This document shows positions 1 to 64,000 of a DNA stretch of 64,000 nt, in pieces (the stretch's first letter is position 1; each line of letters opens with the position of its first letter). The DNA lies in NCBI RefSeq assembly GCF_000382165.1, contig NZ_KB907714.1:1-64000 (forward strand), in the 5' to 3' direction. Source of the DNA: Arsukibacterium perlucidum DSM 18276 (GTDB taxonomy: Bacteria; Pseudomonadota; Gammaproteobacteria; Enterobacterales; Alteromonadaceae). The translations under genes were made by a program, and so were the position numbers. The notes under the pieces were generated by a model. It was given only the letters and a program-made list of their open reading frames with translations, was not told where the DNA came from and did not search any database.

Positions 1-222
1 ATACGCAAGGTCATTTATACCACCAACGCCATCGAATCTCTCAATGCCAGCCTGCGTCAGGTCACCAAGACCAGAAGGTCATTCCCGAATGATGATGCAG
101 TGCTGAAGTTGTTGTATCTGGCTTTACACCAGATTGCTAAAAAGTGGACAATGCCACTGCGAGATTGGAAGCCTGCCATGACGCAGTTTATGATCATGTA
201 CGGTGACCGAGTATCGTTATGA
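1..222 (+). CDS. IS256-family transposase, C-terminal part (cut by window edge)
   Basis: An open frame runs from base 1 to a TGA at 220-222 and encodes 73 residues. The segment [19 protein letters not shown] followed by a stretch on an amino-acid-starved helix and the ending YGDRVSL is the C-terminal end of IS256/MULE-type DDE transposases, including the glutamate region of the catalytic triad (NAIES). The rest of the gene lies outside the window, so it cannot be judged whether the element is intact. It marks the left part of the window as accessory DNA. Confidence 0.85.
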
Positions 223-258
223 TAAACAGCCACTTACACAGAAGATTTTATAGTCTCG
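223..258. mobile_element. probable right terminus of the IS256-family element
   Basis: Just after the transposase stop the sequence CACTTACACAGAAGATTTTA has the character of IS256-group terminal inverted repeats (a TTACACA core followed by A/T-rich bases). The other end is outside the window, so neither the exact boundary nor the target-site duplication can be fixed. The limits given are approximate. Confidence 0.4.
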
Positions 259-367
259 AATATGCCCAGAATTAATCTGTAAACATTTTGCTGAGTATCC
301 AAAGTACGAGGTCGCAGTAGAAGATCGATTTCAAAAGTTCTGTGAAAAAGAACAGAACAGTAAATAG
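254..367 (+). pseudogene. 3' remnant of an unidentified gene cut by the IS element
   Basis: One frame is open from the IS edge to a TAG at 365-367 (about 37 codons) and reads like real protein, charged and aromatic (CKHFAEYPKYEVAVEDRFQK). It has no start codon of its own. The simplest reading is the tail of a gene whose front was removed or displaced by the IS. The family is not recognised and the frame is short, so chance is possible. Confidence 0.3.
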
Positions 368-404
368 TGAAGTGTATACTGTGAGATGACTTTTAGTTAG
401 CTCC

Positions 405-467
405 AGCTATTTTTCGTTTATAACCGCCGTTCAAGCATTTTCGTAGGGCGGTTATGTCTCTATAGCT
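405..467. repeat. two-step stem-loop
   Basis: ATAACCGCC (420-428) pairs with GGCGGTTAT (447-455), and outside it AGCTAT (405-410) pairs with ATAGCT (462-467). There is no T-tract on either strand, so it is not a clear intrinsic terminator. It lies just beyond the 3' end of the minus-strand gene that stops at 482. Confidence 0.45.
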
Positions 468-481
468 GTCCTTTGCTCAGT

Positions 482-1222
482 TCAGCTGAATTGGCCTATT
501 AAGCAATTTTCATCATTCATTATTTCTTCAATAAAATCAGAAATTGTAAAACCAAATCTAGCAAAATACTCCTCACCATCAATACCTGCGAAATCACAAA
601 CGGCGGCGTATAACTGCGGCAAAGTTCTACAGTCTAGTAGCGCTTTTCTGCCTTCATGATCATTGTTGTTACTCCAGTAGTCGTACGGATGACTTCTCTG
701 TACATGATCGTAAGTTGATATGCAGTCTGAAAGGCACAACTCTTCGACGGAAGCATGTTCTATCCGGTCATTAAGTTCTTCGATTAATTTCTCACTGTCG
801 CTTTTAGAGATACAGACTTTTCCAAGCCTAAAGTACCTCTCATTGGGACTCCATAATCCTCTGCCATCATCCTCATATATTGTAGATGAAAAGTAGTCAG
901 TGTCGTCCCAGTAATTAACACACAAATAACTGTCATATTGAGATGGCACATACCAAGCTGCTGACTGAAGCATCAACTTACGAAGTTTAGGGTCCGCCTC
1001 ACTATCTATGACTTTTAAAACTTGATCGATATTGAGCAGTACAGATTCTCGTTTCGACATTTCAATAAATGACTTAAAACCAATAGCTTGTGCGAATATA
1101 TTTCGCCATTCATTGAGTTTGTATTTGGTCTTGTCACGCAAGGGACTGATGAATTTAGCGTCGATATCTTTTGGAGCTAAAATTAACATTTTGGGATATA
1201 CAAGCATAAAAATTAATTCCAT
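482..1222 (-). CDS. hypothetical protein, family not recognised
   Basis: A 246-residue soluble protein if started at the ATG at 1222. The frame stays open to a TTG at 1276, but no ribosome binding site favours either start. Visible features are a lysine/arginine-rich N-terminal part (APKDIDAKF, KTKYKLNEW), a very acidic aromatic middle (VNYWDDTDYFSSTIYEDD), and a C-terminal GIDGEEYFARFGFTISDFI segment. No signal peptide or membrane segment is seen. It lies between the IS remnant and an empty stretch, so there is no operon context to suggest a role. Composition looks coding; function is unknown. Confidence 0.6.
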   Translation of the reverse strand: MELIFMLVYPKMLILAPKDIDAKFISPLRDKTKYKLNEWRNIFAQAIGFKSFIEMSKRESVLLNIDQVLKVIDSEADPKLRKLMLQSAAWYVPSQYDSYLCVNYWDDTDYFSSTIYEDDGRGLWSPNERYFRLGKVCISKSDSEKLIEELNDRIEHASVEELCLSDCISTYDHVQRSHPYDYWSNNNDHEGRKALLDCRTLPQLYAAVCDFAGIDGEEYFARFGFTISDFIEEIMNDENCLIGQFS

Positions 1223-1276
1223 GTTTAAGTCAGTCTTTTGGGCGCTGATAGCATAATGTCTGACACTAAGAATCAA

Positions 1277-1590
1277 TTATGGCTGTATGTTGAGAGATTG
1301 GTATGTGGGTTTACCGCGCCCGCGATAGGCCACCGCCTTATTCGTATAGTAATTATTATGGTAGTAAAGTCAAGCCATATCCCATAAAGACAATTGATGA
1401 TGCTTAAGGCCATGTTAGTGGTGACTGTTTTATCTGAGAAAACGGTATCTACGAGATTGATGAAGTAGGCATTTTGACTTGTTTTAATCTTGGTGTGCGA
1501 TCAATGCTGGAAATCCGGATTTGTATTAATGATCCCCTACTCGAACAATGGACTGCCACAATTATCGTCAATTTGAGCAATATCCTCTGA
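1277..1590. other. gene-poor stretch of the accessory region
   Basis: No credible intact gene is seen between the hypothetical gene and the phosphoesterase. One plus-strand frame from an ATG near 1302 shows protein-like stretches broken by in-frame stops (TAA, then TGA, then TGA) and leads into the CcdB-like remnant at 1591. It may therefore be decayed coding DNA. The pieces are too short to identify. Confidence 0.35.
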
Positions 1591-1689
1591 GATTACCCCA
1601 TCATCTTTATAAACTTGCAGGATTCAGTTATGACTAACCTGGATTCATCGCTTGTGGTGCCTAAGGGTTCAAGTTTCTTACCTTGCTAA
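1591..1689 (+). pseudogene. CcdB-like toxin remnant (N-terminal piece)
   Basis: This frame reads YPIIFINLQDSVMTNLDSS followed by LVVP. From memory it lines up with the N-terminal strand of CcdB-family gyrase toxins (pattern YPYFVDVQSDLLDNLNTRLV), with roughly nine identities in 23 positions plus conservative changes. It is preceded directly by a TGA and ends at a TAA after only 33 codons, so it cannot encode a functional toxin of about 100 residues. No CcdA antitoxin is visible. It is best read as debris of a toxin-antitoxin cassette, which fits the mobile context. Confidence 0.4.
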
Positions 1690-1734
1690 CAAATTAAGTG
1701 GTCCAGAGAGAATAAGTTTTTCTAACTCTGCAAT

Positions 1735-2493
1735 TTAACTATTTGCGACCATCACTACCGCGCCGGCATTAAAATCGGGGTTAATGGCATGGCCGGCGTA
1801 TCCTCGCGGATTGCACACAACCCGACAACCATGAACATAATAATCTGCATTGGAATGAATATGTCCGTGCACCCAAAGTGCAATATTATGGCGCCGCATA
1901 GTGGCTTCGAGGTCTGAAACGTAGGCGCCAATAATCGGATTAGATTGCTCACCATCAGGTACAGATTTTATGGAGGGAGCATGGTGACTTACCACAACGT
2001 TGGTAGCGACCGTTGACTGCGCCAAAGAGTTTTCAAGCCAATTCAGTGACTGTTTATGAATTGCCGCTATGTCTTGCGGACGAATTTTAGAATAATTGGG
2101 CGCGCGTTTAATTTTCTTGAAATCGTTCATCCGTTGCTGGCATTCAAAGCCTGTTAGCCGGGCGTCTCCAAAAATCTCAAAGTCGGTCCATAACGTCGCG
2201 CCATGGAATCGCACACCATCAATGTCTACGAACTGGTTTTCTAAAAAGTATACTGACGAGCCGGCTAATACCTCACGTATTTTCCCCTGTAAAACAGGGT
2301 AGGTCTGTTTGTAATATTCATGATTACCCAATACGTAAATTACGGGAATATCGAAATTTTGCGCGAGCAGCCATTCAGCGCCTTTGGTACCGGTGTGCAG
2401 ATCACCGGCAACAACCAGCACATCTGCATCTATCCTAGGCACCTCAAAATCACCGAACTCAAGATGGATATCACTCAAAAACTGCAGCTTCAT
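1735..2493 (-). CDS. calcineurin-like metallophosphoesterase
   Basis: This 252-residue protein has all five metallophosphatase motifs in order: SDIHLEF (D-x-H), GDLHTG (GD), GNHEYY (GNH[DE]), VSHHAPS, and HGHIHSN (GH-x-H). It should be an intact two-metal phosphoesterase acting in the cytoplasm; the substrate cannot be told from sequence. The ATG at 2493 is preferred over the longer frame to 2529 because the protein then opens with the canonical MKLQFLSDIHLEF and a GTGAG ribosome binding site precedes it. It is divergent from the XRE regulator gene, and the shared upstream region holds two copies of a CTAAG-N5-CTTAG repeat. Confidence 0.85.
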   Translation of the reverse strand: MKLQFLSDIHLEFGDFEVPRIDADVLVVAGDLHTGTKGAEWLLAQNFDIPVIYVLGNHEYYKQTYPVLQGKIREVLAGSSVYFLENQFVDIDGVRFHGATLWTDFEIFGDARLTGFECQQRMNDFKKIKRAPNYSKIRPQDIAAIHKQSLNWLENSLAQSTVATNVVVSHHAPSIKSVPDGEQSNPIIGAYVSDLEATMRRHNIALWVHGHIHSNADYYVHGCRVVCNPRGYAGHAINPDFNAGAVVMVANS

Positions 2494-2553
2494 TTTGCTC
2501 ACTATATAAAGTTGGCGTAACCGTTTCATACTACCGGTATTTACCCAGTGAAT

Positions 2554-2568
2554 CTAAGGATTACTTAA
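2554..2568. promoter_or_regulatory. putative operator copy 1 (CTAAG-N5-CTTAA)
   Basis: This inverted repeat matches 9 of 10 half-site bases. It lies between the divergent phosphoesterase and XRE genes, 33 bp centre to centre (about three helical turns) from copy 2. The likely binder is the adjacent XRE protein, by inference. Confidence 0.4.
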
Positions 2569-2586
2569 TAAAGCGTGGCGCGCTTT

Positions 2587-2601
2587 CTAAGAGAATCTTA
2601 G
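2587..2601. promoter_or_regulatory. putative operator copy 2 (CTAAG-N5-CTTAG)
   Basis: A perfect 5-5-5 inverted repeat 25 bp upstream of the XRE start codon. The same perfect repeat recurs at 3541-3555 between the exonuclease and protease genes and was not noticed elsewhere in the window. Position and symmetry fit an autoregulatory site for the helix-turn-helix protein. Confidence 0.45.
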
Positions 2602-2623
2602 GCACCGATTTAGCTTTGGTGCC
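2601..2623 (+). repeat. hairpin immediately before the XRE start codon
   Basis: GGCACC (2601-2606) pairs with GGTGCC (2618-2623), ending three bases before the ATG at 2627. No Shine-Dalgarno sequence is visible in this interval. The hairpin could limit translation, or the DNA repeat could be a further protein site. Confidence 0.35.
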
Positions 2624-2626
2624 AAC

Positions 2627-2893
2627 ATGTCTGACAAATCCGTTCTGCCGTTACCTAAACGCCTGAAAGCTGCAAGATTGGCTGCAAAGCTTACGCAGGA
2701 AAGTTTAGGCATCGCTGCTGGCCTGGATGAGCATGTAGCCAGTGCCCGAATGAGTCAGTATGAAAATGGGGTTCATACACCGGACTACAATTTTGTGCAC
2801 AAACTGGCAAAAATATTAAAGATACCCACAGCGTATTTCTACTGCGAAGAGGATGATCTGGCCGAGATTATTGCAGCACACGGCAGCAACTAA
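2627..2893 (+). CDS. XRE-family helix-turn-helix regulator
   Basis: A complete small regulator of 88 residues. A Cro/C1-type HTH spans about residues 10-70 (LPKRLKAARLAAKLTQESLG, then ARMSQYENGVHTPD as turn and recognition helix), followed by LAKILKIPTAYFY and an acidic tail (CEEDDLAEIIAAHGSN). Single-domain proteins of this size usually act as dimers that repress their own and neighbouring genes. It is flanked by a divergent phosphoesterase and a convergent exonuclease, and CTAAG-N5-CTTAG repeats lie in its upstream region. No Shine-Dalgarno is seen before the ATG, so the start is less certain, although the HTH begins soon after it. Confidence 0.8.
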   Translation: MSDKSVLPLPKRLKAARLAAKLTQESLGIAAGLDEHVASARMSQYENGVHTPDYNFVHKLAKILKIPTAYFYCEEDDLAEIIAAHGSN

Positions 2894-2918
2894 ACTAATT
2901 AACTAGCGGCGGATAACA

Positions 2919-3488
2919 TCAACTCATTCGATTATTTAGTGTGTAATTGAAAAGCCGTGCCAAATTTGCTGCGTCCGATACGGCAGAATGTTGCCGGCCT
3001 TCCAAGGTAATACCACAAATTTGCAATGCTGTTTTCAGACCAACCCGTTTAATTTTTCGTTGTTTGCAAAACTCCTTTTTGAAGTTCTGATACTCAAAGC
3101 CACTAAGAGGATACGCGATGTCAGCCGCTGTGCACTCTGTTGCCAGAATATCCCTGTCACCTTGGCCCCAGGAAATAATCAGCTCAGGTTTACTATCACT
3201 AATAAATTGCCCAAAGGTTGCGGCAACATGCTGGATGGTCGGTGCGTCAGCCAGCTGCTTCTTCGTGATGCCCGTTAGCTCACTGCAAAATTGAGTCAGT
3301 TCATAGTCTGACATAGGCTGCACATAGCTTTGAAATTCGTCGATGATTTTTCCCCCACCACAAAGAACGGCGCCAACTTCAATGATTTGATGTGGGTATT
3401 CCGGCACGTCGCGCTCGCAGGTTAACTCCAGGTCAAAGGCTATAAATCTCAAATGCGTTTCCAATAATAGAGGAACGTTAATCATCAT
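2919..3488 (-). CDS. DEDDh-type 3'-5' exonuclease
   Basis: This 189-residue protein has the DnaQ/RNase T-like exonuclease fold by motif. FDLELT supplies the Exo I D-x-E, WGQGDRDIL supplies the Exo II aspartate, and QHSAVSDAAN supplies the Exo III histidine and aspartate. The segment between Exo I and II (HQIIEVGAVL and SELTGITKKQL) resembles the ERI-1/KapD exonuclease group, which act on RNA or DNA 3' ends. It has no polymerase or other domain. Start is at one of two adjacent ATGs (3488 or 3485). It is convergent with the XRE gene and divergent from the metalloprotease, with a CTAAG-N5-CTTAG repeat in between. Cellular substrate unknown. Confidence 0.8.
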   Translation of the reverse strand: MMINVPLLLETHLRFIAFDLELTCERDVPEYPHQIIEVGAVLCGGGKIIDEFQSYVQPMSDYELTQFCSELTGITKKQLADAPTIQHVAATFGQFISDSKPELIISWGQGDRDILATECTAADIAYPLSGFEYQNFKKEFCKQRKIKRVGLKTALQICGITLEGRQHSAVSDAANLARLFNYTLNNRMS

Positions 3489-3540
3489 GAGCCATCATTA
3501 AGAATTAGCTCTTTTTCGGGAAATTTTACTTGCTTATATT

Positions 3541-3555
3541 CTAAGTATTCCTTAG
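3541..3555. promoter_or_regulatory. putative operator copy 3 (CTAAG-N5-CTTAG)
   Basis: A perfect copy of the repeat found twice upstream of the XRE gene. Here it lies in the divergent interval between the exonuclease (starting at 3488) and the metalloprotease (starting at 3702), placed to control both. Confidence 0.45.
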
Positions 3556-3701
3556 ATTTGTGCAATGGCAAGTCGGTTGAAAAACTGTACACGCAAAGCT
3601 ATGGGCCTAACGGTAGTAAACCTATGGTTGCCAGGCTGCACCCCGCAAGTAATTCGTGCATCCGCTTTGCTTCATTTTTTAAATTTAGCGGAATGTTGAA
3701 T

Positions 3702-5579
3702 ATGCACAATTTTAAATTAACTGCCTTAGCAGCGGCTACTCTGGCGATAACCTCAGCCACTGTTTTTGCACAAACCCATCAACATTCGGCCAGTTGCGGA
3801 CACGATGAACTTAACAGTCCTGTGCTCCAGCAAATCGGCCAAAGTCGGTTTAATGGTGCATTTGCAAAAAAAGCGGCGCCTTTTGCTGATGGCGCTGTGC
3901 GAACCATGAACTTTTCGGCTTCATCAGATAGCTTTATTGATGTGATTGTTTACGTACATCCGTCATACATTGATGATTTATCAACGCCAATTCGATTTGA
4001 TGAAAATAATAAGCCTATCGAAAACGGTGCGCAGTTTATGCACGACCGCGTACAAGATCAGTTCGATAAACTGAATGCTGCTATGGAAATAAACAATGTA
4101 AATGCTCGCTATCGCGTTGCATACGTGCATATTTTAGACGTTCAGCTTCCCGAGCTTGGCAATACTGATGCCCTTTATGATGAATTCGGTGAAATTGCAC
4201 AATGCACTACCGGTGACTGGTTAGATTTTGCGCCAGAGTTCTGTAATACGCCGGTCTATCAAGCTGCTTTTGATTTGTATAGCCGAAGTGGTGTTGATAC
4301 GTTTCACTATTTACGCTCTGCGCGTGCTAATGGATCGGGCATCGTAGGTTTGAGTGGTTTCTTCTCTGGTTCAGCTACCTACGACGATTACGCTGCAAAT
4401 GTCTCTGGCATGGTTGCAAATGGTGATGGTCAAGAGATCATTGAGAAGTATTTGAAGCAGTACGGTAGCGTTACAATTCACGAAGTTGGTCATGTTTTAG
4501 GTGCAAACCACCCTGATGAAGATTTTGATGGAAAAGGTCATCAGGCGCATTTTTGTGGTGAGCTATCGCCGGGTTCAAGTTTAAAGAAACGGACTGTGAT
4601 GGCATCTGGTGAAACGCACTTATTCTTCTCTGATCCAGAAGTTGTAGTTCAAGGTGACGCTTGCGGCATTGCTGGTGTAGCTGATAACTCAGATGCCGTT
4701 CGTAGCAACGCACCACTTTTGGCCGCAGTTGCTGATAAGCCTGTGGTAAGCACTAACTTTGAATTCACTCAGAGCAGCATGGTAGTTGATTCAGGCTCAG
4801 GCAAGCATACTTTCCAGTTGCAACGGCTTGGTGATTTGTCTCAGCCGGTATCAGTCAATTTAATGGCTGTTGACAATACAGCTTGGGAACTACGTGATTT
4901 CCACTTTGGCTGGCAGGAAGTTTTGTTCGCCGCTGATCAGGCTTATGCTGATGTTGAGTTTACAGCGCTTGAACGTGAGGGTAAGCACCCTAATACCCAG
5001 TTTGCTGTAAAAATGATGTATGCCACTGCTGGAAACCTTTCAACTGAACAGATACAGGTCAACATTCAATCTACTAATCCGCCCATGATTGGTAGTGTCT
5101 CACTCGCGCAAAGCACTAACTCTGTGATGGAAAATGCCGGCACAGTGACTTTAACCATTAATCGCACTAACGGTGTTGATGGTGAAGCTGTGGTATCCGT
5201 TAAAACCCGCAACCAAACGGCGATTGCCGGTACTGACTACACCGCTGTGGATACCCAGTTGACTCTTGCCGATGGTCAGGAGTCAGCCACGGTAATGGTT
5301 AATATTATCAATAACAGCACCTATCAGGGCTCACGGACCTTTGCATTAGATATTGTCCCCACAACCGAGGGGTTAACCGCTGGTACTACAACGGCCACTA
5401 TTACCATTACTGACGATGAAGTGCCACCAAGCACGGGAGGCGGTTCTGGTGGTGCAGGCGGTGGTTCAGATACTGGTGAAAGCAGTGGTGGTTCATTCAG
5501 CTTTATTACCGCTCTGTTTGGCGTAATGCTGCTAATGCGGCGCAAGTTTACTAATCAATTCCACAACGAAAGGAAGTAA
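3702..5579 (+). CDS. secreted metzincin-type zinc metalloprotease with Calx-beta domain and GlyGly-CTERM-like tail
   Basis: A 625-residue exported protease. The ATG at 3702 follows AGCGGA by nine bases and opens a signal peptide (MHNFKLTALAAATLAITSA, cleavage near VFAQ). The open frame upstream to 3558 reads as non-protein. The zinc site HEVGHVLGANHPD begins near residue 260 (HExxHxxGxxH) with a probable Met-turn RTVMASG downstream, so it is a metzincin. A Calx-beta-like domain follows (SVMENAGTVTLTINRTNGVD through ATITITDDE). The end is a Gly/Ser linker, a hydrophobic stretch (SFITALFGVMLLM) and RRKF, the layout of rhombosortase-processed GlyGly-CTERM proteins. The next gene's ribosome site overlaps this gene's end. 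Substrate unknown. Confidence 0.8.
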   Translation: MHNFKLTALAAATLAITSATVFAQTHQHSASCGHDELNSPVLQQIGQSRFNGAFAKKAAPFADGAVRTMNFSASSDSFIDVIVYVHPSYIDDLSTPIRFDENNKPIENGAQFMHDRVQDQFDKLNAAMEINNVNARYRVAYVHILDVQLPELGNTDALYDEFGEIAQCTTGDWLDFAPEFCNTPVYQAAFDLYSRSGVDTFHYLRSARANGSGIVGLSGFFSGSATYDDYAANVSGMVANGDGQEIIEKYLKQYGSVTIHEVGHVLGANHPDEDFDGKGHQAHFCGELSPGSSLKKRTVMASGETHLFFSDPEVVVQGDACGIAGVADNSDAVRSNAPLLAAVADKPVVSTNFEFTQSSMVVDSGSGKHTFQLQRLGDLSQPVSVNLMAVDNTAWELRDFHFGWQEVLFAADQAYADVEFTALEREGKHPNTQFAVKMMYATAGNLSTEQIQVNIQSTNPPMIGSVSLAQSTNSVMENAGTVTLTINRTNGVDGEAVVSVKTRNQTAIAGTDYTAVDTQLTLADGQESATVMVNIINNSTYQGSRTFALDIVPTTEGLTAGTTTATITITDDEVPPSTGGGSGGAGGGSDTGESSGGSFSFITALFGVMLLMRRKFTNQFHNERK

Positions 5580-5582
5580 AAA

Positions 5583-6263
5583 ATGGAAGGTACCGTTCTT
5601 CACTATGATGACACAACAAAAACAGGCATTATCAAAAATGATAGTGGCGACAGATATGATTTCGGCAGTGCTGACTGGAAATCGGGTGGTAATCCCCGTA
5701 TTGGCGATAAGGTAGATTTTGTAGCAAGCGATAAAGTTGCTTCTGACATATTTATCATAAAAAGTACTGTTCAACTTAACATGGGGAACGTGACCGACAA
5801 ACTTGCCGGTTTTCAAAGCTCAGATGTCGGGCAGAAAATTAGCGCGCTGTTTACTCATGGCGTGCACAATAAACTCGGCTTTTTCGCATCACTGGCAGTT
5901 TTAATATCACTGTTTTTTTCTGTGGTTGAGGTTCCTCTTTACGGCTCAGTCAGCCTTATTGCTGGTGCAACTGGCAAATTGACGTTCCTTCTGCTTATCG
6001 TATTGGCAATCCTCTTTTATGGTGGAGCAACAAAGCTCTACACCCGTGTTTTAGCCGGCGTTGCCCTTACACTGCTATTTTTACAGTACTACAATATGGT
6101 TTCTGATCTTATGGAGCTATTTCGCTATGGCCGGGTCGGTAGAAATACCCCGAATATATTTGCGCTATTTCAGTTTGGTGCACTGATTAACATCATCGCC
6201 AGTGTGGTTCTGTTTGTAGCCGCATTTTTCAGACCATACCGTAATAACGAGCACTCACTCTGA
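5583..6263 (+). CDS. membrane protein with N-terminal cold-shock-like domain
   Basis: This 226-residue protein has two parts. Residues 1-65 (MEGTVLHYDDTTKTGIIKND, then GDRYDF, IGDKVDFVAS) resemble the OB-fold of cold-shock proteins, although the aromatic RNA-binding motifs are poorly kept. From about residue 90 there are four hydrophobic segments (LGFFASLAVLISLFF, FLLLIVLAILFYGG, VLAGVALTLLFL, LINIIASVVLFVAAFF), giving an inner-membrane protein with a cytoplasmic N-terminal domain. It follows the protease by 3 bases, with an AAGGAAG ribosome site inside the protease 3' end, so the pair is likely co-transcribed and coupled. Function is not known. Confidence 0.65.
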   Translation: MEGTVLHYDDTTKTGIIKNDSGDRYDFGSADWKSGGNPRIGDKVDFVASDKVASDIFIIKSTVQLNMGNVTDKLAGFQSSDVGQKISALFTHGVHNKLGFFASLAVLISLFFSVVEVPLYGSVSLIAGATGKLTFLLLIVLAILFYGGATKLYTRVLAGVALTLLFLQYYNMVSDLMELFRYGRVGRNTPNIFALFQFGALINIIASVVLFVAAFFRPYRNNEHSL

Positions 6264-6314
6264 TTTAGAGGCTGCTATCTATTAATGACGGTGTCATTGA
6301 GGTTTTGGCAGAAT

Positions 6315-6500
6315 TTATTTCTGCCAATCTTTACCTGCTTGCAGCTGAACCCATTGCTCAATATCGCGTAGATACCACCTAACGGTTTTCGGCCCCAATC
6401 TAATTGGTTTCGGAGCATCGGGCTGCTCTTGGATTTTATACCAATGTGATTTGCTAACCAGCAATATTTTCAACACGTCGACTAATTTTAATAACTGCAT
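6315..6500 (-). CDS. AlpA-family excisionase/regulator
   Basis: A 61-residue protein of the AlpA type found in P4-like islands and cryptic prophages. The winged-helix DNA-binding pattern is VLKILLVSKSHWYKI with PIRLGPKTVRWYLRDIEQW after it. AlpA proteins activate the island integrase gene or act as excisionases. It lies on the same strand as the integrase at 6707-7948 but downstream of it, with 206 bases between them in which nothing else is seen. The association with the integrase is by context. Confidence 0.75.
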   Translation of the reverse strand: MQLLKLVDVLKILLVSKSHWYKIQEQPDAPKPIRLGPKTVRWYLRDIEQWVQLQAGKDWQK

Positions 6501-6706
6501 TTTGATACCCCCATATTATGTTGAAATCATTTTCGGTGATGGTGAATTCAGTCGCAATGATGAAATTAGCCAATTCAATTTGTTGGTATTTTGGTAAAAT
6601 CTTCTAATACAGAAAACCCTTTAAAAACAATTATTTAATTTTAGTATTCCTTTCGGCTTAAGAGGTTGGCCGGCGGCAGAGTCATTAAATTTGCGGTTAA
6701 TACTTG

Positions 6707-7948
6707 TCAGTTAGCCCGGCTCAGTAACGCAGAGGCATGGACAGTGCTTAGATTGCCATTGGCAGCGGTTTCAATATGATCGCTCCACCAATCCATCATG
6801 GTTCTACGATGGGCCAGATATTCTGCGTTGTTATAAATACGCCGGATATAATCGTCATCGCCATGGGCGAGTGACGTTTCAATCCAATCCCGATTAAATG
6901 AATTTTCGTTGAGCACCGTACTGGCAAGCGCACGCAATCCATGTGCTACGAGTTTGTTTTTATAGCCAATTTTTCGTAATGCATTATTAACTGTCTGTCG
7001 GTTCAGGTGTAGGTTTTTCCGATAAAACGATGGGAAAATATAATCACCGCTGCTAAATTCTCGCATTACACTGAGTATGGCTAAGCACTGTTTAGATAGC
7101 GGTACCTGATGTGGCCGGTCCATTTTCATTAATTCGGCCGGAATATTCCAAATTGAATTGGCAAAATCGATGTCCTGCCAACGTGCCGTAACTGCTTCGC
7201 CAGGGCGTACCATAGTATGTAATTGAAATTCAAATACGCAGCGGGTTGCCAGCGCAAGATCGCTCGAATAAAGCCGTTGCATTAGTAACGGCAACTCTTG
7301 TGGTTTGATCGTTTTCATCCTCGTGCTGGTAGGGCTGATAAAAGCCTCTTTTATGCCACCTAACCGATTGTGTTCCAGTTGACCTGTATTCTGAGTCCAC
7401 ACCATCAGCTCATTAATACGCTGACAAAGCCTGGAAAGGGTCTCCAGTTTACCTGCTTTCTCCAACGGTCTTAACACCTCTATGATTTGCATTGGTGTGA
7501 TTTCCGTAATAGGCAGATGGCCTATGGTAGGCAGCAAATGATTTTCGAAGGACCGGCGAAAGTTGGACGCATATTTCTGACTGAGTTTGCTAGATTTTAC
7601 CTGGAACCACTGTTCAAACATTGAATTAAGGGTGCTGTTAGCAGCTTTTACTGCGCTGAACTTCAGTTGTTCTAGCCAGCGCTGTGGGTCCGTGCCTGCT
7701 GCCAGCAACTGCCGGTATTGTTGCCGGCGCTCCCGGGCCTCAGCCAATCCCATCGATGGATAACTACCCAATTTGATATTATTGTGAGTCTTCAGATAGG
7801 GCCTCATATAGCGAAAGATCCAGTTCTTGCTGCCACTGGGAAGAACTCGTAGTTGCAGACCACTACCATCATATAGAGTGATGTCTTTCAAAGCAGGTTT
7901 GCAAGCCCGTATGGTTAAGTCGCTTAAAGGAGGGATTTTTTTCGGCAC
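6707..7948 (-). CDS. tyrosine recombinase/integrase, P4 type (copy 1)
   Basis: A 413-residue integrase. The N-terminal DUF4102-like arm-binding domain includes DGSGLQLRVLPSGSKNWIFR and KLGSYPSMGLAEAR. A SAM-like core-binding domain lies around residues 95-190. The catalytic domain has TMVRPGEAVTARW (first Arg), a PHQVPLS strand, HGLRALAST (H-x-x-R), LAHGDD (His) and the nucleophile Tyr in RRIYNNAEY. All catalytic residues are present, so it should be active. It is clearly paralogous to the integrase at 8688-9929, suggesting two elements stacked at one tRNA site. The upstream interval to 8310 holds the folded element at 8115-8200. Confidence 0.9.
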   Translation of the reverse strand: MPKKIPPLSDLTIRACKPALKDITLYDGSGLQLRVLPSGSKNWIFRYMRPYLKTHNNIKLGSYPSMGLAEARERRQQYRQLLAAGTDPQRWLEQLKFSAVKAANSTLNSMFEQWFQVKSSKLSQKYASNFRRSFENHLLPTIGHLPITEITPMQIIEVLRPLEKAGKLETLSRLCQRINELMVWTQNTGQLEHNRLGGIKEAFISPTSTRMKTIKPQELPLLMQRLYSSDLALATRCVFEFQLHTMVRPGEAVTARWQDIDFANSIWNIPAELMKMDRPHQVPLSKQCLAILSVMREFSSGDYIFPSFYRKNLHLNRQTVNNALRKIGYKNKLVAHGLRALASTVLNENSFNRDWIETSLAHGDDDYIRRIYNNAEYLAHRRTMMDWWSDHIETAANGNLSTVHASALLSRAN

Positions 7949-8114
7949 TACATTTCACCAATTTTTTGCAAAAATTAAATTCAATTGAAAGTTATTTTGC
8001 GGTGAGTGAAGTGACACCTGCAACTGTGAAATCAATTGAATTTATAAGCCGGCGGCAAGGGCTGACGAGAATAGTAGGCAAAAGAATGGTGGCTATTTTT
8101 TCGTGTTAAAAATC

Positions 8115-8200
8115 ATTGCTATTTTTCGCGGCCGCCTTTGTGGCGCTGCGCACCCCAAAGGCGGCAGAGCCGGAACGCGAGGCATTCCGGCAAAAGCAAT
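8115..8200. repeat. three-way-junction-like folded element between integrases
   Basis: An outer stem (ATTGCT with TTTT just after it, 8115-8126, against AAAAGCAAT, 8192-8200) encloses two hairpins: GCCGCCTTTG (8131-8140) with CAAAGGCGGC (8156-8165), and GCCGGAA (8169-8175) with TTCCGGC (8185-8191). No open frame explains it. It could be a structured RNA, a recombination or replication site of the island, or a REP-like repeat. Confidence 0.45.
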
Positions 8201-8252
8201 AACGATGCAAAAAATGAAGTGTATATTAAGTTTGCATAACCGCTAGATTTTC

Positions 8253-8278
8253 ATTTTCGACGAAAATAGTGCTATTAT
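8253..8278 (+). promoter_or_regulatory. possible promoter with palindromic operator for the 8311 gene
   Basis: A 15-base inverted repeat ATTTTCG-A-CGAAAAT (8253-8267) is followed by a -10-like TATTAT (8273-8278), 33 bases before the ATG at 8311. The -35 element is weak (TTCATT). The symmetry suggests a repressor or integrase-associated protein site. Confidence 0.3.
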
Positions 8279-8310
8279 CGTGATATATGGGTGCAATGTG
8301 GTGAATTTTA

Positions 8311-8691
8311 ATGGGTGATTCGAATTTCGAGCTAAACCATAATTCCATAATGGTTACTCCGGATAGTTGGCAAGTTGTATTAATTACCCCGCCTGCTGAG
8401 CTTGGTGCTCCAGTGTATAAAATATTCTCAGGTTGGGATTTACCTGAGGAATGGCGCCTGTCATCAGGTACCCATGATTTGGATAATTTAAAGAGCTTTA
8501 GCAGCTACTTTTTATGGCGACAATCATCAGGTACGGTTTACCAGCTAAGCAAAAATAAACAGCCTGAATTTACTGAATATGTTCAATCAGTTTTTAACGC
8601 AAAGGTTCTGGCACCGGCCAAAGAGTTTGAATTCGATATCCAGTGCCTATCAGCTGCAGATTTAGACAACGCCTTAACCAAAGCCTGCTAA
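8311..8691 (+). CDS. hypothetical protein between the integrases
   Basis: A 126-residue soluble protein with no recognised family. It is rich in aromatic residues in the middle (YKIFSGWDLPEEWRLSSGTH, then SFSSYFLWRQSSG) and has no signal peptide, membrane segment or obvious catalytic motif. A weak GTGGTG lies before the ATG. Its TAA overlaps the stop codon of the convergent integrase copy 2 (shared bases 8688-8691), so the two genes meet tail to tail with no terminator between them. The position in a mobile element and a promoter-like palindrome upstream make it a candidate cargo or accessory gene. Confidence 0.6.
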   Translation: MGDSNFELNHNSIMVTPDSWQVVLITPPAELGAPVYKIFSGWDLPEEWRLSSGTHDLDNLKSFSSYFLWRQSSGTVYQLSKNKQPEFTEYVQSVFNAKVLAPAKEFEFDIQCLSAADLDNALTKAC

Positions 8692-9929
8692 GCAGCAGGC
8701 TTGTATAGCGGGATGTTGGCCAGGCTGACATTGCCCTGAGCTGCTGACTGAATATGGTCGCTCCACCATTGCATCATATCTCTGCGGCCTTTTAAGTAAC
8801 TGGCTTTGTTGTATGCCCGTCTAACCTGATTTTTATCTTCGTGGGCGAGGGCGCTTTCTACCAGGTCTCCATAAAAGCCGGCTTCATTTAAAATTGTACT
8901 GGCCAGTGAACGCATGCCATGGGCAACTAAACGATTGGCAAAGCCCATACGTTTTAACGCCATATTGGCTGTTTCTCTATTAATATGACTGCCTTTGTGT
9001 CTGACAGACGGGAAGACATAAACTTGTTCGCCACTAATAGGCTGCATGATTTGGAGTAAGGCGATGGTTTGGAGTGACAGCGGGACCTGATGTGGCCGTC
9101 TTTTTTTCATAAACTCTGCCGGAACAGTCCAAATGGCCTCTTCAAAGTCAATGTCTTGCCAACGCACTTTAACGGCCTCACCCGGCCTGACCATCGTATG
9201 CAATTGCCACTCGATCAGGCAGCGGGTAGACAATTGAATACTTGCTCTGCTTAAGCGCTGCATTAATTCTGGCAGCTCCTCTGGCGTCAGAGTTTTCATG
9301 TTCTCGTTTTTGGGGGAGCTAAAGGCCGCTTTTATGCCGCTTAAACGGTTAAACTCCAGTAAGCCCGTGTTGACGGCCCAGGTCATTAACTCGTTAATGC
9401 GTTGGCAAAGCCGGGAAAGCGTCTCTAACTTTTCTGATTTTTCCAGTGGGCGCAGGATCTCAATAATCAATTGGGCGTTGATGTCTTTAAGTAGTAAGTG
9501 ACCTGCTTTAGGGAAAACGTGTTGCTCGAAAGAACGCTGAACATTAAATGCGTGTCGTTGACTGATACTTTTAAACTTCACCTCAAACCATTTTTCACAG
9601 GCATTTTGAAAAGTATTTAGGGCATCTGCCGACGCCTGGCTATTTTGCTGCTCCAGCCAGCGTTGTGGATCAATATTCTCTGCTAAAAGTTGCCGGTATT
9701 TAGCTGCCATTTTTCGGGCAGCAGAAAGTCCTATTGCAGGATAGTTGCCGAGCTTCAGATTATTGCGTTTCTTCACTAGAGGCCTGACGTAACTAAGGTA
9801 CCAAGATTTGCTGCCAGAAGGGCTGATCCTGATTTGTAAGCCGTCCCCATCGTAAAGAAGATAGAGTTTAGCAGAAGGCTTTGAGCTACGAATTATTGTG
9901 TCGCTTAAGGGTATGATTTTCTTTGGCAT
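8688..9929 (-). CDS. tyrosine recombinase/integrase, P4 type (copy 2, tRNA-proximal)
   Basis: A 413-residue integrase with the same architecture as copy 1: DUF4102-like N-terminus (YDGDGLQIRISPSGSKSWYL, KLGNYPAIGLSAAR), core-binding domain, then catalytic motifs TMVRPGEAVKVRW, HGMRSLAST, LAHEDKN and the Tyr in RRAYNKASY. The ATG at 9929 is chosen because AAGGAG lies five bases before it; the GTG at 9935 overlaps that site. The gene begins about 195 bases from the 3' end of tRNA-Arg(CCT) and reads away from it, the usual position of an integrase next to its attachment site. Paired 16-base repeats lie directly upstream. Confidence 0.9.
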   Translation of the reverse strand: MPKKIIPLSDTIIRSSKPSAKLYLLYDGDGLQIRISPSGSKSWYLSYVRPLVKKRNNLKLGNYPAIGLSAARKMAAKYRQLLAENIDPQRWLEQQNSQASADALNTFQNACEKWFEVKFKSISQRHAFNVQRSFEQHVFPKAGHLLLKDINAQLIIEILRPLEKSEKLETLSRLCQRINELMTWAVNTGLLEFNRLSGIKAAFSSPKNENMKTLTPEELPELMQRLSRASIQLSTRCLIEWQLHTMVRPGEAVKVRWQDIDFEEAIWTVPAEFMKKRRPHQVPLSLQTIALLQIMQPISGEQVYVFPSVRHKGSHINRETANMALKRMGFANRLVAHGMRSLASTILNEAGFYGDLVESALAHEDKNQVRRAYNKASYLKGRRDMMQWWSDHIQSAAQGNVSLANIPLYKPAA

Positions 9930-9946
9930 TTCCACTCCTTAGCACC

Positions 9947-10007
9947 CTTTTTGACACCACAGCTTTTGCAGTTTTAGGTCTGTGGTGTCATCTGTGGTGT
10001 CAAAAAG
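9947..10007. repeat. inverted and direct repeats upstream of the integrase (possible arm sites)
   Basis: CTTTTTGACACCACAG (9947-9962) and its exact reverse complement (9992-10007) form a 16-base inverted repeat. The core CTGTGGTGTCA also occurs directly at 9980-9990, so there are three copies in 61 bp between the tRNA end and the integrase start. These fit integrase arm-type or autoregulatory sites. Confidence 0.55.
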
Positions 10008-10123
10008 AGAAATTCTCTTTGGACCGGATTGGACCCATTAAGACCAAAACTAAGGCTAAAGCTTGATATTTAAAGGTTTTTTCAGGAGGTTCAGACCATA
10101 TAAGACCGGGTTGTACTGTCTTA

Positions 10124-10198
10124 TGGCTGCCCCAGCAGGAATCGAACCTGCAACTGCCCCTTAGGAGGGGGCCGTTATATCCATTTAACTATAGGGCA
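10124..10198 (-). tRNA. tRNA-Arg (anticodon CCT)
   Basis: On the minus strand a full cloverleaf can be drawn. The acceptor stem TGCCCTA pairs with TGGGGCA. The D arm (GTTAAATGGATATAAC) is followed by the anticodon stem GCCCC/GGGGC around loop CTCCTAA (anticodon CCT), the T arm GCAGG-TTCGATT-CCTGC, discriminator G and an encoded CCA. The body resembles E. coli argW, known as a prophage and island integration site. The 3' end faces integrase copy 2, so this is the probable attachment site of the island to the left. No second copy of the tRNA 3' end was seen in the window, so the far att site was not found here. Confidence 0.93.
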
Positions 10199-10200
10199 AA

Positions 10201-10220
10201 CGCGCGGGTAATAACGCGCG
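10201..10220 (-). terminator. short GC hairpin between flgT and the tRNA gene
   Basis: CGCGCG (10201-10206) pairs with CGCGCG (10215-10220). Only TTT follows on the minus strand. It could end flgT transcription or shape the tRNA leader; as a terminator it is weak. Confidence 0.25.
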
Positions 10221-10222
10221 AA

Positions 10223-10251
10223 AGTTTAACAGAATAAATGGCTTAAGTGAA
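10223..10251 (-). promoter_or_regulatory. probable sigma-70 promoter of tRNA-Arg
   Basis: On the minus strand TTCACT (-35) and TAAACT (-10) are separated by 17 bases, followed by a GC-rich discriminator (CGCGCG) typical of stable-RNA promoters. It starts transcription about 20 bases upstream of the mature tRNA. Confidence 0.4.
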
Positions 10252-10297
10252 CGGCTAAACAGGGTGTTGTTCAGTTGTTTTATCGCTGTGCCATGGC

Positions 10298-11431
10298 TTA
10301 TAAGCCTGAAGTTTTGATACTTATCAGATCGCCAATTTGTAAATGACTTAACAAGGTGGGGGAGCCAGCACTAGCCCAGGCATTATCGCTGCTGATTTCA
10401 GTTATTTTAAGATTAACCGGGCTTTTATGCAGCTTTTCCAGACCATCTTTACCGGCAAATCGCTGGATTTGCATCACGGTTACGCTATCGCCCAACTGTA
10501 AACCCTGACGAGCACCTTTGTCTATGGCCACCTGATGCTGGTCAATATGGCTTACCTGTGCCAGTAGCCCCTGGCAGTGGGTGCGCTGCTGAATGTCTTT
10601 GGCGACTGCTTTTAAAACCGTATCAATTTTCTGGCCATAAGGTTGCTGCCAGAATAGCTGGCTATGGCTGCCGGCAACAGCTAACTCGCTGTGCCACTGG
10701 GCCTGCGTGCGGTATTGTTGTTGAAACACCAGTTGATTGTTAAATAAATCTATCAGGGTAACATCCAGAGCAAAGTAGCGCTCAAAGTGTTCATCCTGCC
10801 AGAATCGGCTGGTTCGCTTGCCCAGCGACAAATCAGTAATCTTGCTAATTAATGCAAACTGCTGGCCGTCGGTAAACAACTGGCGGTTAATGCTGTCAGT
10901 CATCAGCTCGGGTTTTAAACTGTAATCAACTGCACTGACTACAATCGCCGGGCTGTAATCCTGCAGATGACGTGATAGTTGGGCCGTAGCGTTCTTATCC
11001 AGCTCAAATAACTGGCCGTGGACAGCGTCACGCCTGGCACCCAGTTCAACCTGAGCCAGCAATAGTGGTTTTTTTTGTTGGCTGCCATGACAACTTTGCT
11101 GTTGCGGTAAGATTTCCGCTTGCAAGGTTACGGTAACATAGTTATTGCCGTAGTTTTCGCTAAGTAAGCGAATTTCACGAATTTCTGAACTGCTATCAAG
11201 AGTGAGCTGATGCTGCTGCATAACCCCGGCAACCAATTTTTGCTGGCTGCTTACCTGGACGCCGGCAAATAAAGCGGCCCGTTCCAGCGCATCAGCTATC
11301 GCAGTTTGCTTAGCTTTAGCAATATCGCCTTGCTCTATTAATGCCTGGCCTGTCATCTCGTACCAATTGGCACTAACAGGAGCACTAAGTAACAGGGCGC
11401 AGCAGGCAGTGGCTAGTAGTCGTAGTTTCAT
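10298..11431 (-). CDS. flgT: flagellar H-ring assembly protein FlgT
   Basis: A periplasmic protein of 377 residues. It has a signal peptide (MKLRLLATACCALLLSAPVS, cleavage near VSA-NW), then the FlgT N-terminal domain beginning NWYEMTGQALIEQGDIAKAK, and a C-terminal domain (VAIDKGARQGLQLGDSVTVM) as in Vibrio FlgT. FlgT builds the H-ring around the LP-ring of sodium-type polar flagella and recruits MotX/MotY. The ATG at 11431 is preferred over 11464, because the sigma-54 element at 11476-11491 would place the transcript start at about 11465, leaving no leader for the upstream ATG. It is divergent from flgP. Confidence 0.85.
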   Translation of the reverse strand: MKLRLLATACCALLLSAPVSANWYEMTGQALIEQGDIAKAKQTAIADALERAALFAGVQVSSQQKLVAGVMQQHQLTLDSSSEIREIRLLSENYGNNYVTVTLQAEILPQQQSCHGSQQKKPLLLAQVELGARRDAVHGQLFELDKNATAQLSRHLQDYSPAIVVSAVDYSLKPELMTDSINRQLFTDGQQFALISKITDLSLGKRTSRFWQDEHFERYFALDVTLIDLFNNQLVFQQQYRTQAQWHSELAVAGSHSQLFWQQPYGQKIDTVLKAVAKDIQQRTHCQGLLAQVSHIDQHQVAIDKGARQGLQLGDSVTVMQIQRFAGKDGLEKLHKSPVNLKITEISSDNAWASAGSPTLLSHLQIGDLISIKTSGL

Positions 11432-11475
11432 AGGTCGCCAACACTGAGTTGAGATAATCTTCATTTATTATCTGT

Positions 11476-11491
11476 AGCAAAAACTGTGCCT
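11476..11491 (-). promoter_or_regulatory. sigma-54 promoter of flgT
   Basis: The minus strand reads AGGCACAGTTTTTGCT, matching TGGCAC-N5-TTGCT except the first base, with GG and GC at the required spacing. It also helps fix the flgT start. Confidence 0.7.
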
Positions 11492-11549
11492 TTGTTTAAT
11501 TCAGGCCAGCATCATGCTGAAGCTAAACGCTGACATGGCCTAATGAAGG

Positions 11550-11565
11550 TGGCGCAGAATTTGCT
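11550..11565 (+). promoter_or_regulatory. sigma-54 promoter of flgP
   Basis: TGGCGCAGAATTTGCT has the -24 GG and -12 GC at exact spacing. The expected start near 11576 leaves a leader of about 60 bases before flgP. Confidence 0.75.
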
Positions 11566-11637
11566 AGAGAATTGCTGCTATGAAACGCTAAAAATTACAG
11601 AAATAAATTCAGGTTAGGTCCTGACTATGGATGCATT

Positions 11638-12093
11638 ATGATGAAATTAGTTTTTATCACATTTTCTGCACTACTGCTTAGCAGTTGCAGCCAGATTTTT
11701 GATAAGCATATTGAGTATGCGTCGGTTAAGCCTGAGGCTTTTCCGCTCCTACACGCTGTGGGTATGGCGCCGATCTCGTTGCAACCCGGTGGTTCTGATA
11801 GCCAGAAAATATTACTGGCGATGCGGGCATCGAAACTGGAAGCCTATCGCGAGCTTGCTGAGCAGGTGTATGGTCAAAGAATTGACAGCAGTAACAGTAT
11901 CAGATCAATGGTTGCGGCTAATGATCAGTTTGGGACATCGGTGCAGGGGGTGATACGCGGAGCCAGAGTTGTGAAAACCTATGCCCTGGATGATGCTTAT
12001 ATAACGGAGTTAGAGCTGGATTTTGAGCAGGTATATCACTTATACCAAAACGTCTATCCGCGCCAGACCATTAAAAGCATTCATTACTACTAA
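11638..12093 (+). CDS. flgP: flagellar outer-membrane lipoprotein FlgP
   Basis: A 151-residue lipoprotein. The N-terminal signal MMKLVFITFSALLLSSCSQ carries the lipobox LSSC, and the LPP20-type core follows (MRASKLEAYRELAEQVYGQR, then TSVQGVIRGARVVKTYALDD). FlgP forms or anchors the outer-membrane disk of sheathed or polar flagella in Vibrio and Campylobacter relatives. In Vibrio flgO sits directly upstream of flgP; here the 206-base gap to flgT has no room for flgO. It has its own sigma-54 promoter and is convergent with flgN. The start is one of two adjacent ATGs. Confidence 0.85.
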   Translation: MMKLVFITFSALLLSSCSQIFDKHIEYASVKPEAFPLLHAVGMAPISLQPGGSDSQKILLAMRASKLEAYRELAEQVYGQRIDSSNSIRSMVAANDQFGTSVQGVIRGARVVKTYALDDAYITELELDFEQVYHLYQNVYPRQTIKSIHYY

Positions 12094-12124
12094 AAAGCAT
12101 GGGTTAAACTGCCAGGAGACTGGC

Positions 12125-12559
12125 TCAGGCTTTGATACCCTTTCCCATATTGTTAACAGTGGGTTTGCCTTTACTGGTATAGGTTAAGCCCGACTTGCCC
12201 CTTGCTGACAACAGCTCTGTTTTCAGGCGCTGCAAGGTAAGCTGGCTTTGTTCAAGGGTAAGTTTATTCACATCATTTTGTTGTTTACAGGCTGCTAATG
12301 CTGCTTCGAGCTGGGTAATCTGCTGCTTAAACCAACTCTCAGTTCTGGCTATGTCCAGCAATTCACTGCCAGCAATGTTAGTGTCGGTCGCCTGAATTTC
12401 GGTCAGCAGGTTTTGCTTATCAATGGTAATACTATTAATGGAGTCAATGTCGCGTGCGGCAAGAGCGGCAAGTTCTTGCCGTAATAACAACAAAAGCGCA
12501 TCCAATTGCGCTTGCTGTTGTTGTAGCAGGGAGCTGAGAGGTTCAAATTGGCTGTTCAT
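12125..12559 (-). CDS. flgN: flagellar export chaperone FlgN
   Basis: A 144-residue, almost wholly helical protein (LLQQQQAQLDALLLLLRQEL, then LQRLKTELLSARGKSGLTY) with the C-terminal YTSKGKP segment common in FlgN of this group. FlgN binds the hook-filament junction proteins FlgK and FlgL before export. Its ATG overlaps the flgM stop by one base (TAATG), so the two are translationally coupled in the flgA-flgM-flgN block of polar flagellar clusters. Confidence 0.85.
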   Translation of the reverse strand: MNSQFEPLSSLLQQQQAQLDALLLLLRQELAALAARDIDSINSITIDKQNLLTEIQATDTNIAGSELLDIARTESWFKQQITQLEAALAACKQQNDVNKLTLEQSQLTLQRLKTELLSARGKSGLTYTSKGKPTVNNMGKGIKA

Positions 12560-12891
12560 TATTCTTTAAACAAATCACCTTCAAATTGCATAATCCGCCG
12601 GGCAAGCTGTTCAACATTCACTTGATACTTGCCTTCTGCGATAGCCTGCTTAATTTTATCAACCTTTTCCTGGTCGACACCACTGGCCGCATTAGCTTTT
12701 TCCTGCAATTTATTAAATTGCTTGGCCTGTGGTGTTATAGATACCGAGTCCTGGCGCTGCGCAGCACCTTGTTGGGTTGCCTGTTGAGTTGCATTTTGTT
12801 GCACAGTAGCCTGCTGCCGCTGTGTACTCTGCTCAACTTTGTCATTTTTTACCTGAGATGTATTCTGCAGGTTATTGATATTTATAGCCAT
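12559..12891 (-). CDS. flgM: anti-sigma-28 factor FlgM
   Basis: A 110-residue protein that begins MAININN. A Gln/Thr-rich low-complexity linker spans roughly residues 20-47 (QRQQATVQQNATQQATQQGA), then the conserved sigma-28-binding C-terminal half (DSVSITPQAKQFNKLQEKAN, VDKIKQAIAEGKYQVNVEQL, ARRIMQFEGDLF). FlgM holds FliA inactive until it is exported through the finished hook. A strong sigma-28 promoter lies 41 bases upstream, giving the usual feedback loop, and flgA readthrough gives a second input. Confidence 0.92.
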   Translation of the reverse strand: MAININNLQNTSQVKNDKVEQSTQRQQATVQQNATQQATQQGAAQRQDSVSITPQAKQFNKLQEKANAASGVDQEKVDKIKQAIAEGKYQVNVEQLARRIMQFEGDLFKE

Positions 12892-12932
12892 GATAGAACC
12901 TCTTTACCTTAAACCAGTTCCCTATGTTCAGG

Positions 12933-12959
12933 TTAACGGCTGAGCTTTAAAAAACTTTA
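12933..12959 (-). promoter_or_regulatory. sigma-28 (FliA) promoter of flgM
   Basis: On the minus strand TAAAGTTT (8/8) is followed after exactly 11 bases by GCCGTTAA (7/8 to GCCGATAA). The flgM start lies 41 bases downstream. Confidence 0.8.
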
Positions 12960-12968
12960 GTTTATTTT

Positions 12969-13679
12969 TTAAAATTTTACTCTTACTTGATTAACAGCAA
13001 CCACCTCAGTCTGAATTTTTCTGCCAGACTGCTGATTCTGCACTGCTATGGTGTCGCCAAGCGTACCATCCTGATCTGCAATACCACTGGCTGATACACT
13101 AAGGCCGCTGTTATCGATCAGTATTGTAACAACATCCCCACGACAGACAAGGCAAAGATCCTGCATCGTGATTAGCTGACCATTATTCAGTGCTCTTTTA
13201 CTGCGCGCGCCAACAATCTGACGTGGGTCGCTTACCAGATTACCACGCACAAAACGCCGCTCTTTATCTGCCAGTTGTAACATATCGGCTGTTATCACAG
13301 TACCTGTAGCAATATTTTGACGCACCGTTAAGGCTTCAACCATTTCGGTTACCTTCACTGGTATGTATAACTGCCACGTACCTGGCTGGCTGCAACTGAT
13401 ATTGACGGTAAACTGGCGGGCATTACTATTTTGTGGCCGGCTGAATTCAGGTTCGCCGGCACATAATTTATTACCTATCCGATTATCCAGTGGTACTATG
13501 CTTAGCTCAATCCTAGTGTCTGCAGACATCCCAAGTTCTTGCTGTAGCCATTGCTCAGTCATTTCAGTCAGTTGCTGTGGGCTGTACTCTGGTATGCCAG
13601 ATTGCCCAGCCCAACCCATATTACTGATTAAAAATAATGAGATAAAGAAAATGGCATAAAATTTATCGTACTTGTTCAT
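12969..13679 (-). CDS. flgA: P-ring assembly chaperone FlgA
   Basis: A 236-residue periplasmic protein with a signal peptide (FYAIFFISLFLISNMGWAG) and a C-terminal SAF domain (VRQNIATGTVITADMLQLAD, GARSKRALNNGQLITMQDLC, TVAVQNQQSGRKIQTEVV-like ending). FlgA assists FlgI assembly into the P-ring. It heads the minus-strand flgA-flgM-flgN block and is divergent from cheV. A sigma-54 element lies about 155 bases upstream on the same strand. Confidence 0.9.
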   Translation of the reverse strand: MNKYDKFYAIFFISLFLISNMGWAGQSGIPEYSPQQLTEMTEQWLQQELGMSADTRIELSIVPLDNRIGNKLCAGEPEFSRPQNSNARQFTVNISCSQPGTWQLYIPVKVTEMVEALTVRQNIATGTVITADMLQLADKERRFVRGNLVSDPRQIVGARSKRALNNGQLITMQDLCLVCRGDVVTILIDNSGLSVSASGIADQDGTLGDTIAVQNQQSGRKIQTEVVAVNQVRVKF

Positions 13680-13817
13680 ATGGTTTCAGCTATGCTTTAT
13701 TGGCTAACAGTTATACTATTGCCGGTGTAACGAAAATTAAAATATTGCGCGGGCATAAAACCAGATTATCCGGTTAAGTGCTATGAGCAATTTACTCTGG
13801 CTGTGTAGTTGTTTAAT

Positions 13818-13833
13818 TGCCACATACGTTGCT
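13818..13833 (+). promoter_or_regulatory. possible weak sigma-54 element for cheV
   Basis: TGCCACATACGTTGCT matches TGGCAC-N5-TTGCT except that one of the two key -24 guanines is C. The spacing and the position, 39 bases before cheV, are right, but the missing G makes activity doubtful. Confidence 0.25.
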
Positions 13834-13848
13834 GCAATTATAGCGCCA
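13833..13848 (-). promoter_or_regulatory. sigma-54 promoter of flgA
   Basis: The minus strand reads TGGCGCTATAATTGCA, with GG and GC at exact spacing. It lies about 150 bases from flgA, within the leader region of divergent cheV. Confidence 0.6.
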
Positions 13849-13871
13849 GAATGTAGTAACAGGAGTGGCAA

Positions 13872-14801
13872 ATGGCCAGCATATTAGATTCCGTCAATCA
13901 GCGTACCCAGCTAGTCGGTCAGAACCGGCTGGAATTACTGATGTTTAAGCTAGCTGGCCGGCAACGTTATGGCATAAACGTCTTCAAAGTACGTGAAGTA
14001 TTACAATGCCCACCATTAACCGTTATTCCCCGGCAAAATAAATATGTCAGGGGTATTGCCCATATCCGGGGCCAGACTATTTCAGTTATCGATTTAAGCC
14101 TGGCAACCGGTGGTAAGCCGGTCGCAGATCTCAGTACCGCCTTTATTATTATTGCCGAGTATAATCGTTCGGTGCAGGGCTTTCTGGTGAGTTCTGTCGA
14201 TCGCATCATTAATATTAACTGGGCAGCGATAATGCCGCCACCAAAAGGCACCGGCGGCAAACAAAGTTATCTGACAGCGGTAACGGAAATTGACAAAGAA
14301 CTGATTGAAATTCTCGATGTAGAGAAAATTTTGGAAGAAATCTCCCCCTCGCCAACGATAATAAGCAGTGGGGTGGATACGGCAACCATAAGCGCTGATC
14401 TGGGAGACAGACTGATTTTAATCGCTGACGATTCAACAGTGGCACGTAACCAGGTAAAAAAAGCGTTGGAAGGGCTGGGCGTGAAAATGCACCTGGTTCA
14501 TAATGGTCGTGAAGCGCTTAACTACTTGCAACAGGTAGCCAAAGAGTGCGAAGTGTCAGTAACTGAAAAAGTAGGTTTACTGATTTCTGATATTGAAATG
14601 CCAGAGATGGATGGTTACACCCTTACAGCTGAGATAAGGCTTGATCCGCAACTGAAAAACCTGCATGTTATTTTGCATACCTCGTTAAGCGGGGTATTTA
14701 ATCAACAAATGGTTAAGAAGGTTGGGGCTAACGACTTCATAGCAAAATTTAACCCAGATGAACTGGCAGAATCGGTGCAAAAGTGGCTGCATGCAGAATA
14801 A
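13872..14801 (+). CDS. cheV: chemotaxis coupling protein CheV
   Basis: A 309-residue protein. A CheW-like domain at about residues 18-155 (KLAGRQRYGINVFKVREVLQ, then VRGIAHIRGQTISVIDLS) is joined to a receiver domain at about 180-305 (LILIADDSTVARNQVKKALE, phospho-acceptor Asp240 in LLISDIEMPEMDGY). CheV couples receptors to CheA and adapts through phosphorylation. As in Vibrio and Shewanella it sits between flgA and cheR and is probably co-transcribed with cheR, 16 bases away. The lysine of the receiver site is in IAKFNPD. Confidence 0.92.
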   Translation: MASILDSVNQRTQLVGQNRLELLMFKLAGRQRYGINVFKVREVLQCPPLTVIPRQNKYVRGIAHIRGQTISVIDLSLATGGKPVADLSTAFIIIAEYNRSVQGFLVSSVDRIININWAAIMPPPKGTGGKQSYLTAVTEIDKELIEILDVEKILEEISPSPTIISSGVDTATISADLGDRLILIADDSTVARNQVKKALEGLGVKMHLVHNGREALNYLQQVAKECEVSVTEKVGLLISDIEMPEMDGYTLTAEIRLDPQLKNLHVILHTSLSGVFNQQMVKKVGANDFIAKFNPDELAESVQKWLHAE

Positions 14802-14817
14802 GTGCTAAGGGCGAGTT

Positions 14818-15651
14818 GTGACCAATAAAGAGCTACAGGAAGGCGAATATAAACTGTTTCGGGATTTTCTCGAGCAGCAATGCGGTATTGTGCTCGGTGA
14901 CAACAAGCAGTACCTGGTAAAAAGCCGGCTTGGGCCATTGATGCACCGGTTTAATATTGCCACCTTGTCTGAGCTGGTTAGTAAAACGTTAAGCCCTTTC
15001 GAGCGCCAGCTACGAGCTGCTGTGATTGATGCGATGACCACTAACGAGACCTTGTGGTTTCGCGATACTTATCCTTACGAGTTATTGAAAAAACAAATTT
15101 TGCCGGAGCTGGAAAAAAGTTGCCGTACTCTGAAAATCTGGTCGGCGGCCAGCTCGTCGGGACAAGAACCTTATTCTATTGCCATGACCGGGTTGGAATA
15201 TCAGCAAAGCAGGCCAGGGGCATTTAGTCTGGGTTTAAATATTCTGGGTACTGATATCTCTAATACCATGCTTGAGCATTGTCAGCGGGCAGAGTATGAC
15301 GGCTTGGCGCTATCCAGAGGCTTATCACCTGAGCGACGTAGCCGGTTTTTCGAAGAAAGTGGTAATGGCATGATGCGGGTAAAAGATTATGTCCGTAAAA
15401 ACGTTAACTTTCGTCATCTTAACCTGCTTGACAGCTATACCTTATTAGGCAAATTCGATATTATTTTTTGCCGTAACGTACTTATCTACTTCTCTCCCGA
15501 TTTAAAAGCAAAAATTATTAAACAGTTTGCCCAATCACTTAACCCCAGAGGCTACTTGTTTTTAGGCGCCTCTGAATCTATTTCCAGCGTTAATAATGAT
15601 TTTGAAATGTTACGCTGTAATCCCGGCATTATTTACCGTAAAAAGGTTTAA
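14818..15651 (+). CDS. cheR: chemotaxis receptor methyltransferase CheR
   Basis: This 277-residue methyltransferase starts at a GTG (14818) after AAGGGCGAG. The N-terminal helical CheR domain (EYKLFRDFLEQQCGIVLGDN) and the SAM-binding domain (LKIWSAASSSGQEPYSIAMT, LNILGTDISN, FDIIFCRNVLIYF) are both complete. It methylates glutamates of chemoreceptors. There is no C-terminal pentapeptide-binding or TPR extension, and the protein is of the usual length. It follows cheV and precedes the flgB promoter. Confidence 0.92.
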   Translation: MTNKELQEGEYKLFRDFLEQQCGIVLGDNKQYLVKSRLGPLMHRFNIATLSELVSKTLSPFERQLRAAVIDAMTTNETLWFRDTYPYELLKKQILPELEKSCRTLKIWSAASSSGQEPYSIAMTGLEYQQSRPGAFSLGLNILGTDISNTMLEHCQRAEYDGLALSRGLSPERRSRFFEESGNGMMRVKDYVRKNVNFRHLNLLDSYTLLGKFDIIFCRNVLIYFSPDLKAKIIKQFAQSLNPRGYLFLGASESISSVNNDFEMLRCNPGIIYRKKV

Positions 15652-15669
15652 CCTCAGCTGCTGAAAAAC

Positions 15670-15685
15670 TGGCCTGTGTTTTGCA
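15670..15685 (+). promoter_or_regulatory. sigma-54 promoter of the flgBCDE operon
   Basis: TGGCCTGTGTTTTGCA has perfect GG-N10-GC spacing and lies 38 bases before the flgB ATG. Confidence 0.8.
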
Positions 15686-15722
15686 TTTGATTTGCCATAG
15701 TTCCAGCTAAGGTGGCAAAAAA

Positions 15723-16124
15723 ATGGCAATCAGTTTTGAAAAAGCATTTGGTATGCACCCACATGCCTTATTAATTCGTGAAAAACGCTCTGAAGTGTTG
15801 GCCGAAAATATTGCTAACGCTGATACCCCTGGCTATAAAGCTAAGGATGTCGATTTTCAGCAGGCGTTACAGATAGCTAAGTCCCGCCAGGGTCAAGATC
15901 CCAGTCGTACTCACGAACAACATTTTCATATTGCCTCTACTCTGCGCAAAGACACCTTATTCCGTAACCCGGACCAACCTGACACAGGTGATGGCAACAG
16001 CGTTGATATTCATCGTGAACGCAATGCTGTTATGCAAAACAACCTGGAGTATCAGACCAGTTTAACTTTCCTTAATAGTCGGATTTCAGGGTTGAAAAAA
16101 GCGCTGACCGGCTCGGGGCAATAA
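15723..16124 (+). CDS. flgB: flagellar proximal rod protein FlgB
   Basis: A 133-residue axial protein with the rod N-terminal pattern (REKRSEVLAENIANADTPGY) and a C-terminal helix ending NNLEYQTSLTFLNSRISGLK. FlgB forms the MS-ring-proximal rod with FlgC, FlgF and FliE. It is the first gene after the sigma-54 element at 15670 and is followed two bases later by flgC. Confidence 0.95.
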   Translation: MAISFEKAFGMHPHALLIREKRSEVLAENIANADTPGYKAKDVDFQQALQIAKSRQGQDPSRTHEQHFHIASTLRKDTLFRNPDQPDTGDGNSVDIHRERNAVMQNNLEYQTSLTFLNSRISGLKKALTGSGQ

Positions 16125-16126
16125 TT

Positions 16127-16546
16127 ATGAGCATTTCAAAAGTATTTGATATTGCCGGTAGCGGCATGACCGCTCAGTCGGTACGAATGAATACCACCGC
16201 CAGTAACATTGCTAACGCCAATAGCGTCAGCAGTAGTGTTGAAGAAACTTACCGCGGCCGGCATCCGGTATTTGCCGCAGAGCTTTCCAAGGCGAGGCGA
16301 GAGCAGGGAGACAGCGCCGGGGTTAAGGTGCTGGGGATTGTAGAGTCTGATGCGCCGCTAAATGTGGAATATGCGCCTAACCACCCGCTGGCGGATGAAA
16401 ATGGCTATATCTACAAGCCAAATGTCAACATTATGGAAGAGATGGCGAATATGATCTCTGCATCCCGCTCTTATGAAACCAACGTCCAAACTGCAGATGC
16501 TGCAAAACAAATGATCATGCGCACCTTGCGGATGGGTCAGAGTTAA
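16127..16546 (+). CDS. flgC: flagellar proximal rod protein FlgC
   Basis: A 139-residue protein. N-terminal rod motif GMTAQSVRMNTTASNIANAN, then the conserved HPLADENGYIYKPNVNIMEE and the C-terminal helix SRSYETNVQTADAAKQM. A component of the proximal rod. The spacing of two bases from flgB and 13 to flgD shows a single operon. Confidence 0.95.
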   Translation: MSISKVFDIAGSGMTAQSVRMNTTASNIANANSVSSSVEETYRGRHPVFAAELSKARREQGDSAGVKVLGIVESDAPLNVEYAPNHPLADENGYIYKPNVNIMEEMANMISASRSYETNVQTADAAKQMIMRTLRMGQS

Positions 16547-16559
16547 TAAGGAATAGCAA

Positions 16560-17243
16560 ATGAGTACTATTAACAATAACCCGGCGCTGGATGGCATGTA
16601 CTGGGAAAACGGCAATAAAGTGCCGGAAAAAAATAACGGCGCGCTGACCCAGTCTGATTTTTTTGCCTTGTTGACCCAGCAACTAGCTTATCAGGACCCC
16701 ACCAAACCGGTGGAGAATGATCAGATGATTGCGCAAATGACCAATTTTACCATGGCAGATGGTATTGGTACGCTAAATGACAGTTTCAAAGGCTTTGCTG
16801 AGAGCATGACTTCTAACCAGGCGTTACAGGCTTCGTCGCTGGTTGGCCGCAGTGTGCTAACTCAGTCAGATGAAATTGTATTTACCGGTGAAACCCTATC
16901 CCGCGGCCATATTAACCTGGACCGGCCCGCTGACAATATGCGGGTACGAATTGAAAAAGCCAACGGCGAGCTGGTTACTAATTTTGATGTTAACAGTCCG
17001 GCACTGGGCAAAAATGAATTTGTCTGGGATGGCACTGACGCTAATGGTGAGCCGATGCCACCCGGTGTTTATAAAATTAAGGTAGAAGCCAGTTTTGCCG
17101 GCGAAAATGAGTCAATACCGGTGCATGTGTTTACGCCGGTATCCAGTGTAAGCCTGGCAGGTAATGGCAAAGGAATTACGCTTAACCTGGTTGGGTTAGG
17201 GGCAGTAAAATTAACTGATGTTCTGGAAGTTTCTTACGGTTAA
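16560..17243 (+). CDS. flgD: hook capping/scaffold protein FlgD
   Basis: This 227-residue protein has the N-terminal export and cap region (LTQSDFFALLTQQLAYQDPT, then MIAQMTNFTMADGI) and C-terminal FlgD Ig-like/tudor domains (FVWDGTDANGEPMPPGVYKI). FlgD caps the growing hook and is discarded when the hook is complete. An AAGGAA ribosome site precedes it. Length is usual for the family. Confidence 0.93.
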   Translation: MSTINNNPALDGMYWENGNKVPEKNNGALTQSDFFALLTQQLAYQDPTKPVENDQMIAQMTNFTMADGIGTLNDSFKGFAESMTSNQALQASSLVGRSVLTQSDEIVFTGETLSRGHINLDRPADNMRVRIEKANGELVTNFDVNSPALGKNEFVWDGTDANGEPMPPGVYKIKVEASFAGENESIPVHVFTPVSSVSLAGNGKGITLNLVGLGAVKLTDVLEVSYG

Positions 17244-17268
17244 ACAACCGTTTAAGGTGAGGTGATTT

Positions 17269-18624
17269 ATGAGTTTTCAAATAGCATTAAGCGGTCTGGC
17301 AGCAGCCCAGAAAGATCTGGACACTACAGCAAATAATATTGCTAACGTTAATACGACCGGCTTTAAAGAGTCGCGGGCAGAGTTTGCTGATGTCTATGCA
17401 ACATCCATTTTCTCGTCCGGGCGCACTAAAGTTGGCGACGGTGTGGCAACTTCAACAGTGGCGCAGCAGTTTAATCAGGGCTCGTTGCAATTTACCAATA
17501 ATTCGCTGGATTTAGCGATAACCGGAGAGGGTTTTTTCGCCACAACACCCGATTTGCAGTCACAGGATTTAACCTACACCCGCTCTGGTGCGTTTAAACT
17601 TAATAAAGACAATTTTATTGTTGATAACAGAGGCAACTTTTTGCAGGGTTTTACGGTAGACCCGGTCACCGGAGAAAACAGCTCAGTGAGTTTAAGTACC
17701 TCTTCGCCTATTGCTATTCCGACATCTGCCGGGGCGCCCAGAGCAACCAATAATATTTTTCTTAGCATGAACGTTGATTCCAGAGTTGTTCCGCCTGCTC
17801 CTGCATTAGCTTTCGACCCAACCGATCGGGCATCTTATAATCACTCAACGTCAGTCACAGTTTATGACAGTTTGGGTGAGTCACACATAGTAACAACTTA
17901 TTTTCGTAAACTTGATACGCTGCCACCAGCCAATAGTGAATGGCAAACTTTTGTTGTTTGGGATGACAATACCGCAAACCCAAACGTGCCACCACCGGTT
18001 GCACCGGCAACCCGTAATCCTGACTCTTACTTCATTGGTGACAATATCGAGTTTGACTCCAGTGGTAATTTCGTTCCATTAGTACCAGTGCCTACAGTTT
18101 CATTGCCGCTCGCAGATCTGAATGACCCGCTTAACGGCTATCTGACGAACGGTGCGCAATTCTCTAACAATGTTGTTGTGAATTTCCGCGATGCCTCGGG
18201 CACCCGCACGCCAACCCAGTATGCTTCTGGCTTTGATGTTAATAACTTAAGTCAGGATGGCACCACTGTTGGTAACTTAACCGGAGTCGATATCGACTCG
18301 TTCGGTCGTGTTCTTGCTACCTATAGCAATGGCGACTCGTCCTATCTGGCACAGGTTACGCTGGTGCGCTTTGCCAACGTGCAAGGTTTAAAACAGGTGG
18401 GTAATACCTCCTGGAAGCAAAGTTTAACCTCGGGGGAGCCAATAGGCGGCCAGGGTAACACCGGTACTTTTGGAGCTGTTAACGCCTCAGCACTGGAGCA
18501 GTCTAACGTAAACCTGACTACTGAACTGGTTGATTTAATCAGCGCTCAGCGTAATTTCCAGGCAAACTCAAGGGCTCTTGAAGTTAACAGTACCCTGCAA
18601 CAAACAGTGCTACAGATCCGTTAA
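17269..18624 (+). CDS. flgE: flagellar hook protein FlgE
   Basis: A 451-residue hook subunit. The N-terminal rod/hook helix (ALSGLAAAQKDLDTTANNIA) and NVNTTGFKESRAEF motif are followed by a central hook domain from about residue 150 to 330 with Pro/Asn-rich loops (PNVPPPVAPATRN). The C-terminal helix (LTTELVDLISAQRNFQANSR) closes it. An intrinsic terminator follows at 18647, so flgBCDE forms one unit, and flgF onwards has its own sigma-54 promoter. Confidence 0.95.
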   Translation: MSFQIALSGLAAAQKDLDTTANNIANVNTTGFKESRAEFADVYATSIFSSGRTKVGDGVATSTVAQQFNQGSLQFTNNSLDLAITGEGFFATTPDLQSQDLTYTRSGAFKLNKDNFIVDNRGNFLQGFTVDPVTGENSSVSLSTSSPIAIPTSAGAPRATNNIFLSMNVDSRVVPPAPALAFDPTDRASYNHSTSVTVYDSLGESHIVTTYFRKLDTLPPANSEWQTFVVWDDNTANPNVPPPVAPATRNPDSYFIGDNIEFDSSGNFVPLVPVPTVSLPLADLNDPLNGYLTNGAQFSNNVVVNFRDASGTRTPTQYASGFDVNNLSQDGTTVGNLTGVDIDSFGRVLATYSNGDSSYLAQVTLVRFANVQGLKQVGNTSWKQSLTSGEPIGGQGNTGTFGAVNASALEQSNVNLTTELVDLISAQRNFQANSRALEVNSTLQQTVLQIR

Positions 18625-18646
18625 GCTAACCCGGCTTAAAACGCTT

Positions 18647-18675
18647 AAAACACCACCTTCGGGTGGTGTTTTTTT
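18647..18675 (+). terminator. intrinsic terminator after flgE
   Basis: AAAACACCACC, a TTCG tetraloop and GGTGGTG, followed by a run of nine Ts, form a strong rho-independent terminator 23 bases after the flgE stop. Confidence 0.93.
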
Positions 18676-18701
18676 ATGAGGTTTTTCACCTTGAACCTAA
18701 C

Positions 18702-18717
18702 TGGCATCAAATTTGCT
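18702..18717 (+). promoter_or_regulatory. sigma-54 promoter of flgF operon
   Basis: TGGCATCAAATTTGCT matches the -24/-12 consensus with exact spacing, 27 bases after the flgE terminator and 34 bases before flgF. Confidence 0.82.
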
Positions 18718-18750
18718 TCAGATTAGTATAAACGTTTAACGGAGCGCGTT

Positions 18751-19497
18751 ATGGACCATTTGCTATATATCGCCATGAGTGGTGCCAAAGAGAATATGCA
18801 CGGCATCAGTGTGCGGGCAAATAACCTGGCTAACAGCAATACGGTTGGCTTTAAATCCGATTTTGAGCAGGCTCGTGCCATGCAGGCGTTTGGTGAGGGA
18901 TTGCCCAGTCGGGTATTCGCGATGACTGAACAGCCAGGTCAAAACTTTGACGCCGGGCCAATGATCATTTCTGATCGCGAGCTGGATATTGCTATTCAGG
19001 GTGACGGCTGGTTTGCCGTGCAGGACGCAGATGGTAACGAGGCTTATACCAGGGCTGGCAATTTACAGCTTAGCCCGACGGGCATGCTAGAAACAGCTAA
19101 TGGCCGGGCCGTTATTGGTGATGGTGGGCCTATTCAGCTGCCGGTTCCGCTGGCTAAATTAGAAATTGGTCAGGACGGTACTATTAGTGCGTTGCCTCAA
19201 GGGGCGCCTGCAAATGCTCTGGAAGAAGTGGGGCGGATTAAACTGGTAAACCCTGTCTACGCAGATCTCACTAAAGGTACCGACGGTTTGTTCCGGCGTA
19301 AAGATGGCCAGTTAGCCGTGGCAGATGTAAACGTCAGCTTGTTACATGGAGCCTACGAAGGTAGCAACGTCAATGCCGTGGGCGAAATGACTCATATGAT
19401 AAGCCTGCAGCGTCAGTTTGAGCTCCAGGTGAAAATGATGAAAAGTGCCGAAGATATGGACCGCCAGCAGAACGCCTTGCTGCGGATCATGGGCTAG
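18751..19497 (+). CDS. flgF: flagellar proximal rod protein FlgF
   Basis: A 248-residue rod protein. It begins MDHLLYIAMSGAKENMHGIS with RANNLANSNTVGFKSDF, has the central FlgF/G domain (DIAIQGDGWFAVQDADGNEA, then YTRAGNLQLSPTGML), and ends with HMISLQRQFELQVKMMKSAE. It joins the proximal rod below FlgG. It is the first gene of the flgFGHIJ-KL unit behind a sigma-54 promoter. Confidence 0.95.
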   Translation: MDHLLYIAMSGAKENMHGISVRANNLANSNTVGFKSDFEQARAMQAFGEGLPSRVFAMTEQPGQNFDAGPMIISDRELDIAIQGDGWFAVQDADGNEAYTRAGNLQLSPTGMLETANGRAVIGDGGPIQLPVPLAKLEIGQDGTISALPQGAPANALEEVGRIKLVNPVYADLTKGTDGLFRRKDGQLAVADVNVSLLHGAYEGSNVNAVGEMTHMISLQRQFELQVKMMKSAEDMDRQQNALLRIMG

Positions 19498-19535
19498 TTA
19501 ACTGATTAATGGGCGACAGCCCCGGGAGGTAGCAG

Positions 19536-20324
19536 ATGCATCCAGCTCTGTGGATAAGTAAAACCGGTTTAGATGCGAAGCAGCGTGATATTTCGGTTAT
19601 TTCAAATAACCTGGCTAATGCCAGCACAGTTGGTTTTAAAAAAAGCCGGGCGGTATTTGAAGATCTGTTGTATCAAAACGTCAATCAGCCTGGCGGCCGC
19701 TCTTCACAAAACTCAGAGTTGCCTAATGGTTTAATGATTGGTGCTGGTACCAAAGTGGTCGCAACTCAGAAAAACTTTACCCAGGGTAATATGCTTACCA
19801 CTGAAAACAGTTTGGACATGATGATCCAGGGCCATGGTTTTTTTGAAGTACTAATGCCTGATGGCACCACTTCTTATACTCGTAATGGCCAGTTCACCGT
19901 TGACGGTGAAGGTAATCTGGTGACCTCTGGCGCTGGCTTTCAGGTGCAGCCCAATATTGTTATTCCACCAGATGCCACCAGTATCACAGTATCGCAGGAT
20001 GGCGAAGTATCAGTGCGGCTGGCCGGTCAGGTCGATAACGCTATTCTTGGCCAGTTAACAGTAACCAATTTTATTAATCCGGCAGGTTTAGAGCCGACTG
20101 GCCAGAACTTATTTAAAGAAACCGCGGTAAGTGGCGACCCGGTACAAGGTATTCCTGGCCTGGAAGGCTTGGGTATTATTGTGCAGGGCTCACTGGAAAC
20201 CTCAAACGTTAATGTTACTGAGGAGCTGGTCAGTCTGATTGAGTCACAGCGGGTTTACGAGATGAATTCGAAAGTTATTTCCTCAGTGGATCAGATGCTG
20301 GGCTTTGCTATTCAGCAATTATAA
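19536..20324 (+). CDS. flgG: flagellar distal rod protein FlgG
   Basis: A 262-residue protein starting MHPALWISKTGLDAKQRDIS with NNLANASTVGFKKSRAVFED, central YTRNGQFTVDGEGNLVT, and C-terminal NVTEELVSLIESQRVYEMNS. It is the distal rod subunit. The ribosome site GGGAGG precedes the ATG. Full length. Confidence 0.96.
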   Translation: MHPALWISKTGLDAKQRDISVISNNLANASTVGFKKSRAVFEDLLYQNVNQPGGRSSQNSELPNGLMIGAGTKVVATQKNFTQGNMLTTENSLDMMIQGHGFFEVLMPDGTTSYTRNGQFTVDGEGNLVTSGAGFQVQPNIVIPPDATSITVSQDGEVSVRLAGQVDNAILGQLTVTNFINPAGLEPTGQNLFKETAVSGDPVQGIPGLEGLGIIVQGSLETSNVNVTEELVSLIESQRVYEMNSKVISSVDQMLGFAIQQL

Positions 20325-20335
20325 GCGGAGGCGTT

Positions 20336-21022
20336 ATGCGCACTTTTTCGTCGGTGTTATTCGCGGTATTTGCAGCAGTATTATTGTCTGCTTGCGCGGC
20401 CACACAGCAGCCGTTTGCTGATGATCCATATTATTCGCCAATTCCGCCTGAGCCTGCACCGCGGCCGGTGTTAAAAACGGGTTCGTTGTTTGCACAGCAG
20501 CACTCCAACAGCTTGTATTCAGACAACAAAGCCCGGCATGAGGGCGATATTATAACTGTGGTGCTGCGTGAGCGTACTCAGGCATCAAAACAGGCAAAAA
20601 CCGAATCAGGCAAAGACAGCAGCGTTACTATCGATCCGATGATTGGGTTGGGCGGCCGTGCTGTGTCTGTGGCCGGTAATGTATTGCAGTTCGGTGCTAA
20701 TTCTACTTCGGAATTTACCGGTGATGCCAAGGCCGATCAGAGCAATAGCCTGGTTGGTGATATTTCTGTCAATGTGTTGCAGGTCATGACTAACGGCAAT
20801 TTAGTTATCCGTGGTGAAAAGTGGTTAACCCTGAACACCGGTAAAGAGTATATCCGCTTAACCGGCATTATCAGGCCGCAGGATGTGGACGTTAACAATA
20901 CTGTTGAATCAAACAAAATAGCCAATGCCCGGATTGAATACAGTGGCACCGGCGCGCACCACTTTGGTCAGTCACCGGGCTGGTTAAGCCGGTTCTTTAA
21001 TGGCCCCTTGTGGCCATTTTAA
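20336..21022 (+). CDS. flgH: flagellar L-ring lipoprotein FlgH
   Basis: A 228-residue protein with a lipoprotein signal (MRTFSSVLFAVFAAVLLSAC, lipobox LSAC) and the FlgH core (GSLFAQQHSNSLYSDNKARH, GDIITVVLRERTQASKQA, NGNLVIRGEKWLTLNTGKEY, IRLTGIIRPQDV). It forms the outer-membrane L-ring. After its stop, GGCCATT recurs at 21012, 21030 and 21047. Confidence 0.95.
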   Translation: MRTFSSVLFAVFAAVLLSACAATQQPFADDPYYSPIPPEPAPRPVLKTGSLFAQQHSNSLYSDNKARHEGDIITVVLRERTQASKQAKTESGKDSSVTIDPMIGLGGRAVSVAGNVLQFGANSTSEFTGDAKADQSNSLVGDISVNVLQVMTNGNLVIRGEKWLTLNTGKEYIRLTGIIRPQDVDVNNTVESNKIANARIEYSGTGAHHFGQSPGWLSRFFNGPLWPF

Positions 21023-21117
21023 GAAATATGGCCATTCTGGTAATGCGGCCATTTTAAAAGACGAATTTAAACAGCTATTTTGAGACTTTCGCGGTGGTAT
21101 TTTTCAGAGGTAAGACT

Positions 21118-22224
21118 ATGTTCCGGATAAAATGGCTAGGGTACCTGGTATTGCTGCTGCCCCTATTGCTGATAATAGGGCCAGTACAGGCAGCCCGGAT
21201 CAAAGATGTCGCTGATATAGACGGCGTAAGGGCCAACCAATTAGTAGGTTATGGCCTGGTGGTAGGGTTACCCGGCACCGGCGAGCAAAGCCCGTTTACT
21301 GAGCAAAGTTTTCGTACCATGCTGGCGAATTTCGGCATTAATATGCCGGCCGGGCAGCGTAGCCAGATTAAAAACGTGGCTGCAGTCGCTGTTCATGCTG
21401 AATTACCGGCGTTTGCCAAGCCGGGCCAGACCATAGATATTACGGTGTCGTCTGTCGGCAGTGCCAAAAGTTTGCGAGGCGGTACCTTACTGCAAACCTT
21501 TTTAACCGGCCTGGATGGTAATGTTTATGCCATTGCTCAGGGCAGCTTAATTGTCAGTGGTCTGGGCGCCGAGGGCCTGGACGGCTCGCGCATTCTGGTT
21601 AATACGCCAACCGTTGGCCGCATCCCAAATGGTGCTATGGTAGAACGTGAAGTTATTTCGCCGTTTGGCAATGGCGATTTTATTACCTTTAATTTAAAAC
21701 AGGCCGACTTTACCACCTCAAAGCGGCTGGCTGAGGTAATTAATCAGTTTATTGGTCCTGACACCGCCTATTCTCAGGATGCAGCATCAGTGCAGGTAAG
21801 GGCACCGCGTGATATGTCCCAGCGGGTGTCTTATTTGTCGACCCTGGAAAACCTGGAATTTGCACCCGCCGATCACTCTGCCAAAATTATTATTAATTCG
21901 CGAACCGGGACCATCGTTATTGGTAAAGATGTCAGGCTGTTTCCGGCGGCTGTTACTCATGGTGGCTTAACGGTTACTATTGCCGAGAACCCGCAGGTGG
22001 TCCAGCCCAATCCGTTTGGCGAAGGGGTAACAGCAATTGAAGAAAATACCATTATCGATGTCACTCGGGAAAACTCACGGATGTTTAAATTCGACCCTGG
22101 CGTCACCCTGGATGATTTAGTGCGCACCGTTAATGCGGTGGGTGCAGCACCGGGCGATTTAATGGCCATTTTAGAAGCATTAAAAGAAGCGGGTGCCATT
22201 CATGGCGAGCTGGTGGTGATTTAA
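21118..22224 (+). CDS. flgI: flagellar P-ring protein FlgI
   Basis: This 368-residue periplasmic protein has a signal peptide ([19 protein letters not shown]) followed by the near-invariant [20 protein letters not shown] and [12 protein letters not shown]. The C-terminus has [20 protein letters not shown]. The ATG at 21118 behind AGAGGTAAG is preferred over the GTG at 21094. It forms the peptidoglycan-level P-ring. Two bases separate it from flgJ. Confidence 0.95.
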
Positions 22225-22225
22225 C

Positions 22226-23287
22226 ATGAGCCTGACTAAAACCCAAGTCTCTTATCATGATGTCAATAGCCTGCAGAATATTAAAACTGCAGGCAAAGCT
22301 GACGAAAAAGCCGGTTTAAGGCAAGCTGCTGAGCAGTTTGAAGCAATTTTTATGAGTATGTTGCTGACCAGTATGCGTAAAGCTAACTCTGCTTTTGAAG
22401 CAGAAGGCATGATGAATAGCCAGACCACTGAGTTTTACCGGGATATGCATGACAGTCAGCTCGCCACCGATTTAGCTCAGAAGGGCGCGCTCGGCCTGGC
22501 GGACTTATTAGTAGCCCAGCTTGACCCGACAGCCGGAGCCAAGCGGCCTAAAAAGCAGGCTGAACTTAACATGCCAGGCAGTGGCAGTTTTAATCCGCTG
22601 CCACAGCGGCCGGATGCCAGCAAGGCGTTTCATAGCAGTGAGATGAGCATTGGTGTCAGACAGACCTTGCAAGCTATTGCCGATTTGCCAGCAACTTCGT
22701 CGTTAACCCGGGGAAATAGCGCAGTTAACCAGGCAACTGCGCCAGAGCCATTGGCACCAACTGACTGGCAAATTGGTTCGCCGCTGGAATTTGTCCGTAA
22801 ATTATTACCGGCTGCAAAACAGGCGGCACAAGCACTGGGTCTTGATCCAATGGCAATGATAGCCCAGGCTGCGCTGGAAACAGGCTGGGGCCAGCGCATG
22901 ATTAAAACGGCTAAAGGTGACAACAGTTTTAACTTGTTCGGGATTAAAGCTCACAACAATTGGCAGGGTGAAAGTGCGGTGGTGGATACCCTGGAATTTC
23001 GGGATGGGGTAGCCCAAAAAGAGCAGGCCAGGTTCCGCTCTTATGGCTCGCCTGAGCAAAGCCTGCAGGATTACGCCAGTTTTATCAGTAACAACCCGCG
23101 TTATCAGCAAGCGTTGCAGCGTACGGCTGAACCGGCAGCGTATTTTAATGAATTGCAGGCCGCGGGGTACGCTACTGATCCTGAATATGCCCAGAAAATT
23201 ATGGCGGTATATCAAAGCCCTACCTTTAATCAGGTAAGGGCCGAACTCAATTCCGCTCAAGATTTTAATTTTGGCGCCGATGAATAG
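22226..23287 (+). CDS. flgJ: bifunctional rod-capping protein and peptidoglycan hydrolase FlgJ
   Basis: A 353-residue two-domain protein. The N-terminal rod-binding domain (QAAEQFEAIFMSMLLTSMRK, MMNSQTTEFYRDMHDSQLA) is followed by a linker and a C-terminal glucosaminidase domain (AAKQAAQALGLDPMAMIAQA, ALETGWGQRM with the catalytic Glu, then NLFGIKAHNNWQGES). It opens the peptidoglycan for the growing rod. The muramidase half is complete, unlike the single-domain FlgJ of some groups. Confidence 0.95.
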   Translation: MSLTKTQVSYHDVNSLQNIKTAGKADEKAGLRQAAEQFEAIFMSMLLTSMRKANSAFEAEGMMNSQTTEFYRDMHDSQLATDLAQKGALGLADLLVAQLDPTAGAKRPKKQAELNMPGSGSFNPLPQRPDASKAFHSSEMSIGVRQTLQAIADLPATSSLTRGNSAVNQATAPEPLAPTDWQIGSPLEFVRKLLPAAKQAAQALGLDPMAMIAQAALETGWGQRMIKTAKGDNSFNLFGIKAHNNWQGESAVVDTLEFRDGVAQKEQARFRSYGSPEQSLQDYASFISNNPRYQQALQRTAEPAAYFNELQAAGYATDPEYAQKIMAVYQSPTFNQVRAELNSAQDFNFGADE

Positions 23288-23322
23288 TATGTTAGCCACC
23301 CGACGTGGCAACGGAGCAACTT

Positions 23323-25350
23323 ATGTCAGATAATTTACTTAGAATTGGTACTTCAGCCGTATTGGCTAGCTCTACCTCGCTGAATACCACAAGTAATAAT
23401 ATCGCCAATTTGAATACTCCGGGCTATGTCAGGCAGCGTACTGAGTTTGAAGCCGAACAACTTGGACTAGGAGTGGGTAGAGGCACGACAGAGCGACTGG
23501 TAAGTGAGTTTACTTTGCAACAATTGCGACGGGATACCACCAACCTGGCTTACGCTAATCAATATGTCTCTGAGGCAAACAGAATTGATGGCTTGTTCTC
23601 CAATCCTGCCAACAGTATTTCATCTGCAGTAAATGATTTATTTCAAAAGTTTCAAACAGCTAATAACGATCCGAGCTCAATATCGACCCGTTTATTAATT
23701 ATCAGCAGCAGCGAGTCGTTGCTGGACCGTTTTGGCACGCTTTCCAATTTAGTGCTGGATCAGTCGACTTATATCAATCAGCAACTTGAGTTAGATCTGC
23801 GTGAAACCAATAGTCTGATCAAAAATGTGGCAGACCTTAATAGAAATATTACTAACTATGGTACCGGTAGTTCTAAACCTGTGCCGCTGAATCTATATGA
23901 CAAACGGGATGAAGCCATCCGGCAATTAGCAGAAAAATTACAGATAAAAGTGCTGGATGCGGCCAACGGCGAAAAGCTGGTATTTATGGCGACAGGCCAG
24001 TCGCTGGTAATTGAAAATGGCGAGTTTGGTATTTTAACCCTGCAGGGTAATCCTGACCCCAATGTTAAAGAGTTGCAGTTACAAAGTAGCGCCAGACCAG
24101 ACGTTATTGTTCAGGTAGGCAATGACCAGCTGGGCGGACAGTTAGGTGCGCTGCTGAGCTTTCGTGATGAAACGCTTATTCCTACCCAAAACCAGTTAGG
24201 CCAGCTGGCGCTGGCAATGGCAGACTCGTTAAATGAGCAGAACAAACTGGGTATGACAGCTAATGGCGATATAGGCAATGAGTTGTTTGCCCTGCCATCG
24301 TTTAACGGCCTTAATTACAACGAAAATACCGGAGCGGGAAATGTCAGGGCAGTTATTGAACCCGGCAGAGCATATCAGATACCACCAAACGATTTTCTGG
24401 TTACCTTTGAAAGCCCGGATACTTTTACGGTCGAGGCGGTCGATAGTTTTGGTAATGTCATTCCCAATTCCGCCATCAGCCAAACAGTTGTTGGCTTCCC
24501 GGCCACGATAAACGCCGGATCCAGTCCGGATGATGATTTGTATGGTTTGCAGATAACGTTAGATGCCAGTTTAGGTGCTTTCGCTGACGGTGACCGGTTT
24601 TTGTTAAAGCCGCTGGCTGATGCCGCCAGACAAGTAAAGCAGCTGAGTAACCGGGCTGAGGATATTGCATTAGCATCACCGGTAAGAAGCAGCGAAGCCG
24701 TTGATAATCTTGGAAATGCACTTGTTGACAAGCTGGTAGTGACTGACACGGACCCTGCTACCTCAAGTTTTAGTCCTCCGGCAGCGCTCACTGGGGCGCC
24801 GTTTAATATTATATATGTTGGTGGCAATGAATTTGAAGTAAGAGACAATGCCGACACTGTAATAGGAACAACGGGGCCAATAGTATCGGCAACGTTTGAC
24901 AATATTCTTGATCGGGCAGGTTTGAACCTGGGTTTTGATTTTAATATTACCGGGTCACCGCAACCAGGCGATGTTTTTACCATAGACTATAATACTGGTG
25001 GCTTTAACGATAACAGAAATGGTTTACAAATTGCTGCTTTGCAGACAACCGACACCATGCGCCGCTATGCTGTAACAACCCCGAATGCCGATAATCAAAT
25101 GAGTTTTAACGAAGCATATGGCACTATGGTAAGCTTTGTTGGCGATAAAACGGCTCAGGCCCGCAATGGTCAGGCTGCTGCAGAAGCGTTATATTCGCAA
25201 ACTCAAATTTTATTTGAATCATTATCCGGGGTCAGCCTGGATGAAGAGGCGGCCAATCTTGTCAGGTTTCAGCAAAGCTATGCCGCAGCGTCTAGAATTA
25301 TCTCTACGTCGCAAACCATTTTTGACACTCTGCTACAGGCTGTGAGGTAA
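23323..25350 (+). CDS. flgK: hook-filament junction protein FlgK (HAP1)
   Basis: This 675-residue protein has an N-terminal D0 region (LLRIGTSAVLASSTSLNTTS, NNIANLNTPGYVRQR) and a C-terminal region (GVSLDEEAANLVRFQQSYAA, ASRIISTSQTIFDTLL) typical of FlgK, with a large central insertion. The ATG at 23323 is chosen for its ACGGAG site; the frame extends upstream only to a GTG at 23305. It links hook to filament together with FlgL, two bases downstream. No separate promoter was recognised. Confidence 0.93.
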   Translation: MSDNLLRIGTSAVLASSTSLNTTSNNIANLNTPGYVRQRTEFEAEQLGLGVGRGTTERLVSEFTLQQLRRDTTNLAYANQYVSEANRIDGLFSNPANSISSAVNDLFQKFQTANNDPSSISTRLLIISSSESLLDRFGTLSNLVLDQSTYINQQLELDLRETNSLIKNVADLNRNITNYGTGSSKPVPLNLYDKRDEAIRQLAEKLQIKVLDAANGEKLVFMATGQSLVIENGEFGILTLQGNPDPNVKELQLQSSARPDVIVQVGNDQLGGQLGALLSFRDETLIPTQNQLGQLALAMADSLNEQNKLGMTANGDIGNELFALPSFNGLNYNENTGAGNVRAVIEPGRAYQIPPNDFLVTFESPDTFTVEAVDSFGNVIPNSAISQTVVGFPATINAGSSPDDDLYGLQITLDASLGAFADGDRFLLKPLADAARQVKQLSNRAEDIALASPVRSSEAVDNLGNALVDKLVVTDTDPATSSFSPPAALTGAPFNIIYVGGNEFEVRDNADTVIGTTGPIVSATFDNILDRAGLNLGFDFNITGSPQPGDVFTIDYNTGGFNDNRNGLQIAALQTTDTMRRYAVTTPNADNQMSFNEAYGTMVSFVGDKTAQARNGQAAAEALYSQTQILFESLSGVSLDEEAANLVRFQQSYAAASRIISTSQTIFDTLLQAVR

Positions 25351-25352
25351 CA

Positions 25353-26585
25353 ATGAGAATTTCATTTAATACTAAATTTAACCAGGGCCTGAACGGTATC
25401 CTGGATACACAGCGTCGGTTGCTCAGAGCGCAGGATCAGATGATCAAGCAAACAAAAATTCTGACGCCGGCAGACGATCCTTCTGGCAGTGCTAAAGTGT
25501 TAGGCGTCGGCCAGAATTTATCGCAGTTAGCCCAGTTTGAACAAAATGGTATTTCGGTTAAGAATAATCTAGGGGTCGAGGAAACGGTACTTACCTCAGC
25601 CCGGACAGCAATGGACCGTGCCCGATTACTTGCGTTGTCTGCAGGTAACGGTTCTTATTCTGAGTCAGAGCGCGAAGCGGTAGCTAATGAGTTAGAAGGT
25701 ATCCAGCAGCAGTTGTTTGATCTGATGAACAGTAGGAATGTCGAGGGAGGGTTTCTTTTTTCGGGATTTCAGGACAGCGTGCAAGCGTTTTCTCTTGATG
25801 CCAGTACCGGTAAATATGTGTTCAATGGTGACGATGGCCGAAAGTCATTACAGGTATCTCCCGGTGTTACCTTACCGGTAAATGACAGTGGTAAAAAAGT
25901 ATTTGATAGCGTGCAAGTCAGGCCTGAGCCCGGCGCAGCAGTTATCTCTGTGCCTGGCCCCACCAGTGCTACTATAAATGTTGTTAATCAGGCCCAGTTT
26001 GATAATTTTTACCGGAATAATTACGACAAATTAAACCCGGCTGATAATACCTTTAATATTGAGCTAACAGCACCCAGCAACTATGAAATTACCCGGGGAG
26101 GTGTCGCTTTAGTGCCGCCGGTTACGGGGGCTTATACATCCGGAGAGCCTATTTCATTCAATGGTCTTGAAATTATTATTAGTGGTCCTGCCGGCGCCGG
26201 GCAAGTCGATTTTGATTTACCTGAGCCCGAAAGAACCAACATTTTAAACAGTATATCCGAGCTGATGGCAGCGCTGCGGGTACCTGGCCCGACAGATGAT
26301 GCCTACCAGAGTAAAATTGCCAAAGCAATAGGTGAGATAGATGCTGCTTCTACCAGTGTTGCATCTACCCGCTCGTCGATTGGGGGCCGGATAAATGTAT
26401 TAGATAGCATCAATGGCTCTAATGCTGATTTGGAAATTCTCGCCAAACAATATCAGGCTGACTTAGCAGAGGTAGATTTTTCTAAAGTGATTGCCGATCT
26501 GACAAAAGAAGAAACCGCGTTACAGGCTGTGCAGCAAACCTTTAGCAGCATAACCAACATCTCATTGTTTGATTATATCCGATAG
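25353..26585 (+). CDS. flgL: hook-filament junction protein FlgL (HAP3)
   Basis: A 410-residue protein beginning MRISFNTKFNQGLNGILDTQ, followed by KILTPADDPSGSAKVLGV and ending EETALQAVQQTFSSITNISL-FDYIR, the flagellin-like ends of FlgL. The central region is longer than in the E. coli protein. A long perfect hairpin terminator follows, closing the flgF-flgL unit. Confidence 0.93.
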   Translation: MRISFNTKFNQGLNGILDTQRRLLRAQDQMIKQTKILTPADDPSGSAKVLGVGQNLSQLAQFEQNGISVKNNLGVEETVLTSARTAMDRARLLALSAGNGSYSESEREAVANELEGIQQQLFDLMNSRNVEGGFLFSGFQDSVQAFSLDASTGKYVFNGDDGRKSLQVSPGVTLPVNDSGKKVFDSVQVRPEPGAAVISVPGPTSATINVVNQAQFDNFYRNNYDKLNPADNTFNIELTAPSNYEITRGGVALVPPVTGAYTSGEPISFNGLEIIISGPAGAGQVDFDLPEPERTNILNSISELMAALRVPGPTDDAYQSKIAKAIGEIDAASTSVASTRSSIGGRINVLDSINGSNADLEILAKQYQADLAEVDFSKVIADLTKEETALQAVQQTFSSITNISLFDYIR

Positions 26586-26592
26586 GGTCTGA

Positions 26593-26632
26593 CTGACATG
26601 GCCGGCAATTCTTTGCCGGCCATGTCAGTTTT
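26593..26632 (+). terminator. intrinsic terminator after flgL
   Basis: A 16-bp perfect stem (26593-26608 with 26613-26628, core GGCCGGCAA) with a TTCT loop is followed by TTTTA. It separates flgL from the flagellin genes. Confidence 0.85.
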
Positions 26633-26694
26633 ATGGTGTTTCGCCACAAAAAGCCAGGCTAACCTTCTTTCTTCTAAGTTTTTATAAAAAAATT

Positions 26695-26721
26695 TAAAGT
26701 TTTCATTTTAAGCTCCGATAA
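26695..26721 (+). promoter_or_regulatory. sigma-28 (FliA) promoter of flagellin 1
   Basis: TAAAGTTT (8/8), 11 bases, then TCCGATAA (7/8). It lies 78 bases before the flagellin ATG. Confidence 0.85.
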
Positions 26722-26799
26722 CTAAGTATCAGGCAAATCACAGCATACTTTATAAAAGTTGTGATAAGCAGAGTAAAAAAGTTTATCAGGAGAAACACC

Positions 26800-27798
26800 A
26801 TGGCTTTATACGTCAACAGCAACATCAGCGCGTTAAATGCACAGCGTCAGTTAATGAACAGCGGTAACGCCCTGGACACCTCTTTTAAACGTTTATCTTC
26901 AGGTTTGCGGATTAACAGTGCAGCAGATGATGCGGCGGGCTTGCAGATTTCTGACCGGTTGGAGTCACAAATTCAAGGCCTGGGTCAGGGCAACCGCAAC
27001 GCCAACGACGGTATTTCTTTAGCGCAGACGGCAGAAGGCGCGATGGAAGAAATGACGGCGATGCTGCAGCGGGTACGGACGTTATCGCAGCAATCAGCAA
27101 ACGGTTCGAATACCGGTGAAGACCGTCTGGCAATCCAGGAAGAAATCCGCTCTTTAATGGGCGAAATAAACCGGGTAGCCCGTGATACGACTTTTGGTGG
27201 TCAGAACTTATTAGACGGGTCTTATGCGGCGAGCTTTCAGGTGGGTGCGGATGCCGTGCAAACCATTGGCTTCTCGATGAGGCAAGTGGGTGGTTCAGCA
27301 GGCGACACCCTGAACAGTTTAACGGCTAACGGAGGCTTTACCTTGTCGGGTATGGCGGGTATTGCCAGCGCGGTGGTGAGTAACGCGTTAACAGCTATTC
27401 TGGGAGCTGCCGGGGTATCAGGTTTGTCAGCAATTAACAGTGATATAACGCTGGCGGATATTGCGTTTAGTGCCGCCAGTCTGCAAGCGACAGCCATTTC
27501 GGTATCGACCCAGCAGAACGCCCAGTTAGTGATGGCCAGTATAGATTCATTGATTGCGGTAGTGGATAAAAAGCGTGCTGAACTGGGTGCAGTGCAAAAC
27601 CGCTTCCAGGCGACTATTCGTAACCAGACCAATATTGCAGAGAACCTGTCGGGTGCGAAATCACGGATCAAAGATGCTGATTTTGCAGCAGAAACGGCGA
27701 TGCTAACCCGTAATCAGATATTACAACAGGCCACTACTACAATATTGGCGCAGGCAAATCAGCGGCCACAATCGGCATTGAGTTTGCTGCAGGGCTAA
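26800..27798 (+). CDS. fliC: flagellin (first of tandem pair)
   Basis: A 332-residue flagellin. The ATG at 26800 follows CAGGAGA and opens the conserved MALYVNSNISALNAQRQLMN with RLSSGLRINSAADDAAGLQI. The C-terminus (IAENLSGAKSRIKDADFAAE, ILQQATTTILAQANQRPQ, ALSLLQG) is complete. The central variable part is short, with an unusual Ala/Gly/Ser-rich hydrophobic stretch (SGMAGIASAVVSNALTAILG). It is nearly identical in layout to the second flagellin downstream. Serines and threonines of the central part are the likely sites for the nonulosonate glycan made by the neighbouring locus. Driven by sigma-28. Confidence 0.95.
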   Translation: MALYVNSNISALNAQRQLMNSGNALDTSFKRLSSGLRINSAADDAAGLQISDRLESQIQGLGQGNRNANDGISLAQTAEGAMEEMTAMLQRVRTLSQQSANGSNTGEDRLAIQEEIRSLMGEINRVARDTTFGGQNLLDGSYAASFQVGADAVQTIGFSMRQVGGSAGDTLNSLTANGGFTLSGMAGIASAVVSNALTAILGAAGVSGLSAINSDITLADIAFSAASLQATAISVSTQQNAQLVMASIDSLIAVVDKKRAELGAVQNRFQATIRNQTNIAENLSGAKSRIKDADFAAETAMLTRNQILQQATTTILAQANQRPQSALSLLQG

Positions 27799-27841
27799 TC
27801 GCACATAAAATACTAGGCGCGGAGCCGGTGGGAAGAAGGAG

Positions 27842-27874
27842 GCCTGCAGCATGGGTAATGCTGCAGGCTTTTTT
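27842..27874 (+). terminator. intrinsic terminator after flagellin 1
   Basis: GCCTGCAGCAT (27842-27852) pairs with ATGCTGCAGGC (27858-27868), followed by six Ts. Confidence 0.92.
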
Positions 27875-27987
27875 GATATTTACTATCTTGCGTTTTAATG
27901 TGGCTTTATTCAAAATACTGATAAATAAAGCTAATTTTGTTATTTTCTTGCCGCGATAATAATTCTGAAAATAAATAAAAAAATTGC

Positions 27988-28014
27988 TAAAGCTTTATAG
28001 TTTCGTGCCGATAC
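27988..28014 (+). promoter_or_regulatory. sigma-28 (FliA) promoter of flagellin 2
   Basis: TAAAGCTT (7/8), 11 bases, GCCGATAC (7/8). It leaves a leader of about 140 bases before the ATG at 28162, longer than for flagellin 1. Confidence 0.82.
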
Positions 28015-28161
28015 AACTTATAGGGGAACTGTATTAGTGACCTTGTTTTAACCGGATGGTGGGGTAACTGACCGGTTAATTCATAGAACGTATGCTGTTT
28101 AATCGCAGGGGTGGGTAACCGCTGCAGTTATAGCAGTTCTGTTAAATTTTGGAGGCTACAT

Positions 28162-29157
28162 ATGGCTTTATATGTCAATAGTAATATAAGCTCGTTAAAC
28201 GGCCAGCGTCAGCTGATGAACAGTGGTACTGCGCTGGACACGTCGTTTAAACGCTTATCATCCGGTTTACGGATCAACAGTGCTGCAGATGACTCTGCAG
28301 GTTTACAAATCAGTAATCGTTTATCTGGTCAGATAAATGGTTTAAACCAGGGTATTCGTAACGCCAACGACGGTATTTCCTTAGCGCAAACAGCAGAAGG
28401 CGCAATGGAAGAAATGACCTCGATGTTCCAACGGGTGCGTACTCTGGCGCAGCAGGCATCAAACGGTTCAAACACCGGTGAAGACCGTCTGGCAATTCAG
28501 GAAGAAATTCGTTCACTAATGAGCGAAGTAAACCGGGTAGCCAAAGACACCACTTTCGGTGGTCAAAACTTGCTGGACGGTACTTACTCAGCGACCTTCC
28601 AAGTCGGCGCCGATGCCGTACAAACTATAAGCTTCTCAATGGAGCAGGTTGGTGGTACCGCGGGTGATACCTTAAACAGCTTAACGGCAAACGGTGGCTT
28701 TACCATGTCGGGTATGGCGGGTATTGCCAGCGCTGTGGTAGGTAACGCGTTAACTGCTATTTTGGGAGCTGCCGGGGTATCAGGCTTGTCAGCGCTTAAC
28801 ACTGATATTGTGTTGGCGGATATTGCGTTTAGTGCCGCCAATCTGCAAGCCACAGCCGTTTCGGTATCAACTCAGGCGAATGCCCAGCTGGTAATGGCCA
28901 GTATGGACTCGATGATCGCCGTAGTAGATAAAAAACGTGCTGAGTTAGGTGCGGTGCAAAACCGGTTTCAGTCAACGATTCGGAACCAATCGAATATTGC
29001 GGAAAACCTGTCAGGCGCCCGCAGCCGGATCCAGGATGCAGATTTTGCCGCTGAAACAGCTGCATTAACCCGTAACCAGATCCTGCAACAGGCCAGTACT
29101 ACAATTTTGGCCCAGGCTAACCAACGGCCGCAGGTAGCCCTGTCACTGTTGGGATAA
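28162..29157 (+). CDS. flagellin (second of tandem pair)
   Basis: A 331-residue flagellin behind a GGAGG site (ATG 28162). The ends are conserved (MALYVNSNISSLNGQRQLMN, RLSSGLRINSAADDSAGLQI; C-terminal SRIQDADFAAETAALTRNQI). It shares with flagellin 1 most of its sequence, including the central GMAGIASAVVGNALTAILGA stretch, so the pair arose by tandem duplication. It has its own sigma-28 promoter. No classical terminator separates it from flaG, so part of the flaG-fliD-fliS expression may come from this promoter. Confidence 0.94.
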   Translation: MALYVNSNISSLNGQRQLMNSGTALDTSFKRLSSGLRINSAADDSAGLQISNRLSGQINGLNQGIRNANDGISLAQTAEGAMEEMTSMFQRVRTLAQQASNGSNTGEDRLAIQEEIRSLMSEVNRVAKDTTFGGQNLLDGTYSATFQVGADAVQTISFSMEQVGGTAGDTLNSLTANGGFTMSGMAGIASAVVGNALTAILGAAGVSGLSALNTDIVLADIAFSAANLQATAVSVSTQANAQLVMASMDSMIAVVDKKRAELGAVQNRFQSTIRNQSNIAENLSGARSRIQDADFAAETAALTRNQILQQASTTILAQANQRPQVALSLLG

Positions 29158-29168
29158 GCTATAGTTAG

Positions 29169-29191
29169 TTGGCCAGTAATTTACTGGCCAA
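29169..29191. repeat. perfect palindromic hairpin between flagellin 2 and flaG
   Basis: TTGGCCAGTAA, one T, TTACTGGCCAA: a 23-base perfect inverted repeat with no following T-tract. It may act as a 3' mRNA-stabilising hairpin or attenuator that lets flagellin mRNA exceed flaG mRNA. Confidence 0.6.
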
Positions 29192-29213
29192 CAGCTTTAC
29201 TTCGGAGGTTTTT

Positions 29214-29648
29214 ATGTCTGTGGAATCATTACTTACCAAAGACAGCCGCTTAGCAGACATGGTGCTGGACAAAACAGCCACAGCCAAACCTGTGCAAACT
29301 GAGCCAACGCCACGGCAACAGCAAACTGATAATGTAAATAAACTAAGCATTGCAGAACAAGTTGAAAAAGCAGCCGCAAAACAAGCAGAAAATGCGGTAC
29401 CATTTGATAATAATCAAATCCGGCAAACGTTGGAGCAGATCAATAAGTTAATTCCAATTGCGAACACCCGTTTGGTATTTGAGTTTGATGAACTGGGCGA
29501 TCCGCCTATTATTAAGGTAATAGACAAGACCAGTAACGAGTTGATCCGGGAAATACCATCACAAGATTTAGTCAAAGTCGCTAAAGCTTTTAGTGAAATG
29601 GCCGATAATCTAACTAAGGCAGGCGCACTGGTTAATTTTCAGGCCTGA
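29214..29648 (+). CDS. flaG: flagellar protein FlaG
   Basis: A 144-residue protein. The ATG at 29214 follows GGAGG; the longer frame to 29169 lacks a site. The conserved FlaG domain is in the C-terminal half (QTLEQINKLIPIANTRLVFE, FDELGDPPIIKVIDKTSNEL, IREIPSQDLVKVAKAF). FlaG affects filament length in polar flagella. It sits between flagellin and fliD as in Vibrio and Aeromonas. Confidence 0.92.
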   Translation: MSVESLLTKDSRLADMVLDKTATAKPVQTEPTPRQQQTDNVNKLSIAEQVEKAAAKQAENAVPFDNNQIRQTLEQINKLIPIANTRLVFEFDELGDPPIIKVIDKTSNELIREIPSQDLVKVAKAFSEMADNLTKAGALVNFQA

Positions 29649-29672
29649 TTTGAGACACAGGAGCATGCTATT

Positions 29673-31076
29673 ATGGCAACGATTACTTCAGCTGGCGTAG
29701 GGTCAGGTTTAGACTTGGAGAGCATTATCCAGGCGACAGTTAACGCTGAAGACTTGCCTCGTATGAAACGGTTTCAAGATACCGAAACCCGCCTGACAGT
29801 TCAGCTTTCCGGCCTGGGTGCGGTGAAGTCTTCCTTATCTGCGTTTCAGGATATTATTAAGAAACTGGCCGACCCCGAAAACTTTTCTAAACGCACCAAC
29901 ACTATTACTCAGCCAGCGTCTGGCAGTATTATTTCCGTGGCGTCAAACAGCAGCGCCACACCTGGCAATTTTAATATTAAAGTGAATCAGTTAGCTCAGG
30001 GTAGCCGTGCTACTACCAATGCTGCATTTACTGCACCAACCGATGTGGTTAGTGCTACTGGCGGAAGGTTAACTATTGGTGCCGGTGATAAAAGCTTTGA
30101 AATTGATGTAGCTGCTGGTGCTACTCTGGAAGAAGTGCGGGCCGCTATTAATAATTCGGCCGATAACTTTGGTGTGTCGGTAAATATTATCAATACCGGT
30201 GGTGCCACACCGGAAGCCAAGTTAGTGATTAGCTCCAGCATAACTGGTGACGGCAACGATTTAACTATCACAAGCGACACCGCAGAGCTGGACAGTCTTT
30301 CGACCACAGCATTTGGTGGCGGTGCTGGCGGTTTGAATATAGCAGTGGCTGATCAGGCTAAAAATGCCATTATTGAAGTAGATGGTATAGCAATCAGTAA
30401 CGCCACCAATGTATTTAAAGACGCGGTGCAGGATTTAACCATTACCGCCACTAAAGTCAGTGAAGGCACTGAGACAGCAAGGCTAACAATTGACTATGAT
30501 AAAGCTGGTGTAGAGAGCCTGATTGAGAGCTTTATAGAAGCATATAACAATGCTGTTGGCACCATTGACTACCATACTAAAGCCGGTGGTGCTTTGTATG
30601 GCGATTCGGCCATGCGTGGTTTGAAGAATCAAATGTTTAGTGCTTTGTCTAAGGTGGTTTCCGGTGCGGGCAATTTCGAGACATTATTCGATGTCGGTAT
30701 TGGTTTAACCAAGGAGGGCACATTGGAAAAGTCGTCTTTGGTTCGTAGTATTAATGAGTCGCTAACGTCTAATTATGCTGATGTGGGTAAATTATTCTCA
30801 GGTGAGACCGGTTTTGCCAAATCGTTTGAAAGTTTCCTGGAAACTCAGCTTGAGTCCAAAGGTAGCTTTACCTTTCGTGAAGACTCACTGAATAAATCGC
30901 TAAAGCAGTTGGAGAATGATCGGGCATCACATGATTACCGGATGACCCAACTTGAATCGGGCCTAAGGGCGAAATATGCCAATTTGGACGTATTAATTGC
31001 GCAAATGAAAAGTTCGGGCAGTTATATTACTCAGCAGCTAGCCAGTTTACCCGGTTTTACCAGCAATAAAGCATAA
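29673..31076 (+). CDS. fliD: filament cap protein FliD
   Basis: A 467-residue protein starting MATITSAGVGSGLDLESIIQ (FliD N-terminal domain) and carrying a C-terminal FliD domain (GDSAMRGLKNQMFSALSKVV, DVGIGLTKEGTLE, and the coiled-coil end SLKQLENDRASHDYRMTQLE). It caps the filament and folds incoming flagellin. 24 bases after flaG, in the flaG-fliD-fliS-fliT block. Confidence 0.94.
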   Translation: MATITSAGVGSGLDLESIIQATVNAEDLPRMKRFQDTETRLTVQLSGLGAVKSSLSAFQDIIKKLADPENFSKRTNTITQPASGSIISVASNSSATPGNFNIKVNQLAQGSRATTNAAFTAPTDVVSATGGRLTIGAGDKSFEIDVAAGATLEEVRAAINNSADNFGVSVNIINTGGATPEAKLVISSSITGDGNDLTITSDTAELDSLSTTAFGGGAGGLNIAVADQAKNAIIEVDGIAISNATNVFKDAVQDLTITATKVSEGTETARLTIDYDKAGVESLIESFIEAYNNAVGTIDYHTKAGGALYGDSAMRGLKNQMFSALSKVVSGAGNFETLFDVGIGLTKEGTLEKSSLVRSINESLTSNYADVGKLFSGETGFAKSFESFLETQLESKGSFTFREDSLNKSLKQLENDRASHDYRMTQLESGLRAKYANLDVLIAQMKSSGSYITQQLASLPGFTSNKA

Positions 31077-31094
31077 CGTTAAGGAGCATAGAAA

Positions 31095-31529
31095 ATGAGT
31101 AGTGCTAAACTAAAGTTTTATCAGAAAGAGGCAACTAAAACCCAGTTAGCTGATGCATCTCCTTACACAGTTATTCAGATGTTAATGGCGGGAGTTATGG
31201 ATAATCTGGCTTTAGCAAAGGGAGCGTTACAGCGCAAAGATCTGGAGACAAAAGCCAAGACGCTGTCAAAAGCGTCAGTAATTATTGAGTCATTGCGTTC
31301 CTGTTTAGATGAAACACAATCACCAGAGTTAGGTCAAAATTTGTATGCATTATATAGCTATATGATTGACCGGTTAATCGATGCCAGTGTAGAAAAAGAA
31401 ACGACTACTGCTATTGATGAAGTTGCAGATTTATTCCGGCAAATTAAATCTGCCTGGGATGAAATTCCTTATAGTGCGCAGCAACACGCTGAATCGCAAC
31501 GTGCGGTGGCGCATGCCAATGCTGGATAA
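31095..31529 (+). CDS. fliS: flagellin export chaperone FliS
   Basis: A 144-residue helical protein with the FliS pattern (ADASPYTVIQMLMAGVMDNL, LAKGALQRKDLETKAKTLSK, ASVIIESLRSCLD, LGQNLYALYSYMIDRL). It binds the flagellin C-terminus before export. AAGGAG precedes the ATG. The next gene overlaps its 3' end. Confidence 0.93.
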   Translation: MSSAKLKFYQKEATKTQLADASPYTVIQMLMAGVMDNLALAKGALQRKDLETKAKTLSKASVIIESLRSCLDETQSPELGQNLYALYSYMIDRLIDASVEKETTTAIDEVADLFRQIKSAWDEIPYSAQQHAESQRAVAHANAG

Positions 31530-31821
31530 TTTGCAGGGTGTTGAGCAACAACTCTCTGACATAAAACAGCTGATTATTCAGGAAAACTATACTGATGCTG
31601 CTGACCAGGTCATCCAGTTACAAAACCAGTTGCAGTCCCTGTTTGGGCAGCTAGCCCATGCAGATGCTGAACATCGTCAACGCTTACAAAAATTGGTAGA
31701 TGAATTTTTTGTTCTGCTGGCGTCATTGAGCAATGAGCAGCAAAAAATAAAGGATAGCATCAGCCAGATTGCTGCGGTAAAGTCGGGTAATAAAATTAGT
31801 AAAACCTACCAGATAGATTAA
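31519..31821 (+). CDS. FliT-like flagellar chaperone
   Basis: A 100-residue, almost all-helical protein (MLDNLQGVEQQLSDIKQLII, QLQNQLQSLFGQLAHADAEH, RQRLQKLVDEFFVLLASLSN). Sequence is too variable for a firm family call. Its place directly after fliS, size, and coiled-coil character match the FliT/FlaJ chaperone seen there in polar-flagellum clusters. The ATG at 31519 (or 31513) overlaps the fliS end by 11-17 bases, implying coupling; the longer frame to 31414 is only fliS read in another frame. Confidence 0.6.
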   Translation: MLDNLQGVEQQLSDIKQLIIQENYTDAADQVIQLQNQLQSLFGQLAHADAEHRQRLQKLVDEFFVLLASLSNEQQKIKDSISQIAAVKSGNKISKTYQID

Positions 31822-31824
31822 TTT

Positions 31825-33900
31825 ATGACTGAGCTTGAACAACTGTTGCAACAAGCAGAAAGTGCGCTTGCTGCACTGATGGAGCAAAATGAGCGAGAGC
31901 GCCAGTTTGCTATTGAATCTCGTATCCGCTTCGCAGAAAATATTCGTGCCTTCGAAAAATATTATCCTGATATCGCCAATACAATCAAAGAGTATCAACC
32001 TTCTAAAGATTTTAAAATATTGGTAACCGCTAGCGGCCACGGCAATTTTGTACCAAAAAATGTCAGAGTGCCGATTTATTCGGATAATCCATTACAACAA
32101 ACCAGAGAGCAGCTGGAGAAAAACACCAGTAAAGGCTATTACAGCCTGACGAAATATGGTTTTGGCGTGTCAAATAAAGACATGCGGATCCATAGTCGGT
32201 ATATGGCTAAACTGGACAATAAAATAAAAAGTATTGCTGATCAGCAGCCAGAACCACTGAGTGCATTGCCAAAACACTTTCCTACCGCGATGATTTTCGG
32301 CGTTGGTTTAGGTTATGTGGTTAGTCTGTTGCTTGAAAAGCATTCTTTTGATTATATTTTTATTACCGAACCTGATTTAGAAATATTCTATGCCAGCCTG
32401 TTTTGCACCGATTGGGCTGCGATTATCGAGCAGGTAGATAAAGCGGGAAATACACTGTTTTTGCAGATAGGTCTGGAAATCAAAGAGTTTTTTGCATCGG
32501 TGTATCAGATATCTATGGACATTGGTGCCTATTCATTAATCCGGGCGTTTTGCTATCAGCATTATCCATCGGTCGAGGTGAACGAGCAGATTGCAGAGTT
32601 TTTTAACCGGTACTATGAAATTCAGGCCGGTTATGGATTTTACAATGATGCGATAACCGGGTTAGCGCATTGCCTTAAGAATTATCAGAGCAAAGCCCAT
32701 TTCTTTACGTTGCCGTCGGTGCGTAAACATATCGATATGCCGGTGGTGGTGGTGGGTAATGGTCCGTCACTGGACGATGGTGCAGAAATACTCAGAGAAA
32801 TTCAACAGGATGTAATCATTTTTGCTGCCGGTACCGCACTGGGTTCATTAGCGAAGCACGGTATTAAAGCTGACTTCCATGTTTTGGTTGAGCGCCCTAA
32901 GAGTACCTACGACGCCTTACTCGACAGTTTTGATCCTTCCTACTACTCGGACTTAAATTTACTGGCCGTTGATGTGATTTACCCGGATGTAATTCCGATG
33001 TACAAATGGGCAGGTCTGGCATTAAAAGGCCCGGAGGCGTCCACTGTATTCACCCAGATCCTGTTGTTGGAGGATCAGAAAATGCTGATCCCATCGCTGC
33101 CATTCTCGGGTCCTCTGGTGGCGAATACCGCCATGTCTTATGCAATGTCGATGGGTTTTAAAGAGATTTATTTATTTGGTGTGGACAATGGTTATCTGAA
33201 TGGTAAAACACACTCCGCCAACAGTATTTATGCTAGCAACGAAAACTATAAAAAAATCATAGATAAAGGAGCTGTATATAAGCTTAAAGGTAACCTTACT
33301 CAGGAAGTTATGTCTACTAACCTGTTGAAGCTGGCCCATAAGTTTATGGAAAGCTTGCTAAAAATGGATAAAAAAGTTTTCGTATACAATGTTGGCGAAG
33401 GCGCCTTTATTGAGGGCGCCTTGCCGGTTAAAGAAGAAGATGTGTTTATCAGTAAAGGCCGCGTGGATAAAGCGCAGATTATTGAACAGGTAAAGCAAAA
33501 GTTTTTTGTTAAGCATGAGTTTCATGTTACCGCTGAGCGGCTCGGATTTACTCAGTTTGATGAGTTATGTGATCATTTGAATGCTATTGCATCAGAACCA
33601 TTTAACACCCGCCAGCAAGCGTCAGACTTGCTAAAACGGCAAGCGCGCTGTGTGTATGCGTACCGAGGTTCTCGCCATGGTCATTTGTTTCATGTGATTA
33701 AAGGATCTCTTTTGTATTTTCACAGCCCAATGCTGACGGTATTGTATCAGTATCAGGACGATACATTTTCTTTAGACAGCTTTGCATACCTATTGGCGAT
33801 TTGGCGTGATTATGTTGATGAAATGAAAAGAGATTACCGCCAGAGCTGGAATAAAAATTGTGATTGGGGTATGGATATGGAATTTTTAACGGCAGGGTAA
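31825..33900 (+). CDS. maf: Maf-family motility-associated flagellin glycosyltransferase
   Basis: A 691-residue protein. The central domain from about residue 305 (VVVVGNGPSLDDGAEIL, IFAAGTALGSLAKHGIKADF, HVLVERPKSTYDALL, FKEIYLFGVDNGYLNGKTHS) is the MptE-like/DUF115 fold of Maf proteins, with a variable N-terminal extension. Maf enzymes in Aeromonas and Campylobacter transfer nonulosonic acids such as pseudaminic or legionaminic acid onto flagellin Ser/Thr before export. It follows the chaperone genes by three bases and precedes the sugar-amidotransferase genes. Its TAA is part of the sigma-28 promoter at 33898. Confidence 0.85.
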   Translation: MTELEQLLQQAESALAALMEQNERERQFAIESRIRFAENIRAFEKYYPDIANTIKEYQPSKDFKILVTASGHGNFVPKNVRVPIYSDNPLQQTREQLEKNTSKGYYSLTKYGFGVSNKDMRIHSRYMAKLDNKIKSIADQQPEPLSALPKHFPTAMIFGVGLGYVVSLLLEKHSFDYIFITEPDLEIFYASLFCTDWAAIIEQVDKAGNTLFLQIGLEIKEFFASVYQISMDIGAYSLIRAFCYQHYPSVEVNEQIAEFFNRYYEIQAGYGFYNDAITGLAHCLKNYQSKAHFFTLPSVRKHIDMPVVVVGNGPSLDDGAEILREIQQDVIIFAAGTALGSLAKHGIKADFHVLVERPKSTYDALLDSFDPSYYSDLNLLAVDVIYPDVIPMYKWAGLALKGPEASTVFTQILLLEDQKMLIPSLPFSGPLVANTAMSYAMSMGFKEIYLFGVDNGYLNGKTHSANSIYASNENYKKIIDKGAVYKLKGNLTQEVMSTNLLKLAHKFMESLLKMDKKVFVYNVGEGAFIEGALPVKEEDVFISKGRVDKAQIIEQVKQKFFVKHEFHVTAERLGFTQFDELCDHLNAIASEPFNTRQQASDLLKRQARCVYAYRGSRHGHLFHVIKGSLLYFHSPMLTVLYQYQDDTFSLDSFAYLLAIWRDYVDEMKRDYRQSWNKNCDWGMDMEFLTAG

Positions 33901-33924
33901 AGTTTCTGCTGTTATCGCCGATAT
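33898..33924 (+). promoter_or_regulatory. sigma-28 (FliA) promoter of the wbpG-hisF-hisH trio
   Basis: TAAAGTTT (8/8), 11 bases, GCCGATAT (7/8). The -35 box begins in the stop codon of the Maf gene. It is 40 bases from the next ATG (33964). Confidence 0.82.
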
Positions 33925-33963
33925 AGTTTATAACGCCAGTTCAATAATTCCTGCGAGGATTTT

Positions 33964-35283
33964 ATGCCTATTATTACCAAGCCGTCAGCGGTTGATCTGT
34001 CTCTTTTTGCGCCTGAAGCGCCTCAACTGTCAACCAAATACGGCTTACCTGCTCAGGTCTGCTTTTGTAAAAAGTGCGTCATCTCAAACCAGCGCCCAAA
34101 CTCAACTGTCGAGTTTCGCCATACCCGTGATTCAGTTAAAAAAACCATCTTTTTTAATGAAGACGGGATCTGCGATGCTTGTCGTTTTGCTGAAAATAAA
34201 CACCAGCAGATTGATTGGGAGAAACGTGAACACGAATTACTGGCTTTATGTGAAAAATATCGAAGCCGTAATGGCAGTTATGATTGTTTGGTACCTGGGT
34301 CCGGAGGAAAAGACAGCTTCTATACTGCTCATGTTTTAAAATATAAATACGGCATGAATCCGCTGACCGTAACCTGGGCTCCTCATCAATATACTGATTG
34401 GGGCTGGCGCAATATGCAGTCCTGGATCCATGCTGGTTTTGATAACTATCTGATGACGCCTAACGGGCGTGTTCACAGCTTATTAACGCGACTTGCCGTT
34501 GAAAAACTGTTTCATCCTTTTCAGCCGTTTATTCTGGGCCAGAAAAACCTGGCGCCGAAAATGTCAGCCTTATTTAATATTCCGCTGGTATTTTATGGTG
34601 AAAATGAGGCGGAATACGGTAATCCGATCGCTGATGCCAATAAAGCTAAGCGTGATGTCAGCTATTTTTCCGAGCAAAGCTTCGATGATATCTATCTGGG
34701 AGGCGTGTCGGTAAAAGAGCTGGTAGAAGATTTTGGCGTCCGCCGCTCTGAGTTGCAACCTTATCTGCCGTTGCAACCGGAAGAGGTTAACCGGGTGAAT
34801 ATGGAAGTACATTATCTGGGCTACTACCTGAAATGGCACCCGCAAAGCTGTTATTACTATGCGGTAGAGCATGGCGGGTTTGAAGCTTCACCTGAACGGA
34901 CACCAGGCACTTACAGCAAATACAATAGTATTGACGATAAGATTGACGATTTTCACTATTACACCACCGGCATTAAATTCGGGATCGGCCGGGCTACTTA
35001 TGACGCTGCACAGGAAATTCGATCTGGCGACATTAACCGTGACGAGGGCGTGGCATTGGTAAAACGCTTTGATTTGGAATATCCGCAACGGTTTGCCGAT
35101 GAAATTTTCTCATATCTGTCAATTCGCGAAAAAGAGCTGCCCCAGGCAGCCAAAATGTTTGAACAGCCAATAATGGATCAAGCTTATTTTGATTTGCTGG
35201 CAGATAACTTCCGTTCGCCGCACCTGTGGCAGTATCAGGATGGCAAATGGCAACTGCGTCATACTGTATGGAATAGTAAATGA
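33964..35283 (+). CDS. N-acetyl-sugar amidotransferase, WbpG/PseA family
   Basis: A 439-residue enzyme. An N-terminal zinc-ribbon-like set of cysteines (FCKKC at 34-38 and ICDAC at 69-73) precedes the PP-loop VPGSGGKDS near residue 110. The rest (WAPHQYTDWGWRNMQSWIHA, GFDNYLMTPNGRVH, FYGENEAEYGN) is characteristic of WbpG/PseA. With ammonia from HisH/HisF partners, the family converts an N-acetyl group of a sugar into acetamidino. Its stop overlaps the hisF-like start (ATGA). Given the neighbouring legionaminate operon, the likely product is an acetamidino-legionaminic acid; which N-acetyl is modified cannot be told. Confidence 0.85.
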   Translation: MPIITKPSAVDLSLFAPEAPQLSTKYGLPAQVCFCKKCVISNQRPNSTVEFRHTRDSVKKTIFFNEDGICDACRFAENKHQQIDWEKREHELLALCEKYRSRNGSYDCLVPGSGGKDSFYTAHVLKYKYGMNPLTVTWAPHQYTDWGWRNMQSWIHAGFDNYLMTPNGRVHSLLTRLAVEKLFHPFQPFILGQKNLAPKMSALFNIPLVFYGENEAEYGNPIADANKAKRDVSYFSEQSFDDIYLGGVSVKELVEDFGVRRSELQPYLPLQPEEVNRVNMEVHYLGYYLKWHPQSCYYYAVEHGGFEASPERTPGTYSKYNSIDDKIDDFHYYTTGIKFGIGRATYDAAQEIRSGDINRDEGVALVKRFDLEYPQRFADEIFSYLSIREKELPQAAKMFEQPIMDQAYFDLLADNFRSPHLWQYQDGKWQLRHTVWNSK

Positions 35284-36041
35284 GCGAAAAGCAGATCAGG
35301 GTTATCAGTCGTCTGGATATAAAGGCGCCCAACCTGATTAAAGGTATCAGACTTGAAGGCCTGAGAGTGATGGGAGATCCTCAACAGTTTGCGTGCGATT
35401 ACTACCAGCAAGGTGTTGATGAGATCTTGTATATGGATGTGGTTGCCAGCCTTTACGAGCGCAGCAGTCTGCATGATGTTATCCGGCACGCAGTTGAAAA
35501 GGTTTTTATTCCAATCACTGTTGGTGGTGGTATTCGCTCATTGCAGAATGCGACAGAAATCCTCAGCTTGGGGGCAGACAAAATTGCGATTAATACTGCT
35601 GCGGTAAAACAGCCACAACTTATTGCACAGATTGCAAGACAGGTTGGTTCTCAGGCGGTGGTGTTGTCGGTTGAATGCAAGCGAGAGCAACAAGGCTGGC
35701 AGGTGTATACAGACAATGGCCGTGAAAAGACCGGTCTTGATGTATTGGAATGGATAGCCCAGGCCCAGAAGCTGGGGATCGGTGAAGTGTTATTAACTTC
35801 GGTAGACCGGGAAGGCACCAGAAAAGGCTTTGACATAGAACTGCTACAGGCCGTCTCTGATTGCGTATCTTTACCAATTATCGCCAGCGGCGGTTTTGGT
35901 GAATTGCAGCATGCATCTGCTGCAGCAGCTGTGCCGAATGTTACTGCTCTGGCTATTGCAGATGGTCTGCACTACAGACGTTTTACCGTGGCGCAAATTA
36001 AACAGCAATTACATAGTGATGGCTTTGCCGTAAGGATGTGA
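35280..36041 (+). CDS. HisF-paralog ammonia-channel subunit for sugar amidination
   Basis: A 253-residue (beta/alpha)8 barrel of the HisF family (VISRLDIKAPNLIKGIRLEG, ITVGGGIRSLQNATEILSLG, LLTSVDREGTRKGFDIELLQ, IIASGGFGELQHASAA). In Thermotoga HisF the catalytic aspartates are in LDV, IDAKR and SIDRDGT. Here the first and third are kept, but the middle one is SVECKR, with Glu in place of Asp130. This fits paralogs that pass ammonia to a WbpG-type enzyme rather than close the imidazole ring. It overlaps its neighbours on both sides and is not the biosynthetic hisF of a his operon. Confidence 0.82.
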   Translation: MSEKQIRVISRLDIKAPNLIKGIRLEGLRVMGDPQQFACDYYQQGVDEILYMDVVASLYERSSLHDVIRHAVEKVFIPITVGGGIRSLQNATEILSLGADKIAINTAAVKQPQLIAQIARQVGSQAVVLSVECKREQQGWQVYTDNGREKTGLDVLEWIAQAQKLGIGEVLLTSVDREGTRKGFDIELLQAVSDCVSLPIIASGGFGELQHASAAAAVPNVTALAIADGLHYRRFTVAQIKQQLHSDGFAVRM

Positions 36042-36043
36042 TC

Positions 36044-36691
36044 ATGATCCAGGTTATAGATACCAGAACCAACAATCTGAGCAATGTGCTCAGAGCATTG
36101 TCAGCTTGTCAGTATCAATACCAAGTCATTTCTGGCGCTTCGGAGTTGCGTACGGGTAGTGTCGTTGTGCTGCCTGGTGTTGGCGCTTTTGCCAGCTGCA
36201 TGGCGTCGTTACAGGATACGGGTCTTACTTCAGCCTTAAAAGCTCATTTGGCCTGTGGTGGAAAACTGCTGGGTATTTGCGTTGGTATGCAGGCGATGGC
36301 AAAGTTTTCTACGGAGTTTGGTCAGCATAGCGGCTTAGCTATAGTGGATGCACAGGTTGAACATATAGCAGCAACAACAGAACAAAAGGTAATAACGCCT
36401 AATGTTAATTGGTTGCCGTTACAGGTTAACTCAAAGCGTTTTGCGCATTTTGCCGGAAGTTATGTATATTTTGTTCATTCTTTTCATATGTGTCATTTTC
36501 GCCAGCCTGAGGTAGTGGCTGCCAGCGTTAAGTATGGCGACCAGAATTTATGTGCAATAGTCGAACAAGGCAATGTGATAGGTTTTCAATTTCACCCCGA
36601 AAAAAGTGGCGCTGTCGGGCTGGAGATCCTGGCTCATAGCCTGCATCTATTACAAAATATGCAAACTGTACCACTTAGCCACACAGCGTAA
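36044..36691 (+). CDS. HisH-paralog glutaminase for sugar amidination
   Basis: A 215-residue class I glutamine amidotransferase. The oxyanion/Cys motif is GICVGMQAM and the His-Glu pair is in FQFHPEKSG. It releases ammonia from glutamine for the HisF/WbpG-type partners. The ATG at 36044 is preferred, since AAGGAT lies seven bases before it; the GTG at 36038 sits only one base from that site. Its 3' end overlaps the 3' end of the convergent SDR gene by 17 bases. Confidence 0.85.
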   Translation: MIQVIDTRTNNLSNVLRALSACQYQYQVISGASELRTGSVVVLPGVGAFASCMASLQDTGLTSALKAHLACGGKLLGICVGMQAMAKFSTEFGQHSGLAIVDAQVEHIAATTEQKVITPNVNWLPLQVNSKRFAHFAGSYVYFVHSFHMCHFRQPEVVAASVKYGDQNLCAIVEQGNVIGFQFHPEKSGAVGLEILAHSLHLLQNMQTVPLSHTA

Positions 36692-37442
36692 ATCCATCAT
36701 CCACTACGATATTTTGCCCGTTAGTATAACGGGCATGGTCGGAAAGTAAGAAGGTGATAGCACCGGTAACGTCAGTTGCATCCAGCATTCCTTTACCCAG
36801 GGTTTTTGCTTTATAAGCCTGTAAAAAGCTGTCAGGCTGCTTGTCTGTTATGCCACCGGGGCTAACCAGATTAACCCGAAACCGGCTGTCAGCAACGTAG
36901 GCCGCTGCATACTTGCTAAGATGAATAAGCGCCGATTTAATGGCAGCATATTCTACCGGCATGGTCATGGTTGTCTGGTCATAGATATCGAAACGTGGCG
37001 CGACCACACCATAGACTGATGCCAGATTTACCAGCGAAAACTCCAGCTGTTGTTGTTTGAAGTAGGCAGCGCATTGCTGCATAAATAAAAAAGCACTCCC
37101 CAGATTCAAAGACAAGTTATCGTTAAAGCTTTGCAGGCTAACATCGAAAAAATGTTTGCCGTAGTCTTTAGTACGGGGATAGCTGCAGTTAACGGCACCA
37201 TCAGGCCGATACTTTGTTAACAGAGCACTAATGTCGCCGGCCTGTTGCAGATTAAGAGTTGTTAGCAGCAGTTTTCCACTTTGCAGATCAAAGCCTGCTT
37301 GCTGCAATTGTTGTTGCAGCGCGTTTTCGTCCAGATCGGTGGCAATCACCGTTGCATGTTGTGCCAGACAGGCTTTTACTACGGCGCGGCCAATTAAACC
37401 GCCGGCACCGGCAATCAAAATAGTTTTATTATTCAGCATCAT
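36675..37442 (-). CDS. ptmA: short-chain dehydrogenase, PtmA-like
   Basis: A 255-residue SDR. The nucleotide site is ILIAGAGGLIGRAV, the catalytic serine region VNLASVYGVV, and the active site YAAIKSALIHLSK (YxxxK). In Campylobacter, PtmA works with PtmF in the amino-sugar branch leading to GDP-GlcNAc for legionaminic acid. It is the last gene of the minus-strand leg operon and overlaps the previous gene by 14 bases. The PtmA role is assigned from context plus family. Confidence 0.75.
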   Translation of the reverse strand: MMLNNKTILIAGAGGLIGRAVVKACLAQHATVIATDLDENALQQQLQQAGFDLQSGKLLLTTLNLQQAGDISALLTKYRPDGAVNCSYPRTKDYGKHFFDVSLQSFNDNLSLNLGSAFLFMQQCAAYFKQQQLEFSLVNLASVYGVVAPRFDIYDQTTMTMPVEYAAIKSALIHLSKYAAAYVADSRFRVNLVSPGGITDKQPDSFLQAYKAKTLGKGMLDATDVTGAITFLLSDHARYTNGQNIVVDDGFTLCG

Positions 37443-38127
37443 GTTCCGCCTTTAGTATGGCTTCTGCCAGCATAAAATCGTAGATATCATCGATGTCAAC
37501 CGCGCGTTTTTTTGGTACTTCAATGCTGGTGATCACGCCATCAAACAGCTTTTGTTGTTGCAGGATAAACTCTGGCCGGGCGGCATAGACCACTGTAGTG
37601 ATATCAAACACAGCTGGCGCATCCTGGCGTCGGTGAATGCCGGCGGGCAGGGTGCTAACCAGTTGCACATTATTACTGTCGTCGCGCACGACCATATTAA
37701 AGTAAGGATTGCGATTGGCAGGCGTAACAGCCAGACATAAATCGGCCCGGGCATGTTCCAGCTGGGTTATTGCATTGCTGACATCAATTGCCGATCTGAG
37801 CGGGCTGGTGGCTGGTAAGCTGACAAAGGTTGTAAAGTTGCCAATATGCTGCTGCACATAGCGAATGGCATGCTGCCAGGCTGCCCACTCCGGAGCAGTA
37901 TCTGTAGCCAGCTCTGTAGGCCTGATAATGACCCCGGCTCCTGCTGCTTTGGCGCAGCTGGCAATGTTGTCACAGTCAGTGGAGACAAAAATATGATTTA
38001 TCTGGGGTAGCTGCTTTGCCACTTCTATAGCGTAATGTAGTAACGGTTTACCATGCAAAGGCTTAATGTTTTTACCGGGTAACCCTTTGGAGCCGCTGCG
38101 GGCAAAGATAAAGGCAATGCAACTCAT
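37429..38127 (-). CDS. legF: CMP-legionaminate (CMP-nonulosonate) synthetase
   Basis: A 232-residue nucleotidyltransferase of the CMP-sialate synthetase family, opening with IAFIFARSGSKGLPGKNIKP and carrying LPATSPLRSAIDV and the C-terminal RAVDIDDIYDFMLAEAIL. It activates the nonulosonic acid as CMP-sugar, the donor for Maf. The ATG overlaps the preceding stop (ATGA). Also known as PtmB in Campylobacter. Family call is firm; substrate follows from the operon. Confidence 0.85.
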   Translation of the reverse strand: MSCIAFIFARSGSKGLPGKNIKPLHGKPLLHYAIEVAKQLPQINHIFVSTDCDNIASCAKAAGAGVIIRPTELATDTAPEWAAWQHAIRYVQQHIGNFTTFVSLPATSPLRSAIDVSNAITQLEHARADLCLAVTPANRNPYFNMVVRDDSNNVQLVSTLPAGIHRRQDAPAVFDITTVVYAARPEFILQQQKLFDGVITSIEVPKKRAVDIDDIYDFMLAEAILKAEHDAE

Positions 38128-39098
38128 AAAATCTCCAGTTCGGCCTGCTGTTTTGCCTGGGAAACCAGCCTGACTATCGCCGCAGCAGTCATTAAGTTAG
38201 TGTGGCTGCTGTCGCGCTGCTGTACTTTTTGCCAGAAAGATTGCAGCATTGCCAGGTACATTTTGTTTTTATCGTAACTGGGATCCTGATATAGCAGATG
38301 CTGTTGATCGCGCTGGCGTAACGTTACGGTATTAGCAATAACATCCCAGTCCAGCCGGCCGTTTGTTGCAATAAGACTACACTGCCTGAATGGCGCCTGC
38401 TGGATAAAATCAAGATGAACAAAGCAGCTGGTTTGATTATTATTCTCCAGCACTAATTCACTGATATCCTCGACATCCAGCTGCAATAAGCCGCTTTGCC
38501 GGTTGCGGGCATACCGAAGTTGCAGAGGGCCCAGCAGCCACTGCAGGTAGTCCAGCTCGTGGCTTAGCTCGAGTAAAGCCCCGCCGCCAAGCGCTGCCTG
38601 CGCCGATACCGAATCACGATAATCACTCTGTGGCCGCCATTGCGGCAAATACTGGCCAACCTGGGCAATTACGCTGTAAATACGTCCCAGTTGCTGCGAC
38701 TGCACAACTGATTTTACCAACTGTGCTGCTGGGAGATAGCGCAAACAATAGCCTACATCAATAATACTATCCGGGTAGCGTTGTCGCAGCTGGATAAAGT
38801 TTTCAGCCTCTGTTGCGGTGGCACATAAAGGTTTTTCTACTAATACCGGAATACCGTGTTCCAGTAACATTGCGCTATGCTGTAGATGCAAGCTGGCCGG
38901 TGAAGCGACTACAACGAAGTCAGGTTGTAACTTAAGCAGCTGGGTCATTGAGACGGTTGTTGCCGGTGCTGGTATTTCGCTGTTTGCACGACCACTGGCA
39001 CTGACCGCCAGCAGCTGAGCATCAGGGAACAGGCTGTGTAAATTACGTAAATGCCGCAGCCCGATACTGCCAAGGCCAATTACCCCAAACCGCTGCAT
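38124..39098 (-). CDS. Gfo/Idh/MocA-family oxidoreductase, PtmF-like position
   Basis: A 324-residue protein with an N-terminal Rossmann fold (FGVIGLGSIGLRHLRNL), the family motif VEKPLCATATEAENF, and GGGALLELSHELDYLQWLLG in the C-terminal domain. Such enzymes oxidise or reduce sugars with NAD(P). In leg operons an oxidoreductase is found between the guanylyltransferase and the CMP-synthetase genes. Its precise step here is not established. Single-base and four-base overlaps link it to both neighbours. Confidence 0.75.
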   Translation of the reverse strand: MQRFGVIGLGSIGLRHLRNLHSLFPDAQLLAVSASGRANSEIPAPATTVSMTQLLKLQPDFVVVASPASLHLQHSAMLLEHGIPVLVEKPLCATATEAENFIQLRQRYPDSIIDVGYCLRYLPAAQLVKSVVQSQQLGRIYSVIAQVGQYLPQWRPQSDYRDSVSAQAALGGGALLELSHELDYLQWLLGPLQLRYARNRQSGLLQLDVEDISELVLENNNQTSCFVHLDFIQQAPFRQCSLIATNGRLDWDVIANTVTLRQRDQQHLLYQDPSYDKNKMYLAMLQSFWQKVQQRDSSHTNLMTAAAIVRLVSQAKQQAELEIL

Positions 39099-40153
39099 TA
39101 AAACAGACCCAGATTTATCACATCAATTTGGGCCCGCTGATAATCGTCTATGCGGCCGATATCCAGCCAGTATTCATGGATAGGAAACATCAGCACCGCA
39201 TTTTGCTGTTCAATATTTTGCTCCAGTAAGGTTGGCATATCGATGCGCTGATTAGCTTTTACCTGCTTGCGAACCTTAGGTGACACCACATAGATACCGG
39301 CATTGACAAACAGACGCTGGATTGGTTTTTCTTCCATCGCAATAACCCTGTTACCCTCGCCATTGATCACACCAAACGGGATCTGATATTCGTAGTCGCG
39401 GACACACATGGTTGCATCAGCTTTTTGTTTGGTATGAAACTGCAACAACTGCTCGAAATCTACTGTGGTTAGCAGATCGCCATTCATCAAAATTAGCGGC
39501 AAATCTGGCAGGGAATCAGGCAGTAACCCCAGAGCGCCACCTGTTCCCAACGGTTCTTGCTCATAAATATAGCTAATGCTGACATTCCAGCGGGAGCCAT
39601 CGCCAAAATAGGCTTGAATTTGCTCCGGCATATAGTGCAGCGAGATGTAAAAATTATGGAAGCCTGCGCGGATAAAACTGTTTAAGACAATTTCCAGAAT
39701 GGGTTTATCGCCAACCTTTAGCATAGGTTTAGGACAAGCATCGGTTAGCGGCTTCAGGCGGGTGCCAAAGCCGCCCGCCATTAAAAACACCGGATTGTCA
39801 TACTGCACTGAATCTTCGGCAGTTTGCAGAGTTTCCAGTCCGATAACCTTGCCGTTTTTTAACAGAGGAATAGAAAGTAGTTTTTTCCGGGTCATTAGTT
39901 TGACAAGGTCACGGCGTGGCGTACCTTGTTCAGCAGTTAGAGGGTTTGGATTCATTACATCGCTGACAGTGCTCTGCAGTGTGCAGTTACGCAGCAAGCC
40001 GCGCCGGATGTCACCGTCTGTAAGTACCCCCAGCAACTGATCTGCACCGTCTACTACCAGTGCGATCCTCAGCGCTTCTTTATCAAGCAATATCAGCGCA
40101 TCCCGGATACTGCTTTCAGGGGATATAGCAATTTTTTTCCAACTGTTATTCAT
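39098..40153 (-). CDS. ptmE: glucosamine-1-phosphate guanylyltransferase-like, PtmE type (CBS pair + nucleotidyltransferase)
   Basis: A 351-residue protein. Two CBS domains lie at about residues 10-115 (GVLTDGDIRRGLLRN, MTRKKLLSIPLLKNGKVIGL). A sugar nucleotidyltransferase domain follows (FLMAGGFGTRLKPLTDACPK, PLGTGGALGLLPD, NAGIYVVSPKVRK, WLDIGRIDDYQRAQ). The Campylobacter PtmE of this architecture makes GDP-GlcN(Ac), the start of the GDP-linked legionaminate route. The ATG at 40153 is preferred to 40159 because GAGG is eight bases away. The CBS pair suggests allosteric control by a nucleotide. Confidence 0.82.
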   Translation of the reverse strand: MNNSWKKIAISPESSIRDALILLDKEALRIALVVDGADQLLGVLTDGDIRRGLLRNCTLQSTVSDVMNPNPLTAEQGTPRRDLVKLMTRKKLLSIPLLKNGKVIGLETLQTAEDSVQYDNPVFLMAGGFGTRLKPLTDACPKPMLKVGDKPILEIVLNSFIRAGFHNFYISLHYMPEQIQAYFGDGSRWNVSISYIYEQEPLGTGGALGLLPDSLPDLPLILMNGDLLTTVDFEQLLQFHTKQKADATMCVRDYEYQIPFGVINGEGNRVIAMEEKPIQRLFVNAGIYVVSPKVRKQVKANQRIDMPTLLEQNIEQQNAVLMFPIHEYWLDIGRIDDYQRAQIDVINLGLF

Positions 40154-40165
40154 AGTCATGCCTCA

Positions 40166-40801
40166 TTAGCCTTTGATGAATGGCCGTGCACAGTAAATAG
40201 ACTGATTATCTAGCAAATTATGTACCACGGTAGTGCCGGCCGCCGCCAGGCAGTTGTCGCCGAGTTGTAATTCCTGAATAACAGTGGCGCCTGCACCGAT
40301 AAAGCTGTTTACTCCGCATGTTACGCCACCACAAATTACTGCACCCGGGCTGACAACGGTGTGGGCTTGTAGGAAACAATCGTGCTCAATTATGGCACCG
40401 CTATTTATCAACACATTTGCGGCCAGCCGGGCTTCGGCGTTAATAATAGCGCCGGGTAAAACCTGTACGCCCGCGGCCAGTCGTGCACTATCCGCCACGA
40501 TGGCACTGCTGGCAATAACGCTGGCAAACTGATAACCCAACTGATCAAACCTATCGAACAGTTTGCTACGAAGTAATTTACCTGGCAGCGCGCCTATACC
40601 ATTCACCAACGCCACTTGCCGGGTTGAAAACTGCAAAATGTCATCGTCATCTGCCAAATAGCGAATGCCATTAAATAACGGTGATGCAGGTGGCTGTGGA
40701 GCGCATACGGCAGCGATTGTTACCCCTTGTTGTTGCAAAATCGACAACAGCACTTTGGCATGGCCCCCGGCGCCGAGCATAACCAGAGCTTTATTTTGCA
40801 A
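40166..40801 (-). CDS. NeuD/PglD-type sugar O/N-acetyltransferase (LegH-like)
   Basis: A 211-residue protein with an N-terminal Rossmann-like piece (LVMLGAGGHAKVLLSILQQQ) and a left-handed beta-helix of hexapeptide repeats (AGVQVLPGAIINAEARLAAN, VLINSGAIIEHDC, VVSPGAVICGGVTCG, FIGAGATVIQELQLG). In this pathway it would acetylate the 4-amino group of the GDP-sugar (LegH role). The start is a TTG at 40801: AAGGAG lies six bases before it and no ATG is suitably placed (the ORF with earlier starts has no site). It overlaps the legI stop by 11 bases. Confidence 0.8.
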   Translation of the reverse strand: MQNKALVMLGAGGHAKVLLSILQQQGVTIAAVCAPQPPASPLFNGIRYLADDDDILQFSTRQVALVNGIGALPGKLLRSKLFDRFDQLGYQFASVIASSAIVADSARLAAGVQVLPGAIINAEARLAANVLINSGAIIEHDCFLQAHTVVSPGAVICGGVTCGVNSFIGAGATVIQELQLGDNCLAAAGTTVVHNLLDNQSIYCARPFIKG

Positions 40802-41864
40802 GCTGTTCTCCTTCCCGATAATCACGAGTGGCAGGCTGGTCTAGAAAATCCCAGTATTGATAAGGACTACTGCCGGTACCGGGTCTTTTGCAGGCAATTA
40901 GTTTCGCAGTGATGGTTTCACCCGCAGTTATATCAGTAGCGGCAACCAGACTTTTACGTGCGACTGCTTTGTTAGCCAATTCCGACGGGGCAGGCCGTTT
41001 TATGCCATCTCCCAGCGCCTGCTCTACTTGTCTGATCGCAGCTACCATCGCTGTCAACTCATCTGGTTCAAGTGATGCTTTATGATCAGGCCCCGGCAGG
41101 GTTTTATCCAGGGTGAAATGTTTCTCAAGTACAGTGGCGCCGCGGGCAACCGCCGCTACAGCAATATGGATACCGGCACTATGGTCTGAGTAACCTACTG
41201 GCAAGCCAAAGGCCGCAGCCATAGTATCCATTGCTTTCAGGTTAATGTCGGTTGCTGGCGCAGGATACTCAGTGGTGCAGTGCAGCAGCGTGACTTTTTG
41301 GCGCAGGGCATGTTGGCCTTGCTTACTGGCATAGGCTGTCGCAAAAGCCTCCGCCGATGGCCGGGCACCGCAAGCTGCCGTATAACCGAAGGCGATAACC
41401 CCTAATGCTGTCTCAATTTCCGCCAACGTCGCCATCCCGGTGGAAACTATTAAGTCATTGCCGCTGTTAGCATGCTGCAACACCAGAGGTGCATTGGTAA
41501 TTTCACCAGATGGGATCTTTAGCCGGGTAAGCTGGAGTGGTCCGAGTAAAAACTGCAGGCTGAATTCATCAAAAGCGGTGGATAAAAACTCAATGCCTTG
41601 TTGCCGGCAATACGTCTGCAGCCTTATATGTACCTCGTGACTGAGCTCTAAGCGGCTTAGCATCGCAAGCTGCGACTCAGTTTGACCAGTGTTTTGTCGC
41701 TGATAACTGGCTTGCTCTGCATCAGCTGTTGCAAGTGCGCTGGCTTTAAACGTTTGAAATTTAACAACGTCTGCGCCTGCTGCGACCGCCGCGTCCACCA
41801 GGGCAAATGCCATTTTTTCATCGCCATTATGGTTAACGCCTGCCTCGGCGATAATTAGTGTCAT
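40791..41864 (-). CDS. legI: legionaminic acid synthase (NeuB family)
   Basis: A 357-residue enzyme. The NeuB barrel begins IIAEAGVNHNGDEKMAFALV with VVKFQTFKASALAT and LKIPSGEITNAPLV; an SAF/antifreeze-like C-terminal domain follows (VARKSLVAATDITAGETITA). It condenses a 6-deoxy-diacetamido-mannose-type sugar with phosphoenolpyruvate to give the nonulosonic acid. Its ATG overlaps the legG stop (ATGA). Family is clear; legionaminic rather than pseudaminic or neuraminic acid is inferred from LegB/LegC/LegG neighbours. Confidence 0.88.
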   Translation of the reverse strand: MTLIIAEAGVNHNGDEKMAFALVDAAVAAGADVVKFQTFKASALATADAEQASYQRQNTGQTESQLAMLSRLELSHEVHIRLQTYCRQQGIEFLSTAFDEFSLQFLLGPLQLTRLKIPSGEITNAPLVLQHANSGNDLIVSTGMATLAEIETALGVIAFGYTAACGARPSAEAFATAYASKQGQHALRQKVTLLHCTTEYPAPATDINLKAMDTMAAAFGLPVGYSDHSAGIHIAVAAVARGATVLEKHFTLDKTLPGPDHKASLEPDELTAMVAAIRQVEQALGDGIKRPAPSELANKAVARKSLVAATDITAGETITAKLIACKRPGTGSSPYQYWDFLDQPATRDYREGEQLAK

Positions 41865-43015
41865 TGTCCGACTCCTGGCTGGTCATAAAATGTTTTTACC
41901 GGATTAAACTGCAGCTGCTTAATCATCTGAATTACCCTGGCACTGGCATTACCCTGACCATAAGGATTAATTACTGCAGTAAAGTTACTGCTAAGCGCTA
42001 GTTGCATAGTATTTTTTATGGCGCCTGCTTCAGCTTTACAGTGCAGCACCGATGGTGCTGCCAGCCGGCCTTGTTGTCTGGCACCAATATTTATGGTGGG
42101 AATGTTAAATGCGGGCACCTCGATAATGCCACTGGACGAGTTGCCAATAACTGCGGCGGCGTGTTTCACTGCACTCAGATAGCGCAATTGGCCGAGAGAG
42201 GCTACGGCCAATACCCGTTCGGGTTGCGCAGCCGCATAATGTTGCAGGGCCGTTATAATTTGGCGGCCGCCTTCATCAGCATTAGGGTAGGTCAGGATGA
42301 TCTGATATTGCTTAAATTGATCCAGCGCGCTTAACAGCGCATTAAAACTCTCTAGTGGCGGCTCATCTGCCAGTGTTACCGGGTGATAGGTTACAACGAA
42401 ATACGGCCGGGTAATTTTAAAATCTAAGGCTTGAGCAAGCTGTTCTTTTGTTAATAACGTGCTGCGGTATAAATGATCCAGACCGATAGCGCCCACATTT
42501 TGGACCCGCTCTGGTGCTTCACCCAGCTGGATCACCCGTTGGCGGTAAGCTTCGGTTGATGTCGCGTGCAGGTAGCTTAGTTTAGTAACCGCATGGCGAA
42601 TCGCATCATCTGTAGCGCCCTCGGTAATTTCGCCACCATGTAAGTGCAGCACCGGTATTTTCATCAGCATGGCACTTTGCGCCGCAGCCAGCGTTTCAAA
42701 CCGGTCACCGAGCAGCACCAGTACATCGGGTTGCAGCCTTGCAAACGTATCTGCCAGGCCTATCAGCGCCAGCCCCATACTTTTTACTGTGCCTACTGCG
42801 CTGTCTGATGATAACAACATTTCAATTTTTTCGGTGATAACAATGCCATCGTCTTCTATTTGTTGGTAAGTCAGGCCAAATTCCGGCGATAAGTGGCTGC
42901 CAGATACGATAAGTTGCAACTGCAACTCAGGATCTGCCTGAATATCTTTTAACAGCCAGTACAGCAAACCGTATTCAGCGCGGGTGCCGGTAAAAACGGC
43001 TACTTTTTTAGTCAC
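41861..43015 (-). CDS. legG: UDP/GDP-sugar 2-epimerase (hydrolysing), LegG
   Basis: A 384-residue protein of the NeuC/WecB family: VAVFTGTRAEYGLLYWLLKD at the start, LVLLGDRFETLAAAQSAML, VLHLHGGEITEGATDDAIRH, and VIGNSSSGIIEVPAFN. It inverts C2 and removes the nucleotide, giving the free mannose-configured diamino sugar for LegI. It starts at a GTG (43015) overlapping the legC TAG by one base. The NeuC-like hydrolysing type is a marker of legionaminate rather than pseudaminate pathways, where PseG acts instead. Confidence 0.87.
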   Translation of the reverse strand: MTKKVAVFTGTRAEYGLLYWLLKDIQADPELQLQLIVSGSHLSPEFGLTYQQIEDDGIVITEKIEMLLSSDSAVGTVKSMGLALIGLADTFARLQPDVLVLLGDRFETLAAAQSAMLMKIPVLHLHGGEITEGATDDAIRHAVTKLSYLHATSTEAYRQRVIQLGEAPERVQNVGAIGLDHLYRSTLLTKEQLAQALDFKITRPYFVVTYHPVTLADEPPLESFNALLSALDQFKQYQIILTYPNADEGGRQIITALQHYAAAQPERVLAVASLGQLRYLSAVKHAAAVIGNSSSGIIEVPAFNIPTINIGARQQGRLAAPSVLHCKAEAGAIKNTMQLALSSNFTAVINPYGQGNASARVIQMIKQLQFNPVKTFYDQPGVGQ

Positions 43016-44160
43016 TAAAATGCCTCCGGTACACTGCTGGGCAGATTAACCAGCCGCTGAGCCAAATCTTCTGCAATGGCTAGCGAACCACGTATTGCGT
43101 GTTTAAAGGCCGGTAACTGGTGCATCAGTTGCCAGACTGGTCTGGTCATCACATTTGCATCATTAGTACTGTGCAGTAATTTATCGCGACTGCGCAAATC
43201 AGGACAAATTACCGCATTTAACCAAAAGTTAGCCTGACACTGAGCTGGCTCGTCCACAAACTGATAATCGGTGTCTGCAAAAAATGCCTGGTATTGCCTG
43301 GCTAGCTGCCGTTTTTGGGCAAGAAAATAGCTTAAAGACTCCATTTGCGCGCATCCCAGTGCCGCATTCAGGTTTGGCAGGCGGTAGTTGAAGCCGGGTT
43401 CATCATGATAAAACTCCCAGCGATGAGGCACTTTGGCAGTGGTGGTAAGATGTTTAGCACGTTCACCGTCTTTTAAACCGGCGCATAACAACATACCGCC
43501 ACCACCGGTGGTAATGATTTTATTGCCATTAAAGCTAAGTGCGCCAAATTGACCGATAGTGCCGGTATGCCGGTTTTTATAATATGAACCCAGACTCTCT
43601 GCGGCATCTTCAATTAAAATAAGTTGCCACTGCTGACAAATCTGCATTAATTCATCCAGTGCAGCAGGGTGGCCAAAAGTGTGCATTGGCATAACAGCGC
43701 GTATGCGCTGACCGCTGCTTTTCAGGTAGCAACCTTGGTCATCAATGCGCGCCTGTTGCTGTAAAAATTGCGACAGCGCTGCCGGACACAGGGATAAGGT
43801 GTTGGTACTGATATCAACAAATACCGGCTCTGCCCCCATATGATAAAGGGCATTGCAGGTAGCGACGAAAGTTAAAGGCTGGGTAATCACTACGTCACCT
43901 GCGTGCACCCCCGCCATATAAAGTGCGCTGTGTAATGCCGCAGTACCATTAACGGTCGCCACCGCTTTTACTGTACCGGTAAAATCTTCTATTTTTCGTT
44001 CAAATTCATCAACAAACTTTCCGACACTGGAGACGAAAGTACTTTTAATAGTTTCGCTGACATATTGCAGTTCATTGCCACGGAATGAAGGTGCGTGCAG
44101 CGGAATAAATTCATTACTCTGGTACAACTCACGGATAAAATTAACAAGGGCAGTGCTCAT
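43015..44160 (-). CDS. legC: PLP-dependent sugar aminotransferase LegC
   Basis: A 381-residue DegT/DnrJ/EryC1 aminotransferase. Visible motifs are VATVNGTAALHSALYMAGVH, LILIEDAAESLGSYYKNRHT (PLP-binding Asp) and SFNGNKIITTGGGGM with the Schiff-base Lys. It transaminates C4 of the 4-keto sugar made by LegB. It lies eight bases after legB. Full length for the family. Confidence 0.87.
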   Translation of the reverse strand: MSTALVNFIRELYQSNEFIPLHAPSFRGNELQYVSETIKSTFVSSVGKFVDEFERKIEDFTGTVKAVATVNGTAALHSALYMAGVHAGDVVITQPLTFVATCNALYHMGAEPVFVDISTNTLSLCPAALSQFLQQQARIDDQGCYLKSSGQRIRAVMPMHTFGHPAALDELMQICQQWQLILIEDAAESLGSYYKNRHTGTIGQFGALSFNGNKIITTGGGGMLLCAGLKDGERAKHLTTTAKVPHRWEFYHDEPGFNYRLPNLNAALGCAQMESLSYFLAQKRQLARQYQAFFADTDYQFVDEPAQCQANFWLNAVICPDLRSRDKLLHSTNDANVMTRPVWQLMHQLPAFKHAIRGSLAIAEDLAQRLVNLPSSVPEAF

Positions 44161-44168
44161 AATAAGAC

Positions 44169-45359
44169 CTACATTTTACCGTCTAAATATTTACCGGTCT
44201 CTTTGTGATTAAAATCCGGGATCAGCTTGTGAAACAGTTCAACCAACTGTGGTCTGGTCCAGGCCCTGGCTTGTTTCATCCGGTTAATCTCCTGCTCAAA
44301 CAACTCAAGTAATTCCGGTTGATACCGCGCTTCATTTTTTATGACCCCTAGGTTTTCGAACCTTGCCATATCAAGCACTTCGTTGACGGTATAGAACTCT
44401 TCGAAATCTTTTTCACCGGTGGTATCACTAGCGGTAAACAAGCAAGGCCATTTTCCTTGCCCGGGCAGGGTTTTTGCCAGCTCTCGTGCTTGGGCTTCGT
44501 TGGCACATAAATACGGCTCATAGCCTGCCTGATGTAAATATTTAACTGCGATATCGGCGAAAGAAATAAGATGCAGGGCTTCACTTAACTTAGGAAAAAA
44601 GATGTCACGGTTGTCACCAAAAATACAAGACATTAAGCATAACTCGCCAGACTCCTGTGGCGTAACAAAATAGCGTTTAACGTCATTTGGAGCGACGATG
44701 GGCTGTCGTTTCTGAATACGCTGATTGAAACCATGTAACAATGACCCGTCTGAAAAAGCCACATTGGCAAAGCGGGCTGTGGAAATAGCAATATCTTTAC
44801 TGCGCCGCATTAAAAACATTTCCATGATGCGCTTTGATGCGCCCATCATATTTACTGGATTAGCAGCTTTATCGGTAGACACGCAAAAATATTTCTTGGC
44901 GCCTTTAGCGACTGACTGGGCAATAGTCTTGTCGGTATTAAACACATTAACATCGATCATCCGCATCAGAGTGTAAGGGTCTTTCTCGCTGCGAACATGT
45001 TTAAGCGCAGACAGGTTCAATACATAGTCAAAGTTACCATCGGCCGCAATAAAGGCATCATATTCGACCGAGCCGATGTCTAACGCAAAGGTTTGAAAGT
45101 CACCATTGATATAGCCAAAGGCGCTGCGAATGTCACGCACCAGCTCTACCAGGTTGTTTTCACTGAGATCAACTACATGCAGCTTTTTCGGTTGTCGACG
45201 AAATATTTCCTTGCAGACTGCCTGGCCAATAGAGCCTGCACCGCCCAGTACCAGAAAGCGACTGTTGGCAATGATGTCACACAGCGCAATATCGTAAGCG
45301 GCAATATCTTCAGTAAATAATGGTTTGGTGCGCCCTAGCAGCGGTAAAATTTCTGTCAC
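44169..45359 (-). CDS. legB: NAD-dependent sugar 4,6-dehydratase LegB
   Basis: A 396-residue extended SDR of the FlaA1/PglF/CapD group. FLVLGGAGSIGQAVCKEIFR is the NAD site; the active site MMGASKRIMEM has Met in place of the usual Tyr (M-x-x-x-K form, typical of this group). It produces the 4-keto-6-deoxy sugar nucleotide from (GDP-)GlcNAc. No membrane segment, so it is a soluble type. First gene of the leg operon, with a sigma-28 promoter 44 bases upstream. Confidence 0.87.
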   Translation of the reverse strand: MTEILPLLGRTKPLFTEDIAAYDIALCDIIANSRFLVLGGAGSIGQAVCKEIFRRQPKKLHVVDLSENNLVELVRDIRSAFGYINGDFQTFALDIGSVEYDAFIAADGNFDYVLNLSALKHVRSEKDPYTLMRMIDVNVFNTDKTIAQSVAKGAKKYFCVSTDKAANPVNMMGASKRIMEMFLMRRSKDIAISTARFANVAFSDGSLLHGFNQRIQKRQPIVAPNDVKRYFVTPQESGELCLMSCIFGDNRDIFFPKLSEALHLISFADIAVKYLHQAGYEPYLCANEAQARELAKTLPGQGKWPCLFTASDTTGEKDFEEFYTVNEVLDMARFENLGVIKNEARYQPELLELFEQEINRMKQARAWTRPQLVELFHKLIPDFNHKETGKYLDGKM

Positions 45360-45402
45360 GTCCTGGTCTCCGCATGGCGAGAATCTGGTGTTATAACTTA
45401 CT

Positions 45403-45429
45403 ATATCGGCAGAGTAACAAGAATCTTAA
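45403..45429 (-). promoter_or_regulatory. sigma-28 (FliA) promoter of the leg operon
   Basis: On the minus strand TTAAGATT (6/8), 11 bases, GCCGATAT (7/8). It is located 44 bases before legB. The weaker -35 makes it less certain than those of flgM, the flagellins and wbpG. Confidence 0.65.
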
Positions 45430-45570
45430 TAACATTGTAGTTGGATTAGTTGATGCTATCTCAACTATATCAGGCATTTAAACAGTAATCTGATTAAATT
45501 TTGGTTGGTCACATCTGGATCCGTAAATTAACGCTATAATTAAGATGTCAGGTTTCAACAGGAGTTCTTT

Positions 45571-46365
45571 ATGAAAATCACCGGTCAGCCAACCCCGACG
45601 TCACAGCTAAATGGTCTGCTGCAAACACAGCAGGCGCAGTCTGAAAAACTGGCCAGTGCCAAACGCATCAACTCTGCAGCAGACGATGCTGCTGGCTTGC
45701 AGCTTGCTAACCGGCTGACCAGTAGTGTCAACGCTGCGACCCAGGGCCAGCGTAATTTGTATGATGGCATTGGCCTGGCGCAGGTATACGAGCAAAGCCT
45801 GCAAAATATCAGTACTGATCTGGCCGGGCTGAGCGAGCTGGCTGTGGCAGCAGGCAACGGCGCTTACTCAGATGCCGATCGCGCCGCCTTGCAGGAGCAG
45901 GCCAACAGCTATCTAAGCAATATTGACAACACCTTGCAAAATAGCAGTTTTGGCGGCAAACCTTTGTTTGGTAATGGTGCTATAACCTTTAATGCCGGCC
46001 AAAGTAACGTTGCACTGCAAGTTGCCGATGTATCGACAGCACTCAATGCTCAGAGTTTGTTTGATATCGACTTAGAAAGTAGCAGTGGTGCGCAGGCTGC
46101 TGCCAGCACGTTAGCCGGGGTTGCTGAGTATGTGGTAGGGTTACAGGCACAAGCGGGGGCAAGTATTAATAGTTTTGCCGCCCAGGCGCGCAGTTTAAGT
46201 AATCAGCAAATTAATGAAGCCGCCGGGCGCAGCCGGATTGAAGACTTAGACTACGCTAAAGCAATAAGTCAGAAAACCTCTGCTGATATCCTGACCCAAA
46301 GTTCAACCAGCGTGACGATGCAAGCCCGGATGCAACAGCAACAGGCGTTAACCTTGCTGAGCTGA
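45571..46365 (+). CDS. short divergent flagellin-like protein
   Basis: A 264-residue protein with flagellin ends but altered key sites. The canonical MALYVN N-terminus is replaced by MKITGQPTPTSQLNGLLQTQ. The spoke-region motif is kept as KLASAKRINSAADDAAGLQL, and the C-terminus as RSRIEDLDYAKAISQKTSAD with a final QQQALTLLS. The central domain is reduced. CAGGAG precedes the ATG. It sits alone between legB (divergent) and flrA, far from the tandem flagellins, and no convincing sigma-28 site was found upstream. It may be a minor filament subunit, a junction protein or a decoy; the role is unknown. Confidence 0.8.
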   Translation: MKITGQPTPTSQLNGLLQTQQAQSEKLASAKRINSAADDAAGLQLANRLTSSVNAATQGQRNLYDGIGLAQVYEQSLQNISTDLAGLSELAVAAGNGAYSDADRAALQEQANSYLSNIDNTLQNSSFGGKPLFGNGAITFNAGQSNVALQVADVSTALNAQSLFDIDLESSSGAQAAASTLAGVAEYVVGLQAQAGASINSFAAQARSLSNQQINEAAGRSRIEDLDYAKAISQKTSADILTQSSTSVTMQARMQQQQALTLLS

Positions 46366-46381
46366 AAACCCTATAATTCAT

Positions 46382-46441
46382 TTGCAACCATAACCGCTAT
46401 TTTTTTGACAGCTGTCAAAAAAATAGCGGTTATGGTTGCAA
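46382..46441. repeat. perfect 60-bp palindrome upstream of flrA
   Basis: Bases 46382-46411 are the exact reverse complement of 46412-46441 with no spacer. Each arm contains AACCGCTATTTTTTTGACAG read toward the centre CAGCTG. No T-run follows, so it is not a standard terminator. Its right end TTGCAA overlaps the putative -35 box of flrA. Confidence 0.9.
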
Positions 46442-46463
46442 GCTCAGGTTAGCGCAGTACAAT
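46436..46463 (+). promoter_or_regulatory. possible sigma-70 promoter of flrA
   Basis: TTGCAA (46436-46441) and TACAAT (46458-46463) are 16 bases apart, 31 bases upstream of the flrA ATG. The -35 box is the last six bases of the 60-bp palindrome, which suggests regulation there. Confidence 0.4.
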
Positions 46464-46494
46464 GAAATCAAAGCAATAACAATAATGCGGCAAA

Positions 46495-48006
46495 ATGGCA
46501 GTAAATCCTCCTCTTTATATTGTTGACTCCCAACAGCGTCGCGCCGAACGGTTGACGACAGTGCTTAGCTTTATTAATGAACCTTATCAGGTGCTTAGTA
46601 ATCAGGCGTTGTTACAGCAACTGACAATAGATAGCCCTGCAGTGGTGTTATTGGGTGCTATTGGTGACACTGAGCACGCCGATTTGTTATTGCGTTTCCC
46701 CCGTTGTGCGTTTTTGCTGATCGGAGAGCCACTCACACCATTATTGCAGTATCCCAATGCCGTGGGGCTGCTTACTGAGCCTTTTTCATATAACTCACTA
46801 ACGCAGTTGCTGCGTGATTGTCAGCAATATCACCGGCTTTTGCCTGGCCAGAGACAAACTGAAACCAGCCTGAAGTTTGATGGTATGGTGGGTCAGACCG
46901 AGCCAATGCAAAAAGTCCGTTTTTTAATCTCGCAAGTCGCCAAAACGGATGCCAATGTGCTGGTGTTGGGCCAGTCAGGAACTGGTAAAGAAGTGGTTGC
47001 CCGTAATATCCACCTGTTGTCTAACCGGGCTGCGGGGCCTTTTGTGCCAATTAACTGTGGCGCCATTCCGGCAGAGCTGTTGGAGAGTGAATTATTTGGC
47101 CACGAAAAAGGTGCCTTTACCGGCGCTATTTCCACCCGTAAAGGCCGGTTTGAACTGGCCCAGGGCGGCACGCTGTTTTTGGATGAAATAGGCGACATGC
47201 CACAACCGATGCAGGTTAAATTATTGCGGGTGCTCCAGGAGCGGATTTTTGAGCGGGTTGGTGGTAGCCAGACCATTAAAGCCGATGTGCGGATTATTGC
47301 AGCAACCCACCGTAATTTAGAACAGATGATTACCGAAGGACATTTCCGGGAAGATTTATTTTACCGGCTTAATGTATTTCCGATTGAAACTCCAGCCCTG
47401 AGTGAGCGCTGTGACGATTTACCACTGCTGATCCGGGAGCTGCTTAACCGGCAAGCTGCGGGGCATCAGGGACGGATCCGTTTTACCGAGCGGGCATTAG
47501 AAAGCCTTAAATTGCACAGCTGGCCGGGTAATGTGCGGGAGCTTGCAAACTTACTGGAGCGGATGCTGATAATGTATCCGGACCAGGTGGTGGATGTAGC
47601 CGAATTACCGCAAAAATACTGTTATCTGGATGTGGACAGCTATCAGCCTGAGTACCCGGAAGCGCTGTTAGAGCGTGATATGCTAAATGATCTTTTTGCA
47701 GCGAGCGCGGATGATAGCGAAGATGACAGCACTGGCATCAGTAACAGCAATGATGATAAGCAGCATAGTACGGGCAGCGCCAACTCCAGCACCAATGGCA
47801 TTGCCGTTAGCCTGCCACAACTGAGTGATATACCTGAAGACGGTTTTGACTTAAAAGAGTACCTGGCTGATTTGGAAGTGCAGCTGATATCTAATGCCCT
47901 GCAACACCATGATTACGTGGTTGCCCGCGCTGCTGAAGTGCTGGGGTTACGCCGGACTACTCTGGTTGAAAAAATGCGCAAGTATAACCTTGGCAGGGAC
48001 GAATAG
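46495..48006 (+). CDS. flrA: master flagellar regulator FlrA/FleQ (sigma-54 activator)
   Basis: A 503-residue enhancer-binding protein. The N-terminal FleQ receiver-like domain (about 1-120) lacks a normal phospho-acceptor motif. The AAA+ domain has Walker [13 protein letters not shown] near 159, the sigma-54 contact GAFTGA near 206, Walker B LFLDEIGD, and a Fis-type HTH at the end ([20 protein letters not shown]). A Ser/Asn/Asp-rich linker of about 30 residues (near 400-432) separates AAA+ and HTH. FlrA starts the flagellar cascade and activates flrBC. It stands alone between the palindrome and the flrB sigma-54 promoter. Confidence 0.94.
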
Positions 48007-48072
48007 CGCCACGCTGTCAAGCCTTTGACGGCACTATTTATTTTTTTATCAATTTAATCAGCAGCTTAACCT

Positions 48073-48088
48073 TGGCATAATCTCTGCA
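48073..48088 (+). promoter_or_regulatory. sigma-54 promoter of flrBC
   Basis: TGGCATAATCTCTGCA has exact GG-N10-GC spacing, 37 bases before the flrB ATG, as expected for the FlrA-activated flrBC operon. Confidence 0.75.
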
Positions 48089-48124
48089 TCGACTATATCA
48101 TTTGTAGTCAAGGTCAGTTGCGTT

Positions 48125-49282
48125 ATGCCTGCTATCAGTCATTTTACCTCAAGCGATTCTGCACATGTGCTTAGCCAGTCGAAGCTTCGCCAGCATGAGC
48201 TTCATCAGCAGGAACTCAGCAGCAGGGTCAGCCAGGCTCTGGCAGGCTTGCATGGTGATGCTGACAATCGTCTGCAGCATATTCTAAATGTGTTGCCTGC
48301 CGGCGTGGTGCTGTTAAGCGCCAGAGGCATTGTCTCAGAAGCCAACCCGGTAGCAACCACTATGTTAGGGCAACCTTTACTGGGCCAGCCCTGGTTGGAA
48401 GTGATTAACCGTTGCTTCGCCCCGCGCAGTGATGATGGTCTCGAAGTATCATTAAAAGATGGCAGGCGGATTAAACTGGAAATCAGCCCGCTGAGTCCTG
48501 AGCCTGGCCAGCTGATTGTGCTGACTGATCTGACACAGACCCGGCAGCTGCAAAGCCGCTTGGCGCATTTGCAGCGCTTATCAACTCTTGGCAAAATGAT
48601 GGCAACCCTGGCACATCAGATCCGCACGCCATTATCGTCAGCTATGTTATACGCAGAAAATCTGGGGAGCAGTAAGCTTACTGCGGCGTCACAACAACAA
48701 TTTCAGCAGAAATTACTGGCCCGGCTGCATGATCTGGAGCAGCAGGTTAATGATATGCTGCTATTTGCCCGCGCCGGCACAGCGCAAGCGGTGCAACCTT
48801 TTACCGTACGAAGCTTACTGCATGAAGTTAACGTTGCAGCAGAGACGTTGCTGCAGCAACATCACGCTCAGCTTACTGTCAGCAGCCATTGCCAGGACAG
48901 CTATTTACTGGGTAATCTCAGCAGCATGGCCGGTGCTATCAGTAATCTGATCCAAAACAGCATTCAGGCTGTTAGCAGCGGCGCCCATATTCACATCTCG
49001 GCCCGGCAGGAAGGCGCCAGCTTAAAATTGACGGTGAGTGACAATGGCCCCGGTATTGCCGCAGATTTACAATCGCACATTTTTGAGCCGTTTTTCAGCC
49101 GGCGCCAACATGGCAGTGGTTTGGGACTGGCCGTCGTGCAGGCGGTAGTTAACTCGCACCAGGGTAATGTCGAATACTTGCAGCGACCTGATTGTGGTGC
49201 CTGCTTCGTTATTAATTTACCTGTTCATTTTTCTGAACAAAACAACCAGCAAGCTAATTGTAAAAGCAGAGGTATCGAATGA
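48125..49282 (+). CDS. flrB: flagellar sensor histidine kinase FlrB/FleS
   Basis: A 385-residue soluble kinase. A helical N-terminus precedes a PAS-like domain (LQHILNVLPAGVVLLSARGI, about 50-135). HisKA follows with the phospho-acceptor His164 in TLAHQIRTPLSSAM, then the HATPase domain (NLIQNSIQAVSSGA, VSDNGPGIAADLQSHIFEPF, GSGLGLAVVQAVV). No transmembrane segment, so the signal is cytoplasmic, as in Vibrio FlrB, which senses assembly of the export apparatus/C-ring. Its stop overlaps the flrC ATG (ATGA). Confidence 0.93.
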   Translation: MPAISHFTSSDSAHVLSQSKLRQHELHQQELSSRVSQALAGLHGDADNRLQHILNVLPAGVVLLSARGIVSEANPVATTMLGQPLLGQPWLEVINRCFAPRSDDGLEVSLKDGRRIKLEISPLSPEPGQLIVLTDLTQTRQLQSRLAHLQRLSTLGKMMATLAHQIRTPLSSAMLYAENLGSSKLTAASQQQFQQKLLARLHDLEQQVNDMLLFARAGTAQAVQPFTVRSLLHEVNVAAETLLQQHHAQLTVSSHCQDSYLLGNLSSMAGAISNLIQNSIQAVSSGAHIHISARQEGASLKLTVSDNGPGIAADLQSHIFEPFFSRRQHGSGLGLAVVQAVVNSHQGNVEYLQRPDCGACFVINLPVHFSEQNNQQANCKSRGIE

Positions 49283-50694
49283 CTACAGCTACACCCATAC
49301 TGATAGTAGAGGATGATGCCGGGTTACGTGAGGCCCTGTGCGACACGCTGAGCCTGGCCAATTATCAGGTTTTTAGCGCTGACAGTGCCGAAAGTGCCTT
49401 GTTGCTGCTGAAAAAGCAGCAGGTACAACTGGTGGTCAGTGATGTGCAAATGGGCGAGGTCTCCGGTTTAACCTTGCTGAAAACCTTGCGCCAGCATTTT
49501 CCGCAGCTGCCGGTACTAATAATGACTGCCTATGCCAATGTGCAGGATGCGGTAGAAGCAATCCGGCTGGGAGCAGTAGATTATCTGGCTAAGCCATTTG
49601 CACCTCAGGTATTACTTAGTACCGTAAGCCGGTATGTATTGGCTGAGCAGGCTAATCCGGCAACACCTGTGGTGGCTGCACCGGCCAGCATTGCCTTACT
49701 TGAATTAACTGCCAGGGTGGCGCGCTCAGAGGCCAGTGTGATGATTTCCGGACCCAGTGGTTCGGGCAAAGAGGTGCTGGCACGTTATATTCATCAGCAG
49801 TCACCCCGTGCCTCAGGCCCTTTTGTAGCAATAAACTGCGCGGCTATTCCGGAAAATATGCTGGAGTCTACCTTGTTCGGTTATGAAAAAGGTGCCTTTA
49901 CCGGTGCTATTGCAGGTTGTCCAGGTAAGTTTGAACAGGCGCAACACGGCACTTTATTACTGGATGAAATAACTGAAATGGATTTAAATCTGCAGGCCAA
50001 ATTGCTGCGGGTATTACAAGAACGGGAAGTAGAGCGGCTTGGCAGCCGTAAAACCATTAAACTGGATGTGCGGGTGCTGGCGACCAGTAACCGCGACTTG
50101 CAGCAGGCTGTTGCTGAGGGTAGCTTCCGCCAGGATCTGTTTTTCAGATTAAATGTGTTTCCGCTTAACTGGCCGGCGCTGGCTGAACGGCGCGAAGATA
50201 TCAGACCGCTGGCTATGCACCTGATCAGTAAATACTGCCAGCAGCAGGGCCGGGCGGTATTATCGCTGAGTGAGAGCGCTGGCAAGATGTTGCTTGAGCA
50301 CAGCTGGCCGGGCAATGTTCGCGAACTGGATAATGTTATTCAACGGGCGCTTATTCTATGCCAGGGTGAACAAATTACCCCGGCAGATATTCTGTTATCA
50401 GCAGATACCAGCGCTGCCAACCCTGCCATAGCTGGCATTCAAACTGCGGCTGCCTCTGTGGTAGCGCCCCCGCCAGTTCAGGCAGCTGAGGCGCCGGCAA
50501 CCTTAACAGATACAGCAGTACCGGAAGACTTTAAAACAGAACTGCACGAGCAAGAGCACCGGATTATTCTGGCGACGTTAAAGGCGTGCGCATATAAGCG
50601 CAAAGCGGTAGCAGAAAAGCTTGGGATTAGTGATCGTACCTTGCGATATAAACTGGCCAGGATGCGGGAGTCGGGTATAGAGCTGCCCGCCTGA
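49279..50694 (+). CDS. flrC: flagellar response regulator FlrC/FleR (sigma-54 activator)
   Basis: This 471-residue NtrC-type regulator has a receiver domain (ILIVEDDAGLREAL, phospho-acceptor Asp55 in VVSDVQMGEVSGL) and an AAA+ domain (GPSGSGKEVLARYIHQ, GAFTGA, LLLDEITEMDLNLQAKLLRV). An Ala/Pro-rich linker leads to a Fis-type HTH (RKAVAEKLGISDRTLRYKLA). Phosphorylated FlrC activates hook-basal body genes carrying sigma-54 promoters, such as those listed for flgB, flgF and fliE. A terminator follows. Confidence 0.94.
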   Translation: MTTATPILIVEDDAGLREALCDTLSLANYQVFSADSAESALLLLKKQQVQLVVSDVQMGEVSGLTLLKTLRQHFPQLPVLIMTAYANVQDAVEAIRLGAVDYLAKPFAPQVLLSTVSRYVLAEQANPATPVVAAPASIALLELTARVARSEASVMISGPSGSGKEVLARYIHQQSPRASGPFVAINCAAIPENMLESTLFGYEKGAFTGAIAGCPGKFEQAQHGTLLLDEITEMDLNLQAKLLRVLQEREVERLGSRKTIKLDVRVLATSNRDLQQAVAEGSFRQDLFFRLNVFPLNWPALAERREDIRPLAMHLISKYCQQQGRAVLSLSESAGKMLLEHSWPGNVRELDNVIQRALILCQGEQITPADILLSADTSAANPAIAGIQTAAASVVAPPPVQAAEAPATLTDTAVPEDFKTELHEQEHRIILATLKACAYKRKAVAEKLGISDRTLRYKLARMRESGIELPA

Positions 50695-50714
50695 GAGAGC
50701 AGATTATTAAGAAT

Positions 50715-50739
50715 AAAAAGCCAGCTTGCTGGCTTTTTT
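50715..50739 (+). terminator. intrinsic terminator after flrC
   Basis: AAAAGCCAGC, loop TT, GCTGGCTTTT with a T-tract. It ends the flrBC operon ahead of the fliE promoter. Confidence 0.9.
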
Positions 50740-50763
50740 GTTTATAAAACAAGGCTATAAATG

Positions 50764-50779
50764 TGGCATAACTCCTGCT
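50764..50779 (+). promoter_or_regulatory. sigma-54 promoter of the fliE operon
   Basis: TGGCATAACTCCTGCT keeps GG and GC at exact spacing; the T before TGC is C. It lies 25 bases after the flrC terminator and leaves a leader of about 95 bases before fliE. Confidence 0.7.
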
Positions 50780-50886
50780 TAGTTAACCTTGCAGCCAGCC
50801 GCTGGCAATTTATTGACACGGCGTTATTCAAAAGGCTCCATTTATCAGGCTTTAGTAAACAAGGCCTTATTTAACAAGGTACCGTT

Positions 50887-51225
50887 ATGAACATTAAAGG
50901 TCAGGCGTTATACGCCCAAATGCAATCGATGGCCACTCAGGCCCGCAGTGTGTCGGCCGAAATGAAACCTGTTAATCAACTGGCAGAGATAAATCCCAGT
51001 CAGTCTGAATTCAGTACCTTATTTAAAGACGCATTGAAAACTGTAAATAATGTCCAGGTGGCGGCGGGCGAGCTGAGAAGCCGGGTTGAGATGGGCGATC
51101 CTAATGTATCGCTGGTACAGGCAATGATAGCTGCCCAAAAGTCGTCCTTGGCCTTCGAAGCAACAGTACAGGTACGCAACAAAATGGTTGAAGCGTACAA
51201 AGACATTATGTCAATGCCGGTTTAA
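50887..51225 (+). CDS. fliE: MS-ring/rod junction protein FliE
   Basis: A 112-residue protein with the conserved C-terminal half (FSTLFKDALKTVNNVQVAAG, then NVSLVQAMIAAQKSSLAFEA, VRNKMVEAYKDIMSMPV). It links the MS ring to the proximal rod. First gene of the fliEFGHIJ operon behind the sigma-54 site; AAGGT precedes the ATG. Confidence 0.95.
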   Translation: MNIKGQALYAQMQSMATQARSVSAEMKPVNQLAEINPSQSEFSTLFKDALKTVNNVQVAAGELRSRVEMGDPNVSLVQAMIAAQKSSLAFEATVQVRNKMVEAYKDIMSMPV

Positions 51226-51235
51226 GGGGTAGCAC

Positions 51236-52948
51236 GTGGCAGATAATCAATCAACAGAGCTGGCAATAAGCCCTAATGATTTCAACAGCTCAAATAATTC
51301 AGAAGCACAGGAGCAGAAATCAGGCTTTCTGGGAGCGATTGGCGGCGTAGATATAATGCGTCAGGTTACGCTGATGATTGCGCTGATTATTTGTCTGGTA
51401 ATAGCGGTACTGATTTTTTTCTGGGCCCGGCAGGCGGAAATGCGGCCACTGGGTACCTACGCCACACAGGAGCTGATTCAAACCCTCGATCATTTAGATT
51501 CTCAAAAAGTTGAATACAAGCTTGAGGGCAACGTTATTTATGTGCCAGAAGATAGGTATCAGGCAGTAAAACTGGCTTTGTCACGGGCAGGCTTAACTCA
51601 GGAAGCCTCAAGCGGTACTGAGTTTTTAATGCAGGACAGTGGTTTTGGGGTAAGCCAGCGCCTGGAAATGGAGCGTTTAAAACACAGCCGGGAACAGCAA
51701 CTGGCCCGCACCATTGAAGAGCTGCAAAGTATTGCCCGTGCCCGGGTATTATTGGCTATTCCAAAAGAAAATGTGTTTGCCCGCCAGGCCGCATCGCCTT
51801 CAGCTACAGTGTTAGTTACTGCGCGTGGTGGCACCGTTATTCGTGACAGCGAAGTGGATGCCATTGTTGATCTGGTCGCCTCTGCAGTACAAGGCATGGA
51901 GCCGGGTAAAGTAACAGTAAGTGATCAGAGCGGTCGCTTGCTAAATAGTGGTTCGCAGGATGGCAGTGCCGCCCGTTCGCGCCGCGAGCATGAACTGCAA
52001 CGAGCCCGTGAAGATGAATACCGCCAGAAAGTAGATTCTATTCTGCTGCCAGTACTGGGCTATGGTAACTATACCGCTCAGGTTGACCTGATGCTGGACT
52101 TTACTGCGGTTGAGCAAACCCAGAAGCGTTTTAACCCTGATTTGCCGGCCATTCGCAGTGAAATGACCATCGAAGAAAGCAGTGTTGGTGGCAGTAGCAG
52201 TGGTATTCCGGGCGCGTTGTCTAACCAGCCACCACTGAATTCAAACATTCCGGAACAGGCTGATGGTGGCAATGCCCGGCCGGTGATGCCGGGGCGTAAT
52301 CACAAAGAAGCTACCCGCAACTATGAGTTGGACACCACTATCAGCCATACTTCACAGCAAAGCGGAGTTATTCGCCGGCTGTCGGTGTCGGTGGCGGTAG
52401 ATTACGAGCCAGGCGAGCCCAATGCTGAGGGAGTCAGTGAGTTGCAGCCCCGTACTCAGCAAGCGCTGGCCAATATTCGTCGCTTATTACAAGGCGGTAT
52501 CGGTTTTGATGCGCAGCGCGGCGATACCATTGAGGTTATTTCAGTGCCCTTTGTGCGGGAAGCGCTGTTTGAAGAAGAAAAGCTGGCTATCTATCAGGAA
52601 GAATGGTTTTTACGTATTCTGCGCTTGCTGATAGGCGGCCTTATCATTATCGCTCTGATGCTGGGTATCGTCAGGCCCATGCTGAAAAAACTGATCTACC
52701 CTGAGCAAACTGCCGATGCTTATGATGACAACGCGCTGAGCAGTGGTTTAGACCTCGGTGATGACACCATAGATATGCTAAATTCGACGTTTGATGAAAA
52801 AGCAGTAGGCTTTGCACCAGATGGCACGCTGATGCTGCCAGATTTGCATGGCGATGAAGACTTATTGCGGGCGGTTCGGGCACTGGTCGCCAATGAACCT
52901 GAGTTATCCTCTCTGGTAGTGAAAAACTGGTTGGCTGAAGATGAATAA
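51236..52948 (+). CDS. fliF: flagellar MS-ring protein FliF
   Basis: A 570-residue membrane ring protein with two transmembrane segments: VTLMIALIICLVIAVLIFFW near residue 45 and a second near 460 (LRLLIGGLIIIALMLGIVRP). The periplasmic ring-building motifs are between them (GTEFLMQDSGFGVSQRLEME, RARVLLAIPKENVFAR). The start is a GTG (51236) after AAGGGG. The C-terminal FliG-binding helix (LRAVRALVANEPELSSLVVK) is present. It overlaps fliG by eight bases. Confidence 0.95.
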   Translation: MADNQSTELAISPNDFNSSNNSEAQEQKSGFLGAIGGVDIMRQVTLMIALIICLVIAVLIFFWARQAEMRPLGTYATQELIQTLDHLDSQKVEYKLEGNVIYVPEDRYQAVKLALSRAGLTQEASSGTEFLMQDSGFGVSQRLEMERLKHSREQQLARTIEELQSIARARVLLAIPKENVFARQAASPSATVLVTARGGTVIRDSEVDAIVDLVASAVQGMEPGKVTVSDQSGRLLNSGSQDGSAARSRREHELQRAREDEYRQKVDSILLPVLGYGNYTAQVDLMLDFTAVEQTQKRFNPDLPAIRSEMTIEESSVGGSSSGIPGALSNQPPLNSNIPEQADGGNARPVMPGRNHKEATRNYELDTTISHTSQQSGVIRRLSVSVAVDYEPGEPNAEGVSELQPRTQQALANIRRLLQGGIGFDAQRGDTIEVISVPFVREALFEEEKLAIYQEEWFLRILRLLIGGLIIIALMLGIVRPMLKKLIYPEQTADAYDDNALSSGLDLGDDTIDMLNSTFDEKAVGFAPDGTLMLPDLHGDEDLLRAVRALVANEPELSSLVVKNWLAEDE

Positions 52949-53972
52949 TATAGAAAGTAAACCTACCTTTGATGTTGGTAAGCTGGATGGCGTTGAAAAA
53001 GCCGCCATTCTGCTGCTCAGCTTATCGGAAGAAGATGCCGCCCAGATCCTAAAACATCTGGAGCCAAAACAGGTGCAAAAAGTAGGCCTGGCGATGGCGC
53101 AGATGACTGATTTAAATCAGGCCAAGATCTCAGCAGTGCATCGCTTGTTTATTGAGCAAATTCAGAATTTCAGCACCATTGGTTTCCAGAGCGAAGAATT
53201 TATTAAACGGGCGCTGACCGCAGCATTGGGTGAAGAAAAAGCAGCCAACCTGATCGACCAGATTGTGTTAGGTGGCGGCGCCAAAGGTCTCGACTCCCTG
53301 AAATGGATGGATTCCAAGCAGGTGGCCAATATCATTCGCAACGAGCACCCGCAAATTCAGACTATCGTGCTGTCGTATCTGGAGCCAGAGCAATCGGCAG
53401 AAATTTTATCGCAGTTCTCAGAAAAGGTAAGGCTGGATTTAACCATGCGCATTGCCAATCTGGAAGAAGTGCAACCGGCAGCATTACAGGAACTAAACGA
53501 AATTATGGAAAAACAATTTGCCGGCCAGGCGGGCACCCAGTCAGCGAAAATGGGCGGCTTAAAAGCTGCAGCCGATATCCTGAATTATCTGGATACCAAT
53601 ATGGAAGGTCAGCTGATGGATTCCATCCGTGAGCATGATGAAGAGATGGCCCAGCAAATACAGGATCTGATGTTCGTATTTGAAAATCTGATTGATGTTG
53701 ATGATCGCGGTATTCAGGTGTTATTGCGCGAAATTCAACAGGATGTGTTGATGAAAGCACTGAAAGGTACCGATGAGAATCTGAAAGAGAAAATCCTGAA
53801 GAATATGTCCAAACGTGCGGCAGAACTGCTGCAGGACGATTTGGAAGCGATGGGACCTGTTCGGGTTAGCGAAGTGGAAACTGCGCAGAAAGAAATCCTG
53901 TCTACCGCTCGCCGCTTATCAGATGCTGGTGAAATTATGCTGGGTGGTGGTGGTGGTGAAGACTTCCTGTAA
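52941..53972 (+). CDS. fliG: flagellar rotor switch protein FliG
   Basis: A 343-residue protein with the three FliG domains: N-terminal (GVEKAAILLLSLSEEDAAQI), middle with the EHPQ motif (IRNEHPQIQTIVLSYLEPEQ), and C-terminal torque helix (DLMFVFENLIDVDDRGIQVL, LREIQQDVLMKALKGTDENL). It forms the C-ring face that meets the stator. The Gly-rich end (IMLGGGGGEDFL) runs into a 15-bp tandem repeat that begins in its last two codons. Confidence 0.95.
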   Translation: MNNIESKPTFDVGKLDGVEKAAILLLSLSEEDAAQILKHLEPKQVQKVGLAMAQMTDLNQAKISAVHRLFIEQIQNFSTIGFQSEEFIKRALTAALGEEKAANLIDQIVLGGGAKGLDSLKWMDSKQVANIIRNEHPQIQTIVLSYLEPEQSAEILSQFSEKVRLDLTMRIANLEEVQPAALQELNEIMEKQFAGQAGTQSAKMGGLKAAADILNYLDTNMEGQLMDSIREHDEEMAQQIQDLMFVFENLIDVDDRGIQVLLREIQQDVLMKALKGTDENLKEKILKNMSKRAAELLQDDLEAMGPVRVSEVETAQKEILSTARRLSDAGEIMLGGGGGEDFL

Positions 53973-54023
53973 CAAGATTTCAGGTAACAAGATGTCCTGT
54001 AAAAAGATTTCCTGAAACAGGCA
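53964..54023 (+). repeat. 15-bp tandem repeat, about four units, at the fliG 3' end
   Basis: Units start at 53964 (TTCCTGTAACAAGAT), 53979 (TTCAGGTAACAAGAT), 53994 (GTCCTGTAAAAAGAT) and 54009 (TTCCTGAAACAGGCA). The first contains the fliG stop; units 2 and 3 carry TAA in the same frame, so the stop codon was copied with the repeat. It ends 13 bases before the fliH ATG. Confidence 0.75.
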
Positions 54024-54035
54024 ACGGAATTAGCA

Positions 54036-54992
54036 ATGACTAAAAGCGCGCATAGCCGTAACCGGCCTTATTCACCCGATCCTGACGCAGCAGAGCAGGT
54101 AAAACATTGGCATACGCCGGATTTAACCGCCGATGCCCGGGGCCAGGATACCCGGACTAACGCCCTTAATATGCACCTGCCCGAGGCCAGAACCGCTGCG
54201 GCTGCAGAGGACGAGGAGCAGTTGGTGGTTAAACCGCTAACTGCTGATGATATTGAGCAAATGCGCCAGGCTGCCCATGACGAAGGAATGGCCCAGGGCA
54301 AAGAAGAAGGGTTTGCTAAAGGTTACAGTGAAGGTCGGGAACAAGGTCAGCAAGATGGTTTCAAGCAGGGCCAGGCTGAAGGTAAAAAGCAGGGCATGGC
54401 GGATGCAGCAACAGAGCTGGATGCGTTACGTGCGGAATTAAGTGTATTACTGGATCAGCTGCAACAACCACTGGCAAAAATTGACAGCCGGGTGGAGCAA
54501 GAGCTGGTGCAACTGAGCCTGGCGATGGCCAAAGCGGTTATCAACGTCGAGGTGACAACCAATCCGAAAGTGATTCTGCAGGCGTTACAAGAAGCAGTCA
54601 GCGCTTTGCCACTGCAAAGCAGTAAACTGGTTATTAAACTTAACCCGGCAGATGTTGCCAGTGTCAAACGTCATTACAATGACACTGAATTATCTGAACG
54701 TGGCTGGCAGTTGCGGGCCGAGCCGCTGGTCGGGCAAGGCGGTTGCCTGGTTGAAAGTACCAGCTCCAGTGTCGATCGCAGTTTGAATCAGCGGGTCCAA
54801 AGCAGTTTAGAGCATTTTCTGCAATTAACAGAGGCTGCGGCTAATGCCGCAGATGTTATTGCAGCCCAGCCGACGGATGCAGCAGATAACAATGCTCATA
54901 CTGCTGCTTCCCAGGATGCTCAAGCAGATGCTCAAGCGGATACTCCTCAAACAAAGGATACTCAAACAAAGGATATTAAGCCGCATGACTGA
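54036..54992 (+). CDS. fliH: flagellar export ATPase regulator FliH
   Basis: A 318-residue protein with the glycine-spaced central helix typical of FliH ([40 protein letters not shown]) and the conserved C-terminal domain ([32 protein letters not shown]). It binds FliI and escorts it to the export gate. The last 45 residues are low-complexity Ala/Asp/Gln/Thr ([20 protein letters not shown]), with DNA-level repeats, and look dispensable. It overlaps fliI by eight bases. Confidence 0.9.
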
Positions 54993-56328
54993 CAGCACCA
55001 GTTTGCTGCAACGGTTGCAACAACAGCAGCAGTTCATCCACCCGTCTTTACCTGCGGTATCAGGCCATCTGGTGCGGGTGGTTGGTCTAACGCTGGAGGC
55101 CACGGGCTGCCGGGCGGCGATAGGTCAGCCTTGTCTGGTTGAAAGTGCCCGTGGCGCTATTCTGGCCGAAGTTGTCGGTTTCGCTAATGACCGCTTATTT
55201 TTGATGCCACAGGATGATATTGCCGGAGTAGTACCTGGCGCTAAGGTTACGCCGGTTATGCAATACAAAGGCGTACCCTTAACCTTGAATCTACTGGGCA
55301 GGGTAATTGACGGCGTTGGCAAACCGCTTGATGGTAAAGGGCCAATCAGCGCCACTGAATTTAGTAAAGGTAAGGGCAAACCAATTAACCCGTTGCTGCG
55401 CCGCCCGGTGAAGCAGCCATTGGATGTGGGCGTGCGGGCAATTAACAGTATTATTACTGTGGGTAAAGGCCAGCGGATGGGGTTATTCGCTGGTAGTGGT
55501 GTGGGTAAAAGCGTATTGCTTGGCATGATGACCCGCGGTACCGCAGCTGACGTGATAGTGGTTGGCCTGGTTGGTGAGCGGGGCCGTGAGGTAAAAGAGT
55601 TTATTGATGAAATTCTTGGTGAGGAAGGTAAAGCGCGCTCGGTGGTTATTGCTGCCCCGGCCGACGTGTCGCCGCTAATGCGTTTAAAAGGTTGTGAAAC
55701 GGCAGTGCAGGTTGCTGAGTATTTCCGGGATCAGGGGCTCGATGTGTTGCTGCTAATTGACTCTATTACCCGTTATGCCCAGGCACAGCGTGAGATTGCC
55801 CTGGCCGTTGGTGAGCCACCGGCGACCAAGGGGTATCCGCCTTCGGTATTCGCCAAATTACCGGCATTAGTTGAGCGGGCTGGCAACGGTACCGGCCATC
55901 AGGGCTCGATAACGGCCTTTTATACGGTGTTGTCAGAGGGGGACGATTTACAGGATCCGATAGCCGACGCCTCCCGCGCCATTCTGGATGGTCATATAGT
56001 GTTGTCCCGAACCCTGGCCGACAGTGGCCATTTTCCGGCAATTGACATTGAAAAATCGATTAGCCGGGTGATGCCTGCAGTTACCAGCATTGAGCACCAG
56101 CAACTTGCCCGTAGCATAAAGCAGCTTTATGCCAGCTATCAGCAAAGTAAAGATCTGATTTCAATTGGCGCTTACGTTCGTGGCAGCGACCCGTTATTGG
56201 ATCAAGCCATTGGTCTGATGCCAAAAATTAACGCATTTTTACAACAAGGCATGCAGGATGTTGTGCCTTATGATGAAAGTTTATCGGCGCTTAGTCAGGT
56301 AATGCCTGCACCGCGAATGGCCGGCTGA
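54985..56328 (+). CDS. fliI: flagellum-specific export ATPase FliI
   Basis: A 447-residue F1-beta-like ATPase. Walker A is in [17 protein letters not shown], followed by [20 protein letters not shown], Walker B in [20 protein letters not shown], and [20 protein letters not shown]. The ATG at 54985 ([11 protein letters not shown]) within the end of fliH is chosen; the longer frame to 54844 is fliH read in another frame. It energises type III export with FliH and FliJ. TGATG overlap with fliJ. Confidence 0.95.
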
Positions 56329-56780
56329 TGGCAGGCCACCGCTTTAGTTTAATCATAAAAGTTCAGCGTGAGCGGGAAGAGAATCTGCAGGCGCAGTTTA
56401 TTAAAGCGCAGCAATACTATCAGCAGGCTGAACAAAAATATCAGGGACTGGCAAATTACCGGACAGAATACATCCAGCAAAGCCAGCGTGAGGGCAGTAA
56501 GGGCCTGCAAAGCCGCCAGTATAGCCAATATGTCAATTTTATTGGGAAGTTGGATCAAGCTCTGATCCAACAGGCCAGAGTGGTACATCAGGCAAAAGCA
56601 GTCGCAGAGCAGCGCAAACAAAGCTGGCTAAAAATGCAAACAAAACGTAAGGCGCTGGAGCTATTGGTTGAGCGCGCAGACAGCGCAGCACTGCAAGTGT
56701 TGGAACGACAGCAGCAAAGCCTTAGTGATGAATATGCGGGCCAGCAATTCTACCGGCGGCAACTCACTCAGGATCAATAA
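56328..56780 (+). CDS. fliJ: flagellar export protein FliJ
   Basis: A 150-residue, fully coiled-coil protein (VQREREENLQAQFIKAQQYY, YVNFIGKLDQALIQQARVVH, KAVAEQRKQSWLKMQTKRKA). It resembles the gamma subunit of F1 and acts in the FliI ring. Coupled to fliI by TGATG. Last gene of the fliE-fliJ run before the fliK promoter-like site. Confidence 0.9.
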   Translation: MAGHRFSLIIKVQREREENLQAQFIKAQQYYQQAEQKYQGLANYRTEYIQQSQREGSKGLQSRQYSQYVNFIGKLDQALIQQARVVHQAKAVAEQRKQSWLKMQTKRKALELLVERADSAALQVLERQQQSLSDEYAGQQFYRRQLTQDQ

Positions 56781-56799
56781 TTTAGATTGCTTTTAAAAC

Positions 56800-56815
56800 T
56801 GGCGCGTTTTTTGTA
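56800..56815 (+). promoter_or_regulatory. sigma-54-like element before fliK (GT variant)
   Basis: TGGCGCGTTTTTTGTA has the -24 TGGCGCG and a T-rich spacer at exact length, but the -12 GC is GT. It lies 71 bases before fliK in the only gap of the fliE-R block longer than 100 bases. It may be weak or decayed. Confidence 0.4.
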
Positions 56816-56885
56816 TCGAAACTTTATAAGTACACATTTACGCAATTCATAGCATGTGAATAGTTAGCACAACCAGGAGATCCAA

Positions 56886-58874
56886 ATGAATCCGTTGTTG
56901 TCTGTATCGTTTTTAAGCTCAGGCCCGGGAGCTATGGGCGTTGAGCCTGATAGCCGTGAGCCTGCGGCGGTATTGGATGAAACTGGTGGTGGCAGCCAAT
57001 TCCGACGCTTGCTGAATCAATCAGGCGAGCAACAGCAAACCGCTGACAGGCAAAGTTTTGCCGGTTTTACTATTAGCGGTAAAGGCAAGCAGACAGCCAG
57101 CATGGAAGGTCAGCCTGCAGGCCAGCCGGATAGCATTAACCCACCGGTGATCCCCCCAGAGGCGGAACTTAGTCTGGAAGATGAAAGCAATGCTGGTACC
57201 CTGCTGGGATTACTGGATCTGGCAAGCCAGACCCGGCTGCTGTTGACAGCTGGTGGTGCAGAAAATGCTCCGGCTGCAGCAAACGCCGGTAGTATTCACT
57301 TTGCTGACAGTGACGATGCCAGCGGAATTAGCGGTGGTATAAAATTAACCAAAGGTGAGTGGTTTATTCTGCCGGTGTATCCGGAAATAACGGCAGCAGG
57401 TACAGTTAACCCGGAACAGCTTGCTGACCCGGCAACTATTGCTAATAGCAGCCAATCCAAAGCAGAACATGTTGTCTCGTCGTTGTTAAGTGGGGTCATA
57501 AAAGATTCTGCTGAGGTATCTGAACAAAGCCAGCCATTAACAGTCGGTGCGAGCGGCGATAAAGTCACAAACAAGCAGCATAATGACAACGGGGCCGTTG
57601 AACTTGCCCGGCAAGCACTGGCTAATCAGGCGTCAGATGTTGATTTAGCTGTGTCGCCTGCACAGATTGCAACTGTTGCCAGTGATGCAATAACATCAGA
57701 CATTAAAGGTGCTAATAAAGTACTGTCAGCTCAAGAATTTGTTGCAGTGAGCAACGACAAATTAACAGCCGCAGTGAATGCGCCGGCGTCGGCGGTGGTG
57801 ACTGAGCAAAGTAAGCAGGCCACTGGGGTTGCAGCAGAGCTGTTAGCCCGACAACGGGCTGAGATGATTAGCCCCGACCATGATCCTGAGTTAACGGCTG
57901 AACTAAAAGCCTTAGCTAATGCTGATTTGGCAGCAGTAAAGAGCCCAACATTAAACCCGATGGCAGAGACAGTGAAAAATGCCGCAGAGCTGATTGAGTT
58001 ACAAAAGGCAACCACTAACAGCAAATCGGCAGCAACCACGATTTTTGAAAACTCAGACAGTTTAGATAAAACCTCAGTGGTTAATAGTGATGGCAAACCA
58101 GGCAGCACGCTGGCCAGCGCTGCAGCAGTGGCAGAGGTACTGCTGGCGAAACAGCAGCAACGTGACGGCACGGCAGAAAATAATAGTCAGAGTAAAAAAT
58201 CGTTGGTAGTGGAAACTGACGCTGGCAGTCAGCAAATTAAAGTTGACCCCGGTTTAATCAGCGCTGGCGTCAGATCTGAATCAGGGTTAAGCGGTTTTGG
58301 TGGTGTCGGCAGCCAGGCAAGGCAAAGTCAGAGCGAAGCAATTTTGGCCAGACTGGACGCGGCGACAGCTGCTACAGCAGCCACAGCACTGCAAACTGCA
58401 GAGCGGACCAAGGCGCAAAGCGTCAATACGTCGGTAACCGAGCAATTGAAGCAGGTCAATTTACTGGCACAAAATGCCGCTGGTCAGTTAAAAGAGCGGA
58501 TCAATATGATGGTGCGCCAGAATATCCAGGTTGCTGAAATCAGGCTTGATCCTGCAGATTTGGGCCAGATGCAAATTCGGGTAAACCTGCAACAAGATCA
58601 GGCAACAGTGCAGTTTATTGTGCAGCAGCAACATGCCAAAGAATTGCTAGAGCAGCAAATGCCCAGATTACGGGAAATGATGCAGCAGCAAGGCATCCAG
58701 TTAGGTGAAGGCAATGTGCAGCAGCAACGTCAGGGCAACGGGCAGGCCAGCGCGCAGCGCGATGGCAATGCAGGGGCCGGCCAGGGTGATACCGAGCAAC
58801 ATTCAGGCGGTCAGGCGACAGCGGTGCAGTTAGACGTTAAGCTTAGCGAGCGCATTGTCGACTACTATGCCTGA
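56886..58874 (+). CDS. fliK: hook-length control protein FliK
   Basis: A 662-residue protein. A long, low-complexity Ala/Ser/Gln/Thr-rich ruler region (residues 1-520) is followed by the conserved C-terminal Flg_hook switch domain (LKERINMMVRQNIQVAEIRL, DPADLGQMQIRVNLQQDQAT, VQFIVQQQHAKELLEQQMPR) and a Gln/Gly-rich tail. It measures the hook and switches FlhB specificity. AGGAG precedes the ATG. At 662 residues it is longer than the E. coli protein (about 400), consistent with a variable ruler. Confidence 0.92.
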   Translation: MNPLLSVSFLSSGPGAMGVEPDSREPAAVLDETGGGSQFRRLLNQSGEQQQTADRQSFAGFTISGKGKQTASMEGQPAGQPDSINPPVIPPEAELSLEDESNAGTLLGLLDLASQTRLLLTAGGAENAPAAANAGSIHFADSDDASGISGGIKLTKGEWFILPVYPEITAAGTVNPEQLADPATIANSSQSKAEHVVSSLLSGVIKDSAEVSEQSQPLTVGASGDKVTNKQHNDNGAVELARQALANQASDVDLAVSPAQIATVASDAITSDIKGANKVLSAQEFVAVSNDKLTAAVNAPASAVVTEQSKQATGVAAELLARQRAEMISPDHDPELTAELKALANADLAAVKSPTLNPMAETVKNAAELIELQKATTNSKSAATTIFENSDSLDKTSVVNSDGKPGSTLASAAAVAEVLLAKQQQRDGTAENNSQSKKSLVVETDAGSQQIKVDPGLISAGVRSESGLSGFGGVGSQARQSQSEAILARLDAATAATAATALQTAERTKAQSVNTSVTEQLKQVNLLAQNAAGQLKERINMMVRQNIQVAEIRLDPADLGQMQIRVNLQQDQATVQFIVQQQHAKELLEQQMPRLREMMQQQGIQLGEGNVQQQRQGNGQASAQRDGNAGAGQGDTEQHSGGQATAVQLDVKLSERIVDYYA

Positions 58875-58968
58875 GCAACCTAAGCAGTACCGGCGGCAGA
58901 TTAACAATTTACATTAGTGGCGGCTGGTGAGCATAATAGCCTGAATTAATAAAATTAATGGAGCACAA

Positions 58969-59496
58969 ATGGCAGCTGATGACGATTTAAAGCTTACTGA
59001 AAGCAAATGGGGCCTGAAAAAGATAATTTTACTGGCCAGTGCGGTCGTCGTGGTGTTGATCGTCGCTGCCGGCGCTTACTTTTATTTTCTTGGTGGTAAG
59101 AGTGCTGAGTCAGCAGACGGTGCTGAAGCAGTTGCAAATCAGGCTAGCGGTGAAAACCGACCCACCGGGCCAGAAGGCAATGCGCTGTATGTGGCGATGC
59201 CAAGACCTTTTGTGTTCAATGTTCCTGGCTCAGCGCGCGATCGTCTGGTGCAGATAAAAGTGCAGTTGCTGGTGCGGGGAAGTAATAATGAGACGGTCGC
59301 GCAGCGCCACATACCATTAATTGAAGCGAGCTTGTTAGAGTCGTTCAGCAGTGCCAGTGCCGATGAGATGGTAACAACCACAGGCAAAGATGCGTTAAAA
59401 AACAAAGCCCTCAGTGATTTACAGCAAGCCTTGCTGGAAGTTGCAGGGACAGTGGTGGTGGAAGAAGTGCTTTTCACCAGTTTTGTTATGCAATAA
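58969..59496 (+). CDS. fliL: flagellar stator-associated protein FliL
   Basis: A 175-residue inner-membrane protein with one transmembrane helix (KIILLASAVVVVLIVAAGAY, about 18-41) and a periplasmic stomatin-like domain (YVAMPRPFVFNVPGSARDRL, VQIKVQLLVRGSN, VVVEEVLFTSFVMQ). It supports stator assembly and torque. GGAG precedes the ATG. First gene of fliLMNOPQR; the 94-base gap after fliK shows no clear promoter. Confidence 0.92.
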   Translation: MAADDDLKLTESKWGLKKIILLASAVVVVLIVAAGAYFYFLGGKSAESADGAEAVANQASGENRPTGPEGNALYVAMPRPFVFNVPGSARDRLVQIKVQLLVRGSNNETVAQRHIPLIEASLLESFSSASADEMVTTTGKDALKNKALSDLQQALLEVAGTVVVEEVLFTSFVMQ

Positions 59497-59508
59497 GAGT
59501 GAGCTAAC

Positions 59509-60597
59509 GTGACCGATTTATTGTCGCAAGATGAAATTGATGCGCTGTTACATGGTGTCGACGACGTCGAAGAAGAAGAGATAGATGACGGCGGCAGTGG
59601 CCGGGGTCGATCTACCATGGAATACGATTTCTCATCGCAGGATCGTATTGTCCGTGGTCGCATGCCTACTCTGGAAATGGTAAATGAGCGGTTTGCCCGC
59701 CATATGCGGATTAGTTTGTTTAACATGATGCGACGCACTGCTGAGGTGTCAATTAACGGCGTGCAGATGATTAAGTTTGGTGAATATGTCCACACGCTTT
59801 TTGTGCCTACCAGTTTAAATATGGTGCGCTTCCGGCCGCTGAAAGGTACCGGTTTGATTACGATGGAAGCGCGGTTGGTGTTTATTCTGGTTGATAACTT
59901 CTTTGGTGGTGATGGCCGTTACCATGCCAAAATTGAAGGCCGGGAATTTACTCCGACCGAACGCCGTATCATTCAGATGCTGCTGAAATTGATTTTCGAA
60001 GATTATAAAGAAGCCTGGGCGCCGGTCATGGATGTATCATTCGAGTATCTTGACTCGGAAGTTAACCCGGCTATGGCAAATATCGTCAGTCCTACCGAAG
60101 TGGTGGTAATCAGCTCTTTTCATATTGAACTGGATGGTGGTGGCGGCGATTTCCACGTCGCGTTGCCGTACTCAATGCTGGAACCTATCCGTGAGTTACT
60201 CGATGCCGGGGTGCAAAGCGATAAAGAAGACACAGATTTACGCTGGAGTAAGGCGCTACGCGATGAAATTATGGATGTTAAAGTCGACTTATCTACTAAG
60301 ATGCTTGATGTTGACTTAACCCTGAAAGAGGTGATGGAGCTGAAGGCCGGCGACATTATTCCGGTTGAGATCCCGGAGCATATTACGGTATTAATTGAAG
60401 ATTTACCGACTTACCGGGCTAAGCTGGGACGGTCGCGTGAGAATGTGGCACTGAAAATCATTGAAAAAATCAGACGTCCAGAATCCGTTAAATCTGAGCT
60501 CCACGTTTTTACCAAAGGTGGCAGGCGCCTGGACAGCGATGCAGATATTTCAGAATTAGAAGCCGATCTGAACTTAACAGAGCGGGACAGAGGGTAA
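59509..60597 (+). CDS. fliM: flagellar motor switch protein FliM
   Basis: A 362-residue protein starting at a GTG after AAGAGTGAG. The N-terminal CheY-P-binding peptide is present (LLSQDEIDALLHGVDD), then the middle CheC-like domain (RHMRISLFNMMRRTAEVSIN, MVRFRPLKGTGLITMEARLV) and the C-terminal SpoA domain (LELKAGDIIPVEIPEHITV-like). It forms the C-ring wall with FliG and FliN. Confidence 0.95.
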   Translation: MTDLLSQDEIDALLHGVDDVEEEEIDDGGSGRGRSTMEYDFSSQDRIVRGRMPTLEMVNERFARHMRISLFNMMRRTAEVSINGVQMIKFGEYVHTLFVPTSLNMVRFRPLKGTGLITMEARLVFILVDNFFGGDGRYHAKIEGREFTPTERRIIQMLLKLIFEDYKEAWAPVMDVSFEYLDSEVNPAMANIVSPTEVVVISSFHIELDGGGGDFHVALPYSMLEPIRELLDAGVQSDKEDTDLRWSKALRDEIMDVKVDLSTKMLDVDLTLKEVMELKAGDIIPVEIPEHITVLIEDLPTYRAKLGRSRENVALKIIEKIRRPESVKSELHVFTKGGRRLDSDADISELEADLNLTERDRG

Positions 60598-60601
60598 CAT
60601 T

Positions 60602-60994
60602 ATGGCAGACGATAAAGACACAATGGATGAATGGGCTGCAGCCATGGCCGAGGCCGAGGGCGAAGACGATGGCGCTAAAGCCGTTGATCTGGAAGAGCTA
60701 AAGGATGAAAAATCCAGTATTACCGTCGATGAGCAGCGTAAGTTAGACACCATCCTGGATATTCCGGTTACCATTTCAATGGAAGTGGGCCGGGCAAAAA
60801 TCAGTATCCGTAACTTACTGCAGTTAAACCAGGGCTCAGTGGTAGAGCTGGAGCGGGTTGCCGGTGAGCCATTAGATGTGCTGGTAAACGGTACCCTGAT
60901 CGCGCATGGCGAAGTGGTAGTGGTGAATGATAAATTTGGTATTCGCCTGACCGATGTCATCAGTCAGATTGAACGGATTAAAAAGCTACGCTAA
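60602..60994 (+). CDS. fliN: flagellar motor switch protein FliN
   Basis: A 130-residue protein with an acidic N-terminal part (DEWAAAMAEAEGEDDGAKAV) and a SpoA domain (LDTILDIPVTISMEVGRAKI, LLQLNQGSVVELERVAGEPL, DVLVNGTLIAHGEVVVVNDK). It forms the base of the C-ring. Its stop overlaps the fliO start (TAATG). Confidence 0.95.
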   Translation: MADDKDTMDEWAAAMAEAEGEDDGAKAVDLEELKDEKSSITVDEQRKLDTILDIPVTISMEVGRAKISIRNLLQLNQGSVVELERVAGEPLDVLVNGTLIAHGEVVVVNDKFGIRLTDVISQIERIKKLR

Positions 60995-61569
60995 TGCAGC
61001 CACTTATCAAAACTGTTATTACGCTATTTATTTCGTTATTACTGGTAACGGCTGCTGGCGCATCTGCGCAACCTGAGACCGCTGAGCAGCAAAAGCAAAC
61101 AGCCAGCGCTGCAGCTGATGCTGATGCTGCGCTTGAACAACGAACAGAGCCTGAAGTTGTTGCAGAGCAGGCAGAGCAAGCAGACAAAGCTGACTCTCAA
61201 GCCGTGCCGCGCCAAAGTTTGCCTTTTCAGCGGCAGGAACCTGCAACTGAACGTACTGCCAATAGCGGGATAAGCCTTGGCAAAATCGCCATTTCTCTGG
61301 CGGCGGTGTTGTTGCTGGTCGTTGCGCTGGGTTGGTTATTCAAAAAATTGACAATGCGCCTGCCTGGTACCCAGCATGTTAAAGTTATTTGTTCAGTGCC
61401 ACTAGGGCAGCGAGAACGATTGTTAGTTATTGAAATACAAGGAAAACAGCGGGTTCTAGGAGTGACACCTCATAGTATAAATATGCTGTTTGAGTTAGAA
61501 AATTCCCTTCCTGAAACAAAGTTGGCATCAGACTTTCATACACAGTTGCAATCATTCCTGAAAAAGTAA
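60994..61569 (+). CDS. fliO: flagellar export apparatus protein FliO
   Basis: A 191-residue protein. It has an N-terminal hydrophobic signal-like segment (VITLFISLLLVTAAGASAQ), an Ala/Glu/Gln-rich periplasmic spacer, then a transmembrane helix (IAISLAAVLLLVVALGWLF, near residue 100) and a cytoplasmic domain (VKVICSVPLGQRERLLVIEI). It is a chaperone for FliP assembly. Longer than the E. coli protein (about 120) because of the spacer, as is common in this group. Confidence 0.88.
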   Translation: MQPLIKTVITLFISLLLVTAAGASAQPETAEQQKQTASAAADADAALEQRTEPEVVAEQAEQADKADSQAVPRQSLPFQRQEPATERTANSGISLGKIAISLAAVLLLVVALGWLFKKLTMRLPGTQHVKVICSVPLGQRERLLVIEIQGKQRVLGVTPHSINMLFELENSLPETKLASDFHTQLQSFLKK

Positions 61570-61575
61570 GTTTTT

Positions 61576-62319
61576 ATGTTGCGATTGCTGTGTTTGTTGC
61601 TGCTGTTACTCAGCCCTGCGGTGCTGGCCGATAACAGCATGTTGTCGGCCGTTACCGTCACCACTAATGATGACGGTTCGCAGCAGTACAGCTTAACGCT
61701 GCAGGTCCTGGCGTTAATGACCATGCTGAGCTTTATTCCGGCAATAGTTATTATGATGACCTGTTTTACCCGGATTATTGTGGTGCTGGCTATTTTGCGT
61801 CAGGCCATTGGTTTGATGCAAACCCCCTCTAATCAGGTATTAATTGGCATTACGCTGTTTCTGACGTTTTTCATCATGGCGCCAGTCTTTAAAGAGGTAA
61901 ACGAACAGGCCATTCAACCCTACCTCAATGAGTCGATCACGCCGGTGCAGGCACTGGACGCCGCCATCGTACCGTTAAAAGCTTTTATGCTGCATCAAAC
62001 CCGGGTAAGAGACCTAGACACCTTCGCGCAAATCGCAGGCATTGAAGTATTAGAGCAACCGCAGGATTACCCGATGACGGTGGTGATTCCGGCTTTTATC
62101 ACCAGTGAATTGAAAACGGCATTTCAAATTGGCTTTATGTTGTTTATTCCGTTTTTGATTATTGATTTAGTGGTGGCCAGCGTGCTGATGGCAATGGGTA
62201 TGATGATGTTGTCACCAATGATTATCTCCCTGCCATTTAAACTGATGATGTTTGTGCTGGTCGACGGCTGGATATTAGTGATGGGCACGCTGGCCACCAG
62301 CTATGGAGTAGGTACATGA
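61576..62319 (+). CDS. fliP: flagellar export gate protein FliP
   Basis: A 247-residue membrane protein with a cleavable signal ([17 protein letters not shown]) and four transmembrane segments. Conserved stretches include [60 protein letters not shown], and [20 protein letters not shown]. It forms the core pore with FliQ and FliR. Its stop overlaps the fliQ start (ATGA). Confidence 0.96.
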
Positions 62320-62585
62320 GCCCGGAAGTCTTTGTTGACGTGCTGCGTGACGCACTGTTTATCGTCATTTTACTGGTTAGTGCCATGATATTGCCATCAT
62401 TGTTTGTGGGTTTAATTGTGGCGGTGTTCCAGGCCGCCACCTCAATTAACGAACAAACGCTGAGCTTTTTGCCAAGGCTGATAGTTACCTTACTGGCATT
62501 AATGTTTGGTGGTCATTGGTTTGTAAGGGTGATTATGGAGTATACCCATGACTTGTTTCTTAGTATCCCTAATGTGGTGAGTTGA
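62316..62585 (+). CDS. fliQ: flagellar export gate protein FliQ
   Basis: An 89-residue protein with two transmembrane hairpin helices ([40 protein letters not shown]) separated by the conserved [20 protein letters not shown]. Overlaps its neighbours by four bases on each side. Confidence 0.95.
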
Positions 62586-63358
62586 TGGAATTTCCGCTCG
62601 GTACCTTAATGCAGGGCATCGCGGATTTTATACTGCCGCTGTGCCGGGTAACCGGCATGCTGATGATTATGGCGGGGCTGGGAGCGCGAAATATCCCGAT
62701 GCGGATTAAAACCGGTCTGGTAGTAATGATTACGTTAGTCGCCATGCCAATGCTGCCGCCGGTCACGCCGCCCGATTTAATGTCTGGCGCAATGTTTGTT
62801 GAAGTGTTCTTTCAGATAATGATCGGCTTTGCCCTGGGCTTTATTTCGCAAATGTTTATCACCACCTTTGTGCTGGCCGGCCAGTTACTGGCCACTCAAA
62901 CTGGTTTAGCCTTTGCCTCAATGGCTGACCCATCGAGCGGTGTGAGTGTGCCGGCTATCGGCCAGTTTTATCTGATTTTAGCTACCTTGTTATTTTTTGT
63001 TTTTAACGGCCACTTGATTATGATCCAGATGCTGGTGTTCAGCTTTGATACTTTGCCCATTAATGGCCAATGGTGGGAAATGAGCAGCTACTGGACCATT
63101 ATTGAATTTGGCGGCTGGATGTTTGCTACGGCGCTGGCCATTGCCCTGGCGCCAATAGTCGCGATGTTAATAGTCAATTTATCGTTTGGCATCATGACCC
63201 GGGCCGCACCACAGCTCAATATTTTCGCAATAGGTTTCCCTATCACCATGTTGGCAGGTTTAGTGATTTTGTGGCTGACCCTGGACACCTTTTTGTTCCA
63301 CTACGATAAGCAATGGCAGCATGCAATAGACTATAGCTGCCGGCTTGTTGGCTGTTAA
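62582..63358 (+). CDS. fliR: flagellar export gate protein FliR
   Basis: A 258-residue, highly hydrophobic protein with six or more membrane segments. Motifs include RVTGMLMIMAGLGARNIPMR, FQIMIGFALGFISQMFITTF and ATQTGLAFASMADPSSGVSV. It completes the FliPQR pore and contacts FlhB, encoded 12 bases downstream. Confidence 0.95.
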   Translation: MMEFPLGTLMQGIADFILPLCRVTGMLMIMAGLGARNIPMRIKTGLVVMITLVAMPMLPPVTPPDLMSGAMFVEVFFQIMIGFALGFISQMFITTFVLAGQLLATQTGLAFASMADPSSGVSVPAIGQFYLILATLLFFVFNGHLIMIQMLVFSFDTLPINGQWWEMSSYWTIIEFGGWMFATALAIALAPIVAMLIVNLSFGIMTRAAPQLNIFAIGFPITMLAGLVILWLTLDTFLFHYDKQWQHAIDYSCRLVGC

Positions 63359-63370
63359 CGGAGGCTGAGC

Positions 63371-64000
63371 ATGGCAGAAGATTCCGGCGCGGAAAAAACC
63401 GAACAGCCCACACCGAAGAAGCTGCAAGACGCAGCGAAAAAGGGTCAGATCGCCCGTTCAAAAGACCTTGGTACGGCTTTTGTTTTGATCGCCAGTGCAG
63501 CCGCTATGTTGATGTTTGGCAAAATGCTGGCAGTGGGGGTGCTGAATGTCGGCCAGCGTATGATGCATCTTGATCATAAAGACATGTTTGAAACCAACTC
63601 AATGTTCACGGCCTGGGGTAAAGTGGGACAAGAGTTACTGCCACCGTTGGCGGCAATTTTTGCTTTTATTCTGGTTGCTGCTTTTGTTGGTAACTGCTTA
63701 TTAGGTGGTTTTAATTTCAGCTGGGAGGCAGCCGGACCCAAAGCCAGTAAAATGAGCCCGCTGCAAGGCTTTAAACGGATGTTTGGCTTGCAAGCATTAG
63801 TGGAGCTTGGTAAAGCCATCTTAAAAGTGGCGGTGGTGGTTATTGTTGCTTACTTGCTGCTAAAGCTGTTTTTTATGGACATTATGGCGCTGTCACTGAT
63901 GAGCGAGCCTAATAATATCGAATCAGCGCTTTATGTGCTGGCATGGCTGTTTTTGGGGCTATGCAGCAGCACGTTCATCATTGCCTTGGTTGATGCACCT
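63371..64000 (+). CDS. flhB: flagellar export switch protein FlhB, N-terminal part (cut by window edge)
   Basis: From the ATG at 63371 the frame stays open for 210 codons to the end of the window. It begins MAEDSGAEKTEQPTPKKLQD AAKKGQIARSKDLG, the hallmark FlhB N-terminus, and shows the first membrane segments (FVLIASAAAMLMFGKMLAVG, LAAIFAFILVAAFVGNCLLG). The NPTH autocleavage site lies beyond the window. A CGGAGG-type site precedes the ATG. Confidence 0.95.
   Translation, partial: MAEDSGAEKTEQPTPKKLQDAAKKGQIARSKDLGTAFVLIASAAAMLMFGKMLAVGVLNVGQRMMHLDHKDMFETNSMFTAWGKVGQELLPPLAAIFAFILVAAFVGNCLLGGFNFSWEAAGPKASKMSPLQGFKRMFGLQALVELGKAILKVAVVVIVAYLLLKLFFMDIMALSLMSEPNNIESALYVLAWLFLGLCSSTFIIALVDAP

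Follow-up and report, generated by a model that had tools for sequence, protein, structure and literature searches.

The window, i.e., the whole 64,000-nucleotide stretch of Arsukibacterium perlucidum DSM 18276 DNA analysed here, carries a gene for a small XRE regulator together with copies of the inverted repeat CTAAG-N5-CTTAG, and raises the question of what this regulator is and which of the neighbouring genes it may control. The first-pass annotation knew of no described system with this gene set; judged by sequence, regulator and motif both fall into the C.Csp231I/motif-8 controller class, and the repeat is an already known element, the C.Csp231I operator class.

Table 1. Features of the regulator locus, with positions in the window.
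Feature	Position	Strand	Remarks
Calcineurin-like phosphoesterase, divergent from XRE	1735-2493	-	ORF open to 2529
OL, distal operator CTAAGGATTACTTAA	2554-2568	.	9/10 match
OR, proximal operator CTAAGAGAATCTTAG	2587-2601	.	perfect; begins 40 bp before XRE ATG
XRE regulator, putative C.Csp231I type, 88 aa	2627-2893	+	3lfp match; PADLOC Control_protein
DEDDh 3'-5' exonuclease-like gene, flanked by XRE and metalloprotease	2919-3488	-	
Candidate metalloprotease promoter	3512-3540	+	TTTTTC 3512-3517, 17 bp, TATATT 3535-3540; read by eye
Third operator CTAAGTATTCCTTAG, before metalloprotease	3541-3555	.	perfect
c-di-GMP-I riboswitch aptamer (RF01051), metalloprotease leader	3557-3643	+	54.1 bits vs gathering score 35
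Candidate anti-Shine-Dalgarno hairpin	3661-3692	+	TCCGCT 3661-3666/AGCGGA 3687-3692; possible expression platform
Secreted metzincin-like metalloprotease, Calx-beta domain, GlyGly-CTERM-like tail	3702-5579	+	
226-aa gene, without family match, downstream of metalloprotease	5583-6263	+	
Two tyrosine integrases, island's tRNA-Arg end	6707-7948, 8688-9935	-	first by Pfam, second by homology to first
tRNA-Arg (CCT), likely island attachment site	10124-10198	-	

A controller-type regulator and its operators

The XRE protein matches the structure of C.Csp231I (PDB 3lfp) with an E-value of 2.6e-24, residues 10–83 aligning to residues 3–76 of 3lfp with 43 of 74 residues identical by hand count, and is also matched by the PADLOC Control_protein profile (E 1.2e-27). 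In PMC4321490, the base contacts of C.Csp231I are assigned to Ser32, Gln37, and His43 and its operator is described as two CTAAG-N5-CTTAG sites with an 18-bp spacer; PMC3115060 gives Arg34 as invariant. The equivalents in the window protein, S39, Q44, H50, and R41, are all kept. Moreover, OL and OR start 33 bp apart, which leaves the same 18-bp spacer, so that the pair shows the motif-8 arrangement, in which two widely spaced sites precede the regulator's own gene. Motif 8 reportedly originates from Sorokin 2009. The likeness to C.Csp231I (motif 8, group A; PDB 3lfp and 4jcx) thus covers a 74-residue HTH homology, the three contact residues, the operator, its spacer, and its placement. The C-terminus, in contrast, is shorter: the alignment stops at residue 83 of 88, and C.Csp231I has 98 aa with two extra C-terminal helices; being 10 residues shorter, the window protein may differ in its dimer–dimer contacts.

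A further difference from C.Csp231I lies in the neighbourhood, as no restriction-modification genes were found in the eight ORFs scanned beside XRE (between 482 and 8691), and the family scan of the same ORFs gave no match to Tns or Cas genes. In the organism's own genome, the methylase family PF01555 gave one match below the cut-off (24.9 vs 26.7; contig C15) and the methylase family PF00145 one match above it (contig C32). The eight ORFs thus include neither the cognate methyltransferase and endonuclease genes expected beside a restriction-modification controller proper nor the tns and cas genes of the Tn7-like transposon in which an RtbC-type regulator of CRISPR-associated transposons (CASTs) would be located. 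A phage or viral origin was discarded, since no phage record matches XRE and viral contigs gave no protease relatives and one weak XRE relative. The protein is likely to be a controller protein of the C.Csp231I type (motif 8, group A) that has no restriction-modification system next to it.

The two perfect copies of the repeat and the 9/10 copy lie exactly where they had first been reported, and the accompanying claim that they exceed chance holds as well: dinucleotide shuffles of the window contained on average 0.04 perfect matches, and none of 100 reached the two observed. With one mismatch allowed, the window holds four matches vs 1.68 expected, a number that seven shuffles also reached, and the fourth of them (7081-7095) lies inside an integrase gene. 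Perfect matches occur at three places in the 4.0-Mb genome, namely the two in the window and one within a 719-aa ORF on another contig, and at one place for the reversed control pattern; when one mismatch is allowed, the counts are 62 places per strand, perfect ones included, and 31 for the control. Shuffle and genome counts together speak against a chance origin of the repeat, and, as far as perfect sites go, a wider chromosomal regulon was rejected, since the sole other one in the genome is within a coding sequence.

The operator pair is a common property of XRE homologues. It precedes 45 of the 62 homologue genes examined, always with a spacing of 33 or 34 bp, whereas letter shuffles give such a tandem pair in 7 of 1860 cases. 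The remaining 17 genes have no tandem pair at 30–38 bp spacing, although three of them carry a single perfect site and one carries two perfect sites 49 bp apart. Across the homologues, the operator half-sites vary along with XRE residue 44.

The conserved core and its island setting

Four close loci were compared, i.e., the window, two copies in Rheinheimera pacifica, and G315. XRE, the site, and the metalloprotease occur together in all four, with the third site at 9/10 or better before the metalloprotease each time. In G315, all three operator sites are 9/10, and the last-base mismatch of OL recurs identically there and in both R. pacifica copies. Since the four loci share ancestry, the conservation of the third site does not represent four independent events. 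The other genes are less constant: the phosphoesterase adjoins the operators in two of the four loci (the window and G315), the exonuclease is unbroken in two, being absent from R. pacifica copy 2 and split into two frames in G315, and the 226-aa gene also follows the metalloprotease in G315 and in R. pacifica copy 1. Over 2538-10206, the latter shares 82% DNA identity with the window, and the end of this synteny at 2538, just upstream of OL, weakens the phosphoesterase as a core member; no match to it was found elsewhere in the R. pacifica copy 1 locus, where a stretch further upstream is N-masked. Thus, the earlier proposal of a small regulon under one HTH protein, with operators in two divergent regions and conservation in homologous loci, survives for the repeat, the regulator, and the metalloprotease, but not for the phosphoesterase and the exonuclease as stable members. 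As far as sequence conservation defines it, the core set is the regulator, the operators, and the protease.

For the phosphoesterase and the metalloprotease, the gene starts implied by the first-pass coordinates, 2493 and 3702, are a better fit than those of the mechanical ORF calls, 2529 and 3558. The metalloprotease motif HEVGHVLGANH is invariant in all four aligned homologues, and an AlphaFold prediction from the 4-row alignment had a mean pLDDT of 34. Twelve more distant metalloprotease matches, with 25–41% identity and several of them across the Calx-beta part alone, showed neither a site of at least 9/10 nor an XRE gene in their 2.4–4.4-kb loci.

A tRNA-Arg (CCT) also adjoins the integrase in R. 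pacifica, and the contig begins at window base 1. Regarding the far end of the island, no repeat exceeding 16 bp of the segment 9937-10200, which includes the tRNA, was found in the window, and R. pacifica copy 1 holds just the equivalent segment beside its own tRNA.

The metalloprotease leader and the proposed role of the third operator

A likely explanation of the locus is that a C.Csp231I-type regulator devoid of a restriction-modification system controls its own gene and, probably as a repressor, that of a secreted protease with a riboswitch in its leader, the whole lying on an island at a tRNA-Arg gene. An XRE dimer would bind CTAAG-N5-CTTAG; at OL and OR, it would autoregulate its own gene, OL activating and OR repressing, as measured for C.Csp231I, and at the third operator it would most likely repress the divergent promoter region, with the secreted metalloprotease as the main conserved target.

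The c-di-GMP-I aptamer in the metalloprotease leader had been missed in the first-pass annotation. It was also found in two of the three other close loci, and RF01051 aptamers are present in 31 of 31 genomes of the genus. As with c-di-GMP-I riboswitches located before secreted proteins, the aptamer stands in a leader that belongs to an exported enzyme; unlike the other aptamers of the genus, where a C-type operator was nearby in none of the 30 examined (of 59), it is directly preceded by such an operator. The fold of the whole leader was no better than that of shuffles (z -0.96).

The third site ends 12 bp ahead of the aptamer's first paired base and lies just after a -10-like element that reads TATATT in the window and, when the loci are aligned, TATAAT in R. 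pacifica copy 2. The candidate promoter was not among the matches of the promoter scan, which gave four promoter-like sites, fewer than the shuffle mean of 9.6. The operator would lie over the transcription start of an mRNA with a predicted riboswitch leader, and the protease would be under two locks, the island-encoded repressor and the c-di-GMP level of the host.

The third operator could instead activate the protease promoter, in which case the protease would be switched on late after island entry, like a restriction enzyme. C.Csp231I does both activate and repress the promoter of its gene, and PMC4824078 links the activation to OL; however, a position after the -10-like element and 12 bp before aptamer pairing is typical of repression, and the window has a single site there instead of a spaced pair, which makes activation unlikely. 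It is quite improbable that XRE acts on its own gene alone by way of the OL/OR pair, with the third site as a remnant (e.g., a recombination copy) without effect on the protease. Although in most of the homologue loci read the autoregulatory pair is all that lies near the gene, and the third site is 9/10 in G315, the site is kept at 9/10 or better in four of four loci, including R. pacifica copy 2, where the exonuclease and a large part of the aptamer are missing and the site has a changed spacer but intact arms, and letter shuffles of the four leaders reach a site of at least 9/10 in only 30–43 of 5000 each. That the operator serves the divergent exonuclease-like gene, leaving the protease under c-di-GMP alone, is very doubtful, since R. 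pacifica copy 2 and G315, in which the exonuclease is missing or in two frames, respectively, still have the site, even though the two genes have the intergenic region in common and a weak minus-strand promoter match, from a scan whose total was not above shuffles, overlaps the site.

Returning to repression of the protease, an extension that we regard as rather unlikely is that a switch which times restriction-modification has been converted, on a mobile island, into a gate with two inputs. Entry of the island into a new cell, where no regulator is present, would cause a burst of the surface or secreted protease, only where the c-di-GMP state permits it, and the build-up of the regulator would then shut the protease off. 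If so, island establishment would be tied to the biofilm or motile state of the host.

Related regulators outside restriction-modification

RtbC is the Xre regulator of type I-F3b CASTs, the name being matched to I-F3b by order in PMC11406308, and PMC12452197 places the Xre regulators of Shewanella I-F3 CASTs in a cluster with C.Csp231I. The predicted target in the window, in contrast, is a protease, where RtbC acts on transposition or a guide RNA. The second-best solved relative of XRE (E 4.3e-19), Pseudomonas aeruginosa BswR (PDB 4o8b), is also a C.Csp231I-like regulator outside restriction-modification according to PMC3985676, but its footprint is ACCCGGCGTTCGCCGGGT and it controls the small RNA rsmZ. 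In the literature judged by titles and abstract openings, nothing joined C.Csp231I-type regulators to a secreted protease. The locus could represent a compact natural circuit in which ~100 bp bring together a repressor encoded by the island and a second messenger of the host. Moreover, it points to C.Csp231I-type switches as a module of general use to mobile islands, serving restriction-modification, CASTs, and here a secreted protease with a c-di-GMP riboswitch. In a CAST-like plasmid locus, the XRE homologue carries the identical tandem operator.

The regulator and its operator

The CTAAG-N5-CTTAG repeat occurs in the window as described in the first-pass annotation, with two perfect copies and one copy matching at nine of ten positions, and two perfect copies are indeed beyond chance, since shuffled versions of the window contained a mean of 0.04 perfect matches and at least two in 0 of 100 shuffles. 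Perfect copies are found at three places in the 4.0-Mb genome, two of them being those of the window, while the third, on a different contig, falls inside a reading frame of 719 aa and is around the level of a reversed control pattern in the same genome (one place).

Features of the locus in window coordinates
Feature	Position	Strand	Remarks
Reading frame at contig opening	1-222		resembles a transposase by eye
Phosphoesterase	1735..2493	-	
OL, operator upstream of XRE	2554-2568		9/10
OR, operator upstream of XRE	2587-2601		perfect
Second inverted repeat, GGCACC/GGTGCC	2601-2623		between OR and XRE start codon
XRE regulator	2627..2893	+	88 aa
Exonuclease	2919..3488	-	
Third operator	3541-3555		perfect
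c-di-GMP-I aptamer, predicted	3557-3643		54.1 bits
Metalloprotease	3702..5579	+	

The XRE protein is a homologue of C.Csp231I (PDB 3lfp, E 2.6e-24; 43 identities over 74 aligned residues, counted by hand), and PADLOC assigns it to Control_protein (E 1.2e-27). The consulted part of the structural account of C.Csp231I (PMC4321490) describes an operator of two CTAAG-N5-CTTAG sites separated by an 18-bp spacer, whose bases are contacted in the crystal by Ser32, Gln37, and His43. All of these features are common to the window, where the OL-OR spacer is exactly 18 bp and the counterparts of the contacting residues are S39, Q44, and H50. Therefore, the motif is not new, and the link between XRE and motif is far stronger than mere proximity; regulator and operator form a pair of an already known kind.

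Tandem pairs were sought upstream of 62 distinct homologue genes as two inverted repeats with a common 5-base arm, 30-38 bp apart, allowing at most one mismatch per site and withholding the arm sequence from the script. These genes remained after dropping repeated rows and rows with less than 100 bp upstream, and represent a subset of the homologues found (loci for some matches and 4 of 275 plasmid records, with the weak relatives L010-L012 and L122 excluded). A pair was present upstream of 45 of the 62, a number that does not count independent events because many rows are closely related, versus 7 of 1860 letter-shuffled upstream sequences, and the distance was always 33 or 34 bp. Among the 17 genes lacking the pair, three are preceded by a lone perfect CTAAG-N5-CTTAG site, and a fourth by two such sites 49 bp apart. 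The repeat, which the annotation had proposed to follow across homologous loci, is thus kept there and, with its regulator, is real and well conserved.

Among homologue genes with a tandem pair, the operator arm varies with XRE residue 44, being CTAAG/CTTAG with Gln (20 genes, plus the 9/10 case of G315, a close homologue locus), CTTAG/CTAAG with His (16 genes, one exception), CTACG/CGTAG with Arg (five genes), and CTAAG-like with Asn (two genes). The Gln and His specificity classes are already published, and the Arg class was not met in the consulted part of that paper (McGeehan 2011, PMC3115060). Arg at the Gln37 position accompanies CTACG-N5-CGTAG in five of five genes having a pair (L047, L049, L052, L060, and L080), which points to a third class of operator specificity among C.Csp231I-type regulators; the sixth Arg-type gene lacks an operator pair.

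The metalloprotease unit and its leader

Close metalloprotease relatives (at least 64%) occupy four places in three genomes among 147 related ones, namely the window, two loci of a genome taken to be Rheinheimera pacifica DSM 17616 (copies 1 and 2; L004 and L005), and G315. XRE adjoins the metalloprotease at all four, and the third operator precedes it at all four, perfect in three and 9/10 in G315; letter shuffles of the four leaders yielded a site of at least 9/10 in 30-43 of 5000 each, although the four loci are of common descent. The loci of the other 12 metalloprotease matches, which share 25-41% identity and in several cases align over the Calx-beta part only, lack both XRE and any site of at least 9/10. 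The exonuclease is missing in R. pacifica copy 2 and split over two frames in G315, and the phosphoesterase was not found in the readable part of either R. pacifica locus, the stretch upstream of copy 1 being partly masked. Thus, the gene set formerly proposed stands in part, the conserved unit being XRE, the three operators, and the metalloprotease, whereas the exonuclease and the phosphoesterase fall outside it. XRE matches in the genus number 18, in 15 of 31 genomes, and the companion genes of the window were present at none of four loci inspected (L123-L126) among the 14 matches outside this group. The phosphoesterase matches the PADLOC candidate defence family PDC-S10 over part of the profile (E 3.4e-18), and the second inverted repeat is largely kept at the four close loci.

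The metalloprotease contains a Calx-beta region (Pfam, E 9.6e-26), a Reprolysin_5 match slightly below the cut-off (25.5 versus 27 bits), and an NCBIfam GlyGly-CTERM family match far below it (51 versus 150 bits); GlyGly-CTERM proteins are sorted by rhombosortase. The metzincin-like HEVGHVLGANH, which we take to be a metzincin signature, is unchanged in four homologues, and a signal peptide is presumably present, as judged by eye. The structure prediction was of low confidence (mean pLDDT 34).

The first-pass annotation overlooked a c-di-GMP-I aptamer, predicted by Rfam well over its gathering score of 35 and beginning one base past the third operator. It is present also in R. pacifica copy 1 and G315. 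Rfam did not find it in R. pacifica copy 2, which lacks much of the aptamer and a stretch with a possible anti-Shine-Dalgarno arm but retains the operator. Such aptamers occur in 31 of 31 genomes of the genus, at 62 places, three of which belong to the XRE-protease unit. Among the 59 others, none of 30 loci examined has an operator site of at least 9/10 in the 300 bp preceding the aptamer; thus, as far as examined, joint control by operator and putative riboswitch would be specific to the protease.

Proposed control of the protease

A TATATT box lies immediately before the third operator (TATAAT in R. pacifica copy 2). This single operator would cover the start of the protease transcript, XRE bound there would repress it, and c-di-GMP could act farther down the leader. 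The least secure part of this mechanism is that control acts by repression, and activation of the protease from the third operator is a possible, less probable alternative; C.Csp231I both activates and represses its own promoter via OL and OR, according to the consulted part of PMC4824078. I-F3 Xre regulators have been linked to zygotic induction (PMC11406308). What is new is the pairing of a C.Csp231I-type regulator and operator with a secreted protease and an adjoining putative c-di-GMP riboswitch, on which no publication was found in a literature judged mainly from titles and abstract openings.

Island setting and homologue loci

At its right end the island carries a pair of tyrosine integrases together with a tRNA-Arg gene, in a gene order alike in R. 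pacifica, and the left end is cut off by the contig end. The contig starts within a transposase-like frame, presumably IS256-like, and thus the left end lies outside the window. Several XRE homologues are near mobile-element genes, either Tn7-like tns genes or integrases.

At four Pseudoalteromonas loci (L006-L009), XRE and a tandem operator lie upstream of large genes, of which the one scanned (L008, 1297 aa), with matches to NTPases of STAND/NACHT type, may function in defence; a divergent gene of 364-557 aa had no Pfam match over cut-off (one scanned). A two-gene pair is divergent from mostly His-type homologues, at some loci beside tns genes (L061, L064-L067, L069-L071, L075, L076, and others), and comprises a gene of about 180 aa lacking a Pfam match and a DEAD/ResIII helicase of about 460 aa (one of each scanned). 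Moreover, a small gene of one cluster is divergent from XRE in nine loci (L045-L047, L049, L050, L054, L060, L073, and L077), and the one scanned, in L073, has an HTH_35 winged helix.
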